Virus record (IMG/VR): IMGVR_UViG_3300037585_005926
Location: 1-64,000 of that record
DNA: 64,000 nt
Strand: one strand, 5' to 3'
Source: a virus
Shown here: piece by piece, positions 1 to 64,000 of the stretch
How positions within the stretch are numbered: the first letter of the stretch is position 1
How the letters are laid out: each line of letters starts with the position of its first letter
Made by a program: the position numbers and the translations under genes
Notes under the pieces: generated by a model
Database searches by the model: none
What the model was told of the DNA's origin: nothing
What the model saw: the letters and a program-made list of their open reading frames with translations, nothing else

Positions 1-1
1 C

Positions 2-52
2 GAAACCTATACCACCTTGAGCGTGGCCACACTCGTACCCGCAGAGGCATAG
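2..52 (+). CDS. C-terminal tail of an upstream gene (partial)
   Basis: An open frame runs in from the left edge and ends with TAG at 50-52, one base before the next ATG at 54. The visible 16 residues (ETYTTLSVATLVPAEA) show no recognisable motif. The tight spacing to the next start fits the gene packing of the whole region, but so short a piece cannot be assigned and could be chance. Confidence 0.3.
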   Translation, partial: ETYTTLSVATLVPAEA

Positions 53-53
53 A

Positions 54-371
54 ATGGACTTACCCATTGTCGTTAGCATGAATCCAATGTTGTACACTGA
101 TCGCGCTGGTCAAAAGTGGGCGGTTTCGGGTCAGCATTGGGTTGAAGTACCGGATACTCTGACTTTGGATGAAGTTGGCAAGTATATGATCGTGGAGCAG
201 CGCGAAGCACCCCCACAACCGGCTGACGTTGTCTCCTACGAGGTTCAAGGCAGTCGCGGGAACACTTACACCGTTAGCGACAACGGAGGCACGTGGACCT
301 GCTCCTGCCCCGGTTTCGGTTGGCGACGTAAATGCAAACATGTCGAGGCTCAGAAGAATGCAAGTCGGTGA
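54..371 (+). CDS. SWIM zinc-finger protein
   Basis: Product of 105 aa. The C-terminal third carries the segment CSCPGFGWRRKCKH, which fits the SWIM zinc-binding pattern CxC...CxH, preceded by a beta-rich stretch (YEVQGSRGNTYTV) typical of the strands leading into that finger. SWIM domains bind DNA or protein partners; the partner here is unknown. The last codons (aat gca agt cgg tga) overlap the next start codon at 358, so translation of the two genes is probably coupled. The ATG at 54 directly follows the stop of an upstream frame. Confidence 0.7.
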   Translation: MDLPIVVSMNPMLYTDRAGQKWAVSGQHWVEVPDTLTLDEVGKYMIVEQREAPPQPADVVSYEVQGSRGNTYTVSDNGGTWTCSCPGFGWRRKCKHVEAQKNASR

Positions 372-379
372 TTTGGTTA
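357..379 (+). repeat. 23-bp direct repeat, copy 1, at a gene junction
   Basis: This block and 511-533 are identical except for one base. Each copy encodes the C-terminal residues NASR plus stop of one gene and, in another frame, the N-terminal MQVGDL of the next. Confidence 0.85.
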
Positions 380-525
380 AGGTAGATCCCATTGGGGCAG
401 GTCTTGTGACCGATGTATATTGGGACGATGAAGAAGGTTCAGAGTTTGTACGCATCCGGTTTATGGATGGCACATGGAGCCTTGAAAACGAAGATATTGT
501 GGAGGTTGTCAATGCAAGTCGGTGA
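358..525 (+). CDS. small VGDLV-family protein
   Basis: Product of 55 aa beginning MQVGDLVKVDPIGAGLVTDV and continuing with a D/E-rich turn and a strand (FVRIRFMDGTW). The pattern, an N-terminal V-G-D-L-V strand, then G-x-V, then a hydrophobic-W/F strand, recurs in at least ten small proteins of this window and looks like a compact SH3/KOW-like beta barrel; that fold is inferred. A longer frame from 229 exists, but the ATG at 358 is preferred because the family N-terminus starts there and it overlaps the previous stop. Confidence 0.65.
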   Translation: MQVGDLVKVDPIGAGLVTDVYWDDEEGSEFVRIRFMDGTWSLENEDIVEVVNASR

Positions 526-533
526 TCTGGTTA
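511..533 (+). repeat. 23-bp direct repeat, copy 2, at a gene junction
   Basis: Second copy of the block at 357-379 with a single C/T difference, again bridging the stop of one gene and the start of the next. Confidence 0.85.
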
Positions 534-712
534 CGTATTGGTATCAACGTCCGCGCTGGCGTAAAGGCGAGTCTGTTCATGTTGGTTTGGTTATCGAGAA
601 TGGAAAGTTTACCGGCAATCGTGACGTTAAAGTTTTGTGGAAGGGTGAACCAGACCCACAAACCGAATGTAGTCAACATCTTTCACTCGTTGACGATTCC
701 TTGACAACTTAA
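512..712 (+). CDS. small VGDLV-family protein
   Basis: Product of 66 aa starting MQVGDLVTYWYQRPRWRKGE and containing the family's later strands VHVGLVIENG and VKVLWKGE. It is a clear paralogue of the preceding gene, with the same 23-bp start region. Function unknown; a small beta-barrel fold is inferred from the alternating hydrophobic pattern. The ATG at 512 overlaps the stop codon region of the gene ending at 525. Confidence 0.65.
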   Translation: MQVGDLVTYWYQRPRWRKGESVHVGLVIENGKFTGNRDVKVLWKGEPDPQTECSQHLSLVDDSLTT

Positions 713-715
713 ACC

Positions 716-744
716 TTGACGATCACCCCTTCCGGTGTTATATT
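716..744 (+). promoter_or_regulatory. sigma70-type promoter A
   Basis: TTGACG (716-721), 17-bp spacer, TATATT (739-744). It is followed by ATGTATAGAAAGGAG and an ATG at 770. The sequence around the -10 is shared with the promoters ending at 1498 and 2247. Confidence 0.8.
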
Positions 745-769
745 ATATGTATAGAAAGGAGAAAACAAA

Positions 770-883
770 ATGTTTCAAAACCGTAACGGCATGATGGCCG
801 CTCTTATTATCGCTGATCTGACCTGCTGGTCTGGTCTTATCTTCCTCGCCTTCAAGTGGGCAACCTGCACATGTGGAGTATAA
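770..883 (+). CDS. 37-aa single-pass membrane peptide
   Basis: Starts MFQNRNGMMAALIIADLTCW and continues with a hydrophobic stretch (LIFLAF), ending CTCGV. It lies directly behind promoter A with a strong AAGGAG ribosome site, and its stop abuts the ATG at 884. It is probably a small inner-membrane peptide expressed early. No family recognised. Confidence 0.6.
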   Translation: MFQNRNGMMAALIIADLTCWSGLIFLAFKWATCTCGV

Positions 884-1264
884 ATGTCTGACAAAGTATT
901 GACAATCAATTTAACAGAGCGAGAAATCGATCTGCTTCACGAATGCATCAGCACCAATATGGAAACCGTTAAACGTCGCCACGATGTAACCGGCTCGACT
1001 GCCGATCTGCTCCAAGAGCTTGGAGAGCTTTCCGATGATCTTCTTGAGCAACTCCATCGCCATGATGACGGATGGGGCGCGCCAACGACATTCATGGTAG
1101 CAGAGGACGATTTTGTTAAGCGCGGAATGAACGCGCGAGAGCAGGCAAAAATGCATAGCCGAGCAGCAGCACGCAGAAACTTTAACTTGAAGGTAGGGGA
1201 CAAGCGCCTTTCAAAGACCCAGGTACACGATGTATGGGATGCCAATGACCCTAAAAATTGGTGA
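884..1264 (+). CDS. hypothetical helical protein
   Basis: Product of 126 aa. The N-terminal half (LTEREIDLLHECI, LLQELGELSDDLLEQL) is predicted to be helical; the C-terminal half is basic (RAAARRNFNLKVGDKRLSK). Its start follows the previous stop without a gap and has GGAG six bases upstream. No known domain recognised. It is probably co-transcribed from promoter A with the peptide gene before it. Confidence 0.6.
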   Translation: MSDKVLTINLTEREIDLLHECISTNMETVKRRHDVTGSTADLLQELGELSDDLLEQLHRHDDGWGAPTTFMVAEDDFVKRGMNAREQAKMHSRAAARRNFNLKVGDKRLSKTQVHDVWDANDPKNW

Positions 1265-1268
1265 GCGC

Positions 1269-1448
1269 ATGAAAGTCGGCAACTTGGTGCGAAGAAATCA
1301 TTATGGTGCATCAAGCAAAGGTTGGGGTCCGGTTGGGATCATTGTCGGCCCTGCACTATCGCTGCCGAGCGACTGGTGGATCGTTGAGTGGGCTGCTGAC
1401 GGAAAGCGCGAGACTGTAAGAAAAGAACACATCCAACTCGTTTACTGA
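1269..1448 (+). CDS. small VGDLV-family protein
   Basis: Product of 59 aa: MKVGNLVRRNHYGASSKGW, then PVGIIVGPA, WWIVEWAADGK and a closing helix/strand KEHIQLVY. It matches the family layout of four or five short strands with a G-x-I-V core and an aromatic strand. The ATG at 1269 is chosen over in-frame codons at 1230 and 1245 because the family N-terminus (MKVGNLV) begins there and the previous gene ends at 1264. Confidence 0.6.
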   Translation: MKVGNLVRRNHYGASSKGWGPVGIIVGPALSLPSDWWIVEWAADGKRETVRKEHIQLVY

Positions 1449-1470
1449 CATTTCCTTGACACAAATAGCC

Positions 1471-1498
1471 TTGCATTTACCTCTCAGTGGGTTATATT
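1471..1498 (+). promoter_or_regulatory. sigma70-type promoter B
   Basis: TTGCAT (1471-1476), 16-bp spacer, TATATT (1493-1498), then the shared ATGTATAGAAAGGAG leader. The upstream stretch TGACATTTCCTTGACA also recurs near 2195, 2402 and 2670. Confidence 0.75.
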
Positions 1499-1523
1499 AT
1501 ATGTATAGAAAGGAGAGAAATCT

Positions 1524-1709
1524 ATGATCAAAGTTGGAAATATGGTTCAAAGCAAGTACGTACTGAGTGACGGCAAAGAGGGAAATCTCGGATTGGTGAT
1601 GGAAACTCGCAATACCGCAGAAGAAGCCAGCGCGGTGGCTCATATATATTATCCAAAGACACGCACATTTGGGTGGGTTCACACTAAAGACATGAAGGTG
1701 GTAGCATGA
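1524..1709 (+). CDS. small VGDLV-family protein
   Basis: Product of 61 aa starting MIKVGNMVQSKYVLSDGKEG, with strands NLGLVMETR and AVAHIYYPK followed by FGWVHTKDMKVV. It belongs to the same small-barrel family as its neighbours. It sits directly behind promoter B with an AGGAG site, and its stop overlaps the next ATG at 1706. Function unknown. Confidence 0.65.
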   Translation: MIKVGNMVQSKYVLSDGKEGNLGLVMETRNTAEEASAVAHIYYPKTRTFGWVHTKDMKVVA

Positions 1710-2197
1710 AAGTAAAAGCAGTAATCAAGAAGATCAAAACGCACTTCAAAAAGCAGGGCATTGATATTGATGTAGAGTATAACGGAACGCGCTGGAGTTT
1801 TCAGCACAACGGTTACGTTGGTTCATTCCTGGCTAACGGAGCGATGGCGAGCGATACGGCTGCTCAACTTGAGGCCAACGCCTGCAACTTCCACGTTCGC
1901 CGCGGCGATGACTACTCAGATATGCAGTCTGACTATTTTGCTGGCTCATTCCGTGACAACGCGAGCCAGATGATTGAGGCTCTACTTCCTAAGCCGCCAA
2001 AGTTTAAGGTTGGGCAACTGGTGAGAGGCAAGCAGAACAAGCGTGCTATGCGCCAAGGCTACGCCGGCAAGGTTGGGCTTGTAATGGATGAAGGCGGCAG
2101 CGGATACGCTCGCATCGCTTGGGTCGGCGACAACTCAAACAGTAAAAGATTCGGATACCCGACATTTCCAGAACGCGATCTTGAGTTGGCTTCTTGA
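1706..2197 (+). CDS. two-domain protein with C-terminal VGxLV domain
   Basis: Product of 163 aa. Residues 1-95 form an unrecognised alpha/beta domain (VEYNGTRWSFQHNGYVGSF, DYSDMQSDYFAGSF). Residues from about 98 (FKVGQLVRGKQNKR, GKVGLVMDEG, YARIAWVGD) are a complete VGDLV-type domain. This is the only member in the window fused to a substantial N-terminal domain, which suggests the small domain can act as a targeting or binding module for a larger partner. The start overlaps the previous stop, with AAGGTGG upstream. Confidence 0.65.
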   Translation: MKVKAVIKKIKTHFKKQGIDIDVEYNGTRWSFQHNGYVGSFLANGAMASDTAAQLEANACNFHVRRGDDYSDMQSDYFAGSFRDNASQMIEALLPKPPKFKVGQLVRGKQNKRAMRQGYAGKVGLVMDEGGSGYARIAWVGDNSNSKRFGYPTFPERDLELAS

Positions 2198-2219
2198 CAT
2201 TTCCCTGACACGATCTTGC

Positions 2220-2247
2220 TTGCTTTTACCTCTCAACGGGTTATATT
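2220..2247 (+). promoter_or_regulatory. sigma70-type promoter C
   Basis: TTGCTT (2220-2225), 16-bp spacer, TATATT (2242-2247). The spacer and leader are nearly identical to promoter B. Confidence 0.75.
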
Positions 2248-2272
2248 ATATGTATAGAAAGGAAAGAACACT

Positions 2273-2404
2273 ATGAAACTTCGCGGAAACAACAGCCTCC
2301 ACCCTCTCGCTCTTCACTCAGTATCGCCTGAGGTGGTTCGCCTGCTGGCCAAGTTCGATGCGCTGATGCTCGCCGGCCTTATCCTCTTGTCACAAACTGT
2401 CTGA
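2273..2404 (+). CDS. 43-aa small hydrophobic protein
   Basis: Begins MKLRGNNSLHPLALHSVSPE and has a hydrophobic C-terminal helix (LMLAGLILL). It is directly behind promoter C with an AAGGAA ribosome site. Probably a short membrane-associated early peptide; no family recognised. Confidence 0.55.
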   Translation: MKLRGNNSLHPLALHSVSPEVVRLLAKFDALMLAGLILLSQTV

Positions 2405-2415
2405 CATTCTCTTGA

Positions 2416-2455
2416 CAACTTAGTTGTTGACTTAGCCCTCTATTTCTGGTATAAT
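2416..2455 (+). promoter_or_regulatory. sigma70-type promoter D with adjacent palindrome
   Basis: The near-palindrome CAACTTAGTTG (2416-2426) abuts TTGACT (2427-2432); after a 17-bp spacer comes a consensus TATAAT (2450-2455). The same palindrome-promoter arrangement recurs at 2684-2723, so it may be an operator. Confidence 0.75.
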
Positions 2456-2482
2456 GGTTATACCAAACAAGGAAAAAAGACT

Positions 2483-2665
2483 ATGACCTACCGACTGACT
2501 TTTGACATTACCGCCCGCAACGCCGATGCTTCGGAACTGCTCGATCGCCTGATTGAGTTTCAGAAACAACTTGTTGAGGAGATCGAAGAGGATGAGGATT
2601 GGAACGGTGACATTATCGAAAATGTAGGTGATGAAGATACGTGTTGTGTCGAGTCTGTTGACTAG
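2483..2665 (+). CDS. small acidic hypothetical protein
   Basis: Product of 60 aa: beta-like start (TYRLTFDITA), then a helix (ASELLDRLIEFQKQLVEEI) and a very acidic tail (EEDEDWNGD). It is expressed from promoter D with an AAGGA site. Strong acidity is common in phage host-takeover proteins, but no specific function can be assigned. Confidence 0.55.
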   Translation: MTYRLTFDITARNADASELLDRLIEFQKQLVEEIEEDEDWNGDIIENVGDEDTCCVESVD

Positions 2666-2683
2666 TCCCTGACATTTCCTTGA

Positions 2684-2723
2684 CAACTTAGTTGTTGACT
2701 CCAGCCCATTTTTAGTGTATAAT
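2684..2723 (+). promoter_or_regulatory. sigma70-type promoter E with adjacent palindrome
   Basis: CAACTTAGTTG (2684-2694) abuts TTGACT (2695-2700), with a 17-bp spacer and TATAAT (2718-2723). It is a repeat of the promoter D arrangement. Confidence 0.8.
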
Positions 2724-2751
2724 ATAGTATATCAAGTAAGGAGATATATCA

Positions 2752-3132
2752 ATGCCTCAAGCAAAAACAAACGACAGCCTGACCTTCAAACCTAACCCAA
2801 TGATCTGCAACATTGAGATCGGGTCTTCACGCAAGAAAGCGTATAAGCCACAGCCAGCGCCTCCAACGCGGAAACAACTGACAGGCTGGACCGTCGAGCA
2901 GGTTGGTCCTCAAATGTGGCGCGTCTTCCGCAACTCCACAACGCAAGGCAAGCAAGCGATCATCGACTACCCAACGCAGGAAGGCGCACAAGGCTTTGCT
3001 GATGGCTGCAACGGTGAGTATAAAGTACCCACCAAGATGAGCGCGGCTAGCCTCCGCAACAAAGCCAAGGAACATCTTAGCGATGAAGAGAAGGCTGATC
3101 TTGCTGCGCTCGCTGCTGGCGAAGGCATCTAA
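2752..3132 (+). CDS. hypothetical protein
   Basis: Product of 126 aa behind promoter E with an AAGGAG site. A Pro/Lys-rich N-terminal third (YKPQPAPPTRKQL) precedes a small alpha/beta segment (WTVEQVGPQMWRVFR, AIIDYPTQEGAQGFADG) and a charged helical end (LSDEEKADLAALAAGEGI). No recognised domain. The ordered promoter and leader make it a confident gene despite unknown function. Confidence 0.6.
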   Translation: MPQAKTNDSLTFKPNPMICNIEIGSSRKKAYKPQPAPPTRKQLTGWTVEQVGPQMWRVFRNSTTQGKQAIIDYPTQEGAQGFADGCNGEYKVPTKMSAASLRNKAKEHLSDEEKADLAALAAGEGI

Positions 3133-3427
3133 TCACACCTAACCCGTAAAGCGCAAAGCGCGAGAGGTAAAGTAAAGAAAATGAAAACCCCCAACTCCAT
3201 AGTGCCGAGTGCTGCGACGGGCCTGTATATGTCGCAGAGTAAGATGTCCAACCCTAACCCTTGAGGTTAAAGATAATGAAGATCCGACAATAACGGCTAT
3301 AAGAGGACTAGCCACCCTCATGATAAACGCGCTGGAATAATAGGAGAGCCGCCAGCCTTATAAACATAGAAGCCAAAACAACTAAGTCGAGTAGAGCGCG
3401 ACCATAAACAAAGACTCTACATTTATT
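3133..3427 (+). other. 295-bp stretch without a confident gene
   Basis: No convincing coding frame. A 27-codon frame at 3181-3264 (MKTPNSIVPSAATGLYMSQS...) has a weak GAGAGG site upstream and could be a real micropeptide. Small inverted repeats (GCGC-AAA-GCGC near 3150; AACC-CTTGA-GGTT near 3258) could fold in RNA. No clear promoter or terminator seen. Confidence 0.4.
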
Positions 3428-3736
3428 ATGAAACATTATGTATCCCAGACAATTCTAAAGATGATTGACGGCCGCCTTGACTTCAAAGAGGTAGTGCTGA
3501 CACGCGCCGACTCTCGATGTGATGCGGCCGGTTGCTCCGAAGCCAATGTAAGAAGAATGGCCCAGAAGATGAGAGCGATAGGAATAGAAAACCTGCACGT
3601 CAACAAGTACGAAAAGAAGCGATACAATAAACTGATCCGAGAACAGAACAAGAGGCATAAAGAAAGAAAGCTAACAGCCTCCGACTTAGCCAAGATGACT
3701 GAACAAGCCGAAGAACTGGAGAGCAAGAATGTTTAA
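3428..3736 (+). CDS. hypothetical basic protein
   Basis: Product of 102 aa, predicted mostly helical and rich in Lys/Arg (KYEKKRYNKLIREQNKRHKE), with two cysteines (CDAAGC) near residue 33. It could bind nucleic acid, but no family is recognised. No strong ribosome site precedes the ATG. The end overlaps the start of the next small gene at 3729. Confidence 0.5.
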   Translation: MKHYVSQTILKMIDGRLDFKEVVLTRADSRCDAAGCSEANVRRMAQKMRAIGIENLHVNKYEKKRYNKLIREQNKRHKERKLTASDLAKMTEQAEELESKNV

Positions 3737-3905
3737 GGCTGGAGAGTTAGTAAAAAGAAAACAAGTATCATCTAAACCCAAAGCTGTATGTGTAGTAGTG
3801 GATAAGGATGAGAATAACTATACAGTATATAATAACTCTCTTAAATGTATACAGTTAATAGCTGTACCTGTAGTAGAAGGATTGTATAGTAAAGTGGTAG
3901 TATAG
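3729..3905 (+). CDS. small VGDLV-family protein
   Basis: Product of 58 aa starting MFKAGELVKRKQVSSKPKAV, then a strand CVVVDKDENNYTVYNN and a hydrophobic end. The first strand (FKAGELV) and the following V-V-D turn fit the VGDLV family. GGAG lies upstream, and the start overlaps the previous gene by eight bases. Function unknown. Confidence 0.5.
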   Translation: MFKAGELVKRKQVSSKPKAVCVVVDKDENNYTVYNNSLKCIQLIAVPVVEGLYSKVVV

Positions 3906-4154
3906 GTATAAAGTGGCTTATGGTGTCAGACAATTACTTAGTAATGTGGGAGAGTGTGATTGAATGTATTATATTGTGTTGTTAAATGTGTTCTGTATGT
4001 GGTTGGATCTTAGTACATAGTCACTCTATCGCCATTTGTCAAGGTGTGAGTGCATGTGACAGCAATCCTCAATGTATCCAAGGACTTACAACACCGTGTA
4101 TCACCAACGATTCCAACCACTTACGCCCCTCACATTTATTTGACATGCGACAGC
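3906..4154 (+). other. 249-bp stretch without a confident gene
   Basis: GT- and T-rich sequence with no well-supported gene. An open frame from 3986 reads through into the peptide at 4208, but it crosses a near-consensus promoter and lacks a ribosome site, so it is not accepted. Confidence 0.4.
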
Positions 4155-4183
4155 TTGACAACCACACCCCATCGTGCTATATT
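4155..4183 (+). promoter_or_regulatory. sigma70-type promoter F
   Basis: TTGACA (4155-4160), 17-bp spacer, TATATT (4178-4183), followed by an AAGCATAGGAAGGAG leader and an ATG at 4208. Confidence 0.8.
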
Positions 4184-4207
4184 ATAAGCATAGGAAGGAG
4201 AAAGACA

Positions 4208-4294
4208 ATGACCTACACAACCGAGATGAAAGTATACGATGCGCTTGGCGCTGTCATGTGGACGGCCATGCTTTACCTGCTTATGGCGGTATGA
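4208..4294 (+). CDS. 28-aa membrane peptide
   Basis: Starts MTYTTEMKVYDALGAVMWTA and ends MLYLLMAV, giving one hydrophobic segment. It sits behind promoter F and a strong GGAAGGAG site, which supports translation despite the small size. It is the third very short hydrophobic peptide placed directly after a repeated promoter, besides those at 770 and 2273. Role unknown. Confidence 0.55.
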   Translation: MTYTTEMKVYDALGAVMWTAMLYLLMAV

Positions 4295-4379
4295 CACTAC
4301 ATACGACACACTACCCGTAGTGTCTGCCTAGTCAAATCTTTAACGGATCCCGGTGGATCTAAGGAAGGACACACTATAT

Positions 4380-4736
4380 ATGGATTCTAACACGATATTT
4401 ACAATTGCTGACGGCAGCATCAGCGTTAAGTTAGATAAGGCCGAGATAAGTATATTACATTATATCGAGGGCTGGCTACCAACATTCACAGACTGGTCAG
4501 TTGAAGAGCTAGCACTGAAGTGCGATATGTTTGCGGCCGATGCCACAGCAGCGATTGATATGCTTATCCTATATGGATTGATAGAGAACGGTGAGACTGT
4601 CAGCGACTTCGGCAGACGTGTGCAAGTAACTGCGGCAGGCGCGCGATGGTTACAGATGAATGCCGAGACAATAAGAAGTATTAACTATATGAATAATACA
4701 GAACTGTTTGTATCGTCAGAGATTGCTGAAGCGTAA
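4380..4736 (+). CDS. winged-helix-like DNA-binding protein
   Basis: Product of 118 aa. Helices at about 20-30 (AEISILHYIEGW), 38-47 (SVEELALKC) and 52-66 (ATAAIDMLILYGLIEN), then a turn and strand ending VQVTAAGARWLQ, follow the order of MarR/ArsR-type winged helices, including the typical final 'T-x-x-G-x-x-W' element. This is assigned by pattern only. An in-frame GTG at 4353 exists, but ATG 4380 has AAGGAAGGA ten bases upstream. It may regulate early genes of this region. Confidence 0.5.
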   Translation: MDSNTIFTIADGSISVKLDKAEISILHYIEGWLPTFTDWSVEELALKCDMFAADATAAIDMLILYGLIENGETVSDFGRRVQVTAAGARWLQMNAETIRSINYMNNTELFVSSEIAEA

Positions 4737-4740
4737 TAGA

Positions 4741-4881
4741 ATGTCCGCGAGACTACTACTAAATAATATACTTACAAAGGGAACTATCATCGTGTGCTTT
4801 GCTCCTGTTATCTTATACGTATACAGTAGTGTGATTAAAGACTGCGTGTGTCATATATATGCAAACAAACCTGACAAATGA
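4741..4881 (+). CDS. 46-aa single-pass membrane peptide
   Basis: Begins MSARLLLNNILTKGTIIVCF and continues through a hydrophobic run (APVILYVYSSVI) to a Cys-containing polar end. The ATG follows the preceding stop by four bases, but the ribosome site is weak. Probably a small membrane protein; could be spurious. Confidence 0.4.
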   Translation: MSARLLLNNILTKGTIIVCFAPVILYVYSSVIKDCVCHIYANKPDK

Positions 4882-4906
4882 TTTGACAAGAACTTGACAG
4901 GAGGGA

Positions 4907-4928
4907 CCACCCCCCTACCCCCCTACCC
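4907..4928 (-). other. G-tract cluster on the minus strand
   Basis: The + strand reads ccaccccccTAccccccTAccc, so the complementary strand has GGG-TA-GGGGGG-TA-GGGGGG, a possible G-quadruplex. It lies in the 166-bp gap before the GTG at 5048. Confidence 0.5.
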
Positions 4929-5047
4929 GGGATGTATGTGCCATTGCATGCGATATGCCTGTGAGAGCGACTAAGTACCTTCTCGATCGCGCCCAAAAAT
5001 TTCCCAAATATAAACCCGGAGAATATAGCCACTAGCATAGTTAAGAC

Positions 5048-5287
5048 GTGAGCTATAGCGATTTATTCAAGCACGCACCCGAGCATCCGTTCAAGGTTGG
5101 AGACTTGGTCACATGCGCATGTCATGGGGGCCTAGCCATCATCATTGACTTGTATGACAAAGACGATGACGAGGTGTATCCTTCCATGAACATGATGCGC
5201 ATCTATTGGGTTAGGTACCCACACGACGGAGTAAAGGAAAGGATATGGGTGCATACAATAACAAAGATGAGAAAGTATACGTTTTAA
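5048..5287 (+). CDS. VGDLV-family protein
   Basis: Product of 79 aa with a 14-residue N-terminal extension before FKVGDLVTCACHGGLAIIID, then MRIYWVRYPHDG and IWVHTITKM. All strands of the small-barrel family are present. It starts at GTG 5048 with no good ribosome site visible. Function unknown. Confidence 0.55.
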   Translation: MSYSDLFKHAPEHPFKVGDLVTCACHGGLAIIIDLYDKDDDEVYPSMNMMRIYWVRYPHDGVKERIWVHTITKMRKYTF

Positions 5288-5314
5288 TTTAAGCACGTAG
5301 CGCATATATATTAC

Positions 5315-5614
5315 ATGAGAAAAGTTGAGGCGCCGTGTGTCGATAATGATTTGCAGGTTGGGGACTTGGTGCAGTATACACCGTTCAATCCAACGCCGCA
5401 CATACACATCACATACCCAATCGATTATGGAGACTTCGGTATTATATTGGAGATAGACGTTAACTTTGAGGGAGACCTTAACGACGTTCGACGTCATTTA
5501 AAGTCGTTAGCATCCCGTACAAGGCCGATAATCTACCGTATAATGTGGTTGCGTGCAGGAATCGTACAGACAATCCCAAGAACGCATCTAAAATTGGCAT
5601 CTTCCGGAAAATGA
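5315..5614 (+). CDS. VGDLV-family protein
   Basis: Product of 99 aa. After 12 residues the family signature LQVGDLVQYTPFNP appears, followed by DFGIILEIDVNFEG, IYRIMWLRAGIVQTI and a closing LKLAS. A longer loop between the third and fourth strands makes it larger than most members. Function unknown. Confidence 0.6.
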   Translation: MRKVEAPCVDNDLQVGDLVQYTPFNPTPHIHITYPIDYGDFGIILEIDVNFEGDLNDVRRHLKSLASRTRPIIYRIMWLRAGIVQTIPRTHLKLASSGK

Positions 5615-5643
5615 ACCTAATTACAGCAGGCAGAAAATAAACC

Positions 5644-5889
5644 ATGAAAATCAGTAAACAAAGATTGCGCACAATAATCGTCGAAGAGATAACTAAATCC
5701 GATCGTAACGAGATTGAACGCATGATTAAGAAAGAACTAAAGGCGATGGTAGAGGACGAAGTTGCAAAAGCGATCAAGTCGAAGGACATCAAGGACGATA
5801 TCGGTGATATATCCAAGAAAATCTTGAAGAAGTTGTACAAAGACATGTCCGTGCACCATCCATACATAATAGATCGTATTAAAGTATAG
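5644..5889 (+). CDS. small coiled-coil protein with KISKxxLRxII motif
   Basis: Product of 81 aa, strongly charged and helical. The N-terminus MKISKQRLRTIIVEEI resembles the short K-I-T/S-K-x-x-L-x-x-I-I-x-E-E leader that I recall at the start of many marine T4-like phage proteins, where its role is not established. The rest (IERMIKKELKAMVEDEVAKA) looks like an amphipathic coiled coil. It may be a virion-targeted or scaffold-associated peptide; this is inference. Confidence 0.55.
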   Translation: MKISKQRLRTIIVEEITKSDRNEIERMIKKELKAMVEDEVAKAIKSKDIKDDIGDISKKILKKLYKDMSVHHPYIIDRIKV

Positions 5890-5932
5890 AGTACACTATT
5901 TAAACACTCACTGAGTGAAAAGGTTAACCTAA

Positions 5933-6184
5933 ATGATTAAAGTAAATATTATAGGCATGCTCTTGTTGGGCATTACTGCTGTGAGTACCGCTGATACTGG
6001 AAAGCTAAAAGCGCGAGACAAGATCACTTCTATTACCACACAGGATCTGGTAAAGGTGGGTGACACTGTCGACGTGAATACCGTATATGCTCCAGTAACC
6101 CAGTGCACCGCCGCCACTGCGAAAGAATCCAACCAAGTGATCAAGGATTGTGCTAATCGTCGCCCGGGCTGGTTAAAACTATAA
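5933..6184 (+). CDS. small exported protein
   Basis: Product of 83 aa with a probable Sec signal peptide (MIKVNIIGMLLLGITAVSTA) and likely cleavage after residue 20. The mature part contains TQDLVKVGDTVDVNTVYAP and two cysteines that could form a disulfide in the periplasm. An AAAGG site lies upstream. Function unknown. Confidence 0.55.
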   Translation: MIKVNIIGMLLLGITAVSTADTGKLKARDKITSITTQDLVKVGDTVDVNTVYAPVTQCTAATAKESNQVIKDCANRRPGWLKL

Positions 6185-6200
6185 GCCGCCTAGTTAAGGT

Positions 6201-6443
6201 GTGGACCTTAAGCCCGGTATATTCTTGTATGACGTCGATACCAAGTCTATTGGTATACTCATTCGACGATTCTGGTCCTATGAGGGAATGTACTATCCGT
6301 CATACGTGCACGGCACCCACGACCACTTTAAAGTATGGATCTGGGAGATCGTGTGGTCAAGGCCTGGCATGGAACGCATATCCGAATCGGGCTTGATTAA
6401 TCTGATTAAAGCGGACATTATAATCATCCTTAGTGATACTTAG
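6201..6443 (+). CDS. divergent VGDLV-like protein
   Basis: Product of 80 aa, GTG start. DLKPGIFLYDVDTKSIGILI is followed by an aromatic strand (FKVWIWEIVW) and a final I-I-I-L segment, the same layout as the VGDLV family but with the key V-G-D replaced by K-P-G. AAGG lies immediately upstream of the start. Assignment to the family is tentative. Confidence 0.5.
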   Translation: MDLKPGIFLYDVDTKSIGILIRRFWSYEGMYYPSYVHGTHDHFKVWIWEIVWSRPGMERISESGLINLIKADIIIILSDT

Positions 6444-6449
6444 AGATGC

Positions 6450-6725
6450 ATGGCAAACACTCTACGCGAAGAATGTGAACAAATGAAGTTAACTATTGGC
6501 GATTTAATCGTCGATACTGGCTGTGGCAATGTCGGAATCTTGGTCGACCATGTTCGGCGCATTAGTATAGAAGACGATGATGTGTATTTCTGGACCATCC
6601 ACTGGACCAAGGAGACCGGCTATGATAGTTATGCGCCTGTTGCTATACAAATGGAAGAAGAAGGCCTTAAGATATCGATTGTGGTCGGTTTGTATGATTT
6701 ATTTAGAACGAATGACCCTGAATAA
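6450..6725 (+). CDS. VGDLV-family protein
   Basis: Product of 91 aa. MKLTIGDLIVDTGCGNVGIL begins at residue 12, followed by VYFWTIHWTKETGYD, so an ATG at 6483 is an alternative start. It is the last member of the left-hand group and is followed by an A-rich 137-bp gap with no visible terminator hairpin. Confidence 0.55.
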   Translation: MANTLREECEQMKLTIGDLIVDTGCGNVGILVDHVRRISIEDDDVYFWTIHWTKETGYDSYAPVAIQMEEEGLKISIVVGLYDLFRTNDPE

Positions 6726-6862
6726 GAGGAAAAATTTTAGGGAAAAGTAGAAAAGAAAAATAAAAAAATTTCGACTTTACGTTGGCCGCATTGGGGGTGC
6801 GCCGGGTGCAAAATAATGTTATTTATGGCTGAAATAAATCTTGGCGTATATTTATCCTTGTA

Positions 6863-7870
6863 ATGAAGACGTTTTTACTTATGATGTTGTGCGCTATAGC
6901 CTGCCTGCAACCCGACTACGCCATTATAAAGCCCGGAGAAACAGAGACTGTCTATGTTGAAGTACCCTCTGACCCGGTAACGGTAATCCAAGAAGTTGAA
7001 GTTCCGGTGTATATTGAAGTAGAAGTGCCCGCTGAGAATGGTGAGGTGTGGGTAGACTCTTTTACCCAAGTCGGCACCATCGATGGGATTGACATTCTGT
7101 GGGTTATCGATAAGTCTGGATCGATGAACCGATTTGATGCCGCCTTGTTGGCGGGCATTGAAGCGATGATGCTAGCGCTCCCGGCGTCTGATTGGAGATT
7201 GGTAATCATAAGCGCGGATCCAACAGACTCAATTGCAAGTACAGAGTTTCCTTTGGTTCCTGGTGACGATATAACCGATGCAGAGAATATGCTTAATACT
7301 TTGCCCATGGGCCCGTGGGAAGAGGGCTTTAATTCTGTTTATGAATATATAATCAATAATCCATATTCCTCGACGTGGATGCGTCCGGATGCTGGGCTGC
7401 TCGTTGTCTTCGTCTCTGATGAAGAAGAACAAAGTTATGTTGAGTACCCATATGTATCAAATTTCTTAAGTTGGTATTCTGTACAACGCGGAGGGGCCGT
7501 GTTCATGGCCAGTATCGTTAATCAGCCGGCCGACATATCAATGTGTACGTTCCCACCAAGTCCAATTGACGTTGGTGACAGATATATGGAAGCCACATCG
7601 ATACTTGGTGGAATCGCTATTGACATATGTGACGAAGATTGGTCTCCTGGGGTGACAGATGCCACTCATTCGATTGAGCCCTATGAAAGCATCACTTTGA
7701 CTCACACCCCCGTAGTTGATTCCATTAGAGTCTTTATAGACGGCGCCTTGAGCGCCTATGGGTGGACATACTCTGCCACCGACAACACCGTCAAATTCAC
7801 GGTTGTTCCCACTGCCGGGCAACTAGTTGAGGTTGGCTATAGATATATCGAGACAGATACAGGTAGTTGA
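6863..7870 (+). CDS. vWA-domain surface lipoprotein
   Basis: Product of 335 aa. The hydrophobic N-terminus ends in AIAC (Cys14), a plausible though non-ideal lipobox. A Val/Glu/Pro-rich tether (YVEVPSDPVTVIQEVEVPVY) leads to a von Willebrand A domain starting at about residue 73. DKSGSM (83-88) supplies the DxSxS metal-site motif, and FVSDEEEQ lies further on. The last ~80 residues look like a separate beta domain (ITLTHTPVVDSIRVFIDG). Such proteins bind ligands at the cell surface or periplasm. The next gene is an exported protease, so both may alter or interact with the host envelope. Confidence 0.75.
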   Translation: MKTFLLMMLCAIACLQPDYAIIKPGETETVYVEVPSDPVTVIQEVEVPVYIEVEVPAENGEVWVDSFTQVGTIDGIDILWVIDKSGSMNRFDAALLAGIEAMMLALPASDWRLVIISADPTDSIASTEFPLVPGDDITDAENMLNTLPMGPWEEGFNSVYEYIINNPYSSTWMRPDAGLLVVFVSDEEEQSYVEYPYVSNFLSWYSVQRGGAVFMASIVNQPADISMCTFPPSPIDVGDRYMEATSILGGIAIDICDEDWSPGVTDATHSIEPYESITLTHTPVVDSIRVFIDGALSAYGWTYSATDNTVKFTVVPTAGQLVEVGYRYIETDTGS

Positions 7871-7890
7871 ATTTAATCCTTGGAGGGATA

Positions 7891-8643
7891 ATGATGAGGT
7901 TTCTACTTTTAATAGCGGCATTTTTGTTAAATTTTAATATTAGTGCAAGTGCCAGCACAGACTCTGATGCCATAATACCGATGCCGATTGAGCAGATTAA
8001 CTCTGCCATGAGTATGGTTCAAAAAAGAGTCCGAGATGCCTCTGTCAGAGTTATGACATCAGGTGGCGGGCACGGAAGCGGCTCTTATATACAATATAAG
8101 GACATGTATTTTATTTTTACGGCTCAGCATGTTAGTGATGGTGTCCGCGGAACCAAATATCAAGTATTGAAAGGAAGTGAAAACCGTTTAGCCACTTTGG
8201 TATGGTCTGACGCCGATGCGGATATGGCTGTGCTGTTGATAGAAAAGAAATTTACAACAATCACCCCCATGAAATGGGATCCCCAAGTACGAATTGCGGA
8301 GGTGGGTACTGACATCACTTATTCTGGGTACCCTTCTAGCCATCAGCTTATGACTTTCGGTGGTACCGTCGCTGGTTATGAAGATAAACAGGGGGTAGGG
8401 CTACAAATCATATTGAACACTTACGGATGGTTCGGCTGTTCCGGCTCTGTGGTTTACTCTCCAAGTGGAGAAATCGTAGGCATTTTATATGGTGTTGACG
8501 TTGAATATTATCCTGGTATGCAGGTTCAAGAAAATTTAGTATGGGTTGTCCCGATTCAGCGTGTATCTATGAAGGTAGTACTTAAGAATGCATGCAGCAT
8601 GGTCTCAAAAATCCCTGCGAGATTACCAAAAGCCTGTAGATGA
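7891..8643 (+). CDS. exported trypsin/HtrA-like serine protease
   Basis: About 250 aa with a signal peptide (MMRFLLLIAAFLLNFNISA). The catalytic triad is visible: His80 in FTAQHV, Asp111 in DADMAVLL and Ser184 in GCSGS. There is no PDZ domain, so it is a bare S1/S1C-type protease acting outside the cytoplasm. GGAGGG at 7882-7887 places the start at ATG 7891 or 7894 rather than at upstream in-frame codons. Its last codon overlaps the Nudix gene start. The phage may use it to process envelope or virion proteins. Confidence 0.8.
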   Translation: MMRFLLLIAAFLLNFNISASASTDSDAIIPMPIEQINSAMSMVQKRVRDASVRVMTSGGGHGSGSYIQYKDMYFIFTAQHVSDGVRGTKYQVLKGSENRLATLVWSDADADMAVLLIEKKFTTITPMKWDPQVRIAEVGTDITYSGYPSSHQLMTFGGTVAGYEDKQGVGLQIILNTYGWFGCSGSVVYSPSGEIVGILYGVDVEYYPGMQVQENLVWVVPIQRVSMKVVLKNACSMVSKIPARLPKACR

Positions 8644-9086
8644 CTTCGAAATGGGATACATACACTGTCTCAAACAGGGAACGGGATGCTGGAATTGTCA
8701 TTTGTATTGATAAAAACAGATTTTTAATCATTCGACGGTCGAATATTGATAAACGCGGTGGACAATGGACCATACCTGGCGGCCATATAGACGAAAAAGA
8801 CCGCAGCGTTGAGTCAGGAGCGATTAGAGAACTAAAAGAAGAGACTAACTTAGAGTGTTTTGTGGAAGATTTAATATACCTAGGTGAACCCAAGCCACAA
8901 AAATATTATTTTTTAGCAAACAGGTGGAGGGGTAAGGTAAATGTTAGCATCCCTAATCCAATTACAGGCGAAATTGAACACGATAGTTACGTGTGGGCCA
9001 CAATTGAAGAGATAAAAGACATAGCTAATAGCGAAATACCGATCTATTTATTGGAGAAAGCTTTGGAAATGTCTAAAAATGAATGA
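8640..9086 (+). CDS. Nudix hydrolase
   Basis: Product of 148 aa. The Nudix box is clear (GGHIDE...AIRELKEET, residues about 48-68), with the REL-x-EE metal-binding core. The spacing between GG and REL is one to two residues longer than the canonical pattern. The enzyme would hydrolyse a nucleoside diphosphate linked to another group; the substrate cannot be read from the sequence. ATGA overlap with the protease gene indicates translational coupling. Confidence 0.8.
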   Translation: MTSKWDTYTVSNRERDAGIVICIDKNRFLIIRRSNIDKRGGQWTIPGGHIDEKDRSVESGAIRELKEETNLECFVEDLIYLGEPKPQKYYFLANRWRGKVNVSIPNPITGEIEHDSYVWATIEEIKDIANSEIPIYLLEKALEMSKNE

Positions 9087-10035
9087 TCTATACGAATCTC
9101 TTGAAGAAAAGAAGCGCAAATTAACTAAAAAACCAAGTTCAGAGAAGAATTTGGGTGATTGGTTTAAGCGCAAAGGCGCCCCTGGTAAAAAAGGCGGCTG
9201 GATTGACTGTAATACTTGCCGTGATGGGAAGTGTAAACCTTGCGGACGTTCTGACGGCGAGACAAGATCAAAAAAACCACGATGTAGACCTACCCCAGGT
9301 GCTTGCAAAGGATTTAAAAATGAGGAATTGTATATGAATTTAGAGAAGATTATCCGTGAAGAGTTAGAAGCTGTTATAGCCGAGTCCCACTCGAAAGAAC
9401 ACGAAGAAGAACTCAAGACAATCGTAGGAGAACTTGAGGGCGCGTCAAAGATGCATGCCAGTCAAGCTGCCAGAATACAGAAGATTCTTGACGAGACAGA
9501 CGATGATGAGTTAAAAGAGGGCAAAAAGAACTGTGGCTGTGGCCAAGATCCTTGTAAAACATATGGTGTGCAAGAAAACACTGACCTTAAAACTCTTGAT
9601 GAAGAGGAAGGAAAAAAAGACGCATGCTACCACAAAGTAAAAGCGAACTCAAAAGAGTGGCCTTCTGCCTATGCATCTGGTAGGTTGGTTCAATGTCGCA
9701 AGGCTGGAGCCGAAAACTGGGGTAATTCTAAGAAAGAGTCTTTACGAATGATGATTGAAGACGAATTGGTTCAAGTTTTAGCTGAAAAAGCTAAAAAAGC
9801 GTGTAAACCCTCCAAAGGAAAACGCTTTGCTAAGCGTGTAGACGGCAAATGTCGCTCTTATGGGCAGAAAGGACAAGCAAAAGGCGGCGGTGACCGCATT
9901 AGACCCGGCACAAAGAAGGGTGATGCTTACTGTGCGCGCTCCGCGAAGATTAAAAAGTGTAAAAACCCCCCATGTGCCAATGCATTATCCCGTAAAAAGT
10001 GGAAATGCCGTGGTTCCAAATCAATGAAGGAATAA
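9079..10035 (+). CDS. Cys/Lys-rich three-segment protein (DUF5872/DUF6321-like)
   Basis: Product of 318 aa with three Cys- and Lys-rich segments. The first, at about 24-80, contains GDWFKRKGAPGKKGGWIDC and paired cysteines. The second, at about 193-225, contains PSAYASGRLVQCRKAGAENW. The third is at about 250-315. These resemble DUF5872/DUF6321-type domains from memory; their function is unknown, and nucleic-acid or metal binding is plausible. Between them lie two amphipathic stretches (MNLEKIIREELEAVIAE; MMIEDELVQVLAE) resembling capsid-targeting peptides. Probably virion-associated; the start overlaps the Nudix gene. Confidence 0.6.
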   Translation: MNDLYESLEEKKRKLTKKPSSEKNLGDWFKRKGAPGKKGGWIDCNTCRDGKCKPCGRSDGETRSKKPRCRPTPGACKGFKNEELYMNLEKIIREELEAVIAESHSKEHEEELKTIVGELEGASKMHASQAARIQKILDETDDDELKEGKKNCGCGQDPCKTYGVQENTDLKTLDEEEGKKDACYHKVKANSKEWPSAYASGRLVQCRKAGAENWGNSKKESLRMMIEDELVQVLAEKAKKACKPSKGKRFAKRVDGKCRSYGQKGQAKGGGDRIRPGTKKGDAYCARSAKIKKCKNPPCANALSRKKWKCRGSKSMKE

Positions 10036-10040
10036 AAACT

Positions 10041-10142
10041 ATGTTTTTTATGGTAAAATATGAAAAATGCCCCAATTGTGGTATGCCATTGACAGATGAA
10101 ATGATCTGTGAATATTGTGAATGGACAAAAAATGATAAATGA
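10041..10142 (+). CDS. 33-aa zinc-ribbon peptide
   Basis: Sequence begins MFFMVKYEKCPNCGMPLTDE and continues with CEYC, giving a CxxC...CxxC zinc-ribbon pattern with eight residues between the pairs. Such compact ribbons usually bind zinc and nucleic acid or protein. It overlaps the next gene's start by 11 bases. The two Cys pairs in so short a frame argue that it is real. Confidence 0.55.
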   Translation: MFFMVKYEKCPNCGMPLTDEMICEYCEWTKNDK

Positions 10143-12510
10143 TGAAGAAATCCTGTTAAAAACAGCAAAATTGCTAGAAAATTTGGATATTTCCAGCAAA
10201 AAACCCGAAAAAGTGCTCCGAGAAGTCACCGAAGACGAGATGAGAGTACTAGAAGACGTCTTGGAGGACTTAGATCCAGCTAATTTGCCCCTAAATGACC
10301 TTTTCAGTGGTAAAATGCGCGCTGTTATACCATTTCCAACCACTGATCCGTCTACAGAGCTTGGAAAGTTCGCAAAATTTTTCAGATCTCAAGAATATGA
10401 CGTAGATTGGGAGAAAGGCATGGTGTATGCCGAGCGAGATTTACGCACAGCCAGCGATATCTTCAATACTTTGGGTGATCAGCCCGTCAAGAAGAAAACC
10501 AAGAAAATTCAGATGAAAATTGGCAAGCTTTTCTCTAAATTGACTGATTTAAGTCGAAGAAGAGACGTATTATACCAAAAAGTCTATGACCACTTGGCTG
10601 CTATTGATTATAAAGGACCAAATGGCAGACCAGCCAATCGTCCATACGATGCTACAAAGCAATTGCGCAAAGCTGCACTCGATGAGAAGGAATTAGAGAA
10701 TTTCGACAGGATTACTGGCCAAATTTACTTATATATCGTAAATCCGGGCGTTGCAGGGCCTGCAGGTTACGACTTAACCGATTTAGCCACTCAATACGGC
10801 GAATATTGGAAAAAGAACGCCGGATATATCAAAAAAGAGATAAATAACATCGATAATGACAAATTTTCCATTATTATCACTCGACATCCAATAGATGTGC
10901 TCAGAATGAGCGATTTTGACGAGATTACCTCTTGTCACACTCCACCTAGCCGTGCAAGTGCCTATCAATCGTACTATAAGTGCGCTGTAGCCGAGGCTCA
11001 AGGGCATGGGGCGGTTGCCTATGTGGTGGAGACAGAAGAACTGCTTACAAACACAAATACGGGCAATATAGACAGTGCAGAGCAAGAAATCCAAGAAGGT
11101 GAGATATTTGCCGACAATGCAAGATATGGAGGCGCTGGATTTGATATTGAGCCAGTTTCTAGAATTCGTGTCCGTCATGTTAGATATTATGAAGGTGATG
11201 AGCCTCCAAAGCGTTGGGACGATGGACAAGATGTTGGGATGCCGGAGAAAAAAATCTATGGTGCTGATATTCCCGGCTTAACTAATCAAGTTACTGATTG
11301 GGCAAGATCAAACCAAGAAGAAGTCATCCAAAACATGCCTAAAGAGGGTGATAAGATTGATTTAAGTAAATTTATAATTTTTGGTGGTTCTTATGAAGAT
11401 ACTGCTGACGCATCAGGCAGAGCTATTTTGATGAAGCAGTTGCTGGGTGACAAAAATATTGAATTTGCTGGTGCAATGCGCCAGAACAAAGACACCGAAA
11501 ATAATCTAGATGCAAATTTAATCGGTGATATAAAAGCAATGATGGAAGGCGAATGTGAAGATGTGACAAATTATTGGATGGAAAGATATGCTCAGACATT
11601 TCTTGATTATGAAGTGCTCGAAGACGGCGCCGATAGCGTTTATATTAAACCCACTGCTCAATTTGTTGCTAGATGGCCAATTGATGAGTGGATAAGACTG
11701 CCGAGCAATGCAGAAGAAGTTGTGTGGAACTCTGTTGATGAATTAAATGAACGAAACGGCTATGGTGATATATTTGTGCCTTCGAAACACGATACTCCCA
11801 CAATCCGCAGGATCCGCGAAGAAATACACTTATCTATTCCTATTAACTTTGAGCATCCTGAGATTTATGGTGGGAAGTACATGGTCATGTCATCCGAACT
11901 TAATGACGCCGGGCAAAATATTGATACTAAGATCGATGATGCTCGTGATGCTTGGGAAGAGATTCTTACACAGTACTTCAAGCGAGAAGGACAGATGGAG
12001 GGTGGTGCCTATATTAAACTAGCCAGAGAAATTGAAGATGGTGAGGTCTCATCTTACGAGTGGGATGTTGAGACTGACGGCGATTATGACGACTCATACG
12101 AATCTACCGCACGATACTCTCACTATTACGATCCAGAAGATTTAGGATTAGGTATGGAAGTGCTTATGAAGATTCTTGATTCTCGCGACTTTAAAATTGA
12201 ATTGAGAAAACAACTCTTAGATGCGCCAAGAAAAGAAGAGAACACACAATATTACTTACAAATGAACGCCACAACAGTGGAACACGCTGGAGAGGCTAAA
12301 TATACCGCTATATTCTCGATTAACGCCGATGAACCCAATATTATGGTTGGGTTATTCAAAGAGCTTGTAGAGGGCGAGATGGACGACGAAGACAACCTTA
12401 ACGTGGTGTTCAACAGAGTGTTGGCTCAGTTTGTCAATTCTCGCCAACCATCGCATATGCAAACAAACGAAAGTATAGTTAAAACTTGGAAAGGATTTTT
12501 AGGAAGATGA
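10132..12510 (+). CDS. large conserved phage protein of unknown function
   Basis: About 792 aa, acidic. A distinctive central region (residues about 255-310) includes KFSIIITRHPIDVLRMSDF, then TSCHTPPS and AVAEAQGHGAVAYVV. I recall similar segments in uncharacterised proteins of large marine phages, but know no function. No transmembrane segments are seen. The C-terminus ESIVKTWKGFLGR resembles short amphipathic peptides in neighbouring genes. ATG 10132 is preferred over an in-frame GTG at 10108, which lies deeper inside the zinc-ribbon gene. A virion or injected role is inferred from context. Confidence 0.6.
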   Translation: MINDEEILLKTAKLLENLDISSKKPEKVLREVTEDEMRVLEDVLEDLDPANLPLNDLFSGKMRAVIPFPTTDPSTELGKFAKFFRSQEYDVDWEKGMVYAERDLRTASDIFNTLGDQPVKKKTKKIQMKIGKLFSKLTDLSRRRDVLYQKVYDHLAAIDYKGPNGRPANRPYDATKQLRKAALDEKELENFDRITGQIYLYIVNPGVAGPAGYDLTDLATQYGEYWKKNAGYIKKEINNIDNDKFSIIITRHPIDVLRMSDFDEITSCHTPPSRASAYQSYYKCAVAEAQGHGAVAYVVETEELLTNTNTGNIDSAEQEIQEGEIFADNARYGGAGFDIEPVSRIRVRHVRYYEGDEPPKRWDDGQDVGMPEKKIYGADIPGLTNQVTDWARSNQEEVIQNMPKEGDKIDLSKFIIFGGSYEDTADASGRAILMKQLLGDKNIEFAGAMRQNKDTENNLDANLIGDIKAMMEGECEDVTNYWMERYAQTFLDYEVLEDGADSVYIKPTAQFVARWPIDEWIRLPSNAEEVVWNSVDELNERNGYGDIFVPSKHDTPTIRRIREEIHLSIPINFEHPEIYGGKYMVMSSELNDAGQNIDTKIDDARDAWEEILTQYFKREGQMEGGAYIKLAREIEDGEVSSYEWDVETDGDYDDSYESTARYSHYYDPEDLGLGMEVLMKILDSRDFKIELRKQLLDAPRKEENTQYYLQMNATTVEHAGEAKYTAIFSINADEPNIMVGLFKELVEGEMDDEDNLNVVFNRVLAQFVNSRQPSHMQTNESIVKTWKGFLGR

Positions 12511-12749
12511 GTAAATACCTACAAGATCCTGATTACCTTTTTAGTCTTCTTACGATTCTTGTTAAAAAAAATGGTGGCCAGATAACATTAACTGAAGAAG
12601 AAATAGCGAATGTCTCCAAGGGAGATTTAATCGGCATGTACTTCGAACCCAAAACAGGTAGTGTCATTCTTAAAGAAGTGGACCCCCAAGATATGCTTCG
12701 GGCCAAGACGCTTATTGGTGATAAAACTGACGAGACCTACGATAACTAA
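12507..12749 (+). CDS. small hypothetical protein
   Basis: Product of 80 aa: an N-terminal helix (DPDYLFSLLTILVKKNGG), then ITLTEEEIANVSKGDLIGMY and VILKEVDPQDML, an alpha-beta arrangement. It overlaps the end of the large gene by four bases. No family identified. Confidence 0.55.
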   Translation: MSKYLQDPDYLFSLLTILVKKNGGQITLTEEEIANVSKGDLIGMYFEPKTGSVILKEVDPQDMLRAKTLIGDKTDETYDN

Positions 12750-12777
12750 ACTACTTATTTGATGAGGAATATATAAA

Positions 12778-13023
12778 ATGAAGTATATAATAATCTTTCT
12801 ACTCTCCGGTGTTGCATATGCCGACGATAAAAAAGAAGAGCCCAAAGTTGTCTACAAACAACGAACAGAAATCGATTTTGAAGGTGTTGAAATTGATGGT
12901 GAGTTAGTAAAACCACAAGGATCCTTGCTTTTAGAGCGAAAACATGCTAAATTTAATCCTATGATTAAGCTACGCACGGACTTTGACGATGAAATGGACA
13001 AATCGGTGAATGAAATAAAATGA
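12778..13023 (+). CDS. small exported protein
   Basis: Product of 81 aa with a short signal peptide (MKYIIIFLLSGVAYA) cleaved after about residue 15. The mature part reads VVYKQRTEIDFEGVEIDGEL then KPQGSLLLERK. This pattern reminds me of small periplasmic proteins of Myxococcota-like bacteria; that is memory only. GAGGAA is a good ribosome site. Its TGA overlaps the ATG of the short repeat frame at 13020. Confidence 0.6.
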   Translation: MKYIIIFLLSGVAYADDKKEEPKVVYKQRTEIDFEGVEIDGELVKPQGSLLLERKHAKFNPMIKLRTDFDDEMDKSVNEIK

Positions 13024-13046
13024 AACTCCTACTTGAAAATTGGCGA
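13020..13046 (+). repeat. 27-bp direct repeat, copy 1 (aborted MKLLLENWR leader)
   Basis: Identical to 14372-14398. Here it opens an 11-codon frame (MKLLLENWRWM) stopped by TAA at 13053-13055, immediately before the ATG of the LamG gene. It looks like a duplicated leader separated from its protein, or a tiny coupling leader peptide. Confidence 0.85.
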
Positions 13047-13055
13047 TGGATGTAA

Positions 13056-14372
13056 ATGTTAACTATAGAACAGATAAGGCGCAAACAAGAAAAGTTGAAA
13101 AGGAAGTGGGCAAAAGAAGCCGAACTAGAAGATGAGAAAGAGGCCCAGCGTGTTGCTAAATTAGAAGCTGAACTTCGCGAGCAAGAAGAAATCACAACAC
13201 AGAAAAGACTTCTCACGGAGCAGCGCGAAGACGAACGCCTTCGTCAGAAACACATCCAAAGAAAACAAAAAATAGCAGACCAAAAATGGGATAAACAGTT
13301 TGATGTCTTGATGACTCAGATAAAGAATCGGCGCCAAAAGGATGATGAGCTTGAAGAAATAAGAAATATAATCCAAAATCGTGAACCCACCCTTCAGGAG
13401 CTTGATTGGGAGAGTTGGCTGGCTGTTCCCCTTAATCTAAGGCTCGCTGAATTAGATTTTGAGCGGGCGATGGAAATGTTTAAGCGCGATAACCTGATTG
13501 TAAAACGGCGTAGGGGAACGGGCGGAAGGAGAAAATCTACACGTGACGTAAATTATGTCTTAACATTTACAGGCGATACGGCTGCTGGTGCAAGATTAGA
13601 TTATGTATCAACTACGTTCAATCCTGATTCATATGATGGGGAAGGAACTGGACTTAATCGTGGATTTACTGTTTCTTATTGGGTTAAGCCACTTGAAACA
13701 ACTGGTGATGTCTTTTTTGCTTTTGGTAAAAGGTCTCAAAGTGATGGTAGATTTGAATTTGGTATTAAAAATCAAAATAAGATTAAGGTTGGTATTGGTG
13801 CAGCAGATAAAGATAACAATGATGGGTCTATCGGATTTGAAGTAGGTACTTGGTATAATTTTGTAGTAACATATGGTGGCGATGATCATGGAACCATCGG
13901 TGGTGATAGACAAGTAAGGGTATATTTAAATGGAACTGAAATATTAAAAACTGGAGCTTCTGGTGGTGGCATGGGGACAGCCAATTGGATTCCGGGTAAA
14001 CAGAATTGTGCTGTTGGCTGTGATGATCCCGTTAATGCTGCAAGCTATCTTTACTTCGGAGGTCGTAGTGCTTATCAAGATCTTGATAATCCATATAATC
14101 AGGGTTGGGCTTGTAGTCTTAGTGAAGTAGCTATCTATAATACAGAAATTGATGAAGATGGTACTTTTGCTAACGAAGTATATAATGGTGGAACTAATTA
14201 CGACCATAGTGACAATAGTGGTCTTGTAGGATATTGGAAATTTAATGAAGGCAAAGGAAATACTGTAAAAGATTATGGTCCTTATGGAAAAGACGGAACA
14301 CTAACTTCAGATGCAGACGGAGGATCAGGTATTCCAACTTGGGAAAAACGACCAAAAGGATACGGACAATAA
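13056..14372 (+). CDS. LamG/concanavalin-like lectin-domain protein
   Basis: Product of 438 aa. Residues 1-105 are a highly charged coiled coil (KRKWAKEAELEDEKEAQRVA); residues about 165-430 form a LamG-type jelly roll (FTVSYWVKPLETTGDVFF, WYNFVVTYGG, VRVYLNG, SLSEVAIYNTEI, LVGYWKFNEG). Such lectin domains on phage structural proteins often bind glycans. The jelly-roll half uses markedly more T-ending codons (GGT, GAT, AAT) than its neighbours. It lies between two identical 27-bp repeats, so its position may result from insertion or duplication. Start follows TAA without a gap. Confidence 0.75.
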   Translation: MLTIEQIRRKQEKLKRKWAKEAELEDEKEAQRVAKLEAELREQEEITTQKRLLTEQREDERLRQKHIQRKQKIADQKWDKQFDVLMTQIKNRRQKDDELEEIRNIIQNREPTLQELDWESWLAVPLNLRLAELDFERAMEMFKRDNLIVKRRRGTGGRRKSTRDVNYVLTFTGDTAAGARLDYVSTTFNPDSYDGEGTGLNRGFTVSYWVKPLETTGDVFFAFGKRSQSDGRFEFGIKNQNKIKVGIGAADKDNNDGSIGFEVGTWYNFVVTYGGDDHGTIGGDRQVRVYLNGTEILKTGASGGGMGTANWIPGKQNCAVGCDDPVNAASYLYFGGRSAYQDLDNPYNQGWACSLSEVAIYNTEIDEDGTFANEVYNGGTNYDHSDNSGLVGYWKFNEGKGNTVKDYGPYGKDGTLTSDADGGSGIPTWEKRPKGYGQ

Positions 14373-14398
14373 TGAAACTCCTACTTGAAAATTGGCGA
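14372..14398 (+). repeat. 27-bp direct repeat, copy 2 (start of HAD phosphatase)
   Basis: Identical to 13020-13046; here it remains joined to a full-length protein and encodes MKLLLENWR. Confidence 0.85.
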
Positions 14399-14959
14399 GA
14401 GTACATAAACGAATCAAAACTCCGTGTGTTTGACTTTGACGACACAATTGCGAAATCAGATTCCAACATTTATATTACCACCGACACAGGTGAGAAGATT
14501 ACGATGACGCCGACAGAGTATGCTACCCACAAAGTTAACCCAGACTATGAATACAATTTTTCTGAGTTTGATGAAGTTATCAATCCGAGAGAAATTAAAC
14601 AAATCACAAATATTGTTCGCAATGCACTCAATGCTGGGACTGAAGGCAGAGAAATTGCCATCCTGACTGCCCGGGCAAGAGAAGCAGAAGGTCCAATACG
14701 TGATTATCTTGAAAGCATAGGCCTAGACACTTCAAAAATTACGTTTGAGCTTTTAGGCAGTTCAGATCCTGCTGATAAGGCTGCATGGATAGCCAACCGA
14801 ATCGAAAACGGTGCAACAGACGTTTTGTTTTTTGATGACTCTGGTAAAAACGTTGATGCTGTTGAAGCTCTCTCCGATCGCTATCCGGAGATTAAAATTA
14901 GGGCTAGAAAAGTAAAATACGCGGAAGATATTGCGGAAAATATAGTCCAAGAAAATTAA
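14372..14959 (+). CDS. HAD-superfamily phosphatase
   Basis: Product of 195 aa. After the amphipathic leader MKLLLENWREYINE comes HAD motif I VFDFDDTIAKSDS (two Asp), motif II in AILTAR and a late motif FFDDSGKN. The order fits small phosphatases such as the 3'-phosphatase domain of polynucleotide kinase, but no kinase domain is attached, so the substrate is unknown. The leader resembles the T4 capsid-targeting peptide ending in (I/L)xE, which suggests a virion-packaged enzyme (inference). Start overlaps the previous stop. Confidence 0.75.
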   Translation: MKLLLENWREYINESKLRVFDFDDTIAKSDSNIYITTDTGEKITMTPTEYATHKVNPDYEYNFSEFDEVINPREIKQITNIVRNALNAGTEGREIAILTARAREAEGPIRDYLESIGLDTSKITFELLGSSDPADKAAWIANRIENGATDVLFFDDSGKNVDAVEALSDRYPEIKIRARKVKYAEDIAENIVQEN

Positions 14960-15007
14960 TATAAATTTGTAAGCTTTCAAAGACTATTTAAATATGGAGA
15001 ATATGTT

Positions 15008-15334
15008 ATGCAAAATAGCAACCAGGGATGGGAAACTTATTCAAAGTTAGTTTTACAGCAATTAGAAACGATGGCTACAGGGATCGACAGCCTACGTACT
15101 GAATTGCAAGATGTAAAGAGCCAGCTTACAGAATTGAAAGCCAAAGAAGATCGAGTTCAAGATATTAAAGCATGGAAAGAAAAAATTGATGAAGTAGCTT
15201 CACCAACTCAACTGCAAATAAAGTTTGAAGAAATTGAAGAGTTAAAAGAATTTAAAACAAAAGCCATAACCGCCTTTATGGTAGTGCAGGCATTTATGGG
15301 AATTGCCGTGGCAATTGCCCTAGAAATATTTTAA
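15008..15334 (+). CDS. coiled-coil protein with C-terminal membrane anchor
   Basis: Product of 108 aa. A long coiled coil (LETMATGIDSLRTELQDVKS, LTELKAKEDRVQDIK) is followed by a single C-terminal transmembrane helix (AITAFMVVQAFMGIAVAIAL). The layout is like XhlA-type holin-associated proteins, so a role in lysis or membrane anchoring is possible. GGAG lies upstream. No sequence-specific family assignment. Confidence 0.55.
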   Translation: MQNSNQGWETYSKLVLQQLETMATGIDSLRTELQDVKSQLTELKAKEDRVQDIKAWKEKIDEVASPTQLQIKFEEIEELKEFKTKAITAFMVVQAFMGIAVAIALEIF

Positions 15335-15366
15335 TTTTTTGTCAGATTAACAAGAATATTACAATA

Positions 15367-15714
15367 TTGTACACGGTCCAGCGATTAGAAAAAAAACAAG
15401 TAGATGGCAGCCTAGTTACTTTAATGGCGCGTGATCTCGAATTGATAAAACAAACTGCTGCTCAGATTATGAGACAGATAAAAGGTATGACTGACGAAGA
15501 TGACATACTTCTGCCTGAATATGGCATCACTGGCCCGGGTATTCTATATTGTTATGAATATGGTACGCGTGCATATATCAAAATAGACCGCGGCCAGAAG
15601 GCATATATGCTTGATGAGAATCCCAATCATTTAAATAGGGTTTTAATTTACACAAGTTGTGGTAAACTAGTAGAGATTGATTTTGATGAGTTAATTTGCA
15701 CGGAGTTTGATTGA
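15367..15714 (+). CDS. hypothetical protein
   Basis: Up to 115 aa from TTG 15367; the first ATG in frame is 15424 (MARDLELIKQ), so the start is uncertain. Contains a helix (ELIKQTAAQIMRQIKG), then PEYGITGPGILYCYEYG and YIKIDRG. No known domain. Its stop overlaps the ATG of the next gene. Confidence 0.5.
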   Translation: MYTVQRLEKKQVDGSLVTLMARDLELIKQTAAQIMRQIKGMTDEDDILLPEYGITGPGILYCYEYGTRAYIKIDRGQKAYMLDENPNHLNRVLIYTSCGKLVEIDFDELICTEFD

Positions 15715-15866
15715 TGCTTTTTAAATTTAATAAATTTTGGAAAACGTTATTATCCTTAATAGCTGTCTTGTTTATATACAACTTTTTTGGATTTGAAATG
15801 ACTGTTATTTCACTACTTACTCTATTGGTTGTAAACAAAACCGAAAACACTTCCCATTTGCTCTAG
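15714..15866 (+). CDS. 50-aa two-helix membrane protein
   Basis: Sequence MLFKFNKFWKTLLSLIAVLF, then IYNFFGFEMTVISLLTLLVV and a short polar tail, giving two hydrophobic segments. Size and layout suit a small holin-like or other membrane peptide. The ATG overlaps the previous TGA. Not assignable to a family. Confidence 0.5.
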   Translation: MLFKFNKFWKTLLSLIAVLFIYNFFGFEMTVISLLTLLVVNKTENTSHLL

Positions 15867-15894
15867 GAAATTTAAAAAATAGCCTATATATGGT

Positions 15895-16062
15895 GTGGAA
15901 GGTAAAAAGAAGACATTTATTGTGCGCAAGCACAACCCGTCGAATAATAAGGTCTCGGACGTAGGACCATTTCATAGCGAAAAAGACGCACAAGAGGCGG
16001 CCAATCTTTTTCTCAAGAAGGGTGTATGTTCGTGGATCGTACGCTATTATGACTATAAGTGA
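15895..16062 (+). CDS. small conserved-looking protein
   Basis: Product of 55 aa from GTG 15895: MEGKKKTFIVRKHNPSNNKV, VGPFHSEKDAQEAANLF, GVCSWIVRYYDYK. The sequence has a clear beta-alpha-beta pattern with a well-formed amphipathic helix. It overlaps the next gene by 14 bases. Function unknown; the GTG follows TAG 15 bases upstream in the same frame. Confidence 0.5.
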   Translation: MEGKKKTFIVRKHNPSNNKVSDVGPFHSEKDAQEAANLFLKKGVCSWIVRYYDYK

Positions 16063-16300
16063 CAAAAAAAAGTTCGGAGAACTGACTGGTGAGAATTTTG
16101 AAATTGGGGATATCGTTGAGTGGACCACCTGGAGTGAACAATACAATGACTGGGTTCCACAATATGGTGTGCTGCTAAGCATTGAAAACCAAATCAAGGC
16201 AAATAGAATAATTTCTGTATCTAAAGTCAAGCCGATTAACGAGCAACACGCCGAGCTAGAGTTCTTCACTTTAACACTTAAATTGGTCAATAAACTATAG
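16049..16300 (+). CDS. VGDLV-family protein
   Basis: Product of 83 aa from ATG 16049 (MTISDKKKFG). The family signature is FEIGDIVEWTTWSEQYNDW followed by QYGVLLSIEN and IISVSKVKPI. It lies outside the left-hand early region, so the family is spread along the window. Function unknown. Confidence 0.55.
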   Translation: MTISDKKKFGELTGENFEIGDIVEWTTWSEQYNDWVPQYGVLLSIENQIKANRIISVSKVKPINEQHAELEFFTLTLKLVNKL

Positions 16301-16370
16301 ATTTACGGTTTAACCCACCATTAAGAGAAATAAAAACTAATTACATTGTATTTTACTTGGATGTTTGTTA

Positions 16371-17234
16371 ATGATTGATACTATTGAATCACTCGTCAAG
16401 GATTTTATGCCTTTTGCACAAGAGAAGATGGGGTTTAAAAATCCCCCTAGACTATTCTTGAAGAAAGACGCGTCAAACGCTAGCGACCCACTCGGCCGTA
16501 CTGCGTTCTATGATCCGCAAGAGAATTCAGTTACACTATACATTACTAACAGGCATCCAAAAGATATTATGCGCTCTTTATCACATGAGTTGGTACATCA
16601 CACACAAAATTGTCGTGGTGATTTTAACAATATCGACGAAATGGAAGAAGGGTATGCTCAGAATGATGAGCACCTTCGGGAAATGGAGCGTGAAGCATAT
16701 GAAAAAGGAAATATGTGCTTTAGAGACTGGGAAGATAGTGTAAAATATACTATCAAATACGAACATCTACAAAAAGGAGATAAAAAGATGTCTATAAAAG
16801 ATTGGAAAAACAAAGAGGTGAGAGGTTTATTAGCAGAGGCGTGGGGATTTAAATTCAACACTCTGCAAGAGTTTGACGAGTTCAACGGTACCGGTGAGGT
16901 TCAGGAAGAAATTGCTGACGTCGACGAATCCGCTGATGCAGAAGTGCAAGAAGAAGGCGGCTCAGGTCGTGCGGATCCGGTTCGACAAAAGAGTGATCGG
17001 ATTCAGCCGGATAGGACTAGGCCAATGGAGGAATCCGAAGGCGACGATGAAGATGCGGATAAGGAAGAGTTGGACGAAGCTGAAGTTCAAGAAGAGGGCG
17101 AAATGCCTATGAAGAAGGACGCCGACGATGCTGACGGTGATGGCGACACTGAAGACGAGGTACCTGCATTCTTGAAGAAAGAACACCTTCAAGAGGCAAT
17201 TGCCAAAATGCTTCGCAAACACCTTAGAGGCTAA
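16371..17234 (+). CDS. zinc metallopeptidase with acidic tail
   Basis: Product of 287 aa. Residues 1-130 form a compact peptidase domain with HELVHH (His72, Glu73, His76, the HExxH motif) after SLS, and a later EREAYEKGN segment that could give the third ligand. Residues about 165-265 are an extremely acidic low-complexity linker, and the last 25 residues a basic helix (EHLQEAIAKMLRKHL). Similar small HExxH proteins occur in large phages; the target is unknown. Possibly virion-borne, given its neighbours. Confidence 0.65.
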   Translation: MIDTIESLVKDFMPFAQEKMGFKNPPRLFLKKDASNASDPLGRTAFYDPQENSVTLYITNRHPKDIMRSLSHELVHHTQNCRGDFNNIDEMEEGYAQNDEHLREMEREAYEKGNMCFRDWEDSVKYTIKYEHLQKGDKKMSIKDWKNKEVRGLLAEAWGFKFNTLQEFDEFNGTGEVQEEIADVDESADAEVQEEGGSGRADPVRQKSDRIQPDRTRPMEESEGDDEDADKEELDEAEVQEEGEMPMKKDADDADGDGDTEDEVPAFLKKEHLQEAIAKMLRKHLRG

Positions 17235-17332
17235 ACCAATGACCGGTAAGTATAAAAATTGAACTTAAGAAATCGCAATCGCGCTTTGTTAAAAAACTTT
17301 TATTACTACAATATTTTACAAAGGAACAACAC

Positions 17333-17584
17333 ATGTCATTAAATTCACAATGGAGCGATTTTCTTAATGAAAGTCTTGATGAAAAAAACATCTTTACCTA
17401 TATTCAAGGTCTCCAGGAAATAATTTCCAATCTTAAACCAAGAACTATCACTGAAAAGAGAAGACTTCAACTTGCGAAGACTCATCTACGTGAAGTCAAA
17501 AGATTTGCACGTAGAATGGAAAATGATATGTCTGTTCTACAGGAAAAATTAAATATAATAGAAGAATCCAAGGACACTGAATAA
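17333..17584 (+). CDS. small helical protein with leader-like N-terminus
   Basis: Product of 83 aa: MSLNSQWSDFLNESLDE leader, then a charged helical region (LQEIISNLKPRTITEKRRL, REVKRFARRMENDMSVLQ). The leader's FLNE fits the (I/L/F)xE cleavage pattern of T4-type prohead protease. It has an AAAGGAAC ribosome site and its stop overlaps the next start. Confidence 0.55.
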   Translation: MSLNSQWSDFLNESLDEKNIFTYIQGLQEIISNLKPRTITEKRRLQLAKTHLREVKRFARRMENDMSVLQEKLNIIEESKDTE

Positions 17585-19773
17585 TGGGCGGTGTAGCTGG
17601 ACATATGGCACACTTATCTGAGGATACTGATTTAACCTTTAACGAGATTGTCAGTATCCTCAGTCAGGTTGCTAATGCAGAAATTACAAATGCTACCGAA
17701 AAAGTCGATGGTCAGAATTTATTCTTAACTGTTGATTCAGCCGGAGAGATAAAGACCGCGCGGAATAGTGGAGATATTAAGAAGGGTGGGATGACCACTG
17801 ACGAATATATCAGCAAGTGGGCCGGCCACCCAGCAGAGAATGCCTTTACAAACGGTTTTAAAGCCGTCTCAGCGGCTTTGCGCAAGCTTAGCCCAGAAGA
17901 CCTAGAGGCTATCTTTGCAGACGGCCAGAGGTACGTTAATATGGAAATAATGTACCCTAACAATCCTAACATTATTTTATATTCCTCGCCCAACATCGTC
18001 TTGCATGGATTGCAATATTTTGGAAGTGAAGAAGAGTCTCCAGAAATGAGACAAATAACTAAACAGAAATTTATTAAACTAGATAATCTTATTGATGGAG
18101 CTTCCGAAAAAGTCGGAGAAGAAGAGTGGGCTGTAAATGGCCCTAAGCTTGTTGCTCTCAAGAATATTGCTGATGGTTCTGCGCTAGAAGATGTGACAAC
18201 AAAGATTGAATCATTTGCTGCACCTGTTGGCATGGAAGCCACTTTGGGCGATTATATAGAACAAGTAGTCAGAGGTTATGGCGAGCAAGTAGGCTTGCCG
18301 TCTGATATCACGGACAAATTGGTCCTGTTGATGTTGAATCCTGAAGAGGCCAAGGAGCGTGGAATTAATGTGGTTGGTCTCAAAAAAGGTCTCCCGAAAG
18401 AACTGCAGGCTACAGTTTCAAATCTTGGTTCCAAAACTAAATCTAGAAAATACATAGCCGGTGTTTTAAAGCCTCTTGAGGTTGCTATTAGCGACTTTGC
18501 CATCGAAGTACTTCGTGGAGTAAAGAGTTACTTTGTCAGCGACAATGACCAAGAGGTTGCGCGCATGAGAGCCGAACTAGAACAGTCGATTGCTTATCTT
18601 AAAAATCTTCAAGCATCTGGCGATGAAAAGATGGGCGCACTTATTGATGTTCAGTTGGCGAAACTGGGAGATATTGAAAATCTCGCTTCTTCTATGGAAG
18701 GGGTGGTATTTGAATATCCACCGGGTTCTGATAAGATTTATAAATTGACTGGTGCTTTTGCCATGGCCAATCAAATCATCGGTCGCGCGAGGCGCTCTGG
18801 GATGACTGAAGACGAAGAAGAGATAGAGTTAGATATTGTAGACGATGAATCGGATGATCCTGTAGTGGATGCCGGCTATCCCAAGACTGTAGCCATTGTT
18901 CCGGGCGCATTTAAGCCACCTCACAAGGGGCATCTAGATATGGTACGAAAGTACGCTAGTAAGGCAGATGAAGTAATCGTGTTAGTTTCTGTACCATTAA
19001 ATAACAGCCGGACTCTCCCAAATGGAAAACCAATATCTACTGATGATTCTTTACAAATTTGGAATTTATTAGCACAAGATCTTGGAAATGTCAAAATCGG
19101 ATTATACGATGACTCTGCTGTTCGTTCACCGATTAGTGCAGCATATGCAATTGCGGGATCGCCAAGTGAAAGAGAGGCGGCTTCTACAAAAGTCGAACCC
19201 AGCATATCGCCCATTCGCCCGGGGAGCAAGATTATTCTTGGTGCCAGCACTAAGGACGGTGATGCAGGGCGTTGGAAAGGGGCCGAAAAATATGTTGGTG
19301 GTGGTGAAGCCGGAGATCTTGAATTATTAAGTCCAGAAGAAACCGCGGTTGAACCATCGCAACACTCTGGGGGATATATGAAGTTATTAGCAGTGGAGGC
19401 TGAAAAAGGCTCTGACTTATATAACAATATGCCAAGCGTGAAGAAGGGGAAACCTCCCGGCCAATTCCACGCTAGTGATTTTAGATTCGTATTGGTAGAG
19501 GCCACTAAGAGCGATGTAGCTCGTAAAATGTTAGAAGACTTTGTTGGCGGAGAAAATGTCGACGCTGTATTAGGTATACTTGGTATTGGTGCTGTAGAAG
19601 AAACATCCGCTATGGGTGGTGGCGCTGTGGGAGGGTTCTCGGGCCCTTTGGGATTTACGTCGGGTAAAAAGCGCGAGAAAGCGCAGCAAGACACAATTAT
19701 CAGACAAGAAAATATTGATTTAAATATCGTTGATGAGGTTTTAAGACTAATTAGTGAAAGAGGCATTGTATAA
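17584..19773 (+). CDS. ligase-like nucleotidyltransferase fused to cytidylyltransferase (DUF6267-like)
   Basis: Product of 729 aa beginning MGGVAGHMAHLSED, a start I recognise from DUF6267 proteins of T4-like marine phages. The N-terminal ~400 residues carry motifs like those of covalent nucleotidyltransferases (RNA/DNA ligases): EKVDG (Lys40) as motif I, VNMEIMYP like motif III, EGVVFEY (about 371-377) like motif IV, and IYKLTG like motif V. Residues from about 436 contain VPGAFKPPHKGHLDMV, the HxGH signature of cytidylyltransferase-type enzymes. So one polypeptide joins two nucleotidyl-transfer folds. The biochemical role is unknown. Confidence 0.7.
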   Translation: MGGVAGHMAHLSEDTDLTFNEIVSILSQVANAEITNATEKVDGQNLFLTVDSAGEIKTARNSGDIKKGGMTTDEYISKWAGHPAENAFTNGFKAVSAALRKLSPEDLEAIFADGQRYVNMEIMYPNNPNIILYSSPNIVLHGLQYFGSEEESPEMRQITKQKFIKLDNLIDGASEKVGEEEWAVNGPKLVALKNIADGSALEDVTTKIESFAAPVGMEATLGDYIEQVVRGYGEQVGLPSDITDKLVLLMLNPEEAKERGINVVGLKKGLPKELQATVSNLGSKTKSRKYIAGVLKPLEVAISDFAIEVLRGVKSYFVSDNDQEVARMRAELEQSIAYLKNLQASGDEKMGALIDVQLAKLGDIENLASSMEGVVFEYPPGSDKIYKLTGAFAMANQIIGRARRSGMTEDEEEIELDIVDDESDDPVVDAGYPKTVAIVPGAFKPPHKGHLDMVRKYASKADEVIVLVSVPLNNSRTLPNGKPISTDDSLQIWNLLAQDLGNVKIGLYDDSAVRSPISAAYAIAGSPSEREAASTKVEPSISPIRPGSKIILGASTKDGDAGRWKGAEKYVGGGEAGDLELLSPEETAVEPSQHSGGYMKLLAVEAEKGSDLYNNMPSVKKGKPPGQFHASDFRFVLVEATKSDVARKMLEDFVGGENVDAVLGILGIGAVEETSAMGGGAVGGFSGPLGFTSGKKREKAQQDTIIRQENIDLNIVDEVLRLISERGIV

Positions 19774-20528
19774 TGAACCAAGAAGAGAAAGTTCTCAGAG
19801 AGAACATAAGACGTTTGATAAGACACGTCAAGCAAAAAAAGCTAAATGAAGAAAATGATTTAAGAGTTGTCATCCAACAGATGATGGACCTAGAATTAAG
19901 TGAAGGCCAAACTCCAGATGTAGATCCTGCTCCTAATAAATCGACCGGCATCAACGTTTTAGAAGAACTCCTTAAGAAGATTATACCAATTATTGAGACA
20001 GATTACAAGTCTTTGACAACAAATTCTGATCAAAGACAGTCTTATCGCGCGCATGTATTGAATGCTGTTGATAATTCTCTGACACCTGCAAGAATAAATA
20101 ATCAAGCTGGTGAGGCCGCTGAGGCTTCAATAGAAGAGATAGAGATCAATGTTGGCGGTAATGAGCCAGACGATAAGTTTATTGATATTAGGACTGATGC
20201 AGAAAAAGCATCCGAAGAGCCTGAAGAAGAAGATCCTCTTGATGGATTCGGTACCGGTGTTGAAGGCGATGAAACTGGTCGCAATATGGCTTATCAAAGT
20301 TACAAGAAAATTGAAACTTCTATTCTTGATTCTTATGAATTGCTGTCGGACCCTGAAGATCAAGAACTGTTTTATGATTACCTTATCGCAAATTTAAAAC
20401 TTTACTTTGAGAAGTTTGAAGAAGAACTGGCGAACCAAGTCGAAGAGCCCACAAATCAGGCTTACGACATGGCCAAGCAAAGTCAGGGTGGTGATCCTGG
20501 CGAAGAAGATATCGAACTGGAGTTATAA
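19773..20528 (+). CDS. acidic hypothetical protein, probably virion-associated
   Basis: Product of 251 aa. The N-terminus (VLRENIRRLIRHVKQKKLNE) is a basic amphipathic helix; the rest is acidic and helical, with a low-complexity stretch (KASEEPEEEDPLDGFG). It is co-translated with the flanking genes (ATAATG overlaps at both ends). No known domain. Confidence 0.5.
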   Translation: MNQEEKVLRENIRRLIRHVKQKKLNEENDLRVVIQQMMDLELSEGQTPDVDPAPNKSTGINVLEELLKKIIPIIETDYKSLTTNSDQRQSYRAHVLNAVDNSLTPARINNQAGEAAEASIEEIEINVGGNEPDDKFIDIRTDAEKASEEPEEEDPLDGFGTGVEGDETGRNMAYQSYKKIETSILDSYELLSDPEDQELFYDYLIANLKLYFEKFEEELANQVEEPTNQAYDMAKQSQGGDPGEEDIELEL

Positions 20529-20755
20529 TGAGTTTATTAGACGACCTAATAGAAAATATTAGAAAAGCTGATGGCAATACCGATGCCAAAATTGATGAAG
20601 AGTTTCAGTCGAAGGCTTTTGAGACGATGAAGCCGCTGGACCGGTCAACGAAAGCTTTCGAAGCAAAAGCTTCGGCACTACAAAATGCTACTGGCATGGC
20701 TGAAGCAATCGAAACGTATGTTAAAGATTACCTTGCGTCGAAGGGCATTGAATAA
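20528..20755 (+). CDS. small hypothetical protein
   Basis: Product of 75 aa, mostly helical (MSLLDDLIENIRKADG, GMAEAIETYVKDYLASKGIE). It overlaps the previous stop with GGAG upstream and ends the 17.3-20.8 kb unit. Function unknown. Confidence 0.5.
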   Translation: MSLLDDLIENIRKADGNTDAKIDEEFQSKAFETMKPLDRSTKAFEAKASALQNATGMAEAIETYVKDYLASKGIE

Positions 20756-20774
20756 AAAACTTTGACTTTTTTAC

Positions 20775-20803
20775 TTGACAAGATCTGAGTTATTGCTTAT
20801 ACT
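20775..20803 (+). promoter_or_regulatory. sigma70-type promoter
   Basis: TTGACA (20775-20780), 17-bp spacer, TATACT (20798-20803), placed just upstream of the gene starting at 20852. Confidence 0.75.
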
Positions 20804-20851
20804 GACAATGTGTTCTGCTTGATAGTATGATAGAATTGCTTGATTGAATTA

Positions 20852-21208
20852 ATGAAAGAACAAACAAAGAATATTACAACTAGATCTAAAAGTATTATAA
20901 AATTACTTAAAGAACAAAATAAATTAAATGATCAAGCGCTAGTATCAATCAACAGTCTAACACTTGAAGATCTAATAGCAGTTAAGTTTGAATTAGCATC
21001 CAGGCACCTTAATAATAGGTTATATGGATTTGATATCTGGAGAGGTTTACCTAATATAATCAAGGAGGCTTCTCTCAAATTTGCTATTTCAGCTACCAAC
21101 TCAAAGATAGATGCGGCCAGATTTTTGGGATTAACGTATTTAGAATTTCTAAATATAAGTAAGAAGTTTCAAATTAATGATTTCTTCGATAATTCAAAAA
21201 CAAGGTAA
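20852..21208 (+). CDS. Fis-type HTH DNA-binding protein
   Basis: About 118 aa. The C-terminal half contains SATNSKIDAARFLGLTYLEF then LNISKKFQI, matching the Fis-like helix-turn-helix pattern (T-x-N-K-x-x-A-A-x-x-L-G-I-x-x-x-x-F/L). The N-terminal half is a charged helix. ATG 20852 is chosen; TTG 20840 is in frame upstream. It has its own strong promoter, as expected for a regulator. Confidence 0.6.
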   Translation: MKEQTKNITTRSKSIIKLLKEQNKLNDQALVSINSLTLEDLIAVKFELASRHLNNRLYGFDIWRGLPNIIKEASLKFAISATNSKIDAARFLGLTYLEFLNISKKFQINDFFDNSKTR

Positions 21209-21215
21209 CACTAAA

Positions 21216-21794
21216 ATGATATATTTATTACTTCTCTTGGCATGCGGTGCTGATTTAAAGGTGGGGGACCATGATATTGATCCCGAACTTATAGAAGAAG
21301 AGGTACCTCCGCTGGGTATTTCTGTAGATGATGACTGTAGCCAAGAAGCAATTGGTGAAAAAGCATGTAACATCGTACTACTTGATCAAAATAGTGAAGT
21401 TTGGCAGCTATATAAACAAGAAGATAAGGTGGTAGTATTAGATTTTAGTACCAGTTGGTGTCCACCTTGCCAAGCCGCCGGCTACAAGACACAATCCTTG
21501 CAGGATGAGTACAATGGTGAGGTTGTTGTGACCACCATATTGATTGATGGATATGAAGCCGGTATACCAGCAACCAGCACTGATGTTGAAGAGTGGGCTG
21601 ACACTCACAATATTACTTCTGCTCCAGTGCTTCAAGGCTCGCGAGAAATGATGTTTGACAGTCAGGGAATTAATGGTTATGCTATAGGAGCATTCCCTAC
21701 CTATATTTATCTAGATCGTGATGGTTTAATATACCTAGGACATTCAGGGTATAGCGAAGAATACGTCAAACAAACTATCGAGGAAATATTATAA
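21216..21794 (+). CDS. TlpA/thioredoxin-like lipoprotein
   Basis: Product of 192 aa from ATG 21216. MIYLLLLLAC gives a lipobox with Cys10. The thioredoxin fold carries WCPPC (81-85) in VVVLDFSTSWCPPC and the later cis-Pro region GAFPTYIYLD. This would be a membrane-anchored periplasmic thiol-disulfide oxidoreductase, rare in phages. An in-frame start at 21177 would hide the lipobox and is rejected. An AAGG site is present. Confidence 0.8.
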   Translation: MIYLLLLLACGADLKVGDHDIDPELIEEEVPPLGISVDDDCSQEAIGEKACNIVLLDQNSEVWQLYKQEDKVVVLDFSTSWCPPCQAAGYKTQSLQDEYNGEVVVTTILIDGYEAGIPATSTDVEEWADTHNITSAPVLQGSREMMFDSQGINGYAIGAFPTYIYLDRDGLIYLGHSGYSEEYVKQTIEEIL

Positions 21795-22030
21795 TGTGGA
21801 GAGTATACAAGTGGAATGGTCATTATATCATGGGTGACTTAATCAGTAAGCACTCATCTGAGTCTGCGGCCATGCGTGCTGCAACCAAGAATATTAATTT
21901 TGCAAGTACAGAAAAACACAAAAGCAAAACAGAAATTACCATATGGCTTGATAATGAAAACCACACTCCAGTTGGGGTTATAATAAAGAAACAAAGAAAA
22001 AAAGGGGATGCCACGGCTTCGACAGAGTAA
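21794..22030 (+). CDS. small hypothetical protein overlapping the tmRNA gene
   Basis: Product of 78 aa: WRVYKWNGHYIMGDLISKHS, AAMRAATKNINFAST, TEITIWLDNENHTPVGVII. A regular alpha/beta pattern and a GAGG site support it. Its last nine codons lie inside the 5' end of the tmRNA gene (22004 onward), so the two must be expressed in ways that tolerate the overlap. Function unknown. Confidence 0.5.
   Translation: MWRVYKWNGHYIMGDLISKHSSESAAMRAATKNINFASTEKHKSKTEITIWLDNENHTPVGVIIKKQRKKGDATASTE
21979..21984 (+). promoter_or_regulatory. possible -10 element for tmRNA
   Basis: Consensus TATAAT 20 bp before the mature tmRNA 5' end, inside the upstream gene. No good -35 at the right distance is seen, so this is tentative. 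Confidence 0.3.
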
Positions 22031-22339
22031 GAAAGAAAAATAGTGCAAGCAGGTAAGATACAACCTCAATCGTTCAAAAACAATAATTGCTAATAACAAT
22101 AACCACTTCGAATCTGTCCGCTTAGCGGCTTAATCGGGAGGCCGATTAGAGCCTTCTTTCCAATCTAATCAAACAACAGATAAGTTGCGAAAATCAAAAC
22201 CATCTATCGCCACAAGACGGTAAGCGATAGATTATAGCCGTCTACCCATTCAGTTAGGGGATATAAAAACTGATAAGCTTGTGAATGACTACAATTGGAC
22301 TTATTCTGGACGCGGGTTCGACTCCCGCCGTCTCCACCA
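22004..22339 (+). ncRNA. ssrA: tmRNA (transfer-messenger RNA), one-piece
   Basis: 336 nt. The 5' end GGGGATGCCACGGCTTCGAC pairs with the 3' end CGTCTCC to form a 7-bp acceptor stem (two wobble pairs), and CCA is encoded. The 3' part has a standard T arm (GCGGG-TTCGACT-CCCGC). The tag frame runs 22089-22130 with TAA at 22131 and encodes ANNNNHFESVRLAA, ending LAA like typical degradation tags. A hairpin (AATCGG-GAGG-CCGATT) starts within the stop codon. It would rescue stalled ribosomes and mark nascent proteins for proteolysis. A complete phage-encoded ssrA is unusual. Confidence 0.93.
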
Positions 22340-22353
22340 TATAAAGGAAAAAT

Positions 22354-22557
22354 ATGTTTATATTTGACTGGTTTAGAAAAAAAGAGAGTATTAAAGATAC
22401 CATAGAACCTACATTTGATTTCAAAGACAATTTAGAGATTGCTTTGTGGGATATCAAAGAAAAATACGATCTTGAAACTGAAGAAGTAGAAAAGACCGTT
22501 TTTGAAAAAAGAAATAACATTAATTACATGAACGATCATATAAAAAACAAAAAGTAA
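22354..22557 (+). CDS. small hypothetical protein
   Basis: Product of 67 aa, charged and helical (FIFDWFRKKESIKDTIEPTF, ALWDIKEKYDLETEEVEKTV). It starts 15 bases after the tmRNA CCA end with an AAAGGA site. No family recognised. Confidence 0.5.
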   Translation: MFIFDWFRKKESIKDTIEPTFDFKDNLEIALWDIKEKYDLETEEVEKTVFEKRNNINYMNDHIKNKK

Positions 22558-22570
22558 AATAAATACTTAT

Positions 22571-23059
22571 ATGAAGATATCGATAGCATTTTATAAAGGT
22601 AAAGGCGGCCGTCTTCATAACATCATAAGATGGTGGACTAAAAGCATATACAGTCATGCAGAGTTAATACTACCAGACCAAACTTGGATCAGCATCAGCC
22701 CACTCTATAACTCTAAAATAGAAAGTAAAAGAAAGTTATTAGTAGATAACCTACAGTGGGATTTTGTGCCCTTAGATATTGATAGTGAACAGTTGCAGAC
22801 AATATTAGACTTTTTTAAAGAGACAGAGGGGTGTGGTTATGACTGGGTAGGCATGCTGCTTTCTCAATTTCTACCCTTCCATATAAAGAGAAAAGGAAAA
22901 TGGTACTGTAGTGAGTGGATAGCATATGCCCTCAGGATTGCGTGCGTTGTTGACTGGAAGATTATTAAAATCTATGACAGAGCAGATTTATCGCCGGGCG
23001 TTCTACATAACATTGTCGAGAAAGTAAACAGTGATAAAGCTAAGAAAATACAAAGTTGA
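22571..23059 (+). CDS. permuted papain-like (YiiX/NlpC-P60-type) hydrolase
   Basis: Product of 162 aa. An early His in IYSHAELILPD and a late Cys in KGKWYCSEWIAYAL are in the reversed order typical of permuted NlpC/P60-like enzymes such as YiiX/YebB; GYDWVGML lies between. Such proteins are amidases or peptidases, often acting on cell-wall or lipid-linked substrates. No signal peptide. The preceding AAATAAATAC could be a T4-type late promoter. The next gene's start overlaps its end. Confidence 0.65.
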   Translation: MKISIAFYKGKGGRLHNIIRWWTKSIYSHAELILPDQTWISISPLYNSKIESKRKLLVDNLQWDFVPLDIDSEQLQTILDFFKETEGCGYDWVGMLLSQFLPFHIKRKGKWYCSEWIAYALRIACVVDWKIIKIYDRADLSPGVLHNIVEKVNSDKAKKIQS

Positions 23060-23240
23060 TGAGTGGGTCATTTATGATCCATTTCCTATGGATAAAACCC
23101 AAAGCGGCTATGGCCAGCGCGCTGTTATTTTGAGTATTTGTGAACAAGGTGACTTTTATGATTACAGAATATACGTTGAAAAGACGGGCAAATTCAAGTC
23201 AGTTAAAGAAGAGTCCTTATTCTCTTTAAAAGAAGATTAA
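23031..23240 (+). CDS. VGDLV-like protein
   Basis: Product of 69 aa, GTG start overlapping the previous gene. YKVDEWVIYDPFPMDKTQSG, then GQRAVILSICEQ and YRIYVEKTGKFKSVKEESLF follow the family strand order with V-D-E-W-V in place of V-G-D-L-V. Function unknown. Confidence 0.5.
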   Translation: MIKLRKYKVDEWVIYDPFPMDKTQSGYGQRAVILSICEQGDFYDYRIYVEKTGKFKSVKEESLFSLKED

Positions 23241-23247
23241 AATTTGT

Positions 23248-23288
23248 GTTATACTCAGAAAGAAAGAATGTTAGTATAACTCCGGAGT
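23248..23288 (+). promoter_or_regulatory. extended -10 with inverted repeats before phosphomannomutase
   Basis: TGTTATACT gives an extended -10 element. GTTATACT (23248-23255) and AGTATAAC (23273-23280) are perfect inverted repeats, and the palindrome ACTCCGGAGT (23279-23288) covers the ribosome site. This could be an operator or an mRNA hairpin controlling the next gene. Confidence 0.45.
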
Positions 23289-23292
23289 AACA

Positions 23293-24084
23293 ATGCACAA
23301 TTTAGTTTTATTTGACGTAGATGGAACGCTTACTGAATCTAGGCGCCCAATAAAAACAAAAATGCTTAAAGCGCTGAGGGCGCTAGCACGGCATGCCGAG
23401 ATTGGATTCCTAACTGGTAGCGGCCTGGAATACATCAAGGAACAACTTTGGCCGGCCCTCAATGATCCGATAATTAAAAAGAATTGCCACTTGCTCCCCT
23501 GTAATGGTACAGAATACTTAATAACAGAAGGCGATGAAGAGATAATTTTTAATCAACTCTCGAAAGAAAATATGGAAGAATACCTAACTCCTGAGAAGAT
23601 GCATATTCTGATGAGGCTATTATGTGAGCTACAGGATGATATAGCCCATCAATATGAGATTCCTTTAACCGGAAACTTTATAAACAATCGGTTTTCAATG
23701 GTCAACTGGTGTCCTATCGGTAGAAACGCTAACCAAGAACAGCGCGCCTTTTTTGAAAATTTGGATAATGAAGACAGCCTTCGAAGCACTTATATTAAAA
23801 AATTAAAATATGATATCGAGCGATGTGACATTGATGTAACGGTGAAGCTGGGCGGAGATACTTCTTTTGATATCTATCCAACTGGGTGGGATAAAACGTT
23901 TGCGCTGAAACACTTCGATAACCCAGATTGGAACTTTTGGTTTGTAGGAGATCGTTGCTATCCAAATGGTAACGATTACGAGATATTTACACATTTAGCG
24001 CATACTGGCCGCGCCTTTGAAACAAGCGGCCCAGCCGAAACATTAGAGATAATAGATTTTTACATTTTAAGAGATTTACTTTAA
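23293..24084 (+). CDS. pmm: eukaryotic-type phosphomannomutase (HAD superfamily)
   Basis: Product of 263 aa, the usual size of eukaryotic PMM. Motif I is LFDVDGTLTES (Asp8, Asp10). The family-specific segments MVNWCPIGRNANQEQR, GGDTSFDIYPTGWDKTFAL and the late GNDYEIF are all present. It would convert mannose-6-phosphate to mannose-1-phosphate, the precursor of GDP-mannose used by the Gmd and fucose synthase genes at 51.2-53.1 kb. It differs from the bacterial ManB-type mutase. No mannose-1-phosphate guanylyltransferase is recognised in the window, so that step may be done by the host. Confidence 0.85.
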   Translation: MHNLVLFDVDGTLTESRRPIKTKMLKALRALARHAEIGFLTGSGLEYIKEQLWPALNDPIIKKNCHLLPCNGTEYLITEGDEEIIFNQLSKENMEEYLTPEKMHILMRLLCELQDDIAHQYEIPLTGNFINNRFSMVNWCPIGRNANQEQRAFFENLDNEDSLRSTYIKKLKYDIERCDIDVTVKLGGDTSFDIYPTGWDKTFALKHFDNPDWNFWFVGDRCYPNGNDYEIFTHLAHTGRAFETSGPAETLEIIDFYILRDLL

Positions 24085-24096
24085 GGAGAAAACAAA

Positions 24097-24576
24097 ATGA
24101 ATGAAGAAAAGAAAAAAACAGTTATGGTATCCGGCGGATTTGATCCGGTACATGTTGGACACATCCGAATGATTAGAGACGCAGCACAACACGGAGATGT
24201 GATTGTTGTGGCAAACTCTGATAACTGGTTACATAGAAAGAAGGGCTTTGTTTTTATGGAGTTTGAAAAGCGTTCTGAAATTCTTAGCGCAATAAAGGGT
24301 GTTATTATTGTTGACTCAGTAGACGATACCGATGGCACTGTCTGTGAAGCAATTCGCCGCCATGCTCCGGACTACTTTGCTAATGGCGGCGATCGTGGGA
24401 AAACCAATACGCCGGAACAGTCAGTTTGCGAAGAAATGGGAGTGGAACTCCTGTGGGGAGTAGGTGGAGATTACAAGGCCGACGCTTCTTCTAACCTTGT
24501 TAACCGGTTCCGAAAAGAACAAGAAAAACAACAACCTGCTCAACAAAGGAACACTATTAAGCACTCCAGCCGATAG
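24097..24576 (+). CDS. cytidylyltransferase-like nucleotidyltransferase
   Basis: Product of 159 aa. VSGGFDPVHVGHIRMI holds the HxGH active-site motif, and FANGGDRGKTNTPE plus VGGDYKADASSNLV are the later motifs of the HldE/TagD-like family. It would transfer a nucleotide to a phosphorylated sugar or polyol; the substrate is unknown. Its position just behind phosphomannomutase suggests sugar activation. Strong AAGGAG site. Confidence 0.75.
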   Translation: MNEEKKKTVMVSGGFDPVHVGHIRMIRDAAQHGDVIVVANSDNWLHRKKGFVFMEFEKRSEILSAIKGVIIVDSVDDTDGTVCEAIRRHAPDYFANGGDRGKTNTPEQSVCEEMGVELLWGVGGDYKADASSNLVNRFRKEQEKQQPAQQRNTIKHSSR

Positions 24577-24583
24577 CCAATGC

Positions 24584-24612
24584 TTGACAAGTGCGATAGA
24601 ACTAGTTAAATT
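24584..24612 (+). promoter_or_regulatory. sigma70-type promoter
   Basis: TTGACA (24584-24589), 17-bp spacer, TAAATT (24607-24612), 22 bp before the TTG start of the HNH gene. Confidence 0.6.
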
Positions 24613-24633
24613 CAGTAATAGGATTTTTTATTC

Positions 24634-25170
24634 TTGGACCCTGCAATATCAAATACTAAAACTTTGAAGTTGGATTCTTCTTATAGGCCTCTTGAGATTG
24701 TAGAGGCTACGGAGGCTCTGGTATTGTGCTTAATAGGTAAGGCCTATGCAATAGAGAATCACACTCAAGAGATAAGGTCGATATCGGAAACGTTTAGGCT
24801 ACCAGCCGTTATAGTGCTGACAAGATATGTTAAATTTAAGTTTAAAACAATGACTTGTAAACGCAATAACATAATTTGGAGAGACAACAACAAATGTCAA
24901 TACTGTGCTAAAGATTTCGAGAACGACTCTTTAACCATTGACCATGTGATACCGAAAAGTAAGGGTGGTAAGGATAGCTGGCTCAACTTAGTTGCAGCGT
25001 GTAAAAAATGTAATCAGAAAAAAGGTGCGAACACTCCAACACAGGCCGGGATGAAGCTAATCAGAGAACCGTTTAAACCTCAAACTAACGTTCTTCGGAC
25101 CATCGGCAAAGAAGAAATAAGCAATCTTTGGACAGATTACTTGTGGGATAAAAAGAATGATACGCAATGA
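24634..25170 (+). CDS. HNH endonuclease
   Basis: Product of 178 aa from TTG 24634. CQYC (zinc pair), then TIDHVIPKSKGGKDSW, NLVAACKKCNQKKG is a textbook HNH core with both cysteine pairs, in the McrA-like class that also carries an N-terminal domain. It cleaves DNA; in phages such genes are free-standing homing nucleases or aid packaging. The stop overlaps the next gene. No intron or intein signs are seen nearby. Confidence 0.85.
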   Translation: MDPAISNTKTLKLDSSYRPLEIVEATEALVLCLIGKAYAIENHTQEIRSISETFRLPAVIVLTRYVKFKFKTMTCKRNNIIWRDNNKCQYCAKDFENDSLTIDHVIPKSKGGKDSWLNLVAACKKCNQKKGANTPTQAGMKLIREPFKPQTNVLRTIGKEEISNLWTDYLWDKKNDTQ

Positions 25171-25411
25171 AGAGCCAATAATCTGCTATTTTTCAGAAAA
25201 AGGTCATAACAACTTTTATTATGCCAGCGCCAACAGAGGAATAATAAAACAAAATTGTTTTTATGAATTATTGCCATGGGTTGCTACTGATAAAACTCTT
25301 GTTGCGGTAAAAATAAAAAATAAATGCGTATTACCATTGACAATCGATGAAAATAATGTTAAAGATATAATATCAAGCAACAATAATATTGTTGTTTGGA
25401 TTGAAAAGTAA
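25157..25411 (+). CDS. hypothetical protein
   Basis: Product of 84 aa with alternating strands (IICYFSEKGHNNFYYASA, TLVAVKIKNKCVLPLTI, NIVVWIEK). It overlaps the HNH gene end by 14 bases and ends just before the first tRNA. Function unknown. Confidence 0.5.
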   Translation: MIRNEEPIICYFSEKGHNNFYYASANRGIIKQNCFYELLPWVATDKTLVAVKIKNKCVLPLTIDENNVKDIISSNNNIVVWIEK

Positions 25412-25415
25412 CAAT

Positions 25416-25492
25416 TGCCCCTTAGCTCAGTTGGTTAGAGCATCTGACTGTTAATCAGAGGGTCCGCAGTTCAAGTCTGCGAGGGGCAGCCA
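25416..25492 (+). tRNA. tRNA-Asn (GTT)
   Basis: 77 nt with encoded CCA. Acceptor TGCCCCT/AGGGGCA, D arm GCTC...GAGC, anticodon loop CTGTTAA, T arm GCAG-TTCAAGT-CTGC within a five-pair stem. Confidence 0.95.
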
Positions 25493-25517
25493 TCTTGACT
25501 AACTAAAAGGAGAAAAA

Positions 25518-25991
25518 ATGTCAATTATTCAAAAACTACAATCACTCAACCTATCACCAGATACGGTAGTAAATCTAAGCTATAGCGAGGGCACAGACGT
25601 TTTCGTTCATAATGAAACGGAAGTGGAAGACGCCTTGTCAGAGACAGATGTGGTTAGCACTTTTGCTGACCTAATCGCAACCCGCGGCCTGCGTGTCTCA
25701 CAACAGTATGGGGGCAGCATTATTGAGCAACTTCGCGCTGACGATCTTCTTGATAACTACGAACGCGACGGTGATTTTGCAACTTTCCTGGCGGATGTAC
25801 TTGAAGAAAACTTCTATGAGTATGATTTCATTGAATCTTCAACTGAAAAGTACGACCATAAAAGAGGCTTTTGCACCTTAAGTGCTAACGTAAAAGTTCC
25901 ACTTTCAGACATTATTGAACACAGCCCCTATTTGGGAAGCTGGGAAGTTTCAGTAAAGACCGACAACGGGACTTTGACCATAGAGGCTTAG
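25518..25991 (+). CDS. hypothetical protein between tRNA genes
   Basis: Product of 157 aa, acidic (VHNETEVEDALSETDVVSTF, DNYERDGDFATFLADVLEEN), ending in a beta pattern (SWEVSVKTDNGTLTIEA). Strong AAAAGGAG site. No family recognised. Confidence 0.55.
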   Translation: MSIIQKLQSLNLSPDTVVNLSYSEGTDVFVHNETEVEDALSETDVVSTFADLIATRGLRVSQQYGGSIIEQLRADDLLDNYERDGDFATFLADVLEENFYEYDFIESSTEKYDHKRGFCTLSANVKVPLSDIIEHSPYLGSWEVSVKTDNGTLTIEA

Positions 25992-26040
25992 AGATAAGCA
26001 AAAGGTTGGCGGCTTGCCTATATGTTGAAAGCCGCACTAA

Positions 26041-26116
26041 TGGGGTGTAGTTCAATTGGCAGAACGCCGGACTGTTAATCCGGAGGTTATTGGTTCAAAT
26101 CCAGTCGCCCCAGCCA
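26041..26116 (+). tRNA. tRNA-Asn (GTT), second copy
   Basis: 76 nt with encoded CCA. Acceptor TGGGGTG/CGCCCCA, D arm GTTC...GAAC, anticodon loop CTGTTAA, T arm TTGG-TTCAAAT-CCAG. It differs in sequence from the tRNA-Asn at 25416, so it is not a recent duplicate. Confidence 0.95.
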
Positions 26117-26119
26117 TTT

Positions 26120-26194
<75 letters not shown>

Positions 26195-26221
26195 TTTTAT
26201 ATTCTGCCCATATATACTATT

Positions 26222-26389
26222 GTGGGCCTTAATAGAAAACTTGAAATAGCGGCAGAAATGACAGTACTAGCCATAGCAATGTTTCTAGCTGCATTTTTCT
26301 GTTTTCGAGTGCTTTTGCTACCAAAAGCCACCACGGGTGCAATAGATAAAATTTATGAAGCCGAAGAAATCATATCAGAAAAACGATAA
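26222..26389 (+). CDS. small single-pass membrane protein
   Basis: Product of 55 aa from GTG 26222 (ATG 26258 is an alternative). One transmembrane helix (MTVLAIAMFLAAFFCFRVLL) and a charged C-terminal helix (AIDKIYEAEEIISEKR). The end overlaps the next gene by 35 bases. Function unknown. Confidence 0.5.
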   Translation: MGLNRKLEIAAEMTVLAIAMFLAAFFCFRVLLLPKATTGAIDKIYEAEEIISEKR

Positions 26390-26609
26390 AGTACTTGTTA
26401 AATCTTTCACAGGCAAAAATGTTTGTGTAACTTTAAGAAAAAGATATATTGCCTTGCAATCTGAACTTAAGCTCGGAGTTGACGGCTGGAATGCTCAAAT
26501 AACTCTTAAAAAAGAAGTTGATAAATTGCGTAAGCACGGGGTACCATATGAAAAGGGCTCCAAGCCAATGGTCTTTGTAGCCGATTGGCAAATCATCAAA
26601 AAGTATTGA
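26355..26609 (+). CDS. basic hypothetical protein
   Basis: Product of 84 aa, Lys-rich: YQKNDKVLVKSFTGKNVCV, then a helix (ITLKKEVDKLRKHGV) and MVFVADWQII. The opening N-D-K-V-L-V strand loosely recalls the VGDLV family, but the rest differs. Its stop codon lies inside the next promoter's -35. Confidence 0.5.
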   Translation: MKPKKSYQKNDKVLVKSFTGKNVCVTLRKRYIALQSELKLGVDGWNAQITLKKEVDKLRKHGVPYEKGSKPMVFVADWQIIKKY

Positions 26610-26634
26610 CAGCTTGGTCTTGACCGGTTATAAT
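26606..26634 (+). promoter_or_regulatory. sigma70-type promoter for uvsE
   Basis: TTGACA (26606-26611), 17-bp spacer and TATAAT (26629-26634), a full consensus, followed by AGGAGGG and ATG 26662. Confidence 0.85.
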
Positions 26635-26661
26635 GTATATGTACTTGTAGGAGGGTATAAC

Positions 26662-27594
26662 ATGAACCATTTAGGCTACGCCTGTATCAACCAGGGCTTT
26701 TCCACGCTGCCAAAGTCGCAGCGCATCACAACTAACCGTACTATGATCAAGCGCACATATCACGATCGCGGTATTGAGTACGCTTCCGAGCTTGCTCTGC
26801 AAAATCTCCGCGATTTGCACACTATTCTTGAGTGGAATCTTGCCAACGATATTTACTTTTATCGGCTTTCTTCCGATATTGTTCCTTGGGCTTCCGAGTA
26901 TGACCTTGTAGACATGCCTAATTTCGGCGCTATACACGCCGCGGCACTGAGGGCGGGCAACTTTGCCCGCAAGCACGGAATGCGTCTCACATCGCATCCT
27001 GGGCCGTTTAACAAGCTAGCATCACCCAAGGAGCGTGTATATCAACTCACCAAGACTGATTTGTCGGTTCACGGTGACTTATTTGACCTTATCGGTTTGC
27101 CTCGCACTCCGTACGCCAAGCTCAATATTCATGTCGGTGCTGCCTATGGGGACAAGCCGTTCGCTCTCGACAACTTCTGTCGCAACTTCGAACGTTTGCC
27201 TGACAATGTGCGCTCACGCCTTACTGTCGAGAACGATGACAAAGCTTCGTTGTACTCTACCAAGGAGTTGTATGACGGTGTTTACAAGCGCATCGGTATT
27301 CCGATTGTATTTGACTATCACCACCACATGCTTCATCCCGGCGGTCAGTCCGAGCAAGAAGCACTTGAACTTGCCTTATCTACGTGGGGTGATATCAAGC
27401 CAGTTGTTCATTATGCAGAATCTCGCTCGCTTGAGCACGGCAATCCCAAGATCAAACCACAAGCACATTCTGACCTTGTATACAATACTCTTAATGACTA
27501 TGGCCACAAATTCGATATTATGATTGAAGCCAAGCACAAAGAGTTGGCGCTCTTAAAATATCGTCAGAATCTACAGACTTTGGCGGCAAAGTAA
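26662..27594 (+). CDS. uvsE: UV damage endonuclease UvsE/UvdE
   Basis: Product of 310 aa, a TIM-barrel DNA repair nuclease that nicks 5' to UV photoproducts. Signature segments are visible: LGYACIN at the start, YRLSSDIVPW, LTSHPGPFNKL, KLNIHVGAAYGDK, LTVENDDK, VFDYHHHML and MIEAKHKELALL, including the metal-binding His, Glu and Asp residues. The start is set by AGGAGGG upstream of ATG 26662. It has its own consensus promoter, suggesting early expression. Codon use is more C-rich at third positions than its neighbours, hinting at separate origin. Confidence 0.92.
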   Translation: MNHLGYACINQGFSTLPKSQRITTNRTMIKRTYHDRGIEYASELALQNLRDLHTILEWNLANDIYFYRLSSDIVPWASEYDLVDMPNFGAIHAAALRAGNFARKHGMRLTSHPGPFNKLASPKERVYQLTKTDLSVHGDLFDLIGLPRTPYAKLNIHVGAAYGDKPFALDNFCRNFERLPDNVRSRLTVENDDKASLYSTKELYDGVYKRIGIPIVFDYHHHMLHPGGQSEQEALELALSTWGDIKPVVHYAESRSLEHGNPKIKPQAHSDLVYNTLNDYGHKFDIMIEAKHKELALLKYRQNLQTLAAK

Positions 27595-27631
27595 ACGTAT
27601 TGACTATTTACTCTGACACCATAGGGGTAAA

Positions 27632-28966
27632 ATGGCTAAAAAAAATTATGTTCTCGACACCAGTGTATTACTAACTGATGCTAACGCGATATTTAAGTTT
27701 GACAATCATGATATATTTCTTCCACTGAAAGTCTTGGAAGAAGTCGACGGACACAAGAAGCGACAAGACTCAGTTGGCTCTAACGCTAGACAGTTCATAC
27801 GTTTCATGGACGAGTTTAGAGCTAAGGGTTCTCTTCAGAAAGGCGTTAGAATAGATAAAGGTTTAGGTATACTTAAGGTCGTCTCTTATAGCGATCTTAA
27901 GGATATAATATTTCCACCTGATCTCGATATTCGGCTGCCTGACCACACTATCATAGCCACAGCGAAATCAATTCAGTCTGTATATGAGAGAAAGAAAACT
28001 ATTGTTGTCAGTCGCGACATCAATATGCGAGTTATTTGCGACTCCATAGGTCTTGATGCTGAGGATTACATTTCCGAAAAAGCAGTTAAGTCTTCGGAAG
28101 AGCTATACACAGGGTTTGTAATCCACGCAGTAGATGATCAAGTAATCGATCGGTACTACTCCGGAGAAGATATATACATCTCAGAAGATGAAACAGAATA
28201 TGTGTGGTGCCCAAATCAATATGTCATGATGGTATCTAATGCTAATGAGAAGAAATCCGCATTAGCGCGCTTTAAAGACCACTTCACGCCATTGCAAAAG
28301 GTAATCCATAAGAGTATCCCCGATTGGAACATAGACGCAAGGAACAAGGAACAGGCCTTCGCAATCGATATGCTGTTGGATCCTAACATTAAGATTGTTT
28401 CTTTGATTGGTCGTGCTGGGTCAGGAAAGACACTCATGGCTATCGCAGCAGGACTACAACAGACCATCGGCCTCCGAGCCGAAAACAATCACTATTCACG
28501 CCTCATTGTATCCAGGCCGGTGCAGCCTCTTGGCAAGGATATCGGGTTTTTGCCGGGTACTATGGAAGAAAAAATGCTCCCATGGCTGATGCCGATTCAA
28601 GACAATCTTAAGTTTTTGATGGGCGACAGAACTTCACTTGAGATGTACATGGAAAAAGGCAAGATTGAGTTGGAAGCCTTAACTTATATTCGCGGCCGCT
28701 CCATTGCAAACGCCTTTATCGTTATTGATGAAGCTCAAAACTTAACAAAGCATGAAATAAAAACGATTATTACACGCATCGGAGAAGGAACAAAAATTGT
28801 ATTGACTGGTGATATTGAACAAATTGATAACGTATATGTAAACGAGACATCAAATGGTCTTGCACATGCTGTGGAGAAGTTTAAAGAGTTCCCAATCGCT
28901 GGACACGTTACGTTTAGAAAGGGCGAACGCTCTGAATTGGCAACGTTGGCATCAAAGGTTCTGTAG
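27632..28966 (+). CDS. phoH: PhoH2-type PIN-PhoH ATPase
   Basis: Product of 444 aa. The N-terminal PIN domain (YVLDTSVLLTDANAIF, LPDHTIIATA, VVSRDINMRV) is a putative RNase; the C-terminal PhoH domain has Walker A GRAGSGKT and Walker B FIVIDEAQN, with TGDIEQID after it. PhoH2 proteins combine RNA cleavage and helicase activity, and phoH is common in marine phages. The gene stands alone between uvsE and the oxygenase gene. Confidence 0.9.
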   Translation: MAKKNYVLDTSVLLTDANAIFKFDNHDIFLPLKVLEEVDGHKKRQDSVGSNARQFIRFMDEFRAKGSLQKGVRIDKGLGILKVVSYSDLKDIIFPPDLDIRLPDHTIIATAKSIQSVYERKKTIVVSRDINMRVICDSIGLDAEDYISEKAVKSSEELYTGFVIHAVDDQVIDRYYSGEDIYISEDETEYVWCPNQYVMMVSNANEKKSALARFKDHFTPLQKVIHKSIPDWNIDARNKEQAFAIDMLLDPNIKIVSLIGRAGSGKTLMAIAAGLQQTIGLRAENNHYSRLIVSRPVQPLGKDIGFLPGTMEEKMLPWLMPIQDNLKFLMGDRTSLEMYMEKGKIELEALTYIRGRSIANAFIVIDEAQNLTKHEIKTIITRIGEGTKIVLTGDIEQIDNVYVNETSNGLAHAVEKFKEFPIAGHVTFRKGERSELATLASKVL

Positions 28967-28976
28967 ACAAAAGAGA

Positions 28977-29005
28977 TTTACAAAGTGATAGTCTCGTGTT
29001 ATATT
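28977..29005 (+). promoter_or_regulatory. sigma70-type promoter
   Basis: TTTACA (28977-28982), 17-bp spacer, TATATT (29000-29005), upstream of the gene at 29043, which has an AAGGA site. Confidence 0.6.
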
Positions 29006-29042
29006 CTATTTAATAGGGTAAGCCGGAGAAGAAGGACGAGCT

Positions 29043-29819
29043 ATGAATTTTGAAAATCTTGGAAAAACTTATGAAAAACAAAAATATTGTATAATAAATA
29101 ATTTCACAAACTTTGACGAAAAACAAATTTTAGAATACTATGATACCTGCAGATATGGCACCATTAGTGATCTCACCGGCGGCCCGTATGCGCATGTGCC
29201 CGGGCTCCGTACGCTTCGCCCTCCCGGTGATATGGGGCCGTTCTATGAAGTAAGATTGGGTGGAGCAGAACATAATACAGACGATAATGCGATATCAAAG
29301 CTTTTTAGAGAACTATGTTTAATTCGAACAAAAGTTTTATACTATGCTTCAAATCCCCTTATAATGAAGACATTTTCATTTCTTTCTGGCCGGTCAGAAA
29401 CGACATGCTCATTAGAAGTCGCAAATTCCATTACCGAAGCTGAATGGAAAGACCTAACAATGGAAATAATGAAAACATATCAAGGTTGGTCGAGATTTAT
29501 GCACTATGATTTAGAGCACCATTGCTTGTTCAAACATGTTGATTCTGCTGATGATATAATAGCTATATTATTGCTATCACGCCCCGGATATGATTATACA
29601 GGCGGCTTATTTATGGAACATCCAGTGACAAAAGAAATAACATGTGTGGACTCACTTATGTCAAAAAACGATTTATTGATAATTGATGGTAACTATTATA
29701 AACATTGGGTTGAACAAAAGCCTATAACTACGAAATCGCGTTTTTCATATTTTATAAATATGAACCCGTGCTCAATACAAGGAGCTAAAATTTTCTCGGA
29801 GGTCTTAGAAGAAAAATGA
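29043..29819 (+). CDS. 2OG-Fe(II) oxygenase-like protein
   Basis: Product of 258 aa. The double-stranded beta-helix iron site is visible: His165-x-Asp167 in FKHVDS, distal His221 in YYKHWVEQ, and Arg233 twelve residues later in KSRFSYF, the usual position for binding 2-oxoglutarate. The family hydroxylates proteins, nucleic acids or small molecules; the substrate is unknown. It has its own promoter. Assignment rests on motif order and spacing. Confidence 0.65.
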   Translation: MNFENLGKTYEKQKYCIINNFTNFDEKQILEYYDTCRYGTISDLTGGPYAHVPGLRTLRPPGDMGPFYEVRLGGAEHNTDDNAISKLFRELCLIRTKVLYYASNPLIMKTFSFLSGRSETTCSLEVANSITEAEWKDLTMEIMKTYQGWSRFMHYDLEHHCLFKHVDSADDIIAILLLSRPGYDYTGGLFMEHPVTKEITCVDSLMSKNDLLIIDGNYYKHWVEQKPITTKSRFSYFINMNPCSIQGAKIFSEVLEEK

Positions 29820-29896
29820 CAGCAACAGAGACACAAGATTTTATTGACGAAGATATTACAGATCACGCCGCCGGCAGTGATCCATACATGAAATAA
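29816..29896 (+). CDS. 26-aa acidic peptide
   Basis: MTATETQDFIDEDITDHAAG plus six residues. The ATG overlaps the previous TGA. No independent ribosome site beyond GAGG in the upstream gene. Possibly a translationally coupled micropeptide, possibly chance. Confidence 0.35.
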   Translation: MTATETQDFIDEDITDHAAGSDPYMK

Positions 29897-29937
29897 GATG
29901 ATTATGACAACAGAATTTTAAAAAAATAGGAGTTAAA

Positions 29938-30234
29938 ATGTCTGAAAAAAAACCAAGTGCGGTAGCACAAACTGAAGAGCAAATACACACAAATCCTATG
30001 CTATCTATGATAGTAGAAAAGGATTCCGAACTGAAAGATTACCTTGTCGAATTCGCCGGCAAGAAGTTTGACAAAGAAGAGGTCACAGTTAACATGATTG
30101 CAGAAGTCATGGCAATGGACTTCCCAGAATTTATGTATCCGCTTGCAGAAGAAAACTTTCTTCTTGGATATAAACAGGGGTTAGATGATGCTGAAACATT
30201 ATATAATAGAAAAACAGAACAATCTGAAGAATAA
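29938..30234 (+). CDS. conserved-looking small phage protein
   Basis: Product of 98 aa: helical, acidic, with FPEFMYPLAEENFLLGYKQG near the C-terminus. I recall similar endings in small proteins of marine T4-like phages. TAGGAG site. Function unknown. Confidence 0.55.
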   Translation: MSEKKPSAVAQTEEQIHTNPMLSMIVEKDSELKDYLVEFAGKKFDKEEVTVNMIAEVMAMDFPEFMYPLAEENFLLGYKQGLDDAETLYNRKTEQSEE

Positions 30235-30877
30235 AACTGTGGATTTTTACACCCCAACGGGCCTCCATGTCTTTTTTCAGCATCCGGTTGAAAATATTGA
30301 TGTTGAAAAGGTTATTAGTCAAGTAGAGGATACGATACCTCACCATCTTTTGAGTGAGGTAGAAATGATTATATTTGGCTGGTTTGACGAGTTTGAAGAA
30401 CGCTCGATAAACGCCTTCTACAATGACAACGCTCTTTACATCTCACATCTTCAAGAAGATGAGAAAGATTTGTTTGACGATATTGTGCACGAGATCTCCC
30501 ACTCTCTAGAAAGCCCCTATGGATATCAGATATACGCAGATGATAAAATAAAAGATGAGTTTTTGCGCAAGCGTATACACCTTCATGATATCTTGTGGAA
30601 ATCTGGTTACCGCGCACCAAAGGCATTCTTTATGGACACAGAATATAACGAAGAATTCGATATGTTTCTATACGAAAAAATAGGATATGATAAATTGTCT
30701 GTGTTTGTACAGGGTCTATTTCTAAATCCATATGCTGCCACCTCGTTAAGGGAGTATTTTGCCACAGGATTTACTGAGTTCTTTGTAGAGTCAGAGCACG
30801 CCTTCATGGAAAAGGTCAGCCCGGCCCTATATCAGAAACTAATAAAGATGCAGAACCCTATTGAATTTGACATGTAA
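30185..30877 (+). CDS. zinc metallopeptidase-like protein
   Basis: Product of 230 aa. HEISH (His102, Glu103, His106) is the HExxH motif, and REYFATGFTEFF about 85 residues later could provide the third (Glu) ligand. This order resembles anthrax-lethal-factor-like peptidases. The gene overlaps its neighbour by 50 bases with tandem ATGs at 30185 and 30188. No signal peptide, so it would act in the cytoplasm or virion. Confidence 0.6.
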   Translation: MMLKHYIIEKQNNLKNKTVDFYTPTGLHVFFQHPVENIDVEKVISQVEDTIPHHLLSEVEMIIFGWFDEFEERSINAFYNDNALYISHLQEDEKDLFDDIVHEISHSLESPYGYQIYADDKIKDEFLRKRIHLHDILWKSGYRAPKAFFMDTEYNEEFDMFLYEKIGYDKLSVFVQGLFLNPYAATSLREYFATGFTEFFVESEHAFMEKVSPALYQKLIKMQNPIEFDM

Positions 30878-30895
30878 CCTGCAACAGGTTATAAT
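30867..30895 (+). promoter_or_regulatory. consensus promoter with embedded palindrome
   Basis: TTGACA (30867-30872), 17-bp spacer and TATAAT (30890-30895). The inverted repeat AACCTG-CAA-CAGGTT (30877-30891) fills the spacer, an ideal place for a repressor site. Confidence 0.8.
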
Positions 30896-30916
30896 ATAAA
30901 AGCAATAGGAGCACAT

Positions 30917-31687
30917 ATGCCACATATATCATATTCTGAATTAAAAGATTGGAAATTCTGTCCATTTTATCACAAGTTAACGCGAGTTGACAAGATTGAC
31001 GGATTCAAAGGCAACGAATACACAGCGTTCGGTACTGCAATGCACTCTGTTTGCGAAAAAACACTCTTGCAAGAAGAGATTAACGAAGAATTCTTTGTTC
31101 AAGAATTAAAGAAGAATATATCTGATCTTGACGAGGACATAGAAATAAACAAAAAACTAGTTGTTGACATGTTCGGCCAAGGTAAACGAATTATTCCAGA
31201 GATAGAGGCCGCGCTCAATCAATACTTCGAAGAGTATGAAGTATTAGCAGTAGAATTACCTCTCTTTGAACCAATCGTGGGAGAAGAAGAATACCAGTTC
31301 AAGGGTTATATCGACGCAGTGGTCACTACCCCTGATGGTAAAGTACATATTTTTGATTGGAAAACATGTTCTTGGGGTTGGGATATGAAAAAAAGAAGTG
31401 ACCCAATCATTGCATATCAACTCACACTATATAAAAACTATTTTTGCCAAAAGATGGACGTAGACCCAAAAAATGTTGAAACACACTTCGCACTTCTTAA
31501 GAGAACCGCCAAAAAAGAGAATGTAGAATTCTTCAGAGTTACCAGCGGCCCGAGAAAAACTGAAAATGCCCTTAAACTTTTGAACACAGCGTTGTACAAT
31601 ATAAAAAATAAGCGCCATATTAAAAACCGCCTCTCTTGCACCGGCGGATATGGTTGCAAGTTTTATAAGACAGAACACTGTCCCTAA
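30917..31687 (+). CDS. RecB/Cas4-like PD-(D/E)XK nuclease
   Basis: Product of 256 aa. SYSELKDWKFCPFYHKL at the start, GTAMHSVCE, KGYIDAVV (Asp), HIFDWKTCS (D-x-K core) and AYQLTLY follow the order of the PDDEXK_1 fold. A Cys near the start (FCPF) and a C-terminal GYGCKFYKTEHC resemble the iron-sulfur cluster ligands of Cas4/AddB-type nucleases. It likely processes DNA ends. It is transcribed from the consensus promoter at 30867. Confidence 0.8.
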   Translation: MPHISYSELKDWKFCPFYHKLTRVDKIDGFKGNEYTAFGTAMHSVCEKTLLQEEINEEFFVQELKKNISDLDEDIEINKKLVVDMFGQGKRIIPEIEAALNQYFEEYEVLAVELPLFEPIVGEEEYQFKGYIDAVVTTPDGKVHIFDWKTCSWGWDMKKRSDPIIAYQLTLYKNYFCQKMDVDPKNVETHFALLKRTAKKENVEFFRVTSGPRKTENALKLLNTALYNIKNKRHIKNRLSCTGGYGCKFYKTEHCP

Positions 31688-31701
31688 GGAAATATAAAAA
31701 T

Positions 31702-32988
31702 ATGCAAAAGAAAAAGATTTTGGTTATTGCTGACCACCCACTTTCACCTTCTGGTGTTGGTACTCAAACAAAATACATGATTGAGGCCCTCCTCAAGACA
31801 CAAAGATACAAGTTTGTCTGCCTAGGTGGCGCCATGAAGCACGCTGACTACAATGCCGTCAACGTAGAACCATATGGTACAGACTGGACAATCTACCCTG
31901 TCGATGGGTATGGTAATCATGAGATTATTAGATCGGTACTACAAAAAGAAAAGCCAGACTTGCTTTGGTTTATGACCGATCCTCGTTTTTACGAATGGTT
32001 GTGGGAGATTGAAAATGAGGTCCGCGCAAACTTGCCGATGGTATATTACCATGTGTGGGATAACTTTCCCGCGCCACACTTTAATGGAAAATGGTATCGG
32101 TCTAATGACCACGTTGCATGCATTTCAAAAGTAACACATGAGATTGTCAAAGAGGTGGCACCGCAGGTCAAGTCTTCTTATATGCCACACGCCGTTAATC
32201 CAAGTATTTTTAAACCTTCGGTAACTTCTGAAGAAAAGATTGAAGTTACAAAAATAAGAGAAAATATTCTTGCCGCTTCAAAAGAAAAATTTGATAACCC
32301 TAAGAAGAAGATATTCTTTTGGAACAGCCGCAACGCTAGAAGAAAGCAAAGCGGCACACTTATTTGGTGGTTTAAGGAACTCTTAGATGAGGTGGGTCAT
32401 GATAAGGCCGTACTTCTGATGCATACAGACCCTAGAGACCCACACGGTCAGGACTTACCACACATAATTGAGCATCTGGGTGTTGCAGACGGACAAGTTT
32501 TGATTTCTTCTAACAAGGTAGCCCCCGAGGGCTTAGCCGCAATGTATGGCGCATCTGATTTTACTATTGGTATTAGCGATGCAGAGGGCTTTGGCTTGTC
32601 GACTTTGGAATCACTTAGTTGTGGTACTCCAATCATAGTCAATATGACAGGCGGCCTACAGGAGCAGGTAACAGACGGTAAAAATTGGTTTGGCTGGGGG
32701 ATACAGCCGTGCAGCAAGGCAATTATTGGTTCGCTCCAAGTGCCTTACATCTATGAGGATCGTATATCACAAGAAGACTTTAACAAGGTTATGAAAAAGG
32801 CCCTTGCACTATCTGGGCCTAAATACAAAAAAATGGCAGAGATGGGCCTACAACATGTTAAGGACAACTATAACTTTGAGGATTACGAAAAGAACTGGAC
32901 CAGCCTTATTGATGAAGTTATCGAAGAAAATGGCTCCTGGGAAACAAGAAAAAATTATGAACGTTGGAATCTAATGGAGGTTTTATAA
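31702..32988 (+). CDS. GT4-type glycosyltransferase
   Basis: Product of 428 aa, two Rossmann domains (GT-B). The N-terminal ILVIADHPLSPSGVGTQTKY and the C-terminal donor-site segment DAEGFGLSTLESLSCGTPII, with its E-x7-E pattern, identify family GT4. It transfers a sugar from a nucleotide donor; specificity is unknown. First gene of the glycan island; its TAA overlaps the next ATG. Confidence 0.85.
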   Translation: MQKKKILVIADHPLSPSGVGTQTKYMIEALLKTQRYKFVCLGGAMKHADYNAVNVEPYGTDWTIYPVDGYGNHEIIRSVLQKEKPDLLWFMTDPRFYEWLWEIENEVRANLPMVYYHVWDNFPAPHFNGKWYRSNDHVACISKVTHEIVKEVAPQVKSSYMPHAVNPSIFKPSVTSEEKIEVTKIRENILAASKEKFDNPKKKIFFWNSRNARRKQSGTLIWWFKELLDEVGHDKAVLLMHTDPRDPHGQDLPHIIEHLGVADGQVLISSNKVAPEGLAAMYGASDFTIGISDAEGFGLSTLESLSCGTPIIVNMTGGLQEQVTDGKNWFGWGIQPCSKAIIGSLQVPYIYEDRISQEDFNKVMKKALALSGPKYKKMAEMGLQHVKDNYNFEDYEKNWTSLIDEVIEENGSWETRKNYERWNLMEVL

Positions 32989-34235
32989 TGAAAAAAGTAT
33001 TATTAAGGGGCCCCGTATTAACGCGCTCCGGCTATGGCGAACAAGCTCGATTTGCACTTAGAGCATTACGCAGCAGGGAAGACGTGTTTGACATCTATAT
33101 CAACCCCATACAATGGGGAGGAACTAGCTGGTTAAGCGACATTACAGAAGAGCGTACATGGATTGATCAAATTATTGAAAAAACCATTCACTATACCCAA
33201 CACAGCGGCAAATTTGATTACTCAGTACAGGTTACAATACCAAACGAGTTTGAAAAGCTCGCTGATGTCAATGTTGGCTATACCGCTGGAATAGAAACAA
33301 CAAGAGTCTCTCATGAATGGATTCATGAAGCAAATCAGATGGATCGAGTAATCGTTGTTTCAACGCACTCTCGCGATGTATTCGAAGATACTACCTACGA
33401 CGCTCATTATGAACAAACCGGTGAACAGTTTACCCTTAGAACAACCTCCCCAATCGCAGCAGTAAATTATCCTGTAAAAGAATATGAGGATATGAAACCA
33501 TTAGCGCTTGATTTGACAACGGAGAAAAACTTTGTATGTGTCGCGCAGATGGGCCCCCGAAAGAACCTTGACAATACAGTGGCCTGGTTCGTGGAAGAGT
33601 TTTTCAATGATGAAGACGTGGGCCTGATAGTCAAAACAAATTATGCTAAAAATAGTTTAGTTGACAAAGAGGTCTGCCATGGCCGTTTGTTGAATATTCT
33701 ATCGACATATCCGGATAGAAAATGCAAGGTGTATCTTTTACACGGCGATATGACGGATAAAGAAATGCATGAGATCTACCTCCATCCTAAGGTGGTAGCT
33801 GCAGTTTCGTTTACTCATGGTGAAGGCTTTGGCCTCCCTCTTTTTGAAGCAGCATATATGGGTATTCCTGTCGTAGCCACCGGTTGGTCCGGCCAGCTAG
33901 ATTTTCTTTGCGATAAATCTAGAAAAGAATATTTTTATAATGTATCTTTTGATATTCAACCCATTCCTGACAATGTAGTGTGGGATGGTGTTTTGATTAA
34001 AGATTCAATGTGGGCATATCCCCGAAAAGAATCAGCGCAAAAGCAGATGCGCGCATGTCTTAACGACATCAAGGACAATCAAGGCATCGATGCTCAAGAA
34101 TATGCCAAACAATTGAGAGAAAGATTTAGTGAAGAAAGTTTGTATAAAGATTTTATAAATGCAATGGGTATAACTGAAGACGATTTTGATGTTGAAAACT
34201 GGCTAGACAATTTAGGACTTGAAGAAATAGAGTAG
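32988..34235 (+). CDS. GT4-type glycosyltransferase
   Basis: Product of 415 aa. The N-terminus LLRGPVLTRSGYGEQARFAL and the donor motif THGEGFGLPLFEAAYMGIPV (E-x7-E) place it in GT4. It appears distantly related to the previous gene (both open with a P-L/V-L-S/T-x-S/R-G pattern) but is not a recent duplicate. Start ATG 32988 overlaps the preceding stop. Confidence 0.82.
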   Translation: MKKVLLRGPVLTRSGYGEQARFALRALRSREDVFDIYINPIQWGGTSWLSDITEERTWIDQIIEKTIHYTQHSGKFDYSVQVTIPNEFEKLADVNVGYTAGIETTRVSHEWIHEANQMDRVIVVSTHSRDVFEDTTYDAHYEQTGEQFTLRTTSPIAAVNYPVKEYEDMKPLALDLTTEKNFVCVAQMGPRKNLDNTVAWFVEEFFNDEDVGLIVKTNYAKNSLVDKEVCHGRLLNILSTYPDRKCKVYLLHGDMTDKEMHEIYLHPKVVAAVSFTHGEGFGLPLFEAAYMGIPVVATGWSGQLDFLCDKSRKEYFYNVSFDIQPIPDNVVWDGVLIKDSMWAYPRKESAQKQMRACLNDIKDNQGIDAQEYAKQLRERFSEESLYKDFINAMGITEDDFDVENWLDNLGLEEIE

Positions 34236-34243
34236 TGAGTTAG

Positions 34244-35080
34244 ATGAAAATAGTATTCATAGCCGACGCTTTTGCGGAACAAGTGCTTGGCGGCGGCGAA
34301 CTAAATAACGAAGAATTACTCAAGATGTTGGCACAAGATGGCCACGACGTATTAAAAATTAATAGTCATAAAGTTACAATAGAGTTTATTGACAGACATA
34401 TAGAATCGAAGTTTATCATTGCAAACTTTGCGAATCTAAAACCTGCCCTCAGGGATAAGATCTGTGACACAGTGTATATTATATACGAACACGATCATAA
34501 ATATTTGAATACAAGAAACCCGGGTGAGTATCCGGGATTTAAAGCACCGAAAGAAGAAATAGTCAATATAGAACTGTATAAAAATGCCCGAGCAGTTCTG
34601 TGTCAATCACAGTTTCATTTGGAAATAATAAAAATGAACACTGAGCTTGATAATCTGGTTAATTTAAGCGGTAATCTTTGGTCACTGCGCTCACTTGACT
34701 TAATGAAAGCAATGGCTGAAAAGCCGAAGTCTGAGTGTTGCTCAATTATGCAATCAAACATTATACATAAAAACACCCGTGAGGCTATTATGTATTGTAA
34801 ACATAAAAAAATGCCGTATAAATTGGTTTCTAGTAAAAATTATGAGTCTTTTTTGGATCAGTTGAGTGAAAACAAAACTTTATTATTCTTACCAAAAACC
34901 CCGGAAACACTCTCACGAGTTGTAGTTGAAGCAAGAATGATGGGAATGAGCGTCATCGTTAATAAAATGATTGGAGCGACTCGGGAGCCTTGGTATGAAC
35001 TAAAAGGCAAAGATCTGATTGAATATATGCGCGTAAAAAGAAAAATGATAAAAGACGTAGTTTTGGAGGAGTTATCATGA
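34244..35080 (+). CDS. GT-B glycosyltransferase
   Basis: Product of 278 aa, shorter than a full GT4. Contains VFIADAFAEQVLGGGELNNE, ARAVLCQSQFHLEII and TLLFLPKTPETLSRVVVEAR, the last resembling a GT4 donor site with the usual glycine replaced. Coupled to the next gene by an overlap. Confidence 0.65.
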   Translation: MKIVFIADAFAEQVLGGGELNNEELLKMLAQDGHDVLKINSHKVTIEFIDRHIESKFIIANFANLKPALRDKICDTVYIIYEHDHKYLNTRNPGEYPGFKAPKEEIVNIELYKNARAVLCQSQFHLEIIKMNTELDNLVNLSGNLWSLRSLDLMKAMAEKPKSECCSIMQSNIIHKNTREAIMYCKHKKMPYKLVSSKNYESFLDQLSENKTLLFLPKTPETLSRVVVEARMMGMSVIVNKMIGATREPWYELKGKDLIEYMRVKRKMIKDVVLEELS

Positions 35081-35994
35081 AAATTTATATATGTGATTAT
35101 GAAACACACGCCGGCAAATGGATCTATCAAGGATATCAAAAGGCCTGGAGTTCTCTTGGTTATAAGGTAGTTAAGTGCGGTCCGGGAACAGGGGCGCCGA
35201 ACCCAGAACCCAATGAAAAGTATATGGTGATGGTGACAGATTATGATATATCAGATAGAAATATTAATATTTTAGAAAATAGCCACAAGTCATTCTTATT
35301 TGTACAACCAAGCAGGTTCCCTGAGCCTTGGGCCGGCCACCCAAACTTTACGTCGCAACAAGCCCCACAAACAAGTAAAAAAATAAATCAAATGGATAAT
35401 GTATATCCTTGGACGTTCGCCAATACTTCCGGGAGCGATTTTTATCCTCTATGGGATGGGAAAATAAACACGATACCATTGGCCTTTGATTCAATAAGTT
35501 ACAATCCCACTGAAGTGGATAAGTATAAACAGTTTGACATTAGTTTTGTGGGAGGTTGGGCTGACAACGGGTTTAATGAAAAAAGAAAGATAATGATGAA
35601 AACCTTTGCTGCGTTTAAGGACTCTGGCTTGAAGTGCGGGTTCTTCATAAATAAAAACCTTTCTCACCAGCAGGAATGTGATCTGTTAGCGAACAGTAAA
35701 ATGACGATTAATGTACACGACGCATATCAAAGAACACTCGGTACCGATACCAACGAAAGAACTTTTAAGTCGCTTGGCCTTAACGGCCTAATGATTTCAG
35801 ATACAATTAAACAGCTAAACGATATGTTCCCTAGTGTCCGGACAACCCTTGAGCCTTCTGAAATGGTCACTATTGCTAAAGAAGTTCTTTCACTTTCAGA
35901 AAGCGAAATTGGCAATATAAAAGAAGTTAATCGAGAAAACATTTTGAAAAATCATTGCTATGTTAACCGGGTTCGGACATTTCTAGACCTATGA
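35077..35994 (+). CDS. CgeB-like glycosyltransferase
   Basis: Product of 305 aa. FDISFVGGWADNGFNEKRK and SKMTINVHDAYQRTLGTDTN followed by NERTFKSLGLNGLMI match the CgeB / Glyco_trans_1_2 pattern (loss of Ala, NxRxFE-like motif). GGAGGAG site; overlaps both neighbours. Confidence 0.65.
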   Translation: MKIYICDYETHAGKWIYQGYQKAWSSLGYKVVKCGPGTGAPNPEPNEKYMVMVTDYDISDRNINILENSHKSFLFVQPSRFPEPWAGHPNFTSQQAPQTSKKINQMDNVYPWTFANTSGSDFYPLWDGKINTIPLAFDSISYNPTEVDKYKQFDISFVGGWADNGFNEKRKIMMKTFAAFKDSGLKCGFFINKNLSHQQECDLLANSKMTINVHDAYQRTLGTDTNERTFKSLGLNGLMISDTIKQLNDMFPSVRTTLEPSEMVTIAKEVLSLSESEIGNIKEVNRENILKNHCYVNRVRTFLDL

Positions 35995-36896
35995 AGATAG
36001 TCCTTGTAACTAACAAGACATACAGAGGCCACCTCGACGGCGGCTGGTGGTATTTTTATTTGCCATTGCTTGAAATGGGTCATGAAGTCTATTTTTTTGA
36101 CACAGTAGATCCGGTTGAAAAAGATTTTAAGAAGGTAGTGGAAACGCTGAAGCCAGATTTAATATTTTGTATGTTAACCGGCGATTTTAATATTGCCCCT
36201 AGGGAGCCATGGTCCCAAATAAAACAAGAGACGGACAGCGGCCGCACAAGAACATTCAATTGGTTTTGTGATGATACTTGGAGATACTACGACTTCTCTA
36301 AAAAAGTATGCCAGTATTTCAATATATGTTCAACACCTGAGCCGGATTATATAAAGAAATATGAAAGAGCCGGCTATAGCAATATTGTTTTGGGTACCTG
36401 GCATTCCAACATAAGTTTGTACCCAAAGTTAAGCTACCAAGATAAAGACATAGAAGTATCTTTTATTGGCGCCTTGAATGGCCTGCGGAAGAATTTCTTT
36501 GAACAGCACAAAGATCTACCAATTGACATTTTTTCTAATATTTCGCAAGAAGAGATGTATTTAACACACGCAAGAAGCAAAATAGCAATTAACTTAAGCA
36601 TTAATGAAAATGATCCGCAAAAGAAGACACAAATGAAACAAAGGATGTTTGAGATCCCCGCGGCCAAGACACTCCTGCTGACTGAACACCACCCAGGGAT
36701 AGAGCATTTTTTTGAGATTGACAAAGAAATAATAACATTTAAGAGCAATAGGGAGTTTGAAGATAAGATTAAGTTTTTGAATTCTAAGCCTAAGATAGCA
36801 GAAGCAATCGCCCTCTCCGGCTTTAAAAGATATATCACAGAACATGAATCAAAGATCAGGCTCACCAAAGTGTTACAGCAGGTTATGGCCCTATAA
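35991..36896 (+). CDS. CgeB-like glycosyltransferase
   Basis: Product of 301 aa. EVSFIGALNGLRKNFFEQ, ARSKIAINLSINENDPQ, KQRMFEIPAAKTLLLTEHHP and a final YITEHESKIRLTKVL are the same family elements as in the preceding gene. The two are probably ancient paralogues with different acceptors. A promoter follows this gene, ending the first transcription block of the island. Confidence 0.65.
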   Translation: MKIVLVTNKTYRGHLDGGWWYFYLPLLEMGHEVYFFDTVDPVEKDFKKVVETLKPDLIFCMLTGDFNIAPREPWSQIKQETDSGRTRTFNWFCDDTWRYYDFSKKVCQYFNICSTPEPDYIKKYERAGYSNIVLGTWHSNISLYPKLSYQDKDIEVSFIGALNGLRKNFFEQHKDLPIDIFSNISQEEMYLTHARSKIAINLSINENDPQKKTQMKQRMFEIPAAKTLLLTEHHPGIEHFFEIDKEIITFKSNREFEDKIKFLNSKPKIAEAIALSGFKRYITEHESKIRLTKVLQQVMAL

Positions 36897-36906
36897 GCCA
36901 GCTTAC

Positions 36907-36934
36907 TTGACAAAAAGCCAATACGTGATATAAT
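36907..36934 (+). promoter_or_regulatory. sigma70-type promoter inside the glycan island
   Basis: TTGACA (36907-36912), 16-bp spacer, TATAAT (36929-36934), 25 bp before ATG 36959. It can drive the long downstream block of coupled genes. Confidence 0.8.
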
Positions 36935-36958
36935 GATAGCTCACACCGTATCAACAAA

Positions 36959-37690
36959 ATGAAAATAGATATAATAATTCCGTGCTACAATGCAGAAAAG
37001 TGGATAGAGAAAAGCATTAAGAGTGCCTTATCACAAACATATAAGAACATTCAAGTCATTGTAATTGATAATGAAAGCAGCGACAACAGTTACAAAGTAA
37101 TCCAAGAAGTCCATGGCCACCATCCGGAAATAATCATAGGGACTGTACCCAATATTTATCCTTACGGCTGGACTGAGCCGGTGGAAAAAGCTCTAAGTCT
37201 TTGTAATGGTGATTATTTCACCATCTTGGGCGCGGATGATTACATCGATCCCGAATACATTGAGAAAATTGTCAAGATAATATCGAAAGCCCCAGACAAA
37301 ATAAAGATTTTACAAAGCCCCCTCATAGGAATCGATTCTGACAAAGGCATAACTTTAGAGGAAATAAAACACTCATATAACAGCTTGGGCCAATTTAAAC
37401 AAATGTTGTTTGAAAAGTGCCCAGTGACGACGCCCACAGTTGTATACAAGAGAGAACTTCATGATAGTGGTATATTACGATGGGACTCAGAAACTTGCTC
37501 TGGCGCAGCAGATTATGATTTATATTTCAATATAGCAGACAACGGCATTTTCATATATCCTTATCCCAAGTGGATCGGATATTATTACCGATGGCACTCA
37601 GATCAGGCAACTTGGGGCATGCATAAACAAACAACAAAATATGATTTGCTAATAAAACAAAAATGGATGGAAAAGTGGAAGAATGGATAA
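36959..37690 (+). CDS. GT2 (GT-A) glycosyltransferase
   Basis: Product of 243 aa. IDIIIPCYNAEKWIEKSIKS at the start, VIDNESSDNS, and GADDYIDPEY (DxD-like metal site) are diagnostic for GT2. Late in the chain YYYRWHSDQ recalls the acceptor-site H-x(2)R/N segment. Inverting sugar transfer; donor unknown. Overlaps the next start by eight bases. Confidence 0.85.
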   Translation: MKIDIIIPCYNAEKWIEKSIKSALSQTYKNIQVIVIDNESSDNSYKVIQEVHGHHPEIIIGTVPNIYPYGWTEPVEKALSLCNGDYFTILGADDYIDPEYIEKIVKIISKAPDKIKILQSPLIGIDSDKGITLEEIKHSYNSLGQFKQMLFEKCPVTTPTVVYKRELHDSGILRWDSETCSGAADYDLYFNIADNGIFIYPYPKWIGYYYRWHSDQATWGMHKQTTKYDLLIKQKWMEKWKNG

Positions 37691-39467
37691 CAAAATAAGA
37701 TTGGTCGACTATATCGCAGACAGAGTACACCAATTGGGAGTAAAACACGTTTACACTCTTACCGGTGGCGGCGCAATGTTCCTTAACGACTCTGTAAAGA
37801 AGCATGAAAAACTGCTCTCTGTTTGCAATCACCACGAACAAGCGAGCGCCATGGCTGCTGTAGCACATGCTAAATATACTAATGGGTTTTCGGTGGTGAT
37901 ACCAACCACAGGTTGTGGCAGTACAAACTGTATTACCGGTCTATTAGATGCATGGCAGGATAACTTGCCCTGTATATTTATTTCAGGTCAGGTCAACAAA
38001 GACCAAACTTGCTTTAGTTCAACTGCGAATATTCGTCAGTTCGGAGTTCAAGAGGCAAACATTGTAGAAATAGTTAAATCAATCACAAAGTATGCAGTTA
38101 TGGTTGAGGCTCCGGAGGACATCGCATATCACCTCGACAAGGCCTTTCACCTGGCTTCTACGGGACGCCGCGGCCCTGTCTGGATAGATGTCCCGCTGGA
38201 CGTTCAAGGGGCCTTTATAAACCCCTCTGAGCTTAAAAGGTATATTCCCGACGACAAGACGCTTTCTCCCGATTTAAACAATCTTAGGGAAATGCTAGAA
38301 AAAGCCACTCGGCCCGTAATATTAGCAGGAAATGGCGTGAGGTTAGCCGGCGCCTCAAAAGAAATAAAAACGTTCGCTGAAAAGCACAACATCCCAGTAG
38401 TCACTACCTTTCTGTCAGCCGATTTGTTGCCATCGGAACATGAATTGAACATAGGCAGAGTTGGCATTAAGGGCAATCGAGCAGCAAACTTTGTAGTGCA
38501 AAATTCTGATTTCTTATTGTCGATTGGTTGTAGACTAAGCGTGCCCTCTACCGGCTACAAATATGAATACTTTGCGAGAGAGGCCAATATCGCAGTTGTG
38601 GATATAGATCCGGAAGAGCACAAAAAAGACACTATTAAAATTGACTTGTTTGTGGAAATGGATGCCAAAGACTTTATGCTGAAGTTTGAAACAGAATATC
38701 GCTCAACTCAAGCATGGATAGATACATGTTCGAAATGGAAATCTACATGGCCTGTCTTTTTGCCGGAACACGAAGACGATGAGGATGGTATTAGTATGTA
38801 CCGATTCATGAAAACACTGTCTATAACACTTCCTGCAAATTCTAGCGTAGTCGGAGATGCTGGCTCTGCATATTATGTGCCGTGCCAGGCGCTTCAAATC
38901 AAAGACGGTCAACGCCTGATTACACCTGGAGCCCAAGCAGAAATGGGCTTTACATTGCCGGCCTGTATTGGGCTGTCTTTTGCTATGGAGAATCCTTGCA
39001 TAGCGGGGATTACTGGCGACGGCTCTTTTCAGACAAACATACAGGAATTGCAAACTATTGTACAATATAATCTTCCGGTTAAGATATTTGTGTGGAACAA
39101 TGATGGCTACCTTTCAATCAGAACCACACAGAGAAAGTATTTTGAAGATCGATTCGTGGGTACTGACAAAGATAGCGGGGTCTCATTTCCCGATACTCAA
39201 AAAATTGCGGCCGCATATGGGATAAAATACTTTTCTATGTCAAACAATATGGAGCTTGATGCCCAAATGCAGGAGATAATAGATTTTGATGGTCCCGTTA
39301 TTTGTGAAGTGATGTGTAAAAAGTGGGACAAAGTACTGCCCACAATCGGTGCAAAAAAATTAGATAGCGGACAATTAGTATCCCAACCACTAGAAAACAT
39401 GTTTCCTTTCTTGACAGAAGAGGAATTACGTGTTAATATGTTAGTACATTCAATAGAGGAGAAATAA
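37683..39467 (+). CDS. acetolactate-synthase-like ThDP enzyme (YerE/IlvB-type)
   Basis: Product of 594 aa with three domains. The activating Glu52 lies in CNHHEQASAM; the ThDP-metal motif is GDGSFQTN...WNNDGY (about 444-475). It resembles IlvB-type enzymes found in surface-polysaccharide clusters. Its neighbours make 6-deoxy and 3,6-dideoxy sugars, so a YerE-like role is likely: moving an acetyl unit from pyruvate onto a 4-keto sugar to give a branched sugar. A role in amino-acid synthesis is unlikely because no small subunit or other ilv gene is present. Known for the family: ThDP and FAD use; inferred here: sugar substrate. Confidence 0.75.
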   Translation: MDNKIRLVDYIADRVHQLGVKHVYTLTGGGAMFLNDSVKKHEKLLSVCNHHEQASAMAAVAHAKYTNGFSVVIPTTGCGSTNCITGLLDAWQDNLPCIFISGQVNKDQTCFSSTANIRQFGVQEANIVEIVKSITKYAVMVEAPEDIAYHLDKAFHLASTGRRGPVWIDVPLDVQGAFINPSELKRYIPDDKTLSPDLNNLREMLEKATRPVILAGNGVRLAGASKEIKTFAEKHNIPVVTTFLSADLLPSEHELNIGRVGIKGNRAANFVVQNSDFLLSIGCRLSVPSTGYKYEYFAREANIAVVDIDPEEHKKDTIKIDLFVEMDAKDFMLKFETEYRSTQAWIDTCSKWKSTWPVFLPEHEDDEDGISMYRFMKTLSITLPANSSVVGDAGSAYYVPCQALQIKDGQRLITPGAQAEMGFTLPACIGLSFAMENPCIAGITGDGSFQTNIQELQTIVQYNLPVKIFVWNNDGYLSIRTTQRKYFEDRFVGTDKDSGVSFPDTQKIAAAYGIKYFSMSNNMELDAQMQEIIDFDGPVICEVMCKKWDKVLPTIGAKKLDSGQLVSQPLENMFPFLTEEELRVNMLVHSIEEK

Positions 39468-39468
39468 C

Positions 39469-40401
39469 ATGAGTGCAAATGATAAAAACAAAGTTACAAT
39501 TTTAAGATTACGTCGACAAAAGAGAGAAAAAACACCAACAGTGATAACCACTGCTTATGACTACCCACAAGCAAGAATCGCTGATGGTGCGGGTGTAGAC
39601 TGCATTTTGGTGGGTGATTCATTAGGGATGACCACTCTAGGATACAAGACTACAATCCCCGTAACAATGGATGATATGATTAGACACTCTGAGGCAGTTT
39701 CCAAAGGCGCCAAGAATGCGTTCTTGATCGGAGATATGCCTTATATGTCTTACCAAGTATCCAACGAAGAAGCGGTGCGAAATGCAGGCCGCTTTGTTAT
39801 TGCCGGCATGGATTGTGTAAAGGTTGAGGGCGCTATGATTGAGCGCATTAAGGCCATCGCGGATTCCGGCATCATGGTGATGAGCCACCTGGGCCTCACT
39901 CCTCACACTAGAGCGAAGCTCGGGGGTTATCGAGTTCAAGGTAAAACAGCCAAACAAACGGAGATTATCCTACAACAGGCCCTTGATTTGCAAGAGGCTG
40001 GTTGCTCTTTTCTACTGCTAGAGGGCATGCCACGCGAGTCTGCTGAAATTATTGCCAAAGAACTTAAGATCCCTGTTTATGGGATTGGCGCTGGTGATAA
40101 GGTAGATGGTCAATTGGTAATCTTTCATGACTTGATGGGCCTCTTTTGGGAGTTCAAATCTAAGTTTGTTAAGAGGTATTGTGAAGCTGGCCAAATTATG
40201 CAGAATGCCCTGAAGGAATATGCAGCCGAAGTTCGGTCTGGGAACTTCCCGGCAGAAGAAAACTTTTACGCCATCAAAGAAGAAGAGCTAGAGAGACTTC
40301 TCGGCGGAGGCAACTGGAAGCACGATCAAGTATTGTATGAGACAGACCAAGGGTTTCCCACTAACCATAGTGCAACACCAAACACGGTAACTAAGAAGTA
40401 A
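39469..40401 (+). CDS. ketopantoate hydroxymethyltransferase (PanB) homologue
   Basis: Product of 310 aa, about 40 longer than usual PanB because of a C-terminal extension. Core motifs are intact: TAYDYPQARIADGAGVD, ILVGDSLGMTTLGY, FLIGDMPYMSY, VKVEGA, SHLGLTPH and LLLEGMP (catalytic Glu). PanB adds a hydroxymethyl group from methylene-tetrahydrofolate to a 2-keto acid. No other pantothenate gene is nearby; its place between the ThDP enzyme and sugar enzymes suggests it modifies a keto intermediate of the glycan pathway. GAGGAG site. Confidence 0.82.
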   Translation: MSANDKNKVTILRLRRQKREKTPTVITTAYDYPQARIADGAGVDCILVGDSLGMTTLGYKTTIPVTMDDMIRHSEAVSKGAKNAFLIGDMPYMSYQVSNEEAVRNAGRFVIAGMDCVKVEGAMIERIKAIADSGIMVMSHLGLTPHTRAKLGGYRVQGKTAKQTEIILQQALDLQEAGCSFLLLEGMPRESAEIIAKELKIPVYGIGAGDKVDGQLVIFHDLMGLFWEFKSKFVKRYCEAGQIMQNALKEYAAEVRSGNFPAEENFYAIKEEELERLLGGGNWKHDQVLYETDQGFPTNHSATPNTVTKK

Positions 40402-40421
40402 TAGCCCGGAGCACCATCTAG

Positions 40422-41273
40422 ATGAATATCTTATTAACAGGTGGTAATGGGTTTCTTGCGAAAGAGCTAAAGCACTATTTTCTAAATAACACAGCCTTGG
40501 ATTGCAAACTCCTTGTAACCGACAGAACTACCCTTAACGTCACCGATTACGAGAGCGTTAGGGGTTTTTTTGAGAACAATGTAGTAGACGTTGTCATACA
40601 TACCGCGGTAAAAGGTGGCAAACGATTAGATACGCAGACGGTTGATGACATTATCGATAATATCTTGATGTTCAAAAACTTGAGTTATTTTTCTGATCAG
40701 TTTAAAATAATGTTCAATTTTGGATCCGGCGCAGAGTTTAATCGCATGAACTCTATTGATTGTGCGACTGAAGAATCGGTGAGTGCATCATTACCTACCG
40801 ATTATTATGGATTATCTAAGAATATTATCGCCCGAAAAATAGCAAAAATGAATAGTAATATTTATAACTTACGCTTATTTGGGTGTTTTGGGCAACACGA
40901 AGAACCGCAAAGATTGTTTCGCTCTTGTTATAACAATTTCAAACTAAATCAAAGCGCGCTAATAACATGTGACAGGTACATGGACTATTTTTACGCTCAA
41001 GACGTAGGCCGAGTAATCGAGCATATTATCGAAAAACATGATATGAGTCTGCCAAGAGACATAAATCTATGTTACTCAGAGAAACACACCTTGAGCGAAC
41101 ACGCACAGGTGATTAAAGATTTGACAAACGCAAAGTCGCAGGTTATAATAGAACAGAAAGAATTGGGCAAATCCTATACGGGTAAGGCACACGTGCTCGA
41201 TTCGCTAAACATTGACCTGATGGGTCTGAATAAAGGAGTAAAAGAATGTCTGAAAAGTTGGAACAAATTATAG
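40422..41273 (+). CDS. NAD-dependent sugar epimerase/reductase (extended SDR)
   Basis: Product of 283 aa. The nucleotide-binding start NILLTGGNGFLAKEL and catalytic DYYGLSKN (Tyr-x3-Lys) define an extended SDR. Overall divergent; it could reduce the 4-keto group of the dideoxysugar made by its neighbours. CGGAG site; overlaps the next gene by 28 bases. Confidence 0.75.
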   Translation: MNILLTGGNGFLAKELKHYFLNNTALDCKLLVTDRTTLNVTDYESVRGFFENNVVDVVIHTAVKGGKRLDTQTVDDIIDNILMFKNLSYFSDQFKIMFNFGSGAEFNRMNSIDCATEESVSASLPTDYYGLSKNIIARKIAKMNSNIYNLRLFGCFGQHEEPQRLFRSCYNNFKLNQSALITCDRYMDYFYAQDVGRVIEHIIEKHDMSLPRDINLCYSEKHTLSEHAQVIKDLTNAKSQVIIEQKELGKSYTGKAHVLDSLNIDLMGLNKGVKECLKSWNKL

Positions 41274-42583
41274 AGTTGGTGTCTGATTACATTTCTGAGA
41301 AGCACGAAAATGAAACGTGGACCCCTGGCGAAGACTGGGTAGCATACTCGGGCCCGGTTTTTGATGAAAAAGAATACATCGCCGCTGTACGCCAAATACT
41401 AGATGGTTGGATGATTTTTGGCAAGAACGCAAGAGAGTTTGAGTTAAAGTTTCCGTCTAAGCTTGGAAAACTCTACGGATCCTTAACTAACTCAGGTTCA
41501 TCGGCAAACTTGCTGATGGTAGCCGCTACTAAATCGCGACGATTCCCAAAACAATTAAAGGACGGAGACAAGATTATTACCCCAGTTGTTTGTTTTCCGA
41601 CAACCATTAATCCTATTATACAAAACAACCTTGTACCAGTGTTTGTAGACGTTGAGCTTCCAAGTGTAAACTTGGACCTGGATAGAGTAGAAGAAGTCCT
41701 TGAGAGCGACCCTGACATTAAGGGGATAATGTTTGCACACGTGTTGGGTAACCCGCCTGACATGGACAGATTGATGGCTCTCGTAGAAAAATACGATTTG
41801 GTATTTCTAGAAGATGCATGCGATGCTTTGGGATCTTACTACGACGGTAAGAAGTTGGGCTCCTATGGAGACATGTCAACATGCTCTTTCTTCCCAGCCC
41901 ACCATATGACGATGGGAGAGGGAGGTTTCATTGCAACTAACAGTCAGAAGACACGTACGGCATTGGCTAGTATCCGAGACTGGGGGCGCGCTTGTTACTG
42001 CAACTCAATGAAACCAGGCAACGTCACAAGCGAAACAGCGTGTGGTAACAGATTTAAAAACTGGTTGCCCGGCCTCAAAGATGCTGTGTACGATCACCGC
42101 TATGTTTTCGATGAAATAGGTTACAACCTTAAACCACTAGATTTGCAGGCTGCAATGGGCCTACAGCAGCTTGAAAAACTTCCAATGTTAGATGCTGCTC
42201 GGAGAGAAAACTGGGCCAAGCTACGGGCCATATTTGAGCCTTATGCACAATACTTTCATATGCCGGAGGCTACCGAAAAGTCAGACCCGTGTTGGTTTGC
42301 CTTTCTGTTGACAATCAAGGAAGGTGCCCCTTTCTCTCGTTCGGATATAGTAAACCATCTTGAGGGTCTTAAAATTCAAACACGTTCTTACTTCTCAGGC
42401 AACATCTTGGCTCACCCGGGCTACGTTCACCTTGCTGAAGAATATGGTGATATGTATGAAACCTTCCCTAACGCCCAATTGATTACGACAAACTCGTTCT
42501 TTTTAGGAACCTATGTAGGCCTCACCGGCGAGAAACTTGAATATATTAAGGAAGCAGTTGATGGCTTCTTTGAGAATTTGTAA
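41246..42583 (+). CDS. rfbH: RfbH/E1-like sugar 3-dehydratase (PLP/PMP, iron-sulfur)
   Basis: Product of 445 aa of the DegT/AHBA fold. FFPAHHMTMGEGG places His219-His220 where aminotransferases have the PLP lysine, the hallmark of the E1 dehydratase (AscC/RfbH). Cys192, Cys250, Cys252 and Cys266 give C-x57-C-x-C-x13-C, matching the E1 2Fe-2S pattern C-x57-C-x-C-x7-C except for a longer last gap. DWGRACYC and GYNLKPLDLQAAMGL are also RfbH-like. It removes the 3-OH from a 4-keto-6-deoxy nucleotide sugar. A partner reductase (E3) is not seen. AAGGAG site. Confidence 0.88.
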   Translation: MSEKLEQIIELVSDYISEKHENETWTPGEDWVAYSGPVFDEKEYIAAVRQILDGWMIFGKNAREFELKFPSKLGKLYGSLTNSGSSANLLMVAATKSRRFPKQLKDGDKIITPVVCFPTTINPIIQNNLVPVFVDVELPSVNLDLDRVEEVLESDPDIKGIMFAHVLGNPPDMDRLMALVEKYDLVFLEDACDALGSYYDGKKLGSYGDMSTCSFFPAHHMTMGEGGFIATNSQKTRTALASIRDWGRACYCNSMKPGNVTSETACGNRFKNWLPGLKDAVYDHRYVFDEIGYNLKPLDLQAAMGLQQLEKLPMLDAARRENWAKLRAIFEPYAQYFHMPEATEKSDPCWFAFLLTIKEGAPFSRSDIVNHLEGLKIQTRSYFSGNILAHPGYVHLAEEYGDMYETFPNAQLITTNSFFLGTYVGLTGEKLEYIKEAVDGFFENL

Positions 42584-43533
42584 TGAAACTCGTTTATGTC
42601 ACCGGCTGCCTGGGGTTTATTGGCTCGTATGTAACACGTAAATGCCTTGACAGGGGCTGGAAAGTGTATGGAGTAGACAAGTGCACGTATGTAGCCAACA
42701 CTTCACTGCTAAAAAGCTTCGAAGCTAACCCCAACTTTACTTTCATCAAAGAGGATATAAAAGATCTTCAGCATCTGTATGACTGTGATTACGTTATTAA
42801 TACGGCCGCAGAATCTCATGTAGGAAATAGCATCATTGATTCGCAAGAGTTTATTGATAGTAACATTGTGGGTGTTCGCAACTTGTTGGACTTGATTCGC
42901 AACAAGCCCGTCAATTGCAATAGACGGCCGGTATTTTTTCACTTCAGCACTGACGAAGTATATGGGGATATTGAAAGCGGTGAACATACAGAACAAGATA
43001 TTTTACACCCAAGCAATCCATATTCAGCGGCAAAAGCTTGTTCTGATATGCTTATCTTAGCGTGGGCCCGAACATATGGCGTCGAGTACATTCTGCTACG
43101 TCCAACCAATAACTATGGAATAGGGCAGTACCCAGAGAAACTGATACCACTTTCTGTAAAGAATCTAATGCGAAATAGAAAGATTAGACTTCATAACGCC
43201 GGAACGCCAGTGAGAAACTGGTTGCATGCTGATGATACAGCAGAAGCTGTTATGACCATCATAGACTCAGGTAACACGAACGAAATCTATAATGTTGCCG
43301 GCGGCTTTGAGCAAAAGAACATAGATACAATATTAAAAGTTATTGACAACTTCTTTGAAGAAGATTATAATTGGGAAGAACATGTTGATTTTTCTTATTC
43401 TCGCGAAGGTCAAGATGTACGATATGCCTTGAACGATGACAAACTACGGGCCCTAGGTTGGACCGCCAAAAGAGACTTTAACAAAGAAATTTACGATATT
43501 GTTCAATATTATAAAAAGAATTTCATATGGTAG
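42583..43533 (+). CDS. nucleotide-sugar 4,6-dehydratase (RmlB-like)
   Basis: Product of 316 aa. VTGCLGFIGSYVTRK (NAD site), NTAAESHVGNSI, HFSTDEVYGD (catalytic Thr-Asp-Glu), NPYSAAKACSD (Tyr-x3-Lys), RPTNNYGIGQYPEKLIP and GTPVRNWLHADD are RmlB-type motifs. It would give a 4-keto-6-deoxyglucose nucleotide, the substrate of the RfbH-like enzyme encoded just before. RmlB uses dTDP sugars while RfbH classically uses CDP sugars, so the nucleotide here is uncertain. Confidence 0.88.
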   Translation: MKLVYVTGCLGFIGSYVTRKCLDRGWKVYGVDKCTYVANTSLLKSFEANPNFTFIKEDIKDLQHLYDCDYVINTAAESHVGNSIIDSQEFIDSNIVGVRNLLDLIRNKPVNCNRRPVFFHFSTDEVYGDIESGEHTEQDILHPSNPYSAAKACSDMLILAWARTYGVEYILLRPTNNYGIGQYPEKLIPLSVKNLMRNRKIRLHNAGTPVRNWLHADDTAEAVMTIIDSGNTNEIYNVAGGFEQKNIDTILKVIDNFFEEDYNWEEHVDFSYSREGQDVRYALNDDKLRALGWTAKRDFNKEIYDIVQYYKKNFIW

Positions 43534-43560
43534 AATATGATACACACAGGAGTAGAAAGA

Positions 43561-44532
43561 ATGCCCAAATGGTATGAACCCACTAGCGATAATATTATTG
43601 GTATTCCCCTCGCCGAAAACGCTCCGGAATGGCAATGCTCATCTGGGACCCCCGAATTGCAACTAGCTGATCTTGGCCGACGAGCGGATTACCTTGTAAG
43701 CGAGTTTAAGGATTACGTGAAAGACCCAGAGTTGGAAAAATTGATTTCAGGAAAGCGCTTGGCATTCATTGGGCCCGCTCCAAGTTTAGATGGCCTGGGT
43801 CTTGGTGAATTGTTCGACTCATATGATTTGGTAGTTCGCATCAATACTGCCTATCACATGCCAGAGCAGCTTTGGGAAGACTACGGGAAGAGGACAGATA
43901 TACTAGTAAACTGCTTAAACTTTAACAAAATCAGAGCTTTGCAAGAAAACATGGACTTCACAAAATCTGTGAAGTATCTTATACAGCCACAGCTTTCAAT
44001 GTGGGACATCAAAAAAGCCGAAAAGATTATCCACGAATGGGGCGCCCCATTTCATAACGTGTGTGATGGTTATTTGTTTAAGGTTAACAAGGAAATAGGC
44101 ACAACCACTAACACTGGTTTGCTGGGGGTGATAACTCTCTTGAACTATAATATAAAAGAGTTGTATATTGGAGGATTCACCTTTTTTGATATGGGTTCAA
44201 AGAGTGGAGAATACTACAACAAAGCACACCTCTCTCAAACAATCAAATATGACCCAGTTCAAGTAGTTGATAATAAACTCACCAGCGCCTCGTTAAGGTT
44301 AGATGACCTGCACTTGCAGGAGCCTCAAATATTGTATTTTGGTAAAATATTGCGAAAATATTATGGAACCAAGATCCAGGTGGATGAGTATCTAAGACAA
44401 AATTTCAATTTATGGATAGACGGCGCCGTCGACGGCATCTCTGATAAAGGCGTTAAAAAACTTTTTCAACTTGATAGACAATTAAAACTAAACAACAATT
44501 TAACCATTTGTAAATGGGAAGGAAAAATATAA
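43561..44532 (+). CDS. GT29-like sialyltransferase
   Basis: Product of 323 aa from ATG 43561 (AGGAG eight bases upstream; 43537 is an in-frame alternative). RLAFIGPAPSLDGLGLG, then YDLVVRINTA, and later TTTNTGLLGVITLL followed by LYIGGFTFFD resemble the L and S sialylmotifs of GT29. It would transfer an acidic sugar from a CMP donor, which fits the NeuA-like synthetase encoded next. Overlaps the next gene. Confidence 0.65.
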   Translation: MPKWYEPTSDNIIGIPLAENAPEWQCSSGTPELQLADLGRRADYLVSEFKDYVKDPELEKLISGKRLAFIGPAPSLDGLGLGELFDSYDLVVRINTAYHMPEQLWEDYGKRTDILVNCLNFNKIRALQENMDFTKSVKYLIQPQLSMWDIKKAEKIIHEWGAPFHNVCDGYLFKVNKEIGTTTNTGLLGVITLLNYNIKELYIGGFTFFDMGSKSGEYYNKAHLSQTIKYDPVQVVDNKLTSASLRLDDLHLQEPQILYFGKILRKYYGTKIQVDEYLRQNFNLWIDGAVDGISDKGVKKLFQLDRQLKLNNNLTICKWEGKI

Positions 44533-45668
44533 TGAAAGTAGTAGCAATGATACCTGCCCGTTTTGGCAGCAAAAGAATCCCAAAAAAGAATATACGCTTG
44601 TTAAATGGAATCCCATTGATAAGTTATATTATTAGAGCCGCCAAAGAGGCAAAATGCTTCGATGAAATATACGTTAACTCAGAGTCAGATATTTTGGGAG
44701 AGATTGCAGAAAAAGAAGGCGTAAGTTTTTATAAACGCCCCGCGGAACTTTCAACCGACAGCGCAACAAACGATGAGTTCACACAAGACTTTATGAACAA
44801 TGTAGAGTGTGATGTATTGGTACAACTTTTACCTACATCACCGTTCATAAAAGCACGCGACATACTAAAATTTACCGCCACTATGCTCGGCACGGAGGCC
44901 GACACACTTGTATCAGTTACCGATCAACAGATAGAGTGCATATATAATCGACAGCCAGTCAACTTTGACCAAAAGAAGATCTCCCCACCGTCGCAGGATG
45001 TGACGCCGGTACAACCTTATGCATGCGGCATGATGGGTTGGAAAACCTCCAACTATCTTGCGAATATGGATAAGTACAATTGTGGTTATCACGGTGGTGA
45101 CGGCGATATACACTTCTATACTGTTTCGGGCTTTGCGACAGTTGACGTTGACAACGAAGAAGATTTTCAATTAGCGGAAGTAATTGCCCGAGCAATATCA
45201 AAAGAAGCATATGCACCTCAATTTTATGGCGAAACGCATTCGGAAGTTGATGTTCCTTCAATCTTGCTTAAGGACGGAGTTAAAAATAATAATTTACATG
45301 ACACCAACAAAGAAATAGTCAATATCAACGAGATACGTTCTTCGTTCAAGTCAACAAAGTCGTGGAGTCACCGAGTTGTAAATACGGAAAACAACAGCGC
45401 GACCTTGATCCACCAACAGCCGGGCCAAGGAAATCGAAGGCACTATCACCCAGATTGGAACGAGTGGTGGTATATCGTCGATGGAGAGTGGGAGTGGGAA
45501 ATCGACGGAGTTAAGAAAATTGTCAAAAAAGATGATATTGTTTTTATACCCAAGGGTATAATACACAGAATAGAGGCCACCGGTGACAAGCCTGCAATTC
45601 GCCTAGCTATCAGCCGGGAAGATGTGGCACATGTATATCCAGATGGAGAGCATACAAATGAAAGATAA
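44532..45668 (+). CDS. NeuA-like CMP-sugar synthetase fused to a cupin
   Basis: Product of 378 aa. Residues 1-225 form a cytidylyltransferase: AMIPARFGSKRIPKKNIR and LLPTSPFIKARDI are characteristic of NeuA/PseF/KdsB enzymes. Residues about 285-378 are a cupin: RRHYHPDWNEWWYIVDGEWE, DDIVFIPKGIIHRIE with metal-binding His residues. The fusion suggests a CMP-activated acidic sugar with an extra cupin-catalysed modification or regulatory sensing. Overlaps both neighbours. Confidence 0.8.
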   Translation: MKVVAMIPARFGSKRIPKKNIRLLNGIPLISYIIRAAKEAKCFDEIYVNSESDILGEIAEKEGVSFYKRPAELSTDSATNDEFTQDFMNNVECDVLVQLLPTSPFIKARDILKFTATMLGTEADTLVSVTDQQIECIYNRQPVNFDQKKISPPSQDVTPVQPYACGMMGWKTSNYLANMDKYNCGYHGGDGDIHFYTVSGFATVDVDNEEDFQLAEVIARAISKEAYAPQFYGETHSEVDVPSILLKDGVKNNNLHDTNKEIVNINEIRSSFKSTKSWSHRVVNTENNSATLIHQQPGQGNRRHYHPDWNEWWYIVDGEWEWEIDGVKKIVKKDDIVFIPKGIIHRIEATGDKPAIRLAISREDVAHVYPDGEHTNER

Positions 45669-46557
45669 TGTACTTTTGAATGAAACAATGTTTGTCATAG
45701 GTTCGGGCCCGAGCTTGAACGCTATCGATATCAAAAAATTAGAGGGTCTTCATACTATTTCCTTGAATCGGCAGTATATTGCCTATGAAGACTGGGGCTT
45801 TTGGCCAAAATACCACGCTTGTATCGATATACGATTGATAAATACTATTTACGAATCAGATCTTCTTCCAATGATGTTAAGCCCGGAATGCGAAATTGAG
45901 AGATTTTTCATCTATGGCTGCAGCAATCTTGAAGTCCCGGAGGACGTCGCTGCACACTATAACATTCAAGCAGGGGCGCTTCCGGAAAAGCTCATATGGA
46001 TACCGGCGGTTGGTAGTACATTCCGGACCCCCGCTCAGCGCACCAAGACTATTCCGAAGCTAGAAACATGCTATGTAGACCCAGAGCTAGCGCGGGAAAG
46101 ACTGAGCACACATCTTCGGGATCCAAATGATCCGTATTCATGCTTAGAGCACTTTGGTATCTCCGGAGCCTGGTCAGTAACATTAGCTCGCAGCTTGGGG
46201 TATAAAAGAGTTGTCGTCTTGGGCATCGATGCCAACTACGTTCCCCGTGTCGAATCAATTAGTGCTGGAAGAGACCTCAACCACTTTCACAAAAATTATT
46301 TTGATGTAGATACTTTTGTATATCAAGTTAACTTCGGGCCGGCCACCGGCTACTTAGAACCATGGAAAATAATGGCCACCGGCACTGGCCTCAATGACCA
46401 GCCCGTTTCTTGCGGATCGCCAGATGCGGCCCATGTTTGCGCCGATGAGACCATTGAGGTAATTTCATCTTCGCCAGGCTCACCTATTAATGAGTGGTTT
46501 GAATATATTGATTTTAATAAATTGTTGGAAAGCTATGAGGCAGAAGATGAATATTGA
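45658..46557 (+). CDS. GT42/DUF115-like glycosyltransferase
   Basis: Product of 299 aa from ATG 45658. MFVIGSGPSLNAIDIKKLEG, then KYHACIDIRL, and SGAWSVTLARSLGYKRVVVL followed by GIDANYV share the layout of GT42 sialyltransferases (Cst-type) and DUF115 proteins. A second CMP-acidic-sugar transferase is therefore plausible. It overlaps the NeuA-cupin gene by 11 bases. Confidence 0.6.
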   Translation: MKDNVLLNETMFVIGSGPSLNAIDIKKLEGLHTISLNRQYIAYEDWGFWPKYHACIDIRLINTIYESDLLPMMLSPECEIERFFIYGCSNLEVPEDVAAHYNIQAGALPEKLIWIPAVGSTFRTPAQRTKTIPKLETCYVDPELARERLSTHLRDPNDPYSCLEHFGISGAWSVTLARSLGYKRVVVLGIDANYVPRVESISAGRDLNHFHKNYFDVDTFVYQVNFGPATGYLEPWKIMATGTGLNDQPVSCGSPDAAHVCADETIEVISSSPGSPINEWFEYIDFNKLLESYEAEDEY

Positions 46558-47269
46558 TTTTGCAAACCAAAATGTGCTGGTAACTGGTGGTACCCGCGGA
46601 ATAGGTAATCAAATTGCAAACGATTTCGCCAATTTAGGTGCACACGTTTTGATTACTGGCACGAAAAAACCAAAACAAAAGATACACCAAAACATACAAT
46701 TTGTTTCTGCGAATTTTCTGGATAACACTTCAACCGAAAACTTTATTAAAGAGATCTCTGAACAAACATTTGATGTCTGCGTTAACAATGCTGGCATTAA
46801 CAAGATTGATCCACTCTGCGAGGTCAAAGAGCAAGACTGGAATGACGTAATGAAAGTCAACCTCACAGCACCATTTTTGATACAGCAGGCTGTATGCAAG
46901 AACATGCTCAACCAGAGCTACGGAAAGATAGTCAATATCTCCTCTATATGGGGCACAGTCAGCATTCCGCACCGCGCCAGTTACTCTGCCAGCAAGTTCG
47001 GTCTACGAGGCCTCACGGCAGCCTCAGCGGCCGAACTGGCTCAACATAACATTTTGATCAACACTGTCTCGCCGGGGTTCACATTAACTGACCTGACCAA
47101 ACAAATCTTGGGTGAACAGGGTATTGAAGACTTGACAAAACAGATTCCAATGCGACGAATGGCTGAGGTGGATGAAATATCGAGAGTTGTACTGTTCATG
47201 TGCAGCAAACTCAATACATATATTTCTGGCCAGAATATCATTGTAGACGGCGGATTTGTAAATGTGTGA
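46547..47269 (+). CDS. classical short-chain dehydrogenase/reductase
   Basis: Product of 240 aa from ATG 46547 (GAGG upstream). VLVTGGTRGIGNQIA, VNNAGIN, ISSIWGT and ASYSASKFG give the complete NAD(P) site and Ser-Tyr-Lys triad; GQNIIVDGGF ends the fold. FabG-like, substrate unknown; likely an oxidoreductase acting with the cyclase and aminotransferase encoded next. Confidence 0.82.
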   Translation: MNIDFANQNVLVTGGTRGIGNQIANDFANLGAHVLITGTKKPKQKIHQNIQFVSANFLDNTSTENFIKEISEQTFDVCVNNAGINKIDPLCEVKEQDWNDVMKVNLTAPFLIQQAVCKNMLNQSYGKIVNISSIWGTVSIPHRASYSASKFGLRGLTAASAAELAQHNILINTVSPGFTLTDLTKQILGEQGIEDLTKQIPMRRMAEVDEISRVVLFMCSKLNTYISGQNIIVDGGFVNV

Positions 47270-48323
47270 CATCGAAACTATTGAAATTAAATCTTATAGA
47301 AGAAAATATAAAGTTATGTTTCAACAACTGTCGGAGAGCCTAGTTGAGAATGTTAAGGAAAAGTCTTTTTTGATAATCGATTCAAACGTAGACAAATACT
47401 TTCCCCTGTTTCGTTCAAGATTTGATGAACACAACATATTTGTTGTCGAAGCAAATGAACAAAATAAGACCTTGCAAACCTGCACGGCCCTTGTCGAAAG
47501 ACTTGTATCCCAGGGTTTTAAAAGAAATCATAAACTTATTGCTGTGGGCGGCGGTGTTGTCCAAGACATAACAGCGTTTACAGCATCAGTTCTATATCGT
47601 GGTGTTGAATGGAGATTCTTTCCCACGACTCTGTTGGCTCAAGCAGATAGCTGCATAGGCAGCAAGACATCCATCAACTTGGGCGAAACAAAGAACTTAT
47701 TAGGCACGTTTTATCCACCAGCGGAGATCTATTGTTGCCCTGAGTTTTTAGAAACGTTGCATGAGGACGACATCAAATCTGGCATCGGCGAGATATTCCA
47801 TTATTATTTAACAGCAGATAGCAACATGTCGAAAGAACTAGCAGAATCGTATGAATCGGTCATTAAACATCCGGCCCTCCGCTGCGCCAAGCACATTAGA
47901 GAAAGCCTCTCCATTAAAAAGAGAATGATTGAAAAGGATGAGTTTGATGAAGGCGAGAGAAAGATATTCAATTACGGTCACACTTTTGGTCACGCTATAG
48001 AAGCGATTAGTAGATACGAAGTAAGTCATGGCAATGCTGTTACATTAGGAATGGATATTGCTAACTATATTTCGTTGAAAAAAGGACTTATAGAGCAGGC
48101 CACATACGAACACCTGTTCGGGATGATTAAAAAAAATATACCAGACTATCGTTTAACCGAAGATAGGCTTCAAGACTATTTTACTTTTTTGTCAAAAGAC
48201 AAGAAGAACATTGACAATTCTTTAGTTTGTATATTACCATATGGGATCGGAGACATGAGAACAACTGCAATAGATGATATTGACAGTGTAAAAGATATAA
48301 TAAGAGAGTATTTTAACAAATGA
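47262..48323 (+). CDS. sugar-phosphate cyclase (3-dehydroquinate-synthase family)
   Basis: Product of 353 aa. IAVGGGVVQDITAFTASV, FFPTTLLAQADSCIGSKTSI, NLGETKNLLGTFYPP and the metal-binding KSGIGEIFHY ... NYGHTFGHAIE define the family. The N-L-G-E-T-K-N-L-L-G-T-F segment differs from housekeeping DHQ synthase and is closer in style to cyclases of C7-cyclitol and inosose pathways. The following aminotransferase and SIS isomerase genes support a cyclitol role over shikimate synthesis. Substrate inferred, not shown. Confidence 0.78.
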   Translation: MCDIETIEIKSYRRKYKVMFQQLSESLVENVKEKSFLIIDSNVDKYFPLFRSRFDEHNIFVVEANEQNKTLQTCTALVERLVSQGFKRNHKLIAVGGGVVQDITAFTASVLYRGVEWRFFPTTLLAQADSCIGSKTSINLGETKNLLGTFYPPAEIYCCPEFLETLHEDDIKSGIGEIFHYYLTADSNMSKELAESYESVIKHPALRCAKHIRESLSIKKRMIEKDEFDEGERKIFNYGHTFGHAIEAISRYEVSHGNAVTLGMDIANYISLKKGLIEQATYEHLFGMIKKNIPDYRLTEDRLQDYFTFLSKDKKNIDNSLVCILPYGIGDMRTTAIDDIDSVKDIIREYFNK

Positions 48324-49486
48324 GAAGTATAGCCCGTAGTAGTAAATTTGATATTAAGGTTGATTTTTCAAAAAGTCACGAATCTTATCTATTTGATAAA
48401 AACACCGATAGGGAGCTTTTAGATTTTTTTGGCATGTATGCGTCATTGCCTCTTGGTTACAATCACCCGATTTTCAAGTCAGATGAATTTATAGAAGAAT
48501 ACTTACGTGTAGCCAGTTTTAAAATAAATAACTGTGAGTTCACCTCCGACGAAACGCTGGAGTTTGACAGGGACTTTAAGCGATACGCTGGGGTCGACAT
48601 TTTTGAACATTTCCACTATTCTTGCACCGGTGCGCTAGCCGTTGAAGCGGCAATTAAAACATGCATAGATTATAAGCGCCACACAAGCCCATTGATCTTA
48701 TCGTTCGATAACAGTTTCCATGGAATCAATAGTTACGGAGGCTTTGTGACCTCTCGATTTCCTGGCGCCGATACGCGCTTGGATGGATATCCATCTGTCT
48801 TTTCTAAAAAGATTCCCTGCAATCTAGAGAATGTTGAAGAAGAAATGCGCACTGGTAAAATAACTTGTGTATTAGTCGAACCAATTCAATGTAGCGCTGG
48901 AGATATCTATCATGATAACCAATTCTTTAATGGTTTGCGTACTCTTTGCAATGTATATGACGTCCCACTAGTGTTTGATGAGATACAGATTGGTTTTGGT
49001 GGCACAGGCAAAGTGTGGTACTTCCAGCATCTTGATATAGTGCCTGACATCGTTATCTTTGGAAAGAAGACACAGTTGTCGGGAATCATGGCACAAGAAA
49101 AATACGGAGAAATATTTAATCCAAAGAACAGTATCAGATTAGAGGTGACATGGGACGGCGATGTGGCCGATATGGTAAGGTGTAAATACATCATGAAGGC
49201 ATATGAAAAAAACAATATACTGGACAATGTCAACAAGCAGAGTAAGGCCATAATGGGCGGGTTGTCCGACATAGAGGAGATACTAAATTTGAGAAATTGT
49301 GGATTAATTATAGGATTTGATTTGCCAAACTCTCAAAAGCGTGATATAGTAGTAGACAAGTTGTATAAAAACGGCTTAATTTGCAACAAAACCGGTCAAA
49401 AATCTGTTAGATTTAGACCAAATTTGAATGTAAATGAAAAAGAAATAGACCATGCGTTACAAATTATAAAGGAAACAATAAAGTAA
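48320..49486 (+). CDS. class III aminotransferase (lysine 6-aminotransferase-like)
   Basis: Product of 388 aa. HFHYSCTGALAVEAAIKT, LSFDNSFHG, LVFDEIQIGFGGTGKVW and VIFGKKTQLSGIM with the PLP lysine near residue 247 resemble L-lysine 6-aminotransferase. In this context it more likely aminates a keto sugar or keto cyclitol from the cyclase/SDR pair. ATG overlaps the previous TGA. Confidence 0.78.
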   Translation: MRSIARSSKFDIKVDFSKSHESYLFDKNTDRELLDFFGMYASLPLGYNHPIFKSDEFIEEYLRVASFKINNCEFTSDETLEFDRDFKRYAGVDIFEHFHYSCTGALAVEAAIKTCIDYKRHTSPLILSFDNSFHGINSYGGFVTSRFPGADTRLDGYPSVFSKKIPCNLENVEEEMRTGKITCVLVEPIQCSAGDIYHDNQFFNGLRTLCNVYDVPLVFDEIQIGFGGTGKVWYFQHLDIVPDIVIFGKKTQLSGIMAQEKYGEIFNPKNSIRLEVTWDGDVADMVRCKYIMKAYEKNNILDNVNKQSKAIMGGLSDIEEILNLRNCGLIIGFDLPNSQKRDIVVDKLYKNGLICNKTGQKSVRFRPNLNVNEKEIDHALQIIKETIK

Positions 49487-50095
49487 ATGTTAATTAATTT
49501 TGAGAATATTGAAGAAAAATGCCACACGGCAGCCTCATCGGCTGAGTATGCGATACTCGCCGAGAAAGTGAGCAAAGTAAAAAAGATCTTTTTGATTGGA
49601 AATGGTGGCTTGCACTACGTAGCGAGCCATATGGCGACCGATTTATCGCGACTGATACCGGATAAGGCTGTATATTCATTTGATAGTGTCGGGTTTATCA
49701 CATCCAACGCCAACGATCATGGGTATGACAAGATCTTTATTAGATGGCTAGAAACTATTGCCAATGGTGTTGAAAGACCGGAGGAGTGCTTAATTATAGG
49801 ACTCTCTTGTTCGGGCAATTCGGGCAATGTTATCGATGCCCTACATTGGGCTGACGATACTGGCTATGAGACATTTATGGTTAGCGGTCAAACGTCTGAT
49901 GTTTTGCGCAAAGGCGTGGATGAATTATCCCTTGATTGTGAATTTTTCCACACTGTCGAAGTAATGTGTCTAATGATATTCTATGATCTTATTCACCGTA
50001 CAGGCAATCACTGTCCGTCTATTCGACAAGAAAAAGACAGACTGACAGACTCCCCTCTTCGCAAATCGAAGGAGGAAAATTGGGAACCCCTATAG
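49487..50095 (+). CDS. SIS-domain phosphosugar isomerase (GmhA-like)
   Basis: Product of 202 aa. IFLIGNGGLHYVASHMATDL and IIGLSCSGNSGNVIDAL are SIS sugar-phosphate-binding motifs, arranged as in GmhA, which makes sedoheptulose-derived heptose phosphate. Sedoheptulose-7-phosphate is also the substrate of C7 cyclases, which would link this gene to the cyclase. AAGGAA site ten bases upstream. Confidence 0.78.
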   Translation: MLINFENIEEKCHTAASSAEYAILAEKVSKVKKIFLIGNGGLHYVASHMATDLSRLIPDKAVYSFDSVGFITSNANDHGYDKIFIRWLETIANGVERPEECLIIGLSCSGNSGNVIDALHWADDTGYETFMVSGQTSDVLRKGVDELSLDCEFFHTVEVMCLMIFYDLIHRTGNHCPSIRQEKDRLTDSPLRKSKEENWEPL

Positions 50096-51195
50096 ACAAG
50101 ATTTGCTGTGTTATATACCATACAGGAGAGATGTATAAGAAAATAGCATCCAATGCAGTCAACAGCTTTAAGAAATATCACCCAGATATACAACTATTTG
50201 AGGTGACAGATGACAACATTAGTGATTACCATTTTTCTAAAAACATAAACTTTTCTATTGATGGCATCGAAACCGAAATAGATATCGGCGCAAGAAAATT
50301 TTTCATCGCCGCTGAACTAATGAAGCTTCGCGGTTACAAGAAAGTTATCTGTTTAGGTGCTGACACCATAACGACCGCAAGACTCACGGAGTTTATAGAA
50401 ACACCCGCGGGAATAGCTGTTACCAGTGACTATCCTGACGCAAATGCTTTTCCTTGGGAACACAACGGAAACATGGTTTTGGGGCAGCCGGCTTGTATTA
50501 ATAAAGATCCAAATGCTGCAGGGACCCCAATAGCAGATTTTCATAAAATATACGAAGAGTCTTACAAGAACAATACCTTAGTCGCAGATGTCGCCTATGT
50601 TAATGCAGACGTTGTCTGTTTCAACTCACAAGAAATATTAGAGGAAGTATGTAAAATATGGTATAAATATCGGGCCATAACATTGATCCCAAAATATAGA
50701 TTCCGACTGGCACATGAAGTTGGTGCGTACGACCTTGATATGCCCCAATCAGAGATAAATCTTATTAGAAGTAAGCTGTCAGAAATCAAATCACCGAATG
50801 CTTGGGATCCGACATCCCAGACTGCGATGGTGACTCGGTACCATTATCTTTCGGAACAAGCCGCGTTAAACATCTTCGTTGCACCACACACGCAGCAGCC
50901 CGGGGTCATTCAATTTGTTGACCTGCCTGTTCTTAAAAAAGGAGTTTGTTATAATGTTCGTAGCAAGGGCACCGTAAGTCACTCTAACAAGAATTTAAAA
51001 GATTTTTATGTTAAAGATGGTCATCTATTTAATCACACCCACAATCAAATAAAGGTTTGGCATTACTGTGCGTCTCTATCTTCGAGTCCCAAGGGATTTG
51101 AGGGCACCCTAAAAGAGATAAATGATTCTTTTAGCGATGAGGTAAAACAATATTTTGCTAATGAATGCAACTGTGAGAATTACTTTAATGTATAA
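50080..51195 (+). CDS. putative glycosyltransferase (GT-A, GT8-like)
   Basis: Product of 371 aa from TTG 50080, supported by GGAGG four bases upstream. The N-terminal half (KICCVIYHTGEMYKKIA, ARKFFIAAELMKLRGYKKVI, CLGADTITTARLTEF, VAYVNADVVCFNS) follows the GT8/nucleotide-diphospho-sugar transferase pattern with a D-x-x-like acidic centre. The C-terminal half is unassigned. Confidence 0.55.
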   Translation: MGTPIDKICCVIYHTGEMYKKIASNAVNSFKKYHPDIQLFEVTDDNISDYHFSKNINFSIDGIETEIDIGARKFFIAAELMKLRGYKKVICLGADTITTARLTEFIETPAGIAVTSDYPDANAFPWEHNGNMVLGQPACINKDPNAAGTPIADFHKIYEESYKNNTLVADVAYVNADVVCFNSQEILEEVCKIWYKYRAITLIPKYRFRLAHEVGAYDLDMPQSEINLIRSKLSEIKSPNAWDPTSQTAMVTRYHYLSEQAALNIFVAPHTQQPGVIQFVDLPVLKKGVCYNVRSKGTVSHSNKNLKDFYVKDGHLFNHTHNQIKVWHYCASLSSSPKGFEGTLKEINDSFSDEVKQYFANECNCENYFNV

Positions 51196-52096
51196 CAACG
51201 TGCTAGTAACTGGCGGATCGGGATTCTTGGGAAAAAGGTTATCTATAGTCAGACCACAATGGACATACCTGTCATCGAAAGACTGCGATCTCACCAGTAC
51301 AACCCAAGTTAAAGAACTATATGGGGATCTTAAACCAGACGCAGTTCTTCATCTCGCTGCCCGCGTCGGTGGAATAAAAGATAATATTAAAAACCAGGCT
51401 GAGTTTTTCTATAATAATACGATGATGAACACAAACATAATCAATGAAGCTTATGAAGCAGGCATTGAGCGTGTTCTCTCATCCTTGAGCACTTGCGCCT
51501 TCCCAGAAGATATAGCAGCCTTCCCATTTACTGAGAGAGACTTTTTTAATGGACCGCCGACCGAGACAAACTTTTCATATGGAATGACAAAAAGAATGCT
51601 CCAGGTTGGTAGTCGGGCGTATAGAAATCAGTGTGGAATGAACTATTCTACATTCTGTCCGTCTAATCTTTATGGGCCAGACGATCATTTTGGAAAGGAA
51701 TCGTCACACTTTGTAGCAGCCTTGATTCACAAGGTATACACAGCCACAGAGGGCTCTGAAATAGATTTGTGGGGCACCGGCCTACCGATGAGGCAACAAC
51801 TGTATGTGGACGATTTATGTGCCATTCTGCCTGTACTCCTAGAGGTACACAATACAGAAGTCCCACTGATTGTAGCACCGAAAGAAAACTTATCCATATT
51901 AGAGATGGCTAGAACTTTGGTTGAACAAGCCGGCAAAAATGTGAGATTATCTTTTAATGGAAACATGGACGGCCAATTTCGAAAAGATGGGAACAACGAA
52001 GAACTGATGAAACTAATCGGCTCTTTCAATTTTACAACTTTTAAGGAAGGTGTGACCAAAACTTATAAATGGTATTCGGAGAATCAAAATGAGTAA
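51188..52096 (+). CDS. fcl: GDP-L-fucose synthase
   Basis: Product of 302 aa from ATG 51188. [48 protein letters not shown] (Tyr-x3-Lys), [13 protein letters not shown] are family signatures. It epimerises and reduces GDP-4-keto-6-deoxymannose to GDP-L-fucose, taking the product of Gmd encoded immediately after. Overlaps both neighbours. Confidence 0.9.
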
Positions 52097-53081
52097 CAAA
52101 CAAAAAACAGCTTTAGTAACAGGTGTAACGGGTCAAGATGGTTCTTATCTCGTAGATCTGTTATTGGAAAAAGGATATAACGTGGTGGGAGTAAAGAGAA
52201 GAACTTCCCTCATTAGCACCGACCGCATCGATCACATTTTTAATGATGTAGATAAGATACAGAACTTCACGCTAGCATACGGAAACATGATCGATGCCGG
52301 CAATATGTATCGATTACTAAATCAGTACAAGCCAGATGAGATTTATAATCTTGCAGCCCAGTCACACGTCAGGGTTTCCTTTGACACACCGGAAGAAACA
52401 TCAGATATCGTTGCCATGGGTACCTTGCGTTTGCTTGAGGCCGTGCGCTCTGTCTGTCCGGAATCTAGATTTTATCAAGCCTCATCGTCTGAGATGTTTG
52501 GAGACAATCCCGAAAATCCACAAAGCGAGACAACACGATTGATGCCGGCAAGCCCCTACGCTTGCGCAAAAGTGTTCGCACACAACTTGTGTCGCAATTA
52601 TCGCGAGAGTTATGGCATGCACATTTCCAGCGGCATTTTGTTCAATCATGAATCTCCCAGAAGAGGAGAGACCTTTGTTACACGTAAGATAACAAAGGCT
52701 GCAGCAAACATTAGGCTTGGCCGCCAAGACAAGCTTTACCTAGGAAATTTAGATGCTAAGCGCGATTGGGGGTTTGCTGGAGACTACGTGGACGCCATGT
52801 GGCGTATGACACAACAAGATACCCCTGATGACTATGTTGTGGCAACAGGCGAGACACACACTGTAAAAGAGTTTTTACATGAGGTGTTTGATTACGCCGG
52901 CCTCAATGTGGATGAACACGTGGAAATAGACACAAGACTATACCGACCACATGAAGTGCCATTGTTATTGGGTGATCCATCTAAGGCGAAAGAAAAGCTG
53001 GACTGGGAACCAACAATCAGATTTAAAGGCCTCGCAAGAATGATGTACGACGCCGATCTCAAGAGCCTCGCTAAATCATAA
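52089..53081 (+). CDS. gmd: GDP-mannose 4,6-dehydratase
   Basis: Product of 330 aa. [75 protein letters not shown] and [20 protein letters not shown] are the classic Gmd motifs. It makes GDP-4-keto-6-deoxymannose for Fcl; the phosphomannomutase at 23.3 kb would supply the pathway. Last gene of the glycan island. Confidence 0.94.
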
Positions 53082-53082
53082 T

Positions 53083-53310
53083 ATGCGTATTGGCTCACTT
53101 ATACAATGGCAAGAGCCCTACAACGATGATCCGAGCCTTATTAAAGACGCCGGCCTGGGTATAGTTATGAAGATAAAAGAACACGTATACAGCCCAGGAA
53201 GCTCAACAGGCTTCTGTGAGGAGCTAAAATATACTGTTTTTGACGTATACAGAAACAAATTTAATGATATAATAACATTAAGCGAAGATTATATATCGCT
53301 AAAGGAATAA
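53083..53310 (+). CDS. VGDLV-like protein
   Basis: Product of 75 aa: MRIGSLIQWQEPYNDDPSLI, GLGIVMKIKEH, YTVFDVYRNKFNDII, LSEDYISLKE. Strand order as in the family, with R-I-G-S-L-I for V-G-D-L-V. It marks the switch from glycan genes to late phage genes. Confidence 0.55.
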   Translation: MRIGSLIQWQEPYNDDPSLIKDAGLGIVMKIKEHVYSPGSSTGFCEELKYTVFDVYRNKFNDIITLSEDYISLKE

Positions 53311-53312
53311 AA

Positions 53313-53519
53313 ATGCAATTATCAAACCAAGCACTCGGTGCTATCATGATGGCTCTTCAAGAATCGCTACTTAATGAATTGGACATTGTCCCGATTTTAA
53401 GTGGCTTTAAGCTTTTTGAAACCGATGAGGGACTCATTGTTGAAAACCCGCCTACGGTGCGTGTCTCTGACAATGCAGAAATCTCCAACCAAGATTTAGA
53501 AGAAATGGCGAAGCGATAG
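53313..53519 (+). CDS. conserved small phage protein
   Basis: Product of 68 aa: LGAIMMALQESLLNELDIVP and GLIVENPPTVRV. I recall this A-L-Q-x-S-L and V-x-N-P-P pattern from cyanophage and other T4-like phage proteins of unknown function, located near gp55-type genes. AAAGGA site. Confidence 0.6.
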   Translation: MQLSNQALGAIMMALQESLLNELDIVPILSGFKLFETDEGLIVENPPTVRVSDNAEISNQDLEEMAKR

Positions 53520-53785
53520 TGCCGATATTCAAGTATAACTGCGGGAACTGTAATGAGACAGTCACAGTTATGCATGCTTCGGGCGCCTATATCACCGATT
53601 GTGACAAGTGTGAAACAGAAAATAGTCTGACTAGATTACTGAACAAGCCTTTCATCAACAAGAAAGTGAAAAATAATGACACCGAAAATACCGGTGAACT
53701 TACAAAAAAGTATATTGAAGATAATAGAGATATTTTGGAACAACAAAAGAAAGAAATAAAGAATAGAACGTATGACAAGTCTTGA
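53519..53785 (+). CDS. FmdB-like zinc-ribbon protein
   Basis: Product of 88 aa, GTG start overlapping the previous stop. PIFKYNCGNCNETVTVM and TDCDKCE supply the CxxC...CxxC zinc ribbon, followed by LTRLLNKPF as in FmdB-type ribbons; the C-terminal half is a charged helix. It may be a transcription-related accessory protein, given the adjacent sigma factor. Confidence 0.65.
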   Translation: MPIFKYNCGNCNETVTVMHASGAYITDCDKCETENSLTRLLNKPFINKKVKNNDTENTGELTKKYIEDNRDILEQQKKEIKNRTYDKS

Positions 53786-54104
53786 AGTAACATTATCTAT
53801 TATACTTTTTATATCGTTGGTGTTTAGCACCGGCGTAGTATTATATGCGAGAGCGGCCATTGTCAAGCTTCTAAGCATCTCTGAGGAGATGCATGATCTT
53901 AAAGAAATGGTTGATGCTCTTGCTGCACACCTTGAAGGTGTATATGAGCTTGAAATGTTCTATGGTGACGAAACTCTCGGTGCCCTAATGGAACATGCAA
54001 GGTCCTTCAATAAACAGTTGGAGACCTTCGAATATATTTATGGACTAATAGAAGAAGATGCAGAAGATACAGAAACCCCCGCCGACGAAGAAGAAACGTC
54101 GTAA
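53772..54104 (+). CDS. membrane-anchored coiled-coil protein
   Basis: Product of 110 aa: one N-terminal transmembrane helix (LSIILFISLVFSTGVVLYA), then a coiled coil with VYELEMFYGDETLGALMEHA, a segment I recall as conserved in T4-like marine phages. Acidic C-terminus. Overlaps the sigma gene by 47 bases. Confidence 0.6.
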   Translation: MTSLEVTLSIILFISLVFSTGVVLYARAAIVKLLSISEEMHDLKEMVDALAAHLEGVYELEMFYGDETLGALMEHARSFNKQLETFEYIYGLIEEDAEDTETPADEEETS

Positions 54105-54771
54105 GAAGAATCACTACTTTACAAAAGATCATGAGAATGCCATTATTAGGTATTCTAATACTGAATGTATAAGAGAGCGAACAGATTTATATGTCAATTG
54201 GATTGGCCCAGCTTTTAACGAAATGGTTGATAAGATTGTCTTTACTTATAAATTTACAAATTTGCCAAACATCGACTCGCTAAGAGACGAGTGTAAAATT
54301 TGGCTGATGACAATATTGGACAAGTACGATCCCTCTAAGGGGTCGAAAGCTTTTTCTTACTTTTCAGTTATAACTAAAAACTGGTTTATTCACAAAGTAA
54401 AGAAGCAACAGCGCAAGAATAAAACAGAGGTAAACTTTGACAATCTTGCCAAGAATTATGAAGAGCAATATCTGTCAACAAATGAATCTTATGTAACCGA
54501 ACGGGAAGAAAACGAGTTTTGGAATCATTTTTATAAAGAACTAAAATCGTGGGACGCTTCTCAGATGAAAGAAAATGATTTGAAAGTGTATCAGGCGATA
54601 GTCGTTCTTTTCGATTCAAAAGAAGATATACAAATTTTTAATAAAAAAGCTATTTATCTGTACCTGCGTGAAATCACTGGCTTAAACACTAAGCAAATAG
54701 TGAATTCACTAAAGAAGTTTAAGAAAAAGTATTACTTCTTTACACAGAACTGGAACAATGGTGCATTATGA
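54058..54771 (+). CDS. late-transcription sigma factor (T4 gp55-like)
   Basis: Product of 237 aa. A Lys-rich start (TKKKRRKKNHYF), then PAFNEMVDKIVFTYKF, DECKIWLMTILDKYD and KAFSYFSVITKNWFIHKVKK, which match sigma region 2 elements as found in gp55 proteins of T4-like phages. It would direct host RNA polymerase to late promoters of the TATAAATA type. Strong overlap with neighbours indicates coupled translation. Confidence 0.72.
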   Translation: MQKIQKPPPTKKKRRKKNHYFTKDHENAIIRYSNTECIRERTDLYVNWIGPAFNEMVDKIVFTYKFTNLPNIDSLRDECKIWLMTILDKYDPSKGSKAFSYFSVITKNWFIHKVKKQQRKNKTEVNFDNLAKNYEEQYLSTNESYVTEREENEFWNHFYKELKSWDASQMKENDLKVYQAIVVLFDSKEDIQIFNKKAIYLYLREITGLNTKQIVNSLKKFKKKYYFFTQNWNNGAL

Positions 54772-55067
54772 AAAACAACGACATAGATTCATTAGTAAAT
54801 GAAGCGTTAGGTAACATAAGAGACGATCGCAAAGCTGCCCGCGAATTTTTAAATGAGATCGCGAATAAAATTGTGACTGAGCCAGATCAGAATAAATACC
54901 TAAGCCCAGTAGCAGCAAAGCATATAGAGACGATGCAGCGGTCAAACGAGCAGCTTGTTAAAATTATTTCTATTCAAAAGAAAGATCAAGTGGCATCGTT
55001 TGAACTGTCCGATGAAGACAAAGACAGCATATTCAATTTGATTCAGGGTGAACCTGCAGATGTCTAA
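54768..55067 (+). CDS. hypothetical helical protein
   Basis: Product of 99 aa: SLVNEALGNIRDDRKAAREF, AKHIETMQRSNEQLVKII. Entirely helical, coiled-coil-like. Overlaps the sigma gene and the lysozyme gene. It could be a small assembly factor; unassigned. Confidence 0.5.
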   Translation: MKNNDIDSLVNEALGNIRDDRKAAREFLNEIANKIVTEPDQNKYLSPVAAKHIETMQRSNEQLVKIISIQKKDQVASFELSDEDKDSIFNLIQGEPADV

Positions 55068-56190
55068 CGAACTTTTACCGTTTGAGGCACTTACGATCCG
55101 CGGAGGCATTATCGAAACGGTCGCCGCGGCAACCAGAAAGGGCGCCATAAAAAGTGACGTTTACGAGGGCAAGGATCAGTTTATCGCAGTTATCTTAAGC
55201 GAACTCACACCAACCGGATTCACTGACAAAGAAGTGGCTGGAACGTCCGGCACAACTGCCCCGGATAGTATTGCCGGCGACAAAGGTGCCATTTACGGAT
55301 TTAAGGTGAGAATCATATCGGCAGACTCGCCTCACGCTTTTTTGCCCGAACCGTGCCAGGACAGTAAAAATGAGCAGATAAACTCGATGATCAAAAATAT
55401 GCATACAACAGCGCTCAGTCGCGAGTCAAACTATGCGCCGGGCCAAGAAGTTTACGTGCAGTTGGAGAAAGTAGATTTTTCGTACAACTTAGATAGTTGT
55501 TGGATTATCGGCCCATCCAACTCTGGTACCTTGTCAAAACAAGGGACTAACCTAGACTGTCTGACCTCTAAGGATGCCTTTGGCAATAAGAGAATTACTG
55601 AATACAATATAGAACTCTCAAAAGAAGGCAAAGTGGGCGGCCCATCCACAGCCGCAGATATAAACGCAGCTTATCCAGCCGCCGCAGCAGTCCCTGGCTT
55701 GGCAGAAAAAATCGTGCAAGTAGCAAACAGCGTAGGTATTCCAGATCCTGGCTGGTTAGCTAACTTGATTAACTTTGAGAGCGGATTCGACGAGACCAAA
55801 CAAAACGAGCGCGGCAGTGATTGTTGGGGACTTATTCAATTTTGCCGTACCTCCGGCGCCAAAGAAGTTGGAGCTATTTGGAAGGCCGGCGAGAGACCGC
55901 CTGACGATTTTTTGAATAACGGCCCAGTCGCACAGATGGATTATGTGGAGAAATATCTTCTCGGAGCTAAAGGAGAATATAAGACGATACAAGATGTATA
56001 TGCAAGAGTGTTTTTCCCAATTTCTATGAAACATGGAGATGACTTTAGCATTTACGAATGGTACGTGGAAAACAAGGGTCAAGCCGCGGCCGATAGATAC
56101 CTACGTCAAAATCCCGGGATTGTCTACAAGGGCGATTACATAGGTAAAGCAAACGGCAAGGCAAAACTTCCCACAAGGTTGTCTTCATAA
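55060..56190 (+). CDS. gp5-like baseplate hub lysozyme
   Basis: Product of 376 aa from ATG 55060. Residues 1-200 are beta-rich and OB-like (YGFKVRIISADSPHAFLPEP, APGQEVYVQLEKVDF), as expected for a gp5-type hub. Residues about 215-370 hold a lysozyme/transglycosylase fold with catalytic Glu in LINFESGFDE and the CWGLIQFCRTSG segment. It would open peptidoglycan during injection. Followed by structural genes. Confidence 0.65.
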   Translation: MSNELLPFEALTIRGGIIETVAAATRKGAIKSDVYEGKDQFIAVILSELTPTGFTDKEVAGTSGTTAPDSIAGDKGAIYGFKVRIISADSPHAFLPEPCQDSKNEQINSMIKNMHTTALSRESNYAPGQEVYVQLEKVDFSYNLDSCWIIGPSNSGTLSKQGTNLDCLTSKDAFGNKRITEYNIELSKEGKVGGPSTAADINAAYPAAAAVPGLAEKIVQVANSVGIPDPGWLANLINFESGFDETKQNERGSDCWGLIQFCRTSGAKEVGAIWKAGERPPDDFLNNGPVAQMDYVEKYLLGAKGEYKTIQDVYARVFFPISMKHGDDFSIYEWYVENKGQAAADRYLRQNPGIVYKGDYIGKANGKAKLPTRLSS

Positions 56191-56235
56191 ATAACCTAAA
56201 GCACGACTGAGCACACGGAATAAACAGGAAAGTAG

Positions 56236-57231
56236 ATGAAAAAAATATATGATAATAAGCGCAACCGCAAAGACGGTGGTCTTGGTGATGCAACAACACA
56301 AGAAAAGGCTGACGCTGGATTAGGATATACTTATTCTAGCAATGGGCTATTTCATACAGCAATACCTCTGCGGACGTTATCCTACAAATCAGCCCCCAAC
56401 GAACAGGTTATCAACCAAGCCGGTTCATACATTGTTTTAGGAACAGACCGTCCTGATAGTGCAGCATCTGGTTATGGCGCCATTGGTTCCAACATTGCAA
56501 ACTCTATTGACTTGGTTGTCGGAAGAATGTCAAGCGCGAATGGTGGCGACGGCCCTCCCGGCCAAGGAGAGGGTACCGCACAGACTGACAACTCATTTTT
56601 TGCTGACGCCGCAAGAATACATATAAGCCAACTGACCGATATTGATAAAAACTTTGGGCTCGCTAGCGGATTTGCAGATCCCAATCGCGGCCGATCGGGC
56701 ATCGGCTTAAAAGCAGATGCAATTAGAGTCATTGGCCGAGAGGGTGTCAAAATAATAACAGGAGAGGCTGATAGCGTCGAGGGCTACGCATTATCCGGAG
56801 AGACAAACTCTTTAGGCGGCAAGATTGTCAAGCAGGCCCCACAGATTGATTTAGTGGCTGGCAATATCAACAGCAGCTATATTACATTTGGCGGGATCCT
56901 CCACCCACTTGAAAACATCAATAACTTACAGCCAGCCGTCCGCGGAGAACTCGCTCGTGATGCTTTTATTGAACTCAGTGACATTCTTGGCGATCTATGG
57001 TCATCATTGTATGTCACGTCATTAGTACAAGTAATATTCAATGCTATTTTAGGCATCTCTTTTATGGAGCCATGGCGCGCCGGCGCCTCGTCTGCAATAG
57101 TCTCAGCGCAGTTGAACTGGGTTATGAATACGATGTATCATGTTAGAATCAACAAAGACAACTGGGAGTTTAATTACTGCAATCCCGGCGGTTATAAGTA
57201 TATCTGTAGCAGAAACGTTAACATAACGTAA
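56236..57231 (+). CDS. tail/baseplate structural protein
   Basis: Product of 331 aa. IGLKADAIRVIGREGVKIIT and QIDLVAGNINSSYITFGG suggest a beta-helical or trimeric fibre-like part; the C-terminal third is helical. I recall similar proteins next to gp5 genes in marine T4-like phages. AGGA site. Confidence 0.6.
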   Translation: MKKIYDNKRNRKDGGLGDATTQEKADAGLGYTYSSNGLFHTAIPLRTLSYKSAPNEQVINQAGSYIVLGTDRPDSAASGYGAIGSNIANSIDLVVGRMSSANGGDGPPGQGEGTAQTDNSFFADAARIHISQLTDIDKNFGLASGFADPNRGRSGIGLKADAIRVIGREGVKIITGEADSVEGYALSGETNSLGGKIVKQAPQIDLVAGNINSSYITFGGILHPLENINNLQPAVRGELARDAFIELSDILGDLWSSLYVTSLVQVIFNAILGISFMEPWRAGASSAIVSAQLNWVMNTMYHVRINKDNWEFNYCNPGGYKYICSRNVNIT

Positions 57232-57244
57232 AGGAAATAGTGGT

Positions 57245-60200
57245 ATGGCTAAAAGTCGTGTAGATAAAACAATGGTTCCGATACCGGAAAGAATGCCCAA
57301 AGATGGCACCTCTCCGTATCTAAAATTTCAAGATAAGAACGGAGATGGCTTACCGGATGTCTGTGACGTTTCGGTATCTCCTGGAAAAGTATGCTTGGAC
57401 TGTGTCCCCAACCCGTACGCGATCAACAGTAACTGGCGTGACCGCAGCCAGACGGATCCTATACTAAACGAGAAGAATTGTAAATACCAAATCACCTTTG
57501 TGACACCAGAAACCACAACTGGATACACAGAAGGTATGACTGACGAGGAAGCTGACGAGGCTCTGAAAGAAAAGTTCGAGAAGTACGGCCGCGATGCGAT
57601 TCAAATGATGCTAGAAGAGTTTCAAAAAGATGATTCTTTTGCAACTGTAGAGAACGTGCTCAAGGTAACAGAGTTTACTGACTTTCATTTAGAACCACGG
57701 CAAGGTTCACGATTGAAGCTTCTCTATTCAGTGGACTTCTCAACAGTGTTTGGGCTCCCCGAGATACAACTTGATGACGGCGAGCCAGAAGAAGTAGAAA
57801 AAGACGATATAAAGGTCAAGTTTACTACGGCCGAAATGACGCCCATGAATATCAGAGTCAGAAAGGGACTCAATTTATACAACAGATATTTGAAAGTGTT
57901 TACGGGAACGCAAGGCGGCCATCTAAAGTTTAAAAAAGACGACAGGTATTTTGACCTTTCGGATTACGGAGATGATGGTCTTTTTGGGACATCAGCGCTT
58001 GGAACACTGTACAGCGACTTAGACTCATGGCTTAGCAGCCGCGGCTTCACGATGTCAGTAAGTTTTTGGGACCTGTTCAGTTCAGACGAGCTTATGACTA
58101 AGCTGGTAATGGTCTTTGATGGCAATTACAACATTAAAAAAATGCAAGTATATACTGAGGGCTGCGGTGATCGGCCGGCTGCTACATATAAAAAGAATCG
58201 ATTAAGATCTTTACGCCGGCGAGGTAGCTGGAAAGACAAGACCGCAGTGGCATATTTCGCAAGAATGCAAGAAATGGACAGAGGCTTCAAGGCCCGACGC
58301 CCCAAGCCATGGATTGAGTTTCTCGAAGAGTTTACTTACCCTGAAATATATGCGTGGCAGCCTGAAGGCGATATAGGAGAACCTACAACATCAGCTTGTA
58401 TCCAGAACAATCTTGAGAATGAGTTTAAAGACTTGGGTCAGGATATCTTTGACGAAGTTTTCTCTATTGGAGATGCTGTTGCAAAGGCCTTCCATGATAA
58501 TCTGTGTCGCCTGGATCCAGACGAAGTAAAGAGAGATCTTGGAGAAATGGGCCTAAACCAGGGCGCCCCAGGCCTCTCGAATCCTCATAATATGCAAAGT
58601 AATGCGCGCATGCAGGCCTATTACAGGATTGACGAAAAAGATCCAATTTTTGTAAACATGTGCAAGAGAGCCATAATGTATAAGGGCTTCGGCGGAATGG
58701 GTATGGGCTCTCTAGATCAATTATACAAACATGGCCTCGGTCCTCTTAAATATTGTGGTCTGTATGATCTTATGTTCGAAGCGATTGAGTGCTTATTTAA
58801 AGGATTGACTTTGGCTGAAGCACTCGGCCGAATAATATTAACTGCTCTCAAGGCAATGGGAGTTCGAGATTTTGGAGTACTGTTTGTTGGCTTACCTCCT
58901 GAAAAACGCGCTGAACTCGATGCACTTGTCAAAAAGAATTTAAAATCTGGAAAAACGTTTGAAGCACTCGATGATAAATCGCCACGCGCTGAAGATGCAC
59001 CATTTTTTGGTGAAGTGAACTTTGTAAAACCGTGGGAAGACGAAGCATTTGTTGAGCACCAAGAAAAAACGAGTAGGCCCGACGCATTCGGTGCCCAGGT
59101 GCCTTCCAAGAATAAAGATATTAGCAATTACGACCCCACTGTACAGCGCCGCACTCTGGGCCAGCAACTAGCCGGCCCGTCTGCACAACAGAAGTCACAG
59201 CTAGATTCCCAGAAAGTGTTTGATGCATACATCCTCGCGCTAATCGAAGTGTATGAGGATAACTACCTAGCACTCCTCGACCATATGAGCGGCTTCCCGG
59301 GAGCGCAGTTGATTGCCGCTGTCATCGCACTGCTTGATTGTCCGCAGCCACCTTTATTTAATCCAGGTATTATGGACTTTGTCAAGAGTTTAGGCATGCC
59401 CTTCTGCAGAAATCAAGTTGATATTACTTCGATTAGAATGGAGAATCCATTTAGAATGTGGCCAAAGCTAGCTGATATTCTTGGGCTTCTTTTCTTCTTG
59501 CTAAAACAGGCTTTCTGGGCTCTTCTGGCAAAAATTCTTCTAGCAATTCTTGGCAAGATTTGTGAGATTATTGGTAACGCAATTTGCAAGGCTCTGGAAA
59601 CCGTAGGGGAAGTTGTAGCTGCGCTGCCCAGCGCTATCGCCGGCCGCACAAACTTGTTTGATGTCATTAGGGACACGATCTGTGGCCCCACTGTTAGCAA
59701 CGAACAAGTGGAGAACACAGTTGTTGAGATCGTGAACCAACTGGGTGTTGGTGGTGCTGCGCTAGCAGACCGCGATAGGGCGATTAGCTTCTTTGCAGAT
59801 TCAATGAACGCTATGACCAGACAGGAGGCGTTTGAAGCTATGCTCGATGGCCCATCCGCCATGGCGCTGGATATCATAGATGGCATTGTGGAGCACGATT
59901 ACCCAGAGTATCGCGAAGCTCTGCCAAACAAGTCATCGATATCTAAGTTTTACAAAAACGTAGGCCTATTGATGCCGGCAGAGTCAAGAAACGAGCTAAG
60001 GGATATATTGGAAGCCTTCCCAGAAGAACTAAATGCGCCAGTTAATCCTTCAATGTGTTCGACGCCAGAAGAGTTAGAATTATTCAATGAGAAGCGTTGT
60101 TCGTTATTGGAAGGACGCATGTCTCCGGCACAGTGTGAGGCACTCAACATGAGCGCCAAAGCGCAATTGTTAGAAGACCTAGACGATATTGGAAAGGTCA

Positions 60201-63200
60201 TACATGAGGGGATACCAAACATAGTAGAAGCCAACATGCCACCGTTCTTTTCTGATCCCGGCTGTGACAATGGCCTGATGCCGATTGAGCCAGAGCCTGC
60301 AAAAATAGTTGCAACGACTGCCCTTAAGGGAGAGATGGATAAAATCAAGCTTGCATATACTGAAGATATGCTTGGTGAAGGTGCATTCTTTTATCAACAA
60401 AAGAACTGGGGCCTCCTTAACATGGTACTCTCGGATACTTACGGAAATCCTTGGACTGTTCACCAAGACAAGGTCGCGTCCGGCGCACGCTGGGTCGACT
60501 ACTACGGAGAATTCTCTGAAAACGAGTTGACACCAGCGCCATCGGTCCCCGCTAATCCGTTTATGTTACCAGTATGGATGGTGCAACTCATAGTATGGAT
60601 TACAATACTACCGCTAGAAGTAGTAATCAACTTTATGATTGGACTGTTTGCCGGTGAAGCCCGCGGCGCATATCCGCAATATGTTGCTGGCTGGCTCCGC
60701 GGACAGTTTTTGCCCGAAACCACACCATATCAAACCCAAGGAACTTCCACAAGTGTGTCCAAACCAAACGGCACCTACATCGCAGATTTGCGGGGCCCCA
60801 TGGGAGAAATTGGGTTTAACAGCACAAACGACAAAAGAAAGACAAAGCGGTGGAGCAAATCTTTCAGTGATTTAGGATTTGTTGGATTTCTGTGGGATAC
60901 AGATGTTGAATTGGTGGACATGCCAAACCATGGCTATAATGCTGCCCACAGAGTGGACTTCGAAAATGACAGAGTAGTAATTACTCGTAAAGCCAGAAAA
61001 GATACAGCAGATGTCACTCTTAAATTTAAAGATAACGCTAAGGGCTACCGCGCTCGCGGCAGGTCTGACGAGGACTGGGCCTACGGCTTCAACCTCCGCG
61101 CATACTACTCAGATTTAATCAAGAAAGACGGCGCGTATGTAAACCGTCCGGACGATAATACCAGAGTGTCAGTCATTTCCATGGTTAATATGGCTGCAGA
61201 AACAGCCGCTTCGGCACTTGAGTTGGTTCCAGAAGAGGATCGCCCGGGGATGTTTGAAGATGAGCCCGCCATAATTAAAGATAGAAGATATGAGTTTCTT
61301 TCTGTAGACAACGGCCTTGACAACATAGACCTTATAAACTTTCCCGAGTTAGCAAAAACATTTGAGGGATACAAAAGTTATTCACCACCCGTTGCCGCTT
61401 TGCATGATTTAACCAATGGCGCCTTGTCAATTGATGCAGCAAGGGGTTTATATAACCGGGTTAATAAAGGCTTCTACAACACGTTTGCTGGAGAAATAGG
61501 AAACAATGACAAAGGTTGGCTCTTTGGCGCTGTTGCTGATCCGCTCACACGCTCAGACTTTGATTTAGGGGTCATATTGGACGCAGACTTGGCACGCGAT
61601 AACGATGACTACGGCGTAGGCGACTTTGTATCAGTGTATAAACTAAAAGTAAGAGATGACGACGGCGATCTTAACTTCGTCAGCAGCGAGGACGGAATTC
61701 TAGGAATCAGCAGAAATGAATATGATAATCTTGATAATCCTGAGAACACCAGAGTGTTCTATCTGGATCCTGGCAAGTATGGGGGAAGCTACATGTTCCC
61801 GCCTGTTTATACAAAGCCACTGCCTAACTCAGGCTGGACTGGCATGGTTGACCTGCTGTTCCCAGAAAGAAGCCCGTGTGACCCCAAGACTGACGGTATT
61901 GCTAACTTCTCGCAAATCAGTCAAATGATTGACACATACTATCCAAGAATCCCCGAAGACAAGAGGTTGCTGGGCGATGAAGACTGTATCTTAGAGGTAC
62001 CCTTTAATCGAATTTTAACCCGTCCATCAAAGGCTGCAATCCGCGGACTGGTCATGGCCGGCATCAAGACTTTTGCCAGTACTGGATTTGTAAAATCGAT
62101 AGCAACGTTTACAAAGTTTGCTCCTGACTTTGAGCACAACTACAGTAAGATATATGCAGGGTACATTGTGGAAGCTATGAAAGAGGCCATGATGTCAACA
62201 GGAGGCAATTTCCTCAATCCGTTTAACGATACAGAGTTCTGGTATGCCTATCTTGAACAGGCAGTGCAGATGTACTCAGATCGTCTAGACGATGAACTAG
62301 ACGAAACCTTTACGGCCAGCAACTGTCCTCAATCGGTCCAAGAAGCATTAGAAAAAATTAATAATATGCAATCAGGCTATAAGTACCCATTTGACTTCGA
62401 TGACTACAACAGCGAAGATTATGGCACCTTTGAATCCATGAAGAGCTTCAGAGAGAGTAAGAATCTAGAAGCAGTAAAGAAAGTTGAAAGCGAAGCCAAG
62501 ATTGTAATGCAAGAGTTGGTGTTAGAACAGCTTAAACTTCTTTCAGAGGTATTTACCAAGAATTGCTCCAGAGCAGGTTTCGATCCAGCAATCACAAATA
62601 TGAATTATTATTTCTTCAACAATTTTTGTAATGGTGGCGAAGGCCTACAGCTTCACGGCGAGTTCGTAGAGAAGCCTGCCGCGGGCTCCCTGCCATCTGA
62701 GGGAACCAATCTATATACGACCGGTGACATGTTGGCTCTTCCGAGCGGCATACCATATGTTGGAGAATATCATGTGCATAAAGATGTTGATGGTACCAGT
62801 ATCTACATGGCCGGCGCTGAACATTCTGAATTAGAAGAGCATGACAGGCTCATTCCCTTTGCCAATGTCATGGAAGTGTTTACAAAACAGAAAATAGATG
62901 GAATGGTGTCTGAAAGTCTATTGGGAGACATTGGCTCAAGCATCGGCGAAAAAACTTTCTATCTGAAAAAATATGTAAGCGTTGCCGGCGCCTCCATGAC
63001 GTCTGCAGCAGCAGAGGCGCAGATTCGCGGTAAAGGAAGCGGAAACTTATCGGATTATTACCCGGGCACACTAGAGCTTGTGCAGCCGCCTATACGCGGT
63101 AATGGTCGTGACCATGTGGGGACTGCCCCAGCGATTGGAATAACTGGTAATATTGGTGTCCAATATGTTTTAGAATTTGGTATTGCCGCCGGCGATTCTG

Positions 63201-63889
63201 TTGGTTCTCCAATCCCAATTGCAGAAGCAAGAATCGATGCCCTAGATCTGCCAGTGTCACAGTTTAAGGGGATTTCACCAAATAGCAAACTCTTACTCTG
63301 CTTGCTTAACAATCTTCAAGATGATACTAACTTCAGGCTCACGCTTGATTATATCTTCCCAATGAAGAAGGCGCTCTCAATGCTGGCGATTTATAACGAC
63401 CTAGGGCTCTTGCCCTCTGTGGGCGAATTAACAGTCGAAAAGGGAGATATGACTTCATCTTCCGAAAAAGAAAAACCTGGCGGCAGAATAACTGGCGCGG
63501 CCCTTGAGACTGTGACTTCGGCTGACGGTACTGAACACCAGAAGCTATCACTTAACTCAGCCTGGACAGCCGGCTGGGCATCTGAAGATGATAGAAACGG
63601 GTTCCTTAGTAGCTTCGGCTATCTAGATTGGGATGAATGGGATAAGCAGCCGCTTAGAAACACCACAAGAACAATCAAAGATATCTTCAAGATCTATTAT
63701 CGCGATCGTAAGTTTAATGTCCTAGAATCCTCGGGCCCCTCAATAGTGGATCAATTTACTGCCGGCATTGTAGAAAGATTTAGATTCAACCCAGCAATGA
63801 AGATTCTGCCTTGGTTCCAAAAATCTCAAGTCCGCGGAAATATATTTAACGCAGATGGCGCCGAGTGTTCCAAGAAAAATTCAAGTTGA
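57245..63889 (+). CDS. very large virion structural protein (2214 aa)
   Basis: Product of 2214 aa, the largest in the window. Starts MAKSRVDKTMVPIPERMPKD with an early Cys-rich segment (DVCDVSVSPGKVCLDC). It contains two long hydrophobic regions, at about 742-785 (ILGLLFFLLKQAFWALLAK) and 1105-1137 (VWMVQLIVWITILPLEVV), unusual for a structural protein and suggestive of membrane contact during infection. Position between gp5-like and gp25-like genes supports a baseplate or tail role. No enzymatic motif recognised. Confidence 0.7.
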   Translation: MAKSRVDKTMVPIPERMPKDGTSPYLKFQDKNGDGLPDVCDVSVSPGKVCLDCVPNPYAINSNWRDRSQTDPILNEKNCKYQITFVTPETTTGYTEGMTDEEADEALKEKFEKYGRDAIQMMLEEFQKDDSFATVENVLKVTEFTDFHLEPRQGSRLKLLYSVDFSTVFGLPEIQLDDGEPEEVEKDDIKVKFTTAEMTPMNIRVRKGLNLYNRYLKVFTGTQGGHLKFKKDDRYFDLSDYGDDGLFGTSALGTLYSDLDSWLSSRGFTMSVSFWDLFSSDELMTKLVMVFDGNYNIKKMQVYTEGCGDRPAATYKKNRLRSLRRRGSWKDKTAVAYFARMQEMDRGFKARRPKPWIEFLEEFTYPEIYAWQPEGDIGEPTTSACIQNNLENEFKDLGQDIFDEVFSIGDAVAKAFHDNLCRLDPDEVKRDLGEMGLNQGAPGLSNPHNMQSNARMQAYYRIDEKDPIFVNMCKRAIMYKGFGGMGMGSLDQLYKHGLGPLKYCGLYDLMFEAIECLFKGLTLAEALGRIILTALKAMGVRDFGVLFVGLPPEKRAELDALVKKNLKSGKTFEALDDKSPRAEDAPFFGEVNFVKPWEDEAFVEHQEKTSRPDAFGAQVPSKNKDISNYDPTVQRRTLGQQLAGPSAQQKSQLDSQKVFDAYILALIEVYEDNYLALLDHMSGFPGAQLIAAVIALLDCPQPPLFNPGIMDFVKSLGMPFCRNQVDITSIRMENPFRMWPKLADILGLLFFLLKQAFWALLAKILLAILGKICEIIGNAICKALETVGEVVAALPSAIAGRTNLFDVIRDTICGPTVSNEQVENTVVEIVNQLGVGGAALADRDRAISFFADSMNAMTRQEAFEAMLDGPSAMALDIIDGIVEHDYPEYREALPNKSSISKFYKNVGLLMPAESRNELRDILEAFPEELNAPVNPSMCSTPEELELFNEKRCSLLEGRMSPAQCEALNMSAKAQLLEDLDDIGKVIHEGIPNIVEANMPPFFSDPGCDNGLMPIEPEPAKIVATTALKGEMDKIKLAYTEDMLGEGAFFYQQKNWGLLNMVLSDTYGNPWTVHQDKVASGARWVDYYGEFSENELTPAPSVPANPFMLPVWMVQLIVWITILPLEVVINFMIGLFAGEARGAYPQYVAGWLRGQFLPETTPYQTQGTSTSVSKPNGTYIADLRGPMGEIGFNSTNDKRKTKRWSKSFSDLGFVGFLWDTDVELVDMPNHGYNAAHRVDFENDRVVITRKARKDTADVTLKFKDNAKGYRARGRSDEDWAYGFNLRAYYSDLIKKDGAYVNRPDDNTRVSVISMVNMAAETAASALELVPEEDRPGMFEDEPAIIKDRRYEFLSVDNGLDNIDLINFPELAKTFEGYKSYSPPVAALHDLTNGALSIDAARGLYNRVNKGFYNTFAGEIGNNDKGWLFGAVADPLTRSDFDLGVILDADLARDNDDYGVGDFVSVYKLKVRDDDGDLNFVSSEDGILGISRNEYDNLDNPENTRVFYLDPGKYGGSYMFPPVYTKPLPNSGWTGMVDLLFPERSPCDPKTDGIANFSQISQMIDTYYPRIPEDKRLLGDEDCILEVPFNRILTRPSKAAIRGLVMAGIKTFASTGFVKSIATFTKFAPDFEHNYSKIYAGYIVEAMKEAMMSTGGNFLNPFNDTEFWYAYLEQAVQMYSDRLDDELDETFTASNCPQSVQEALEKINNMQSGYKYPFDFDDYNSEDYGTFESMKSFRESKNLEAVKKVESEAKIVMQELVLEQLKLLSEVFTKNCSRAGFDPAITNMNYYFFNNFCNGGEGLQLHGEFVEKPAAGSLPSEGTNLYTTGDMLALPSGIPYVGEYHVHKDVDGTSIYMAGAEHSELEEHDRLIPFANVMEVFTKQKIDGMVSESLLGDIGSSIGEKTFYLKKYVSVAGASMTSAAAEAQIRGKGSGNLSDYYPGTLELVQPPIRGNGRDHVGTAPAIGITGNIGVQYVLEFGIAAGDSVGSPIPIAEARIDALDLPVSQFKGISPNSKLLLCLLNNLQDDTNFRLTLDYIFPMKKALSMLAIYNDLGLLPSVGELTVEKGDMTSSSEKEKPGGRITGAALETVTSADGTEHQKLSLNSAWTAGWASEDDRNGFLSSFGYLDWDEWDKQPLRNTTRTIKDIFKIYYRDRKFNVLESSGPSIVDQFTAGIVERFRFNPAMKILPWFQKSQVRGNIFNADGAECSKKNSS

Positions 63890-63930
63890 TTAAATAAGTT
63901 TAAGTGCTAAATACTTAATAAAGGAAAAAC

Positions 63931-64000
63931 ATGTCATCCCTCTCAGTTAAATTGCCGATTGCCAGAGATTCTGGTGATGGCTTTGAAATGATCAAAAGTT
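63931..64000 (+). CDS. gp25-like baseplate wedge protein (partial)
   Basis: Only 23 codons are visible: MSSLSVKLPIARDSGDGFEM then IKS. This start resembles T4 gp25/gpW-type baseplate wedge proteins. AAAGGA site; the gene continues past the window edge. Confidence 0.5.
   Translation, partial: MSSLSVKLPIARDSGDGFEMIKS

Follow-up and report, generated by a model that had tools for sequence, protein, structure and literature searches.

The window, by which we mean the whole 64,000-nucleotide stretch analysed here, belongs to a 77,655-bp IMG/VR virus record and carries the sole tmRNA of that record. ARAGORN reports a one-piece tmRNA (ssrA) exactly at positions 22004-22339 of the plus strand, 336 nt long with an encoded CCA, a coding part at nucleotides 86-130 and the tag ANNNNHFESVRLAA. 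A sequence-only reading had proposed a complete phage tmRNA with acceptor stem, T arm, CCA end and tag frame, and had asked for a covariance-model search. The RF00023 model matches the same interval from end to end (model positions 1-374, E 3.5e-44) with 114.9 bits, the gathering score being 47, and thus bears the proposal out together with ARAGORN. The gene is complete and not a fragment.

The acceptor stem pairs GGGGAUG (22004-22010), which includes G3 of the G3-U70 alanine identity pair, with CGUCUCC, which together with the terminal ACCA occupies positions 22329-22339, and all seven pairs form. Helix P2, as drawn from the window and the alignment (5' strand 22023-22031, partner 22300-22308), forms nine pairs out of nine, and the T arm GCGGG-UUCGACU-CCCGC (22312-22328) five out of five. 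The resume codon GCT opens the tag frame ANNNNHFESVRLAA, which closes on a TAA stop (22089-22133). Among the pseudoknots, PK1 (22051-22066) is present through its stem 1 (22051-22054 with 22063-22066), PK2 (22139-22170) through both AGGC/GCCU and GAUUAGA/UCUAAUC, PK3 (22202-22242) through both AUCUAUCGC/GCGAUAGAU and GACGG/CCGUC, and PK4 (22251-22272) through the single stem CAGUU/AACUG. All these features, and genes B-E and ORF X described below, lie on the plus strand.

Genomic setting of the tmRNA

The neighbours of the tmRNA match phage families, namely PhoH, an exonuclease, an HNH nuclease, a baseplate hub and a late sigma factor. Upstream are gene B (19773-20528), a conserved syntenic marker followed by homology search, gene C (20840-21208), a conserved marker defined by gene-order comparison, and gene D (21177-21794), a thioredoxin-like ORF of the lipoprotein type according to its protein match. 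Downstream come gene E (22571-23059), also a conserved marker from gene-order comparison, and three tRNAs found by ARAGORN at 25.4-26.2 kb. The order A-B-C-D-tmRNA-E-F-G-H-I-K is maintained over many contigs, and a search with gene B found 15 viral records, all 15 of which contain a tmRNA. The tmRNA is therefore phage-borne, as first read, being placed among phage genes and syntenic throughout a phage clade. Neither gene B nor ORF X, the reading frame just upstream of the tmRNA, has a match in 50,697 phage records, and the clade is, judging by its sequences, a family of uncultured phages.

The surroundings hold other genes of note. A eukaryotic-type phosphomannomutase (PF03332, 23293-24084) and a UvdE UV endonuclease (PF03851, 26614-27594) are encoded near the tmRNA. 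Farther on, positions 31700-53100 are filled by a long run of glycosyltransferase, nucleotide-sugar, TPP-enzyme, ketopantoate hydroxymethyltransferase, dehydroquinate synthase-like and aminotransferase genes, a sugar-metabolism run of a kind unusual for a phage.

Integrases often use ssrA as an attachment site, and ssrA attachment sites were observed in actinophages, which could suggest that the ssrA was acquired from a host during integration, or else that the contig is an assembly chimera. Such an origin is hardly credible here and is already contradicted: the gene is complete, no integrase was matched among the window proteins searched, the tmRNA occupies the same place between the same phage genes in contigs that number in the dozens and are independent of one another, and it has homology to tmRNAs of other phages. 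That phages carry tmRNAs is indeed already known, and 22004-22339 is of the known kind. Those of mycobacteriophages Bxz1 and Wildcat, phage G, Streptomyces BE phages and huge phages are likewise complete one-piece ssrA genes (PMC4131195, PMC5764925, PMC7162821), whose tags end in LAA or similar and whose phages rarely or never encode SmpB. In contrast with these, the clade of the window has no cultured member in the 50,697 phage records, and its syntenic tmRNA is linked to an ORF X whose stop codon falls within the RNA. The two-piece tmRNA of Melnitz is comparable, being the ssrA of a marine phage with a supposed role in infection, but it is permuted, of the alphaproteobacterial type, and associated with a glutamine riboswitch (PMC9004378).

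Two side observations concern other phage tmRNAs. Several one-piece phage tmRNAs (L259-L264, L046, L298) combine a GGCAGUA T loop with an AUAG-UUUCGAC D loop, both otherwise characteristic of alphaproteobacterial two-piece tmRNAs. The T loop, non-canonical and present in some relatives, was considered as a novelty and rejected, as it is of this alphaproteobacterial type, here borne by one-piece molecules; the T loop of L252/L254 and L239/L240 is UUCAACU instead. Permuted tmRNAs not annotated as such were also found in Ruegeria phage RpAliso, Synechococcus phages S-CAM1 and S-CRM01, and Stenotrophomonas phage QDWS359, in which a long spacer separates the pieces (L389, L390, L391, L399).

Conservation of the fold and of the tag

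Twenty-nine syntenic phage tmRNAs were aligned, and their pairing was evaluated with the structure of the window's tmRNA as the reference. Paired cells amount to 90.9%, as compared with 31-44% in slid controls, and 35 pairs are altered on both sides, so that the tmRNA of the window is not a chance match. The covariation score of 0.359 exceeds that of shuffled alignments (0.161) and of slid controls (<0.09), and G3-U70 is kept in all 29. Covariation backs PK1 stem 1, PK2, PK3 and one PK4 stem, PK2 having 100% of its cells paired and compensatory changes, while PK1 stem 2 is weak.

The tags of the 29 relatives comprise 15 different peptides with the common core A-N-N-N-x-[HN]-F-[ED], and end in LAA in all but one, which ends in LTA. 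In the first eight tag codons, 81% of the single-base differences are synonymous, for 14.5% expected at random; many of the counted pairs compare related sequences and cannot be taken as separate events, yet the difference is wide. These codon comparisons point to strong purifying selection on the tag peptide, and the synonymous excess indicates that the tag is most likely translated. The tag ending in LAA that had been read from the window alone thus holds up as a selected peptide, and it fits a degron of the ClpXP type. The takeover of ribosome rescue and the non-host character of the tag, also suggested in that reading, are conjectural.

SmpB (PF01668) was found in none of 20 related or tmRNA-bearing viral records, most of which, G000 among them, may be incomplete, whereas 10 bacterial control genomes were positive; the phage tmRNA therefore presumably relies on host SmpB. 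One narrow pattern, made of the tag and its upstream context, returned no tmRNA in 84,980 bacterial and archaeal species, and would not detect the tmRNA of a host that uses different codons or has GTTGC as the context. Its single match, in Pontibacter, was rejected as ssrA since it sits within a protein gene.

ORF X ends inside the tmRNA

The most unusual feature of the locus is a protein gene that ends inside the tmRNA. ORF X (21794-22030; 78 codons, 78 aa) encodes a small basic protein; its ATG overlaps the TAA stop of gene D, and its own TAA (22028-22030) lies within the tmRNA, with which it shares 27 nt (22004-22030). This left edge of the tmRNA is the new part of the locus, and makes of a phage tmRNA an unusual, testable variant. 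X is a real protein gene, as indicated by codon comparison and structure modelling: among 27 different homologous sequences, 12 columns are invariant and 70% of the single-base differences are synonymous, for 19% expected, and the predicted structure is a β-β-α-β-β-β fold with a mean pLDDT of 85.8 and a loose C-terminal tail. The residues encoded by the tmRNA correspond to this loose end, and the conserved body of X ends with GVI[IV]KKxR/K right at the tmRNA edge, whatever the frame. Searches of Pfam, PHROGs and the PDB by sequence and fold returned nothing reliable for X, and no similarity to ArfA, BrfA or SmpB, which leaves a rescue role unsupported by homology. A resemblance to DUF2188 was considered and was not supported.

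In the set assembled from the tmRNA, the stop codon of X falls within the tmRNA in 29 cases out of 30, at offsets of 8, 10, 13 or 14, 27 and 40-41 nt and in several reading frames. About nine frame changes of the stop are counted on a gene B tree of 26 rows, several of whose forks lack resolution, and the overlap is retained in nearly all rows. As an independent check, homologues of X were sought with the protein sequence only, which gave 80 loci, 60 of them unique. X lies directly upstream of a tmRNA 5' end in 56 of these 60, and one of the four loci without a tmRNA behind X runs off its contig. The linkage between X and the tmRNA is thus close to complete. Within the 56 loci, X stops inside the tmRNA in 47 and 0-61 nt before it in the other 9, so that the overlap is not indispensable: it is the rule, not a law.

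The 5' end of a tmRNA is generated by RNase P. Since the stop codon of X lies beyond that end, maturation of the tmRNA should render the X mRNA non-stop, an outcome expected from sequence in the window and at the 47 overlapping loci. From these elements we infer how the tmRNA may be expressed, processed and served by host factors, and how a feedback on X could arise. Expressed during infection, the tmRNA would be trimmed by host RNase P, with a cut expected before 22004, and charged through G3-U70 by the host alanyl-tRNA synthetase. Host SmpB and EF-Tu would bind it, allowing entry into ribosomes stalled without a stop codon, where it would append alanine and ANNNNHFESVRLAA to the growing peptide. 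The ribosome would thereby be released, and the peptide targeted to proteases of the ClpXP type. An X transcript that reaches its stop would necessarily include the tmRNA 5' end, and the cut at 22004 would strip the 27-nt overlap, leaving exactly 70 whole codons and no stop. Such a message should be an ideal substrate for trans-translation: X would be tagged and destroyed when rescue capacity is ample, and would accumulate when rescue is short or overloaded. The locus thus probably holds a working one-piece phage tmRNA that forms a unit with X, its built-in trans-translation client. The non-stop message would on this reading be used for control, while a role of X as a rescue factor itself is conjecture.

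The main rival explanation is compaction without regulation: the tmRNA is functional, X has lost its stop codon and uses the first one available, and the non-stop mRNA is an unimportant by-product. Overlapping genes are frequent in phages. X also starts within the stop codon of gene D, the 9 genes that stop 0-61 nt ahead of the tmRNA do so with a stop of their own, and at the tmRNA 5' end each of the frames meets a stop in the first 41 nt; with the A-rich end of X beside this stop-rich 5' end, an overlap is easily reached by compaction. However, when a gene overlaps an RNA gene, processing of the RNA abolishes the message, which does not happen where two coding genes overlap. Such an overlap is also rare in bacteria, a survey having counted 250 upstream same-strand cases among 115,660 bacterial tRNA and tmRNA genes (PMC4131195), and yet it is the rule here and has survived repeated frame changes, with X tied to the tmRNA at 56 of 60 loci. 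Compaction is a serious possibility all the same, to which we give a little less than an even chance.

X as a client of the adjoining tmRNA can be compared with two known systems. The overlap of smpB and ssrA was described as occurring "nowhere else but in Carsonella", where the same non-stop logic was proposed and called not widespread (PMC4131195). There too, the upstream protein gene ends in ssrA and maturation should yield a non-stop mRNA, but the protein is SmpB and the arrangement is found in half the strains of one reduced symbiont (PMC4131195), whereas the phage X is an unrelated small protein, and its overlap extends to the majority of a broad clade and to several frames. The arfA gene of E. 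coli likewise encodes a small basic protein from a non-stop mRNA held down by trans-translation (PMC3989581), the repression that should also apply to X. In contrast with X, arfA does not adjoin ssrA, and its message undergoes RNase III cleavage or early termination (PMC3989581); X, for its part, matches no known protein in sequence or fold and is not known to act in rescue.

Tag-less tmRNAs in the same slot

In a sister clade represented by G029 (193,778 bp) and by contigs L122, L193, L214 and L217, genes B and C lead into an 82-nt RNA in place of X and a full tmRNA. This RNA is the complete tRNA-like domain alone, devoid of tag and pseudoknots, and occupies the orthologous slot (L045 1501-1582, minus strand; L193 1365-1446; L214 9154-9235; L217 2411-2492; L122 46-127, minus strand). 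The contigs bearing it group together in the gene B tree (support 99/94), which is unrooted as to whether the full or the tag-less form is ancestral. X has no credible match in the sister-clade contigs, and no full tmRNA was found in G029, G058 or G059.

Similar minimal RNAs are common in viral contigs. A scan of these returned at least 91 unique sequences in many unrelated contigs and one isolate (L115-L234, with L045 and L386). Among the matches listed, G3-U70 is present in 90 of 91, although the scan did not demand it, and the first seven P2 pairs are formed in 92.8% of cases, as compared with 51.4% with shuffled partners. They enclose a small inner hairpin, e.g. CCGCACGCGG. ARAGORN does not report them, but the mini-tmRNA alone exceeds the RF00023 cut-off at 9 of 10 scanned loci, none annotated as a tmRNA. 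The cut-off is likewise exceeded by the mini-tmRNA alone in phage isolates, also without tmRNA annotation, namely Stenotrophomonas phage Jojan60 (L386), Streptomyces phages pSt2308 (L395), BRock (L397) and LuckySocke (L398), and Pontimonas phage phiPsal1 (L396), in which the RNA sits between the prohead protease and the major capsid protein. Many DNA matches to the mini-tmRNA in actinophages were rejected, since they proved to be permuted tmRNAs or attachment sites in ssrA next to an integrase.

The tag-less tmRNA of mycobacteriophage DS6A and those of some mitochondria and plastids (PMC11915505) similarly consist of the tRNA-like domain alone, as do the sister-clade RNA and at least 90 other unique viral sequences. 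DS6A is the one phage that the 2025 tmRNA database paper names for the tag-less form, which it states to inhibit E. coli tmRNA (PMC11915505). The RNAs described here differ in their position, orthologous to that of a full tmRNA, and in their spread over many unrelated phages; the window itself has none. Given this 82-nt domain in the same slot and the inhibition reported for DS6A (PMC11915505; PMC4131195), the RNA of the window might itself act mainly as a decoy, sequestering SmpB, alanyl-tRNA synthetase or EF-Tu and thereby blocking host trans-translation. A decoy would need neither tag nor pseudoknots, and the conservation of both by selection makes this improbable.

The preferred reading, a working tmRNA with X as its client, may be extended to the sister clade, if only speculatively. 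X and the tmRNA would then form a self-regulating viral rescue module, X released under overload would act as a back-up rescue factor or a host-translation factor, and the sister clade would have swapped the module for a tag-less tmRNA decoy; we regard this as possible but rather doubtful.

Phage tmRNAs are usually just listed, and here one is tied to a partner gene, found almost only before the tmRNA and usually unable to terminate translation once the tmRNA is cut free. The pair offers a concrete, testable message that would be made non-stop by RNA maturation, a situation reported for ssrA so far only in Carsonella, and provides a lead on what phages may gain from trans-translation. With the tag-less domain in the same slot of a related clade, and its common unannotated counterparts elsewhere, rescue and inhibition may represent two uses of one gene.
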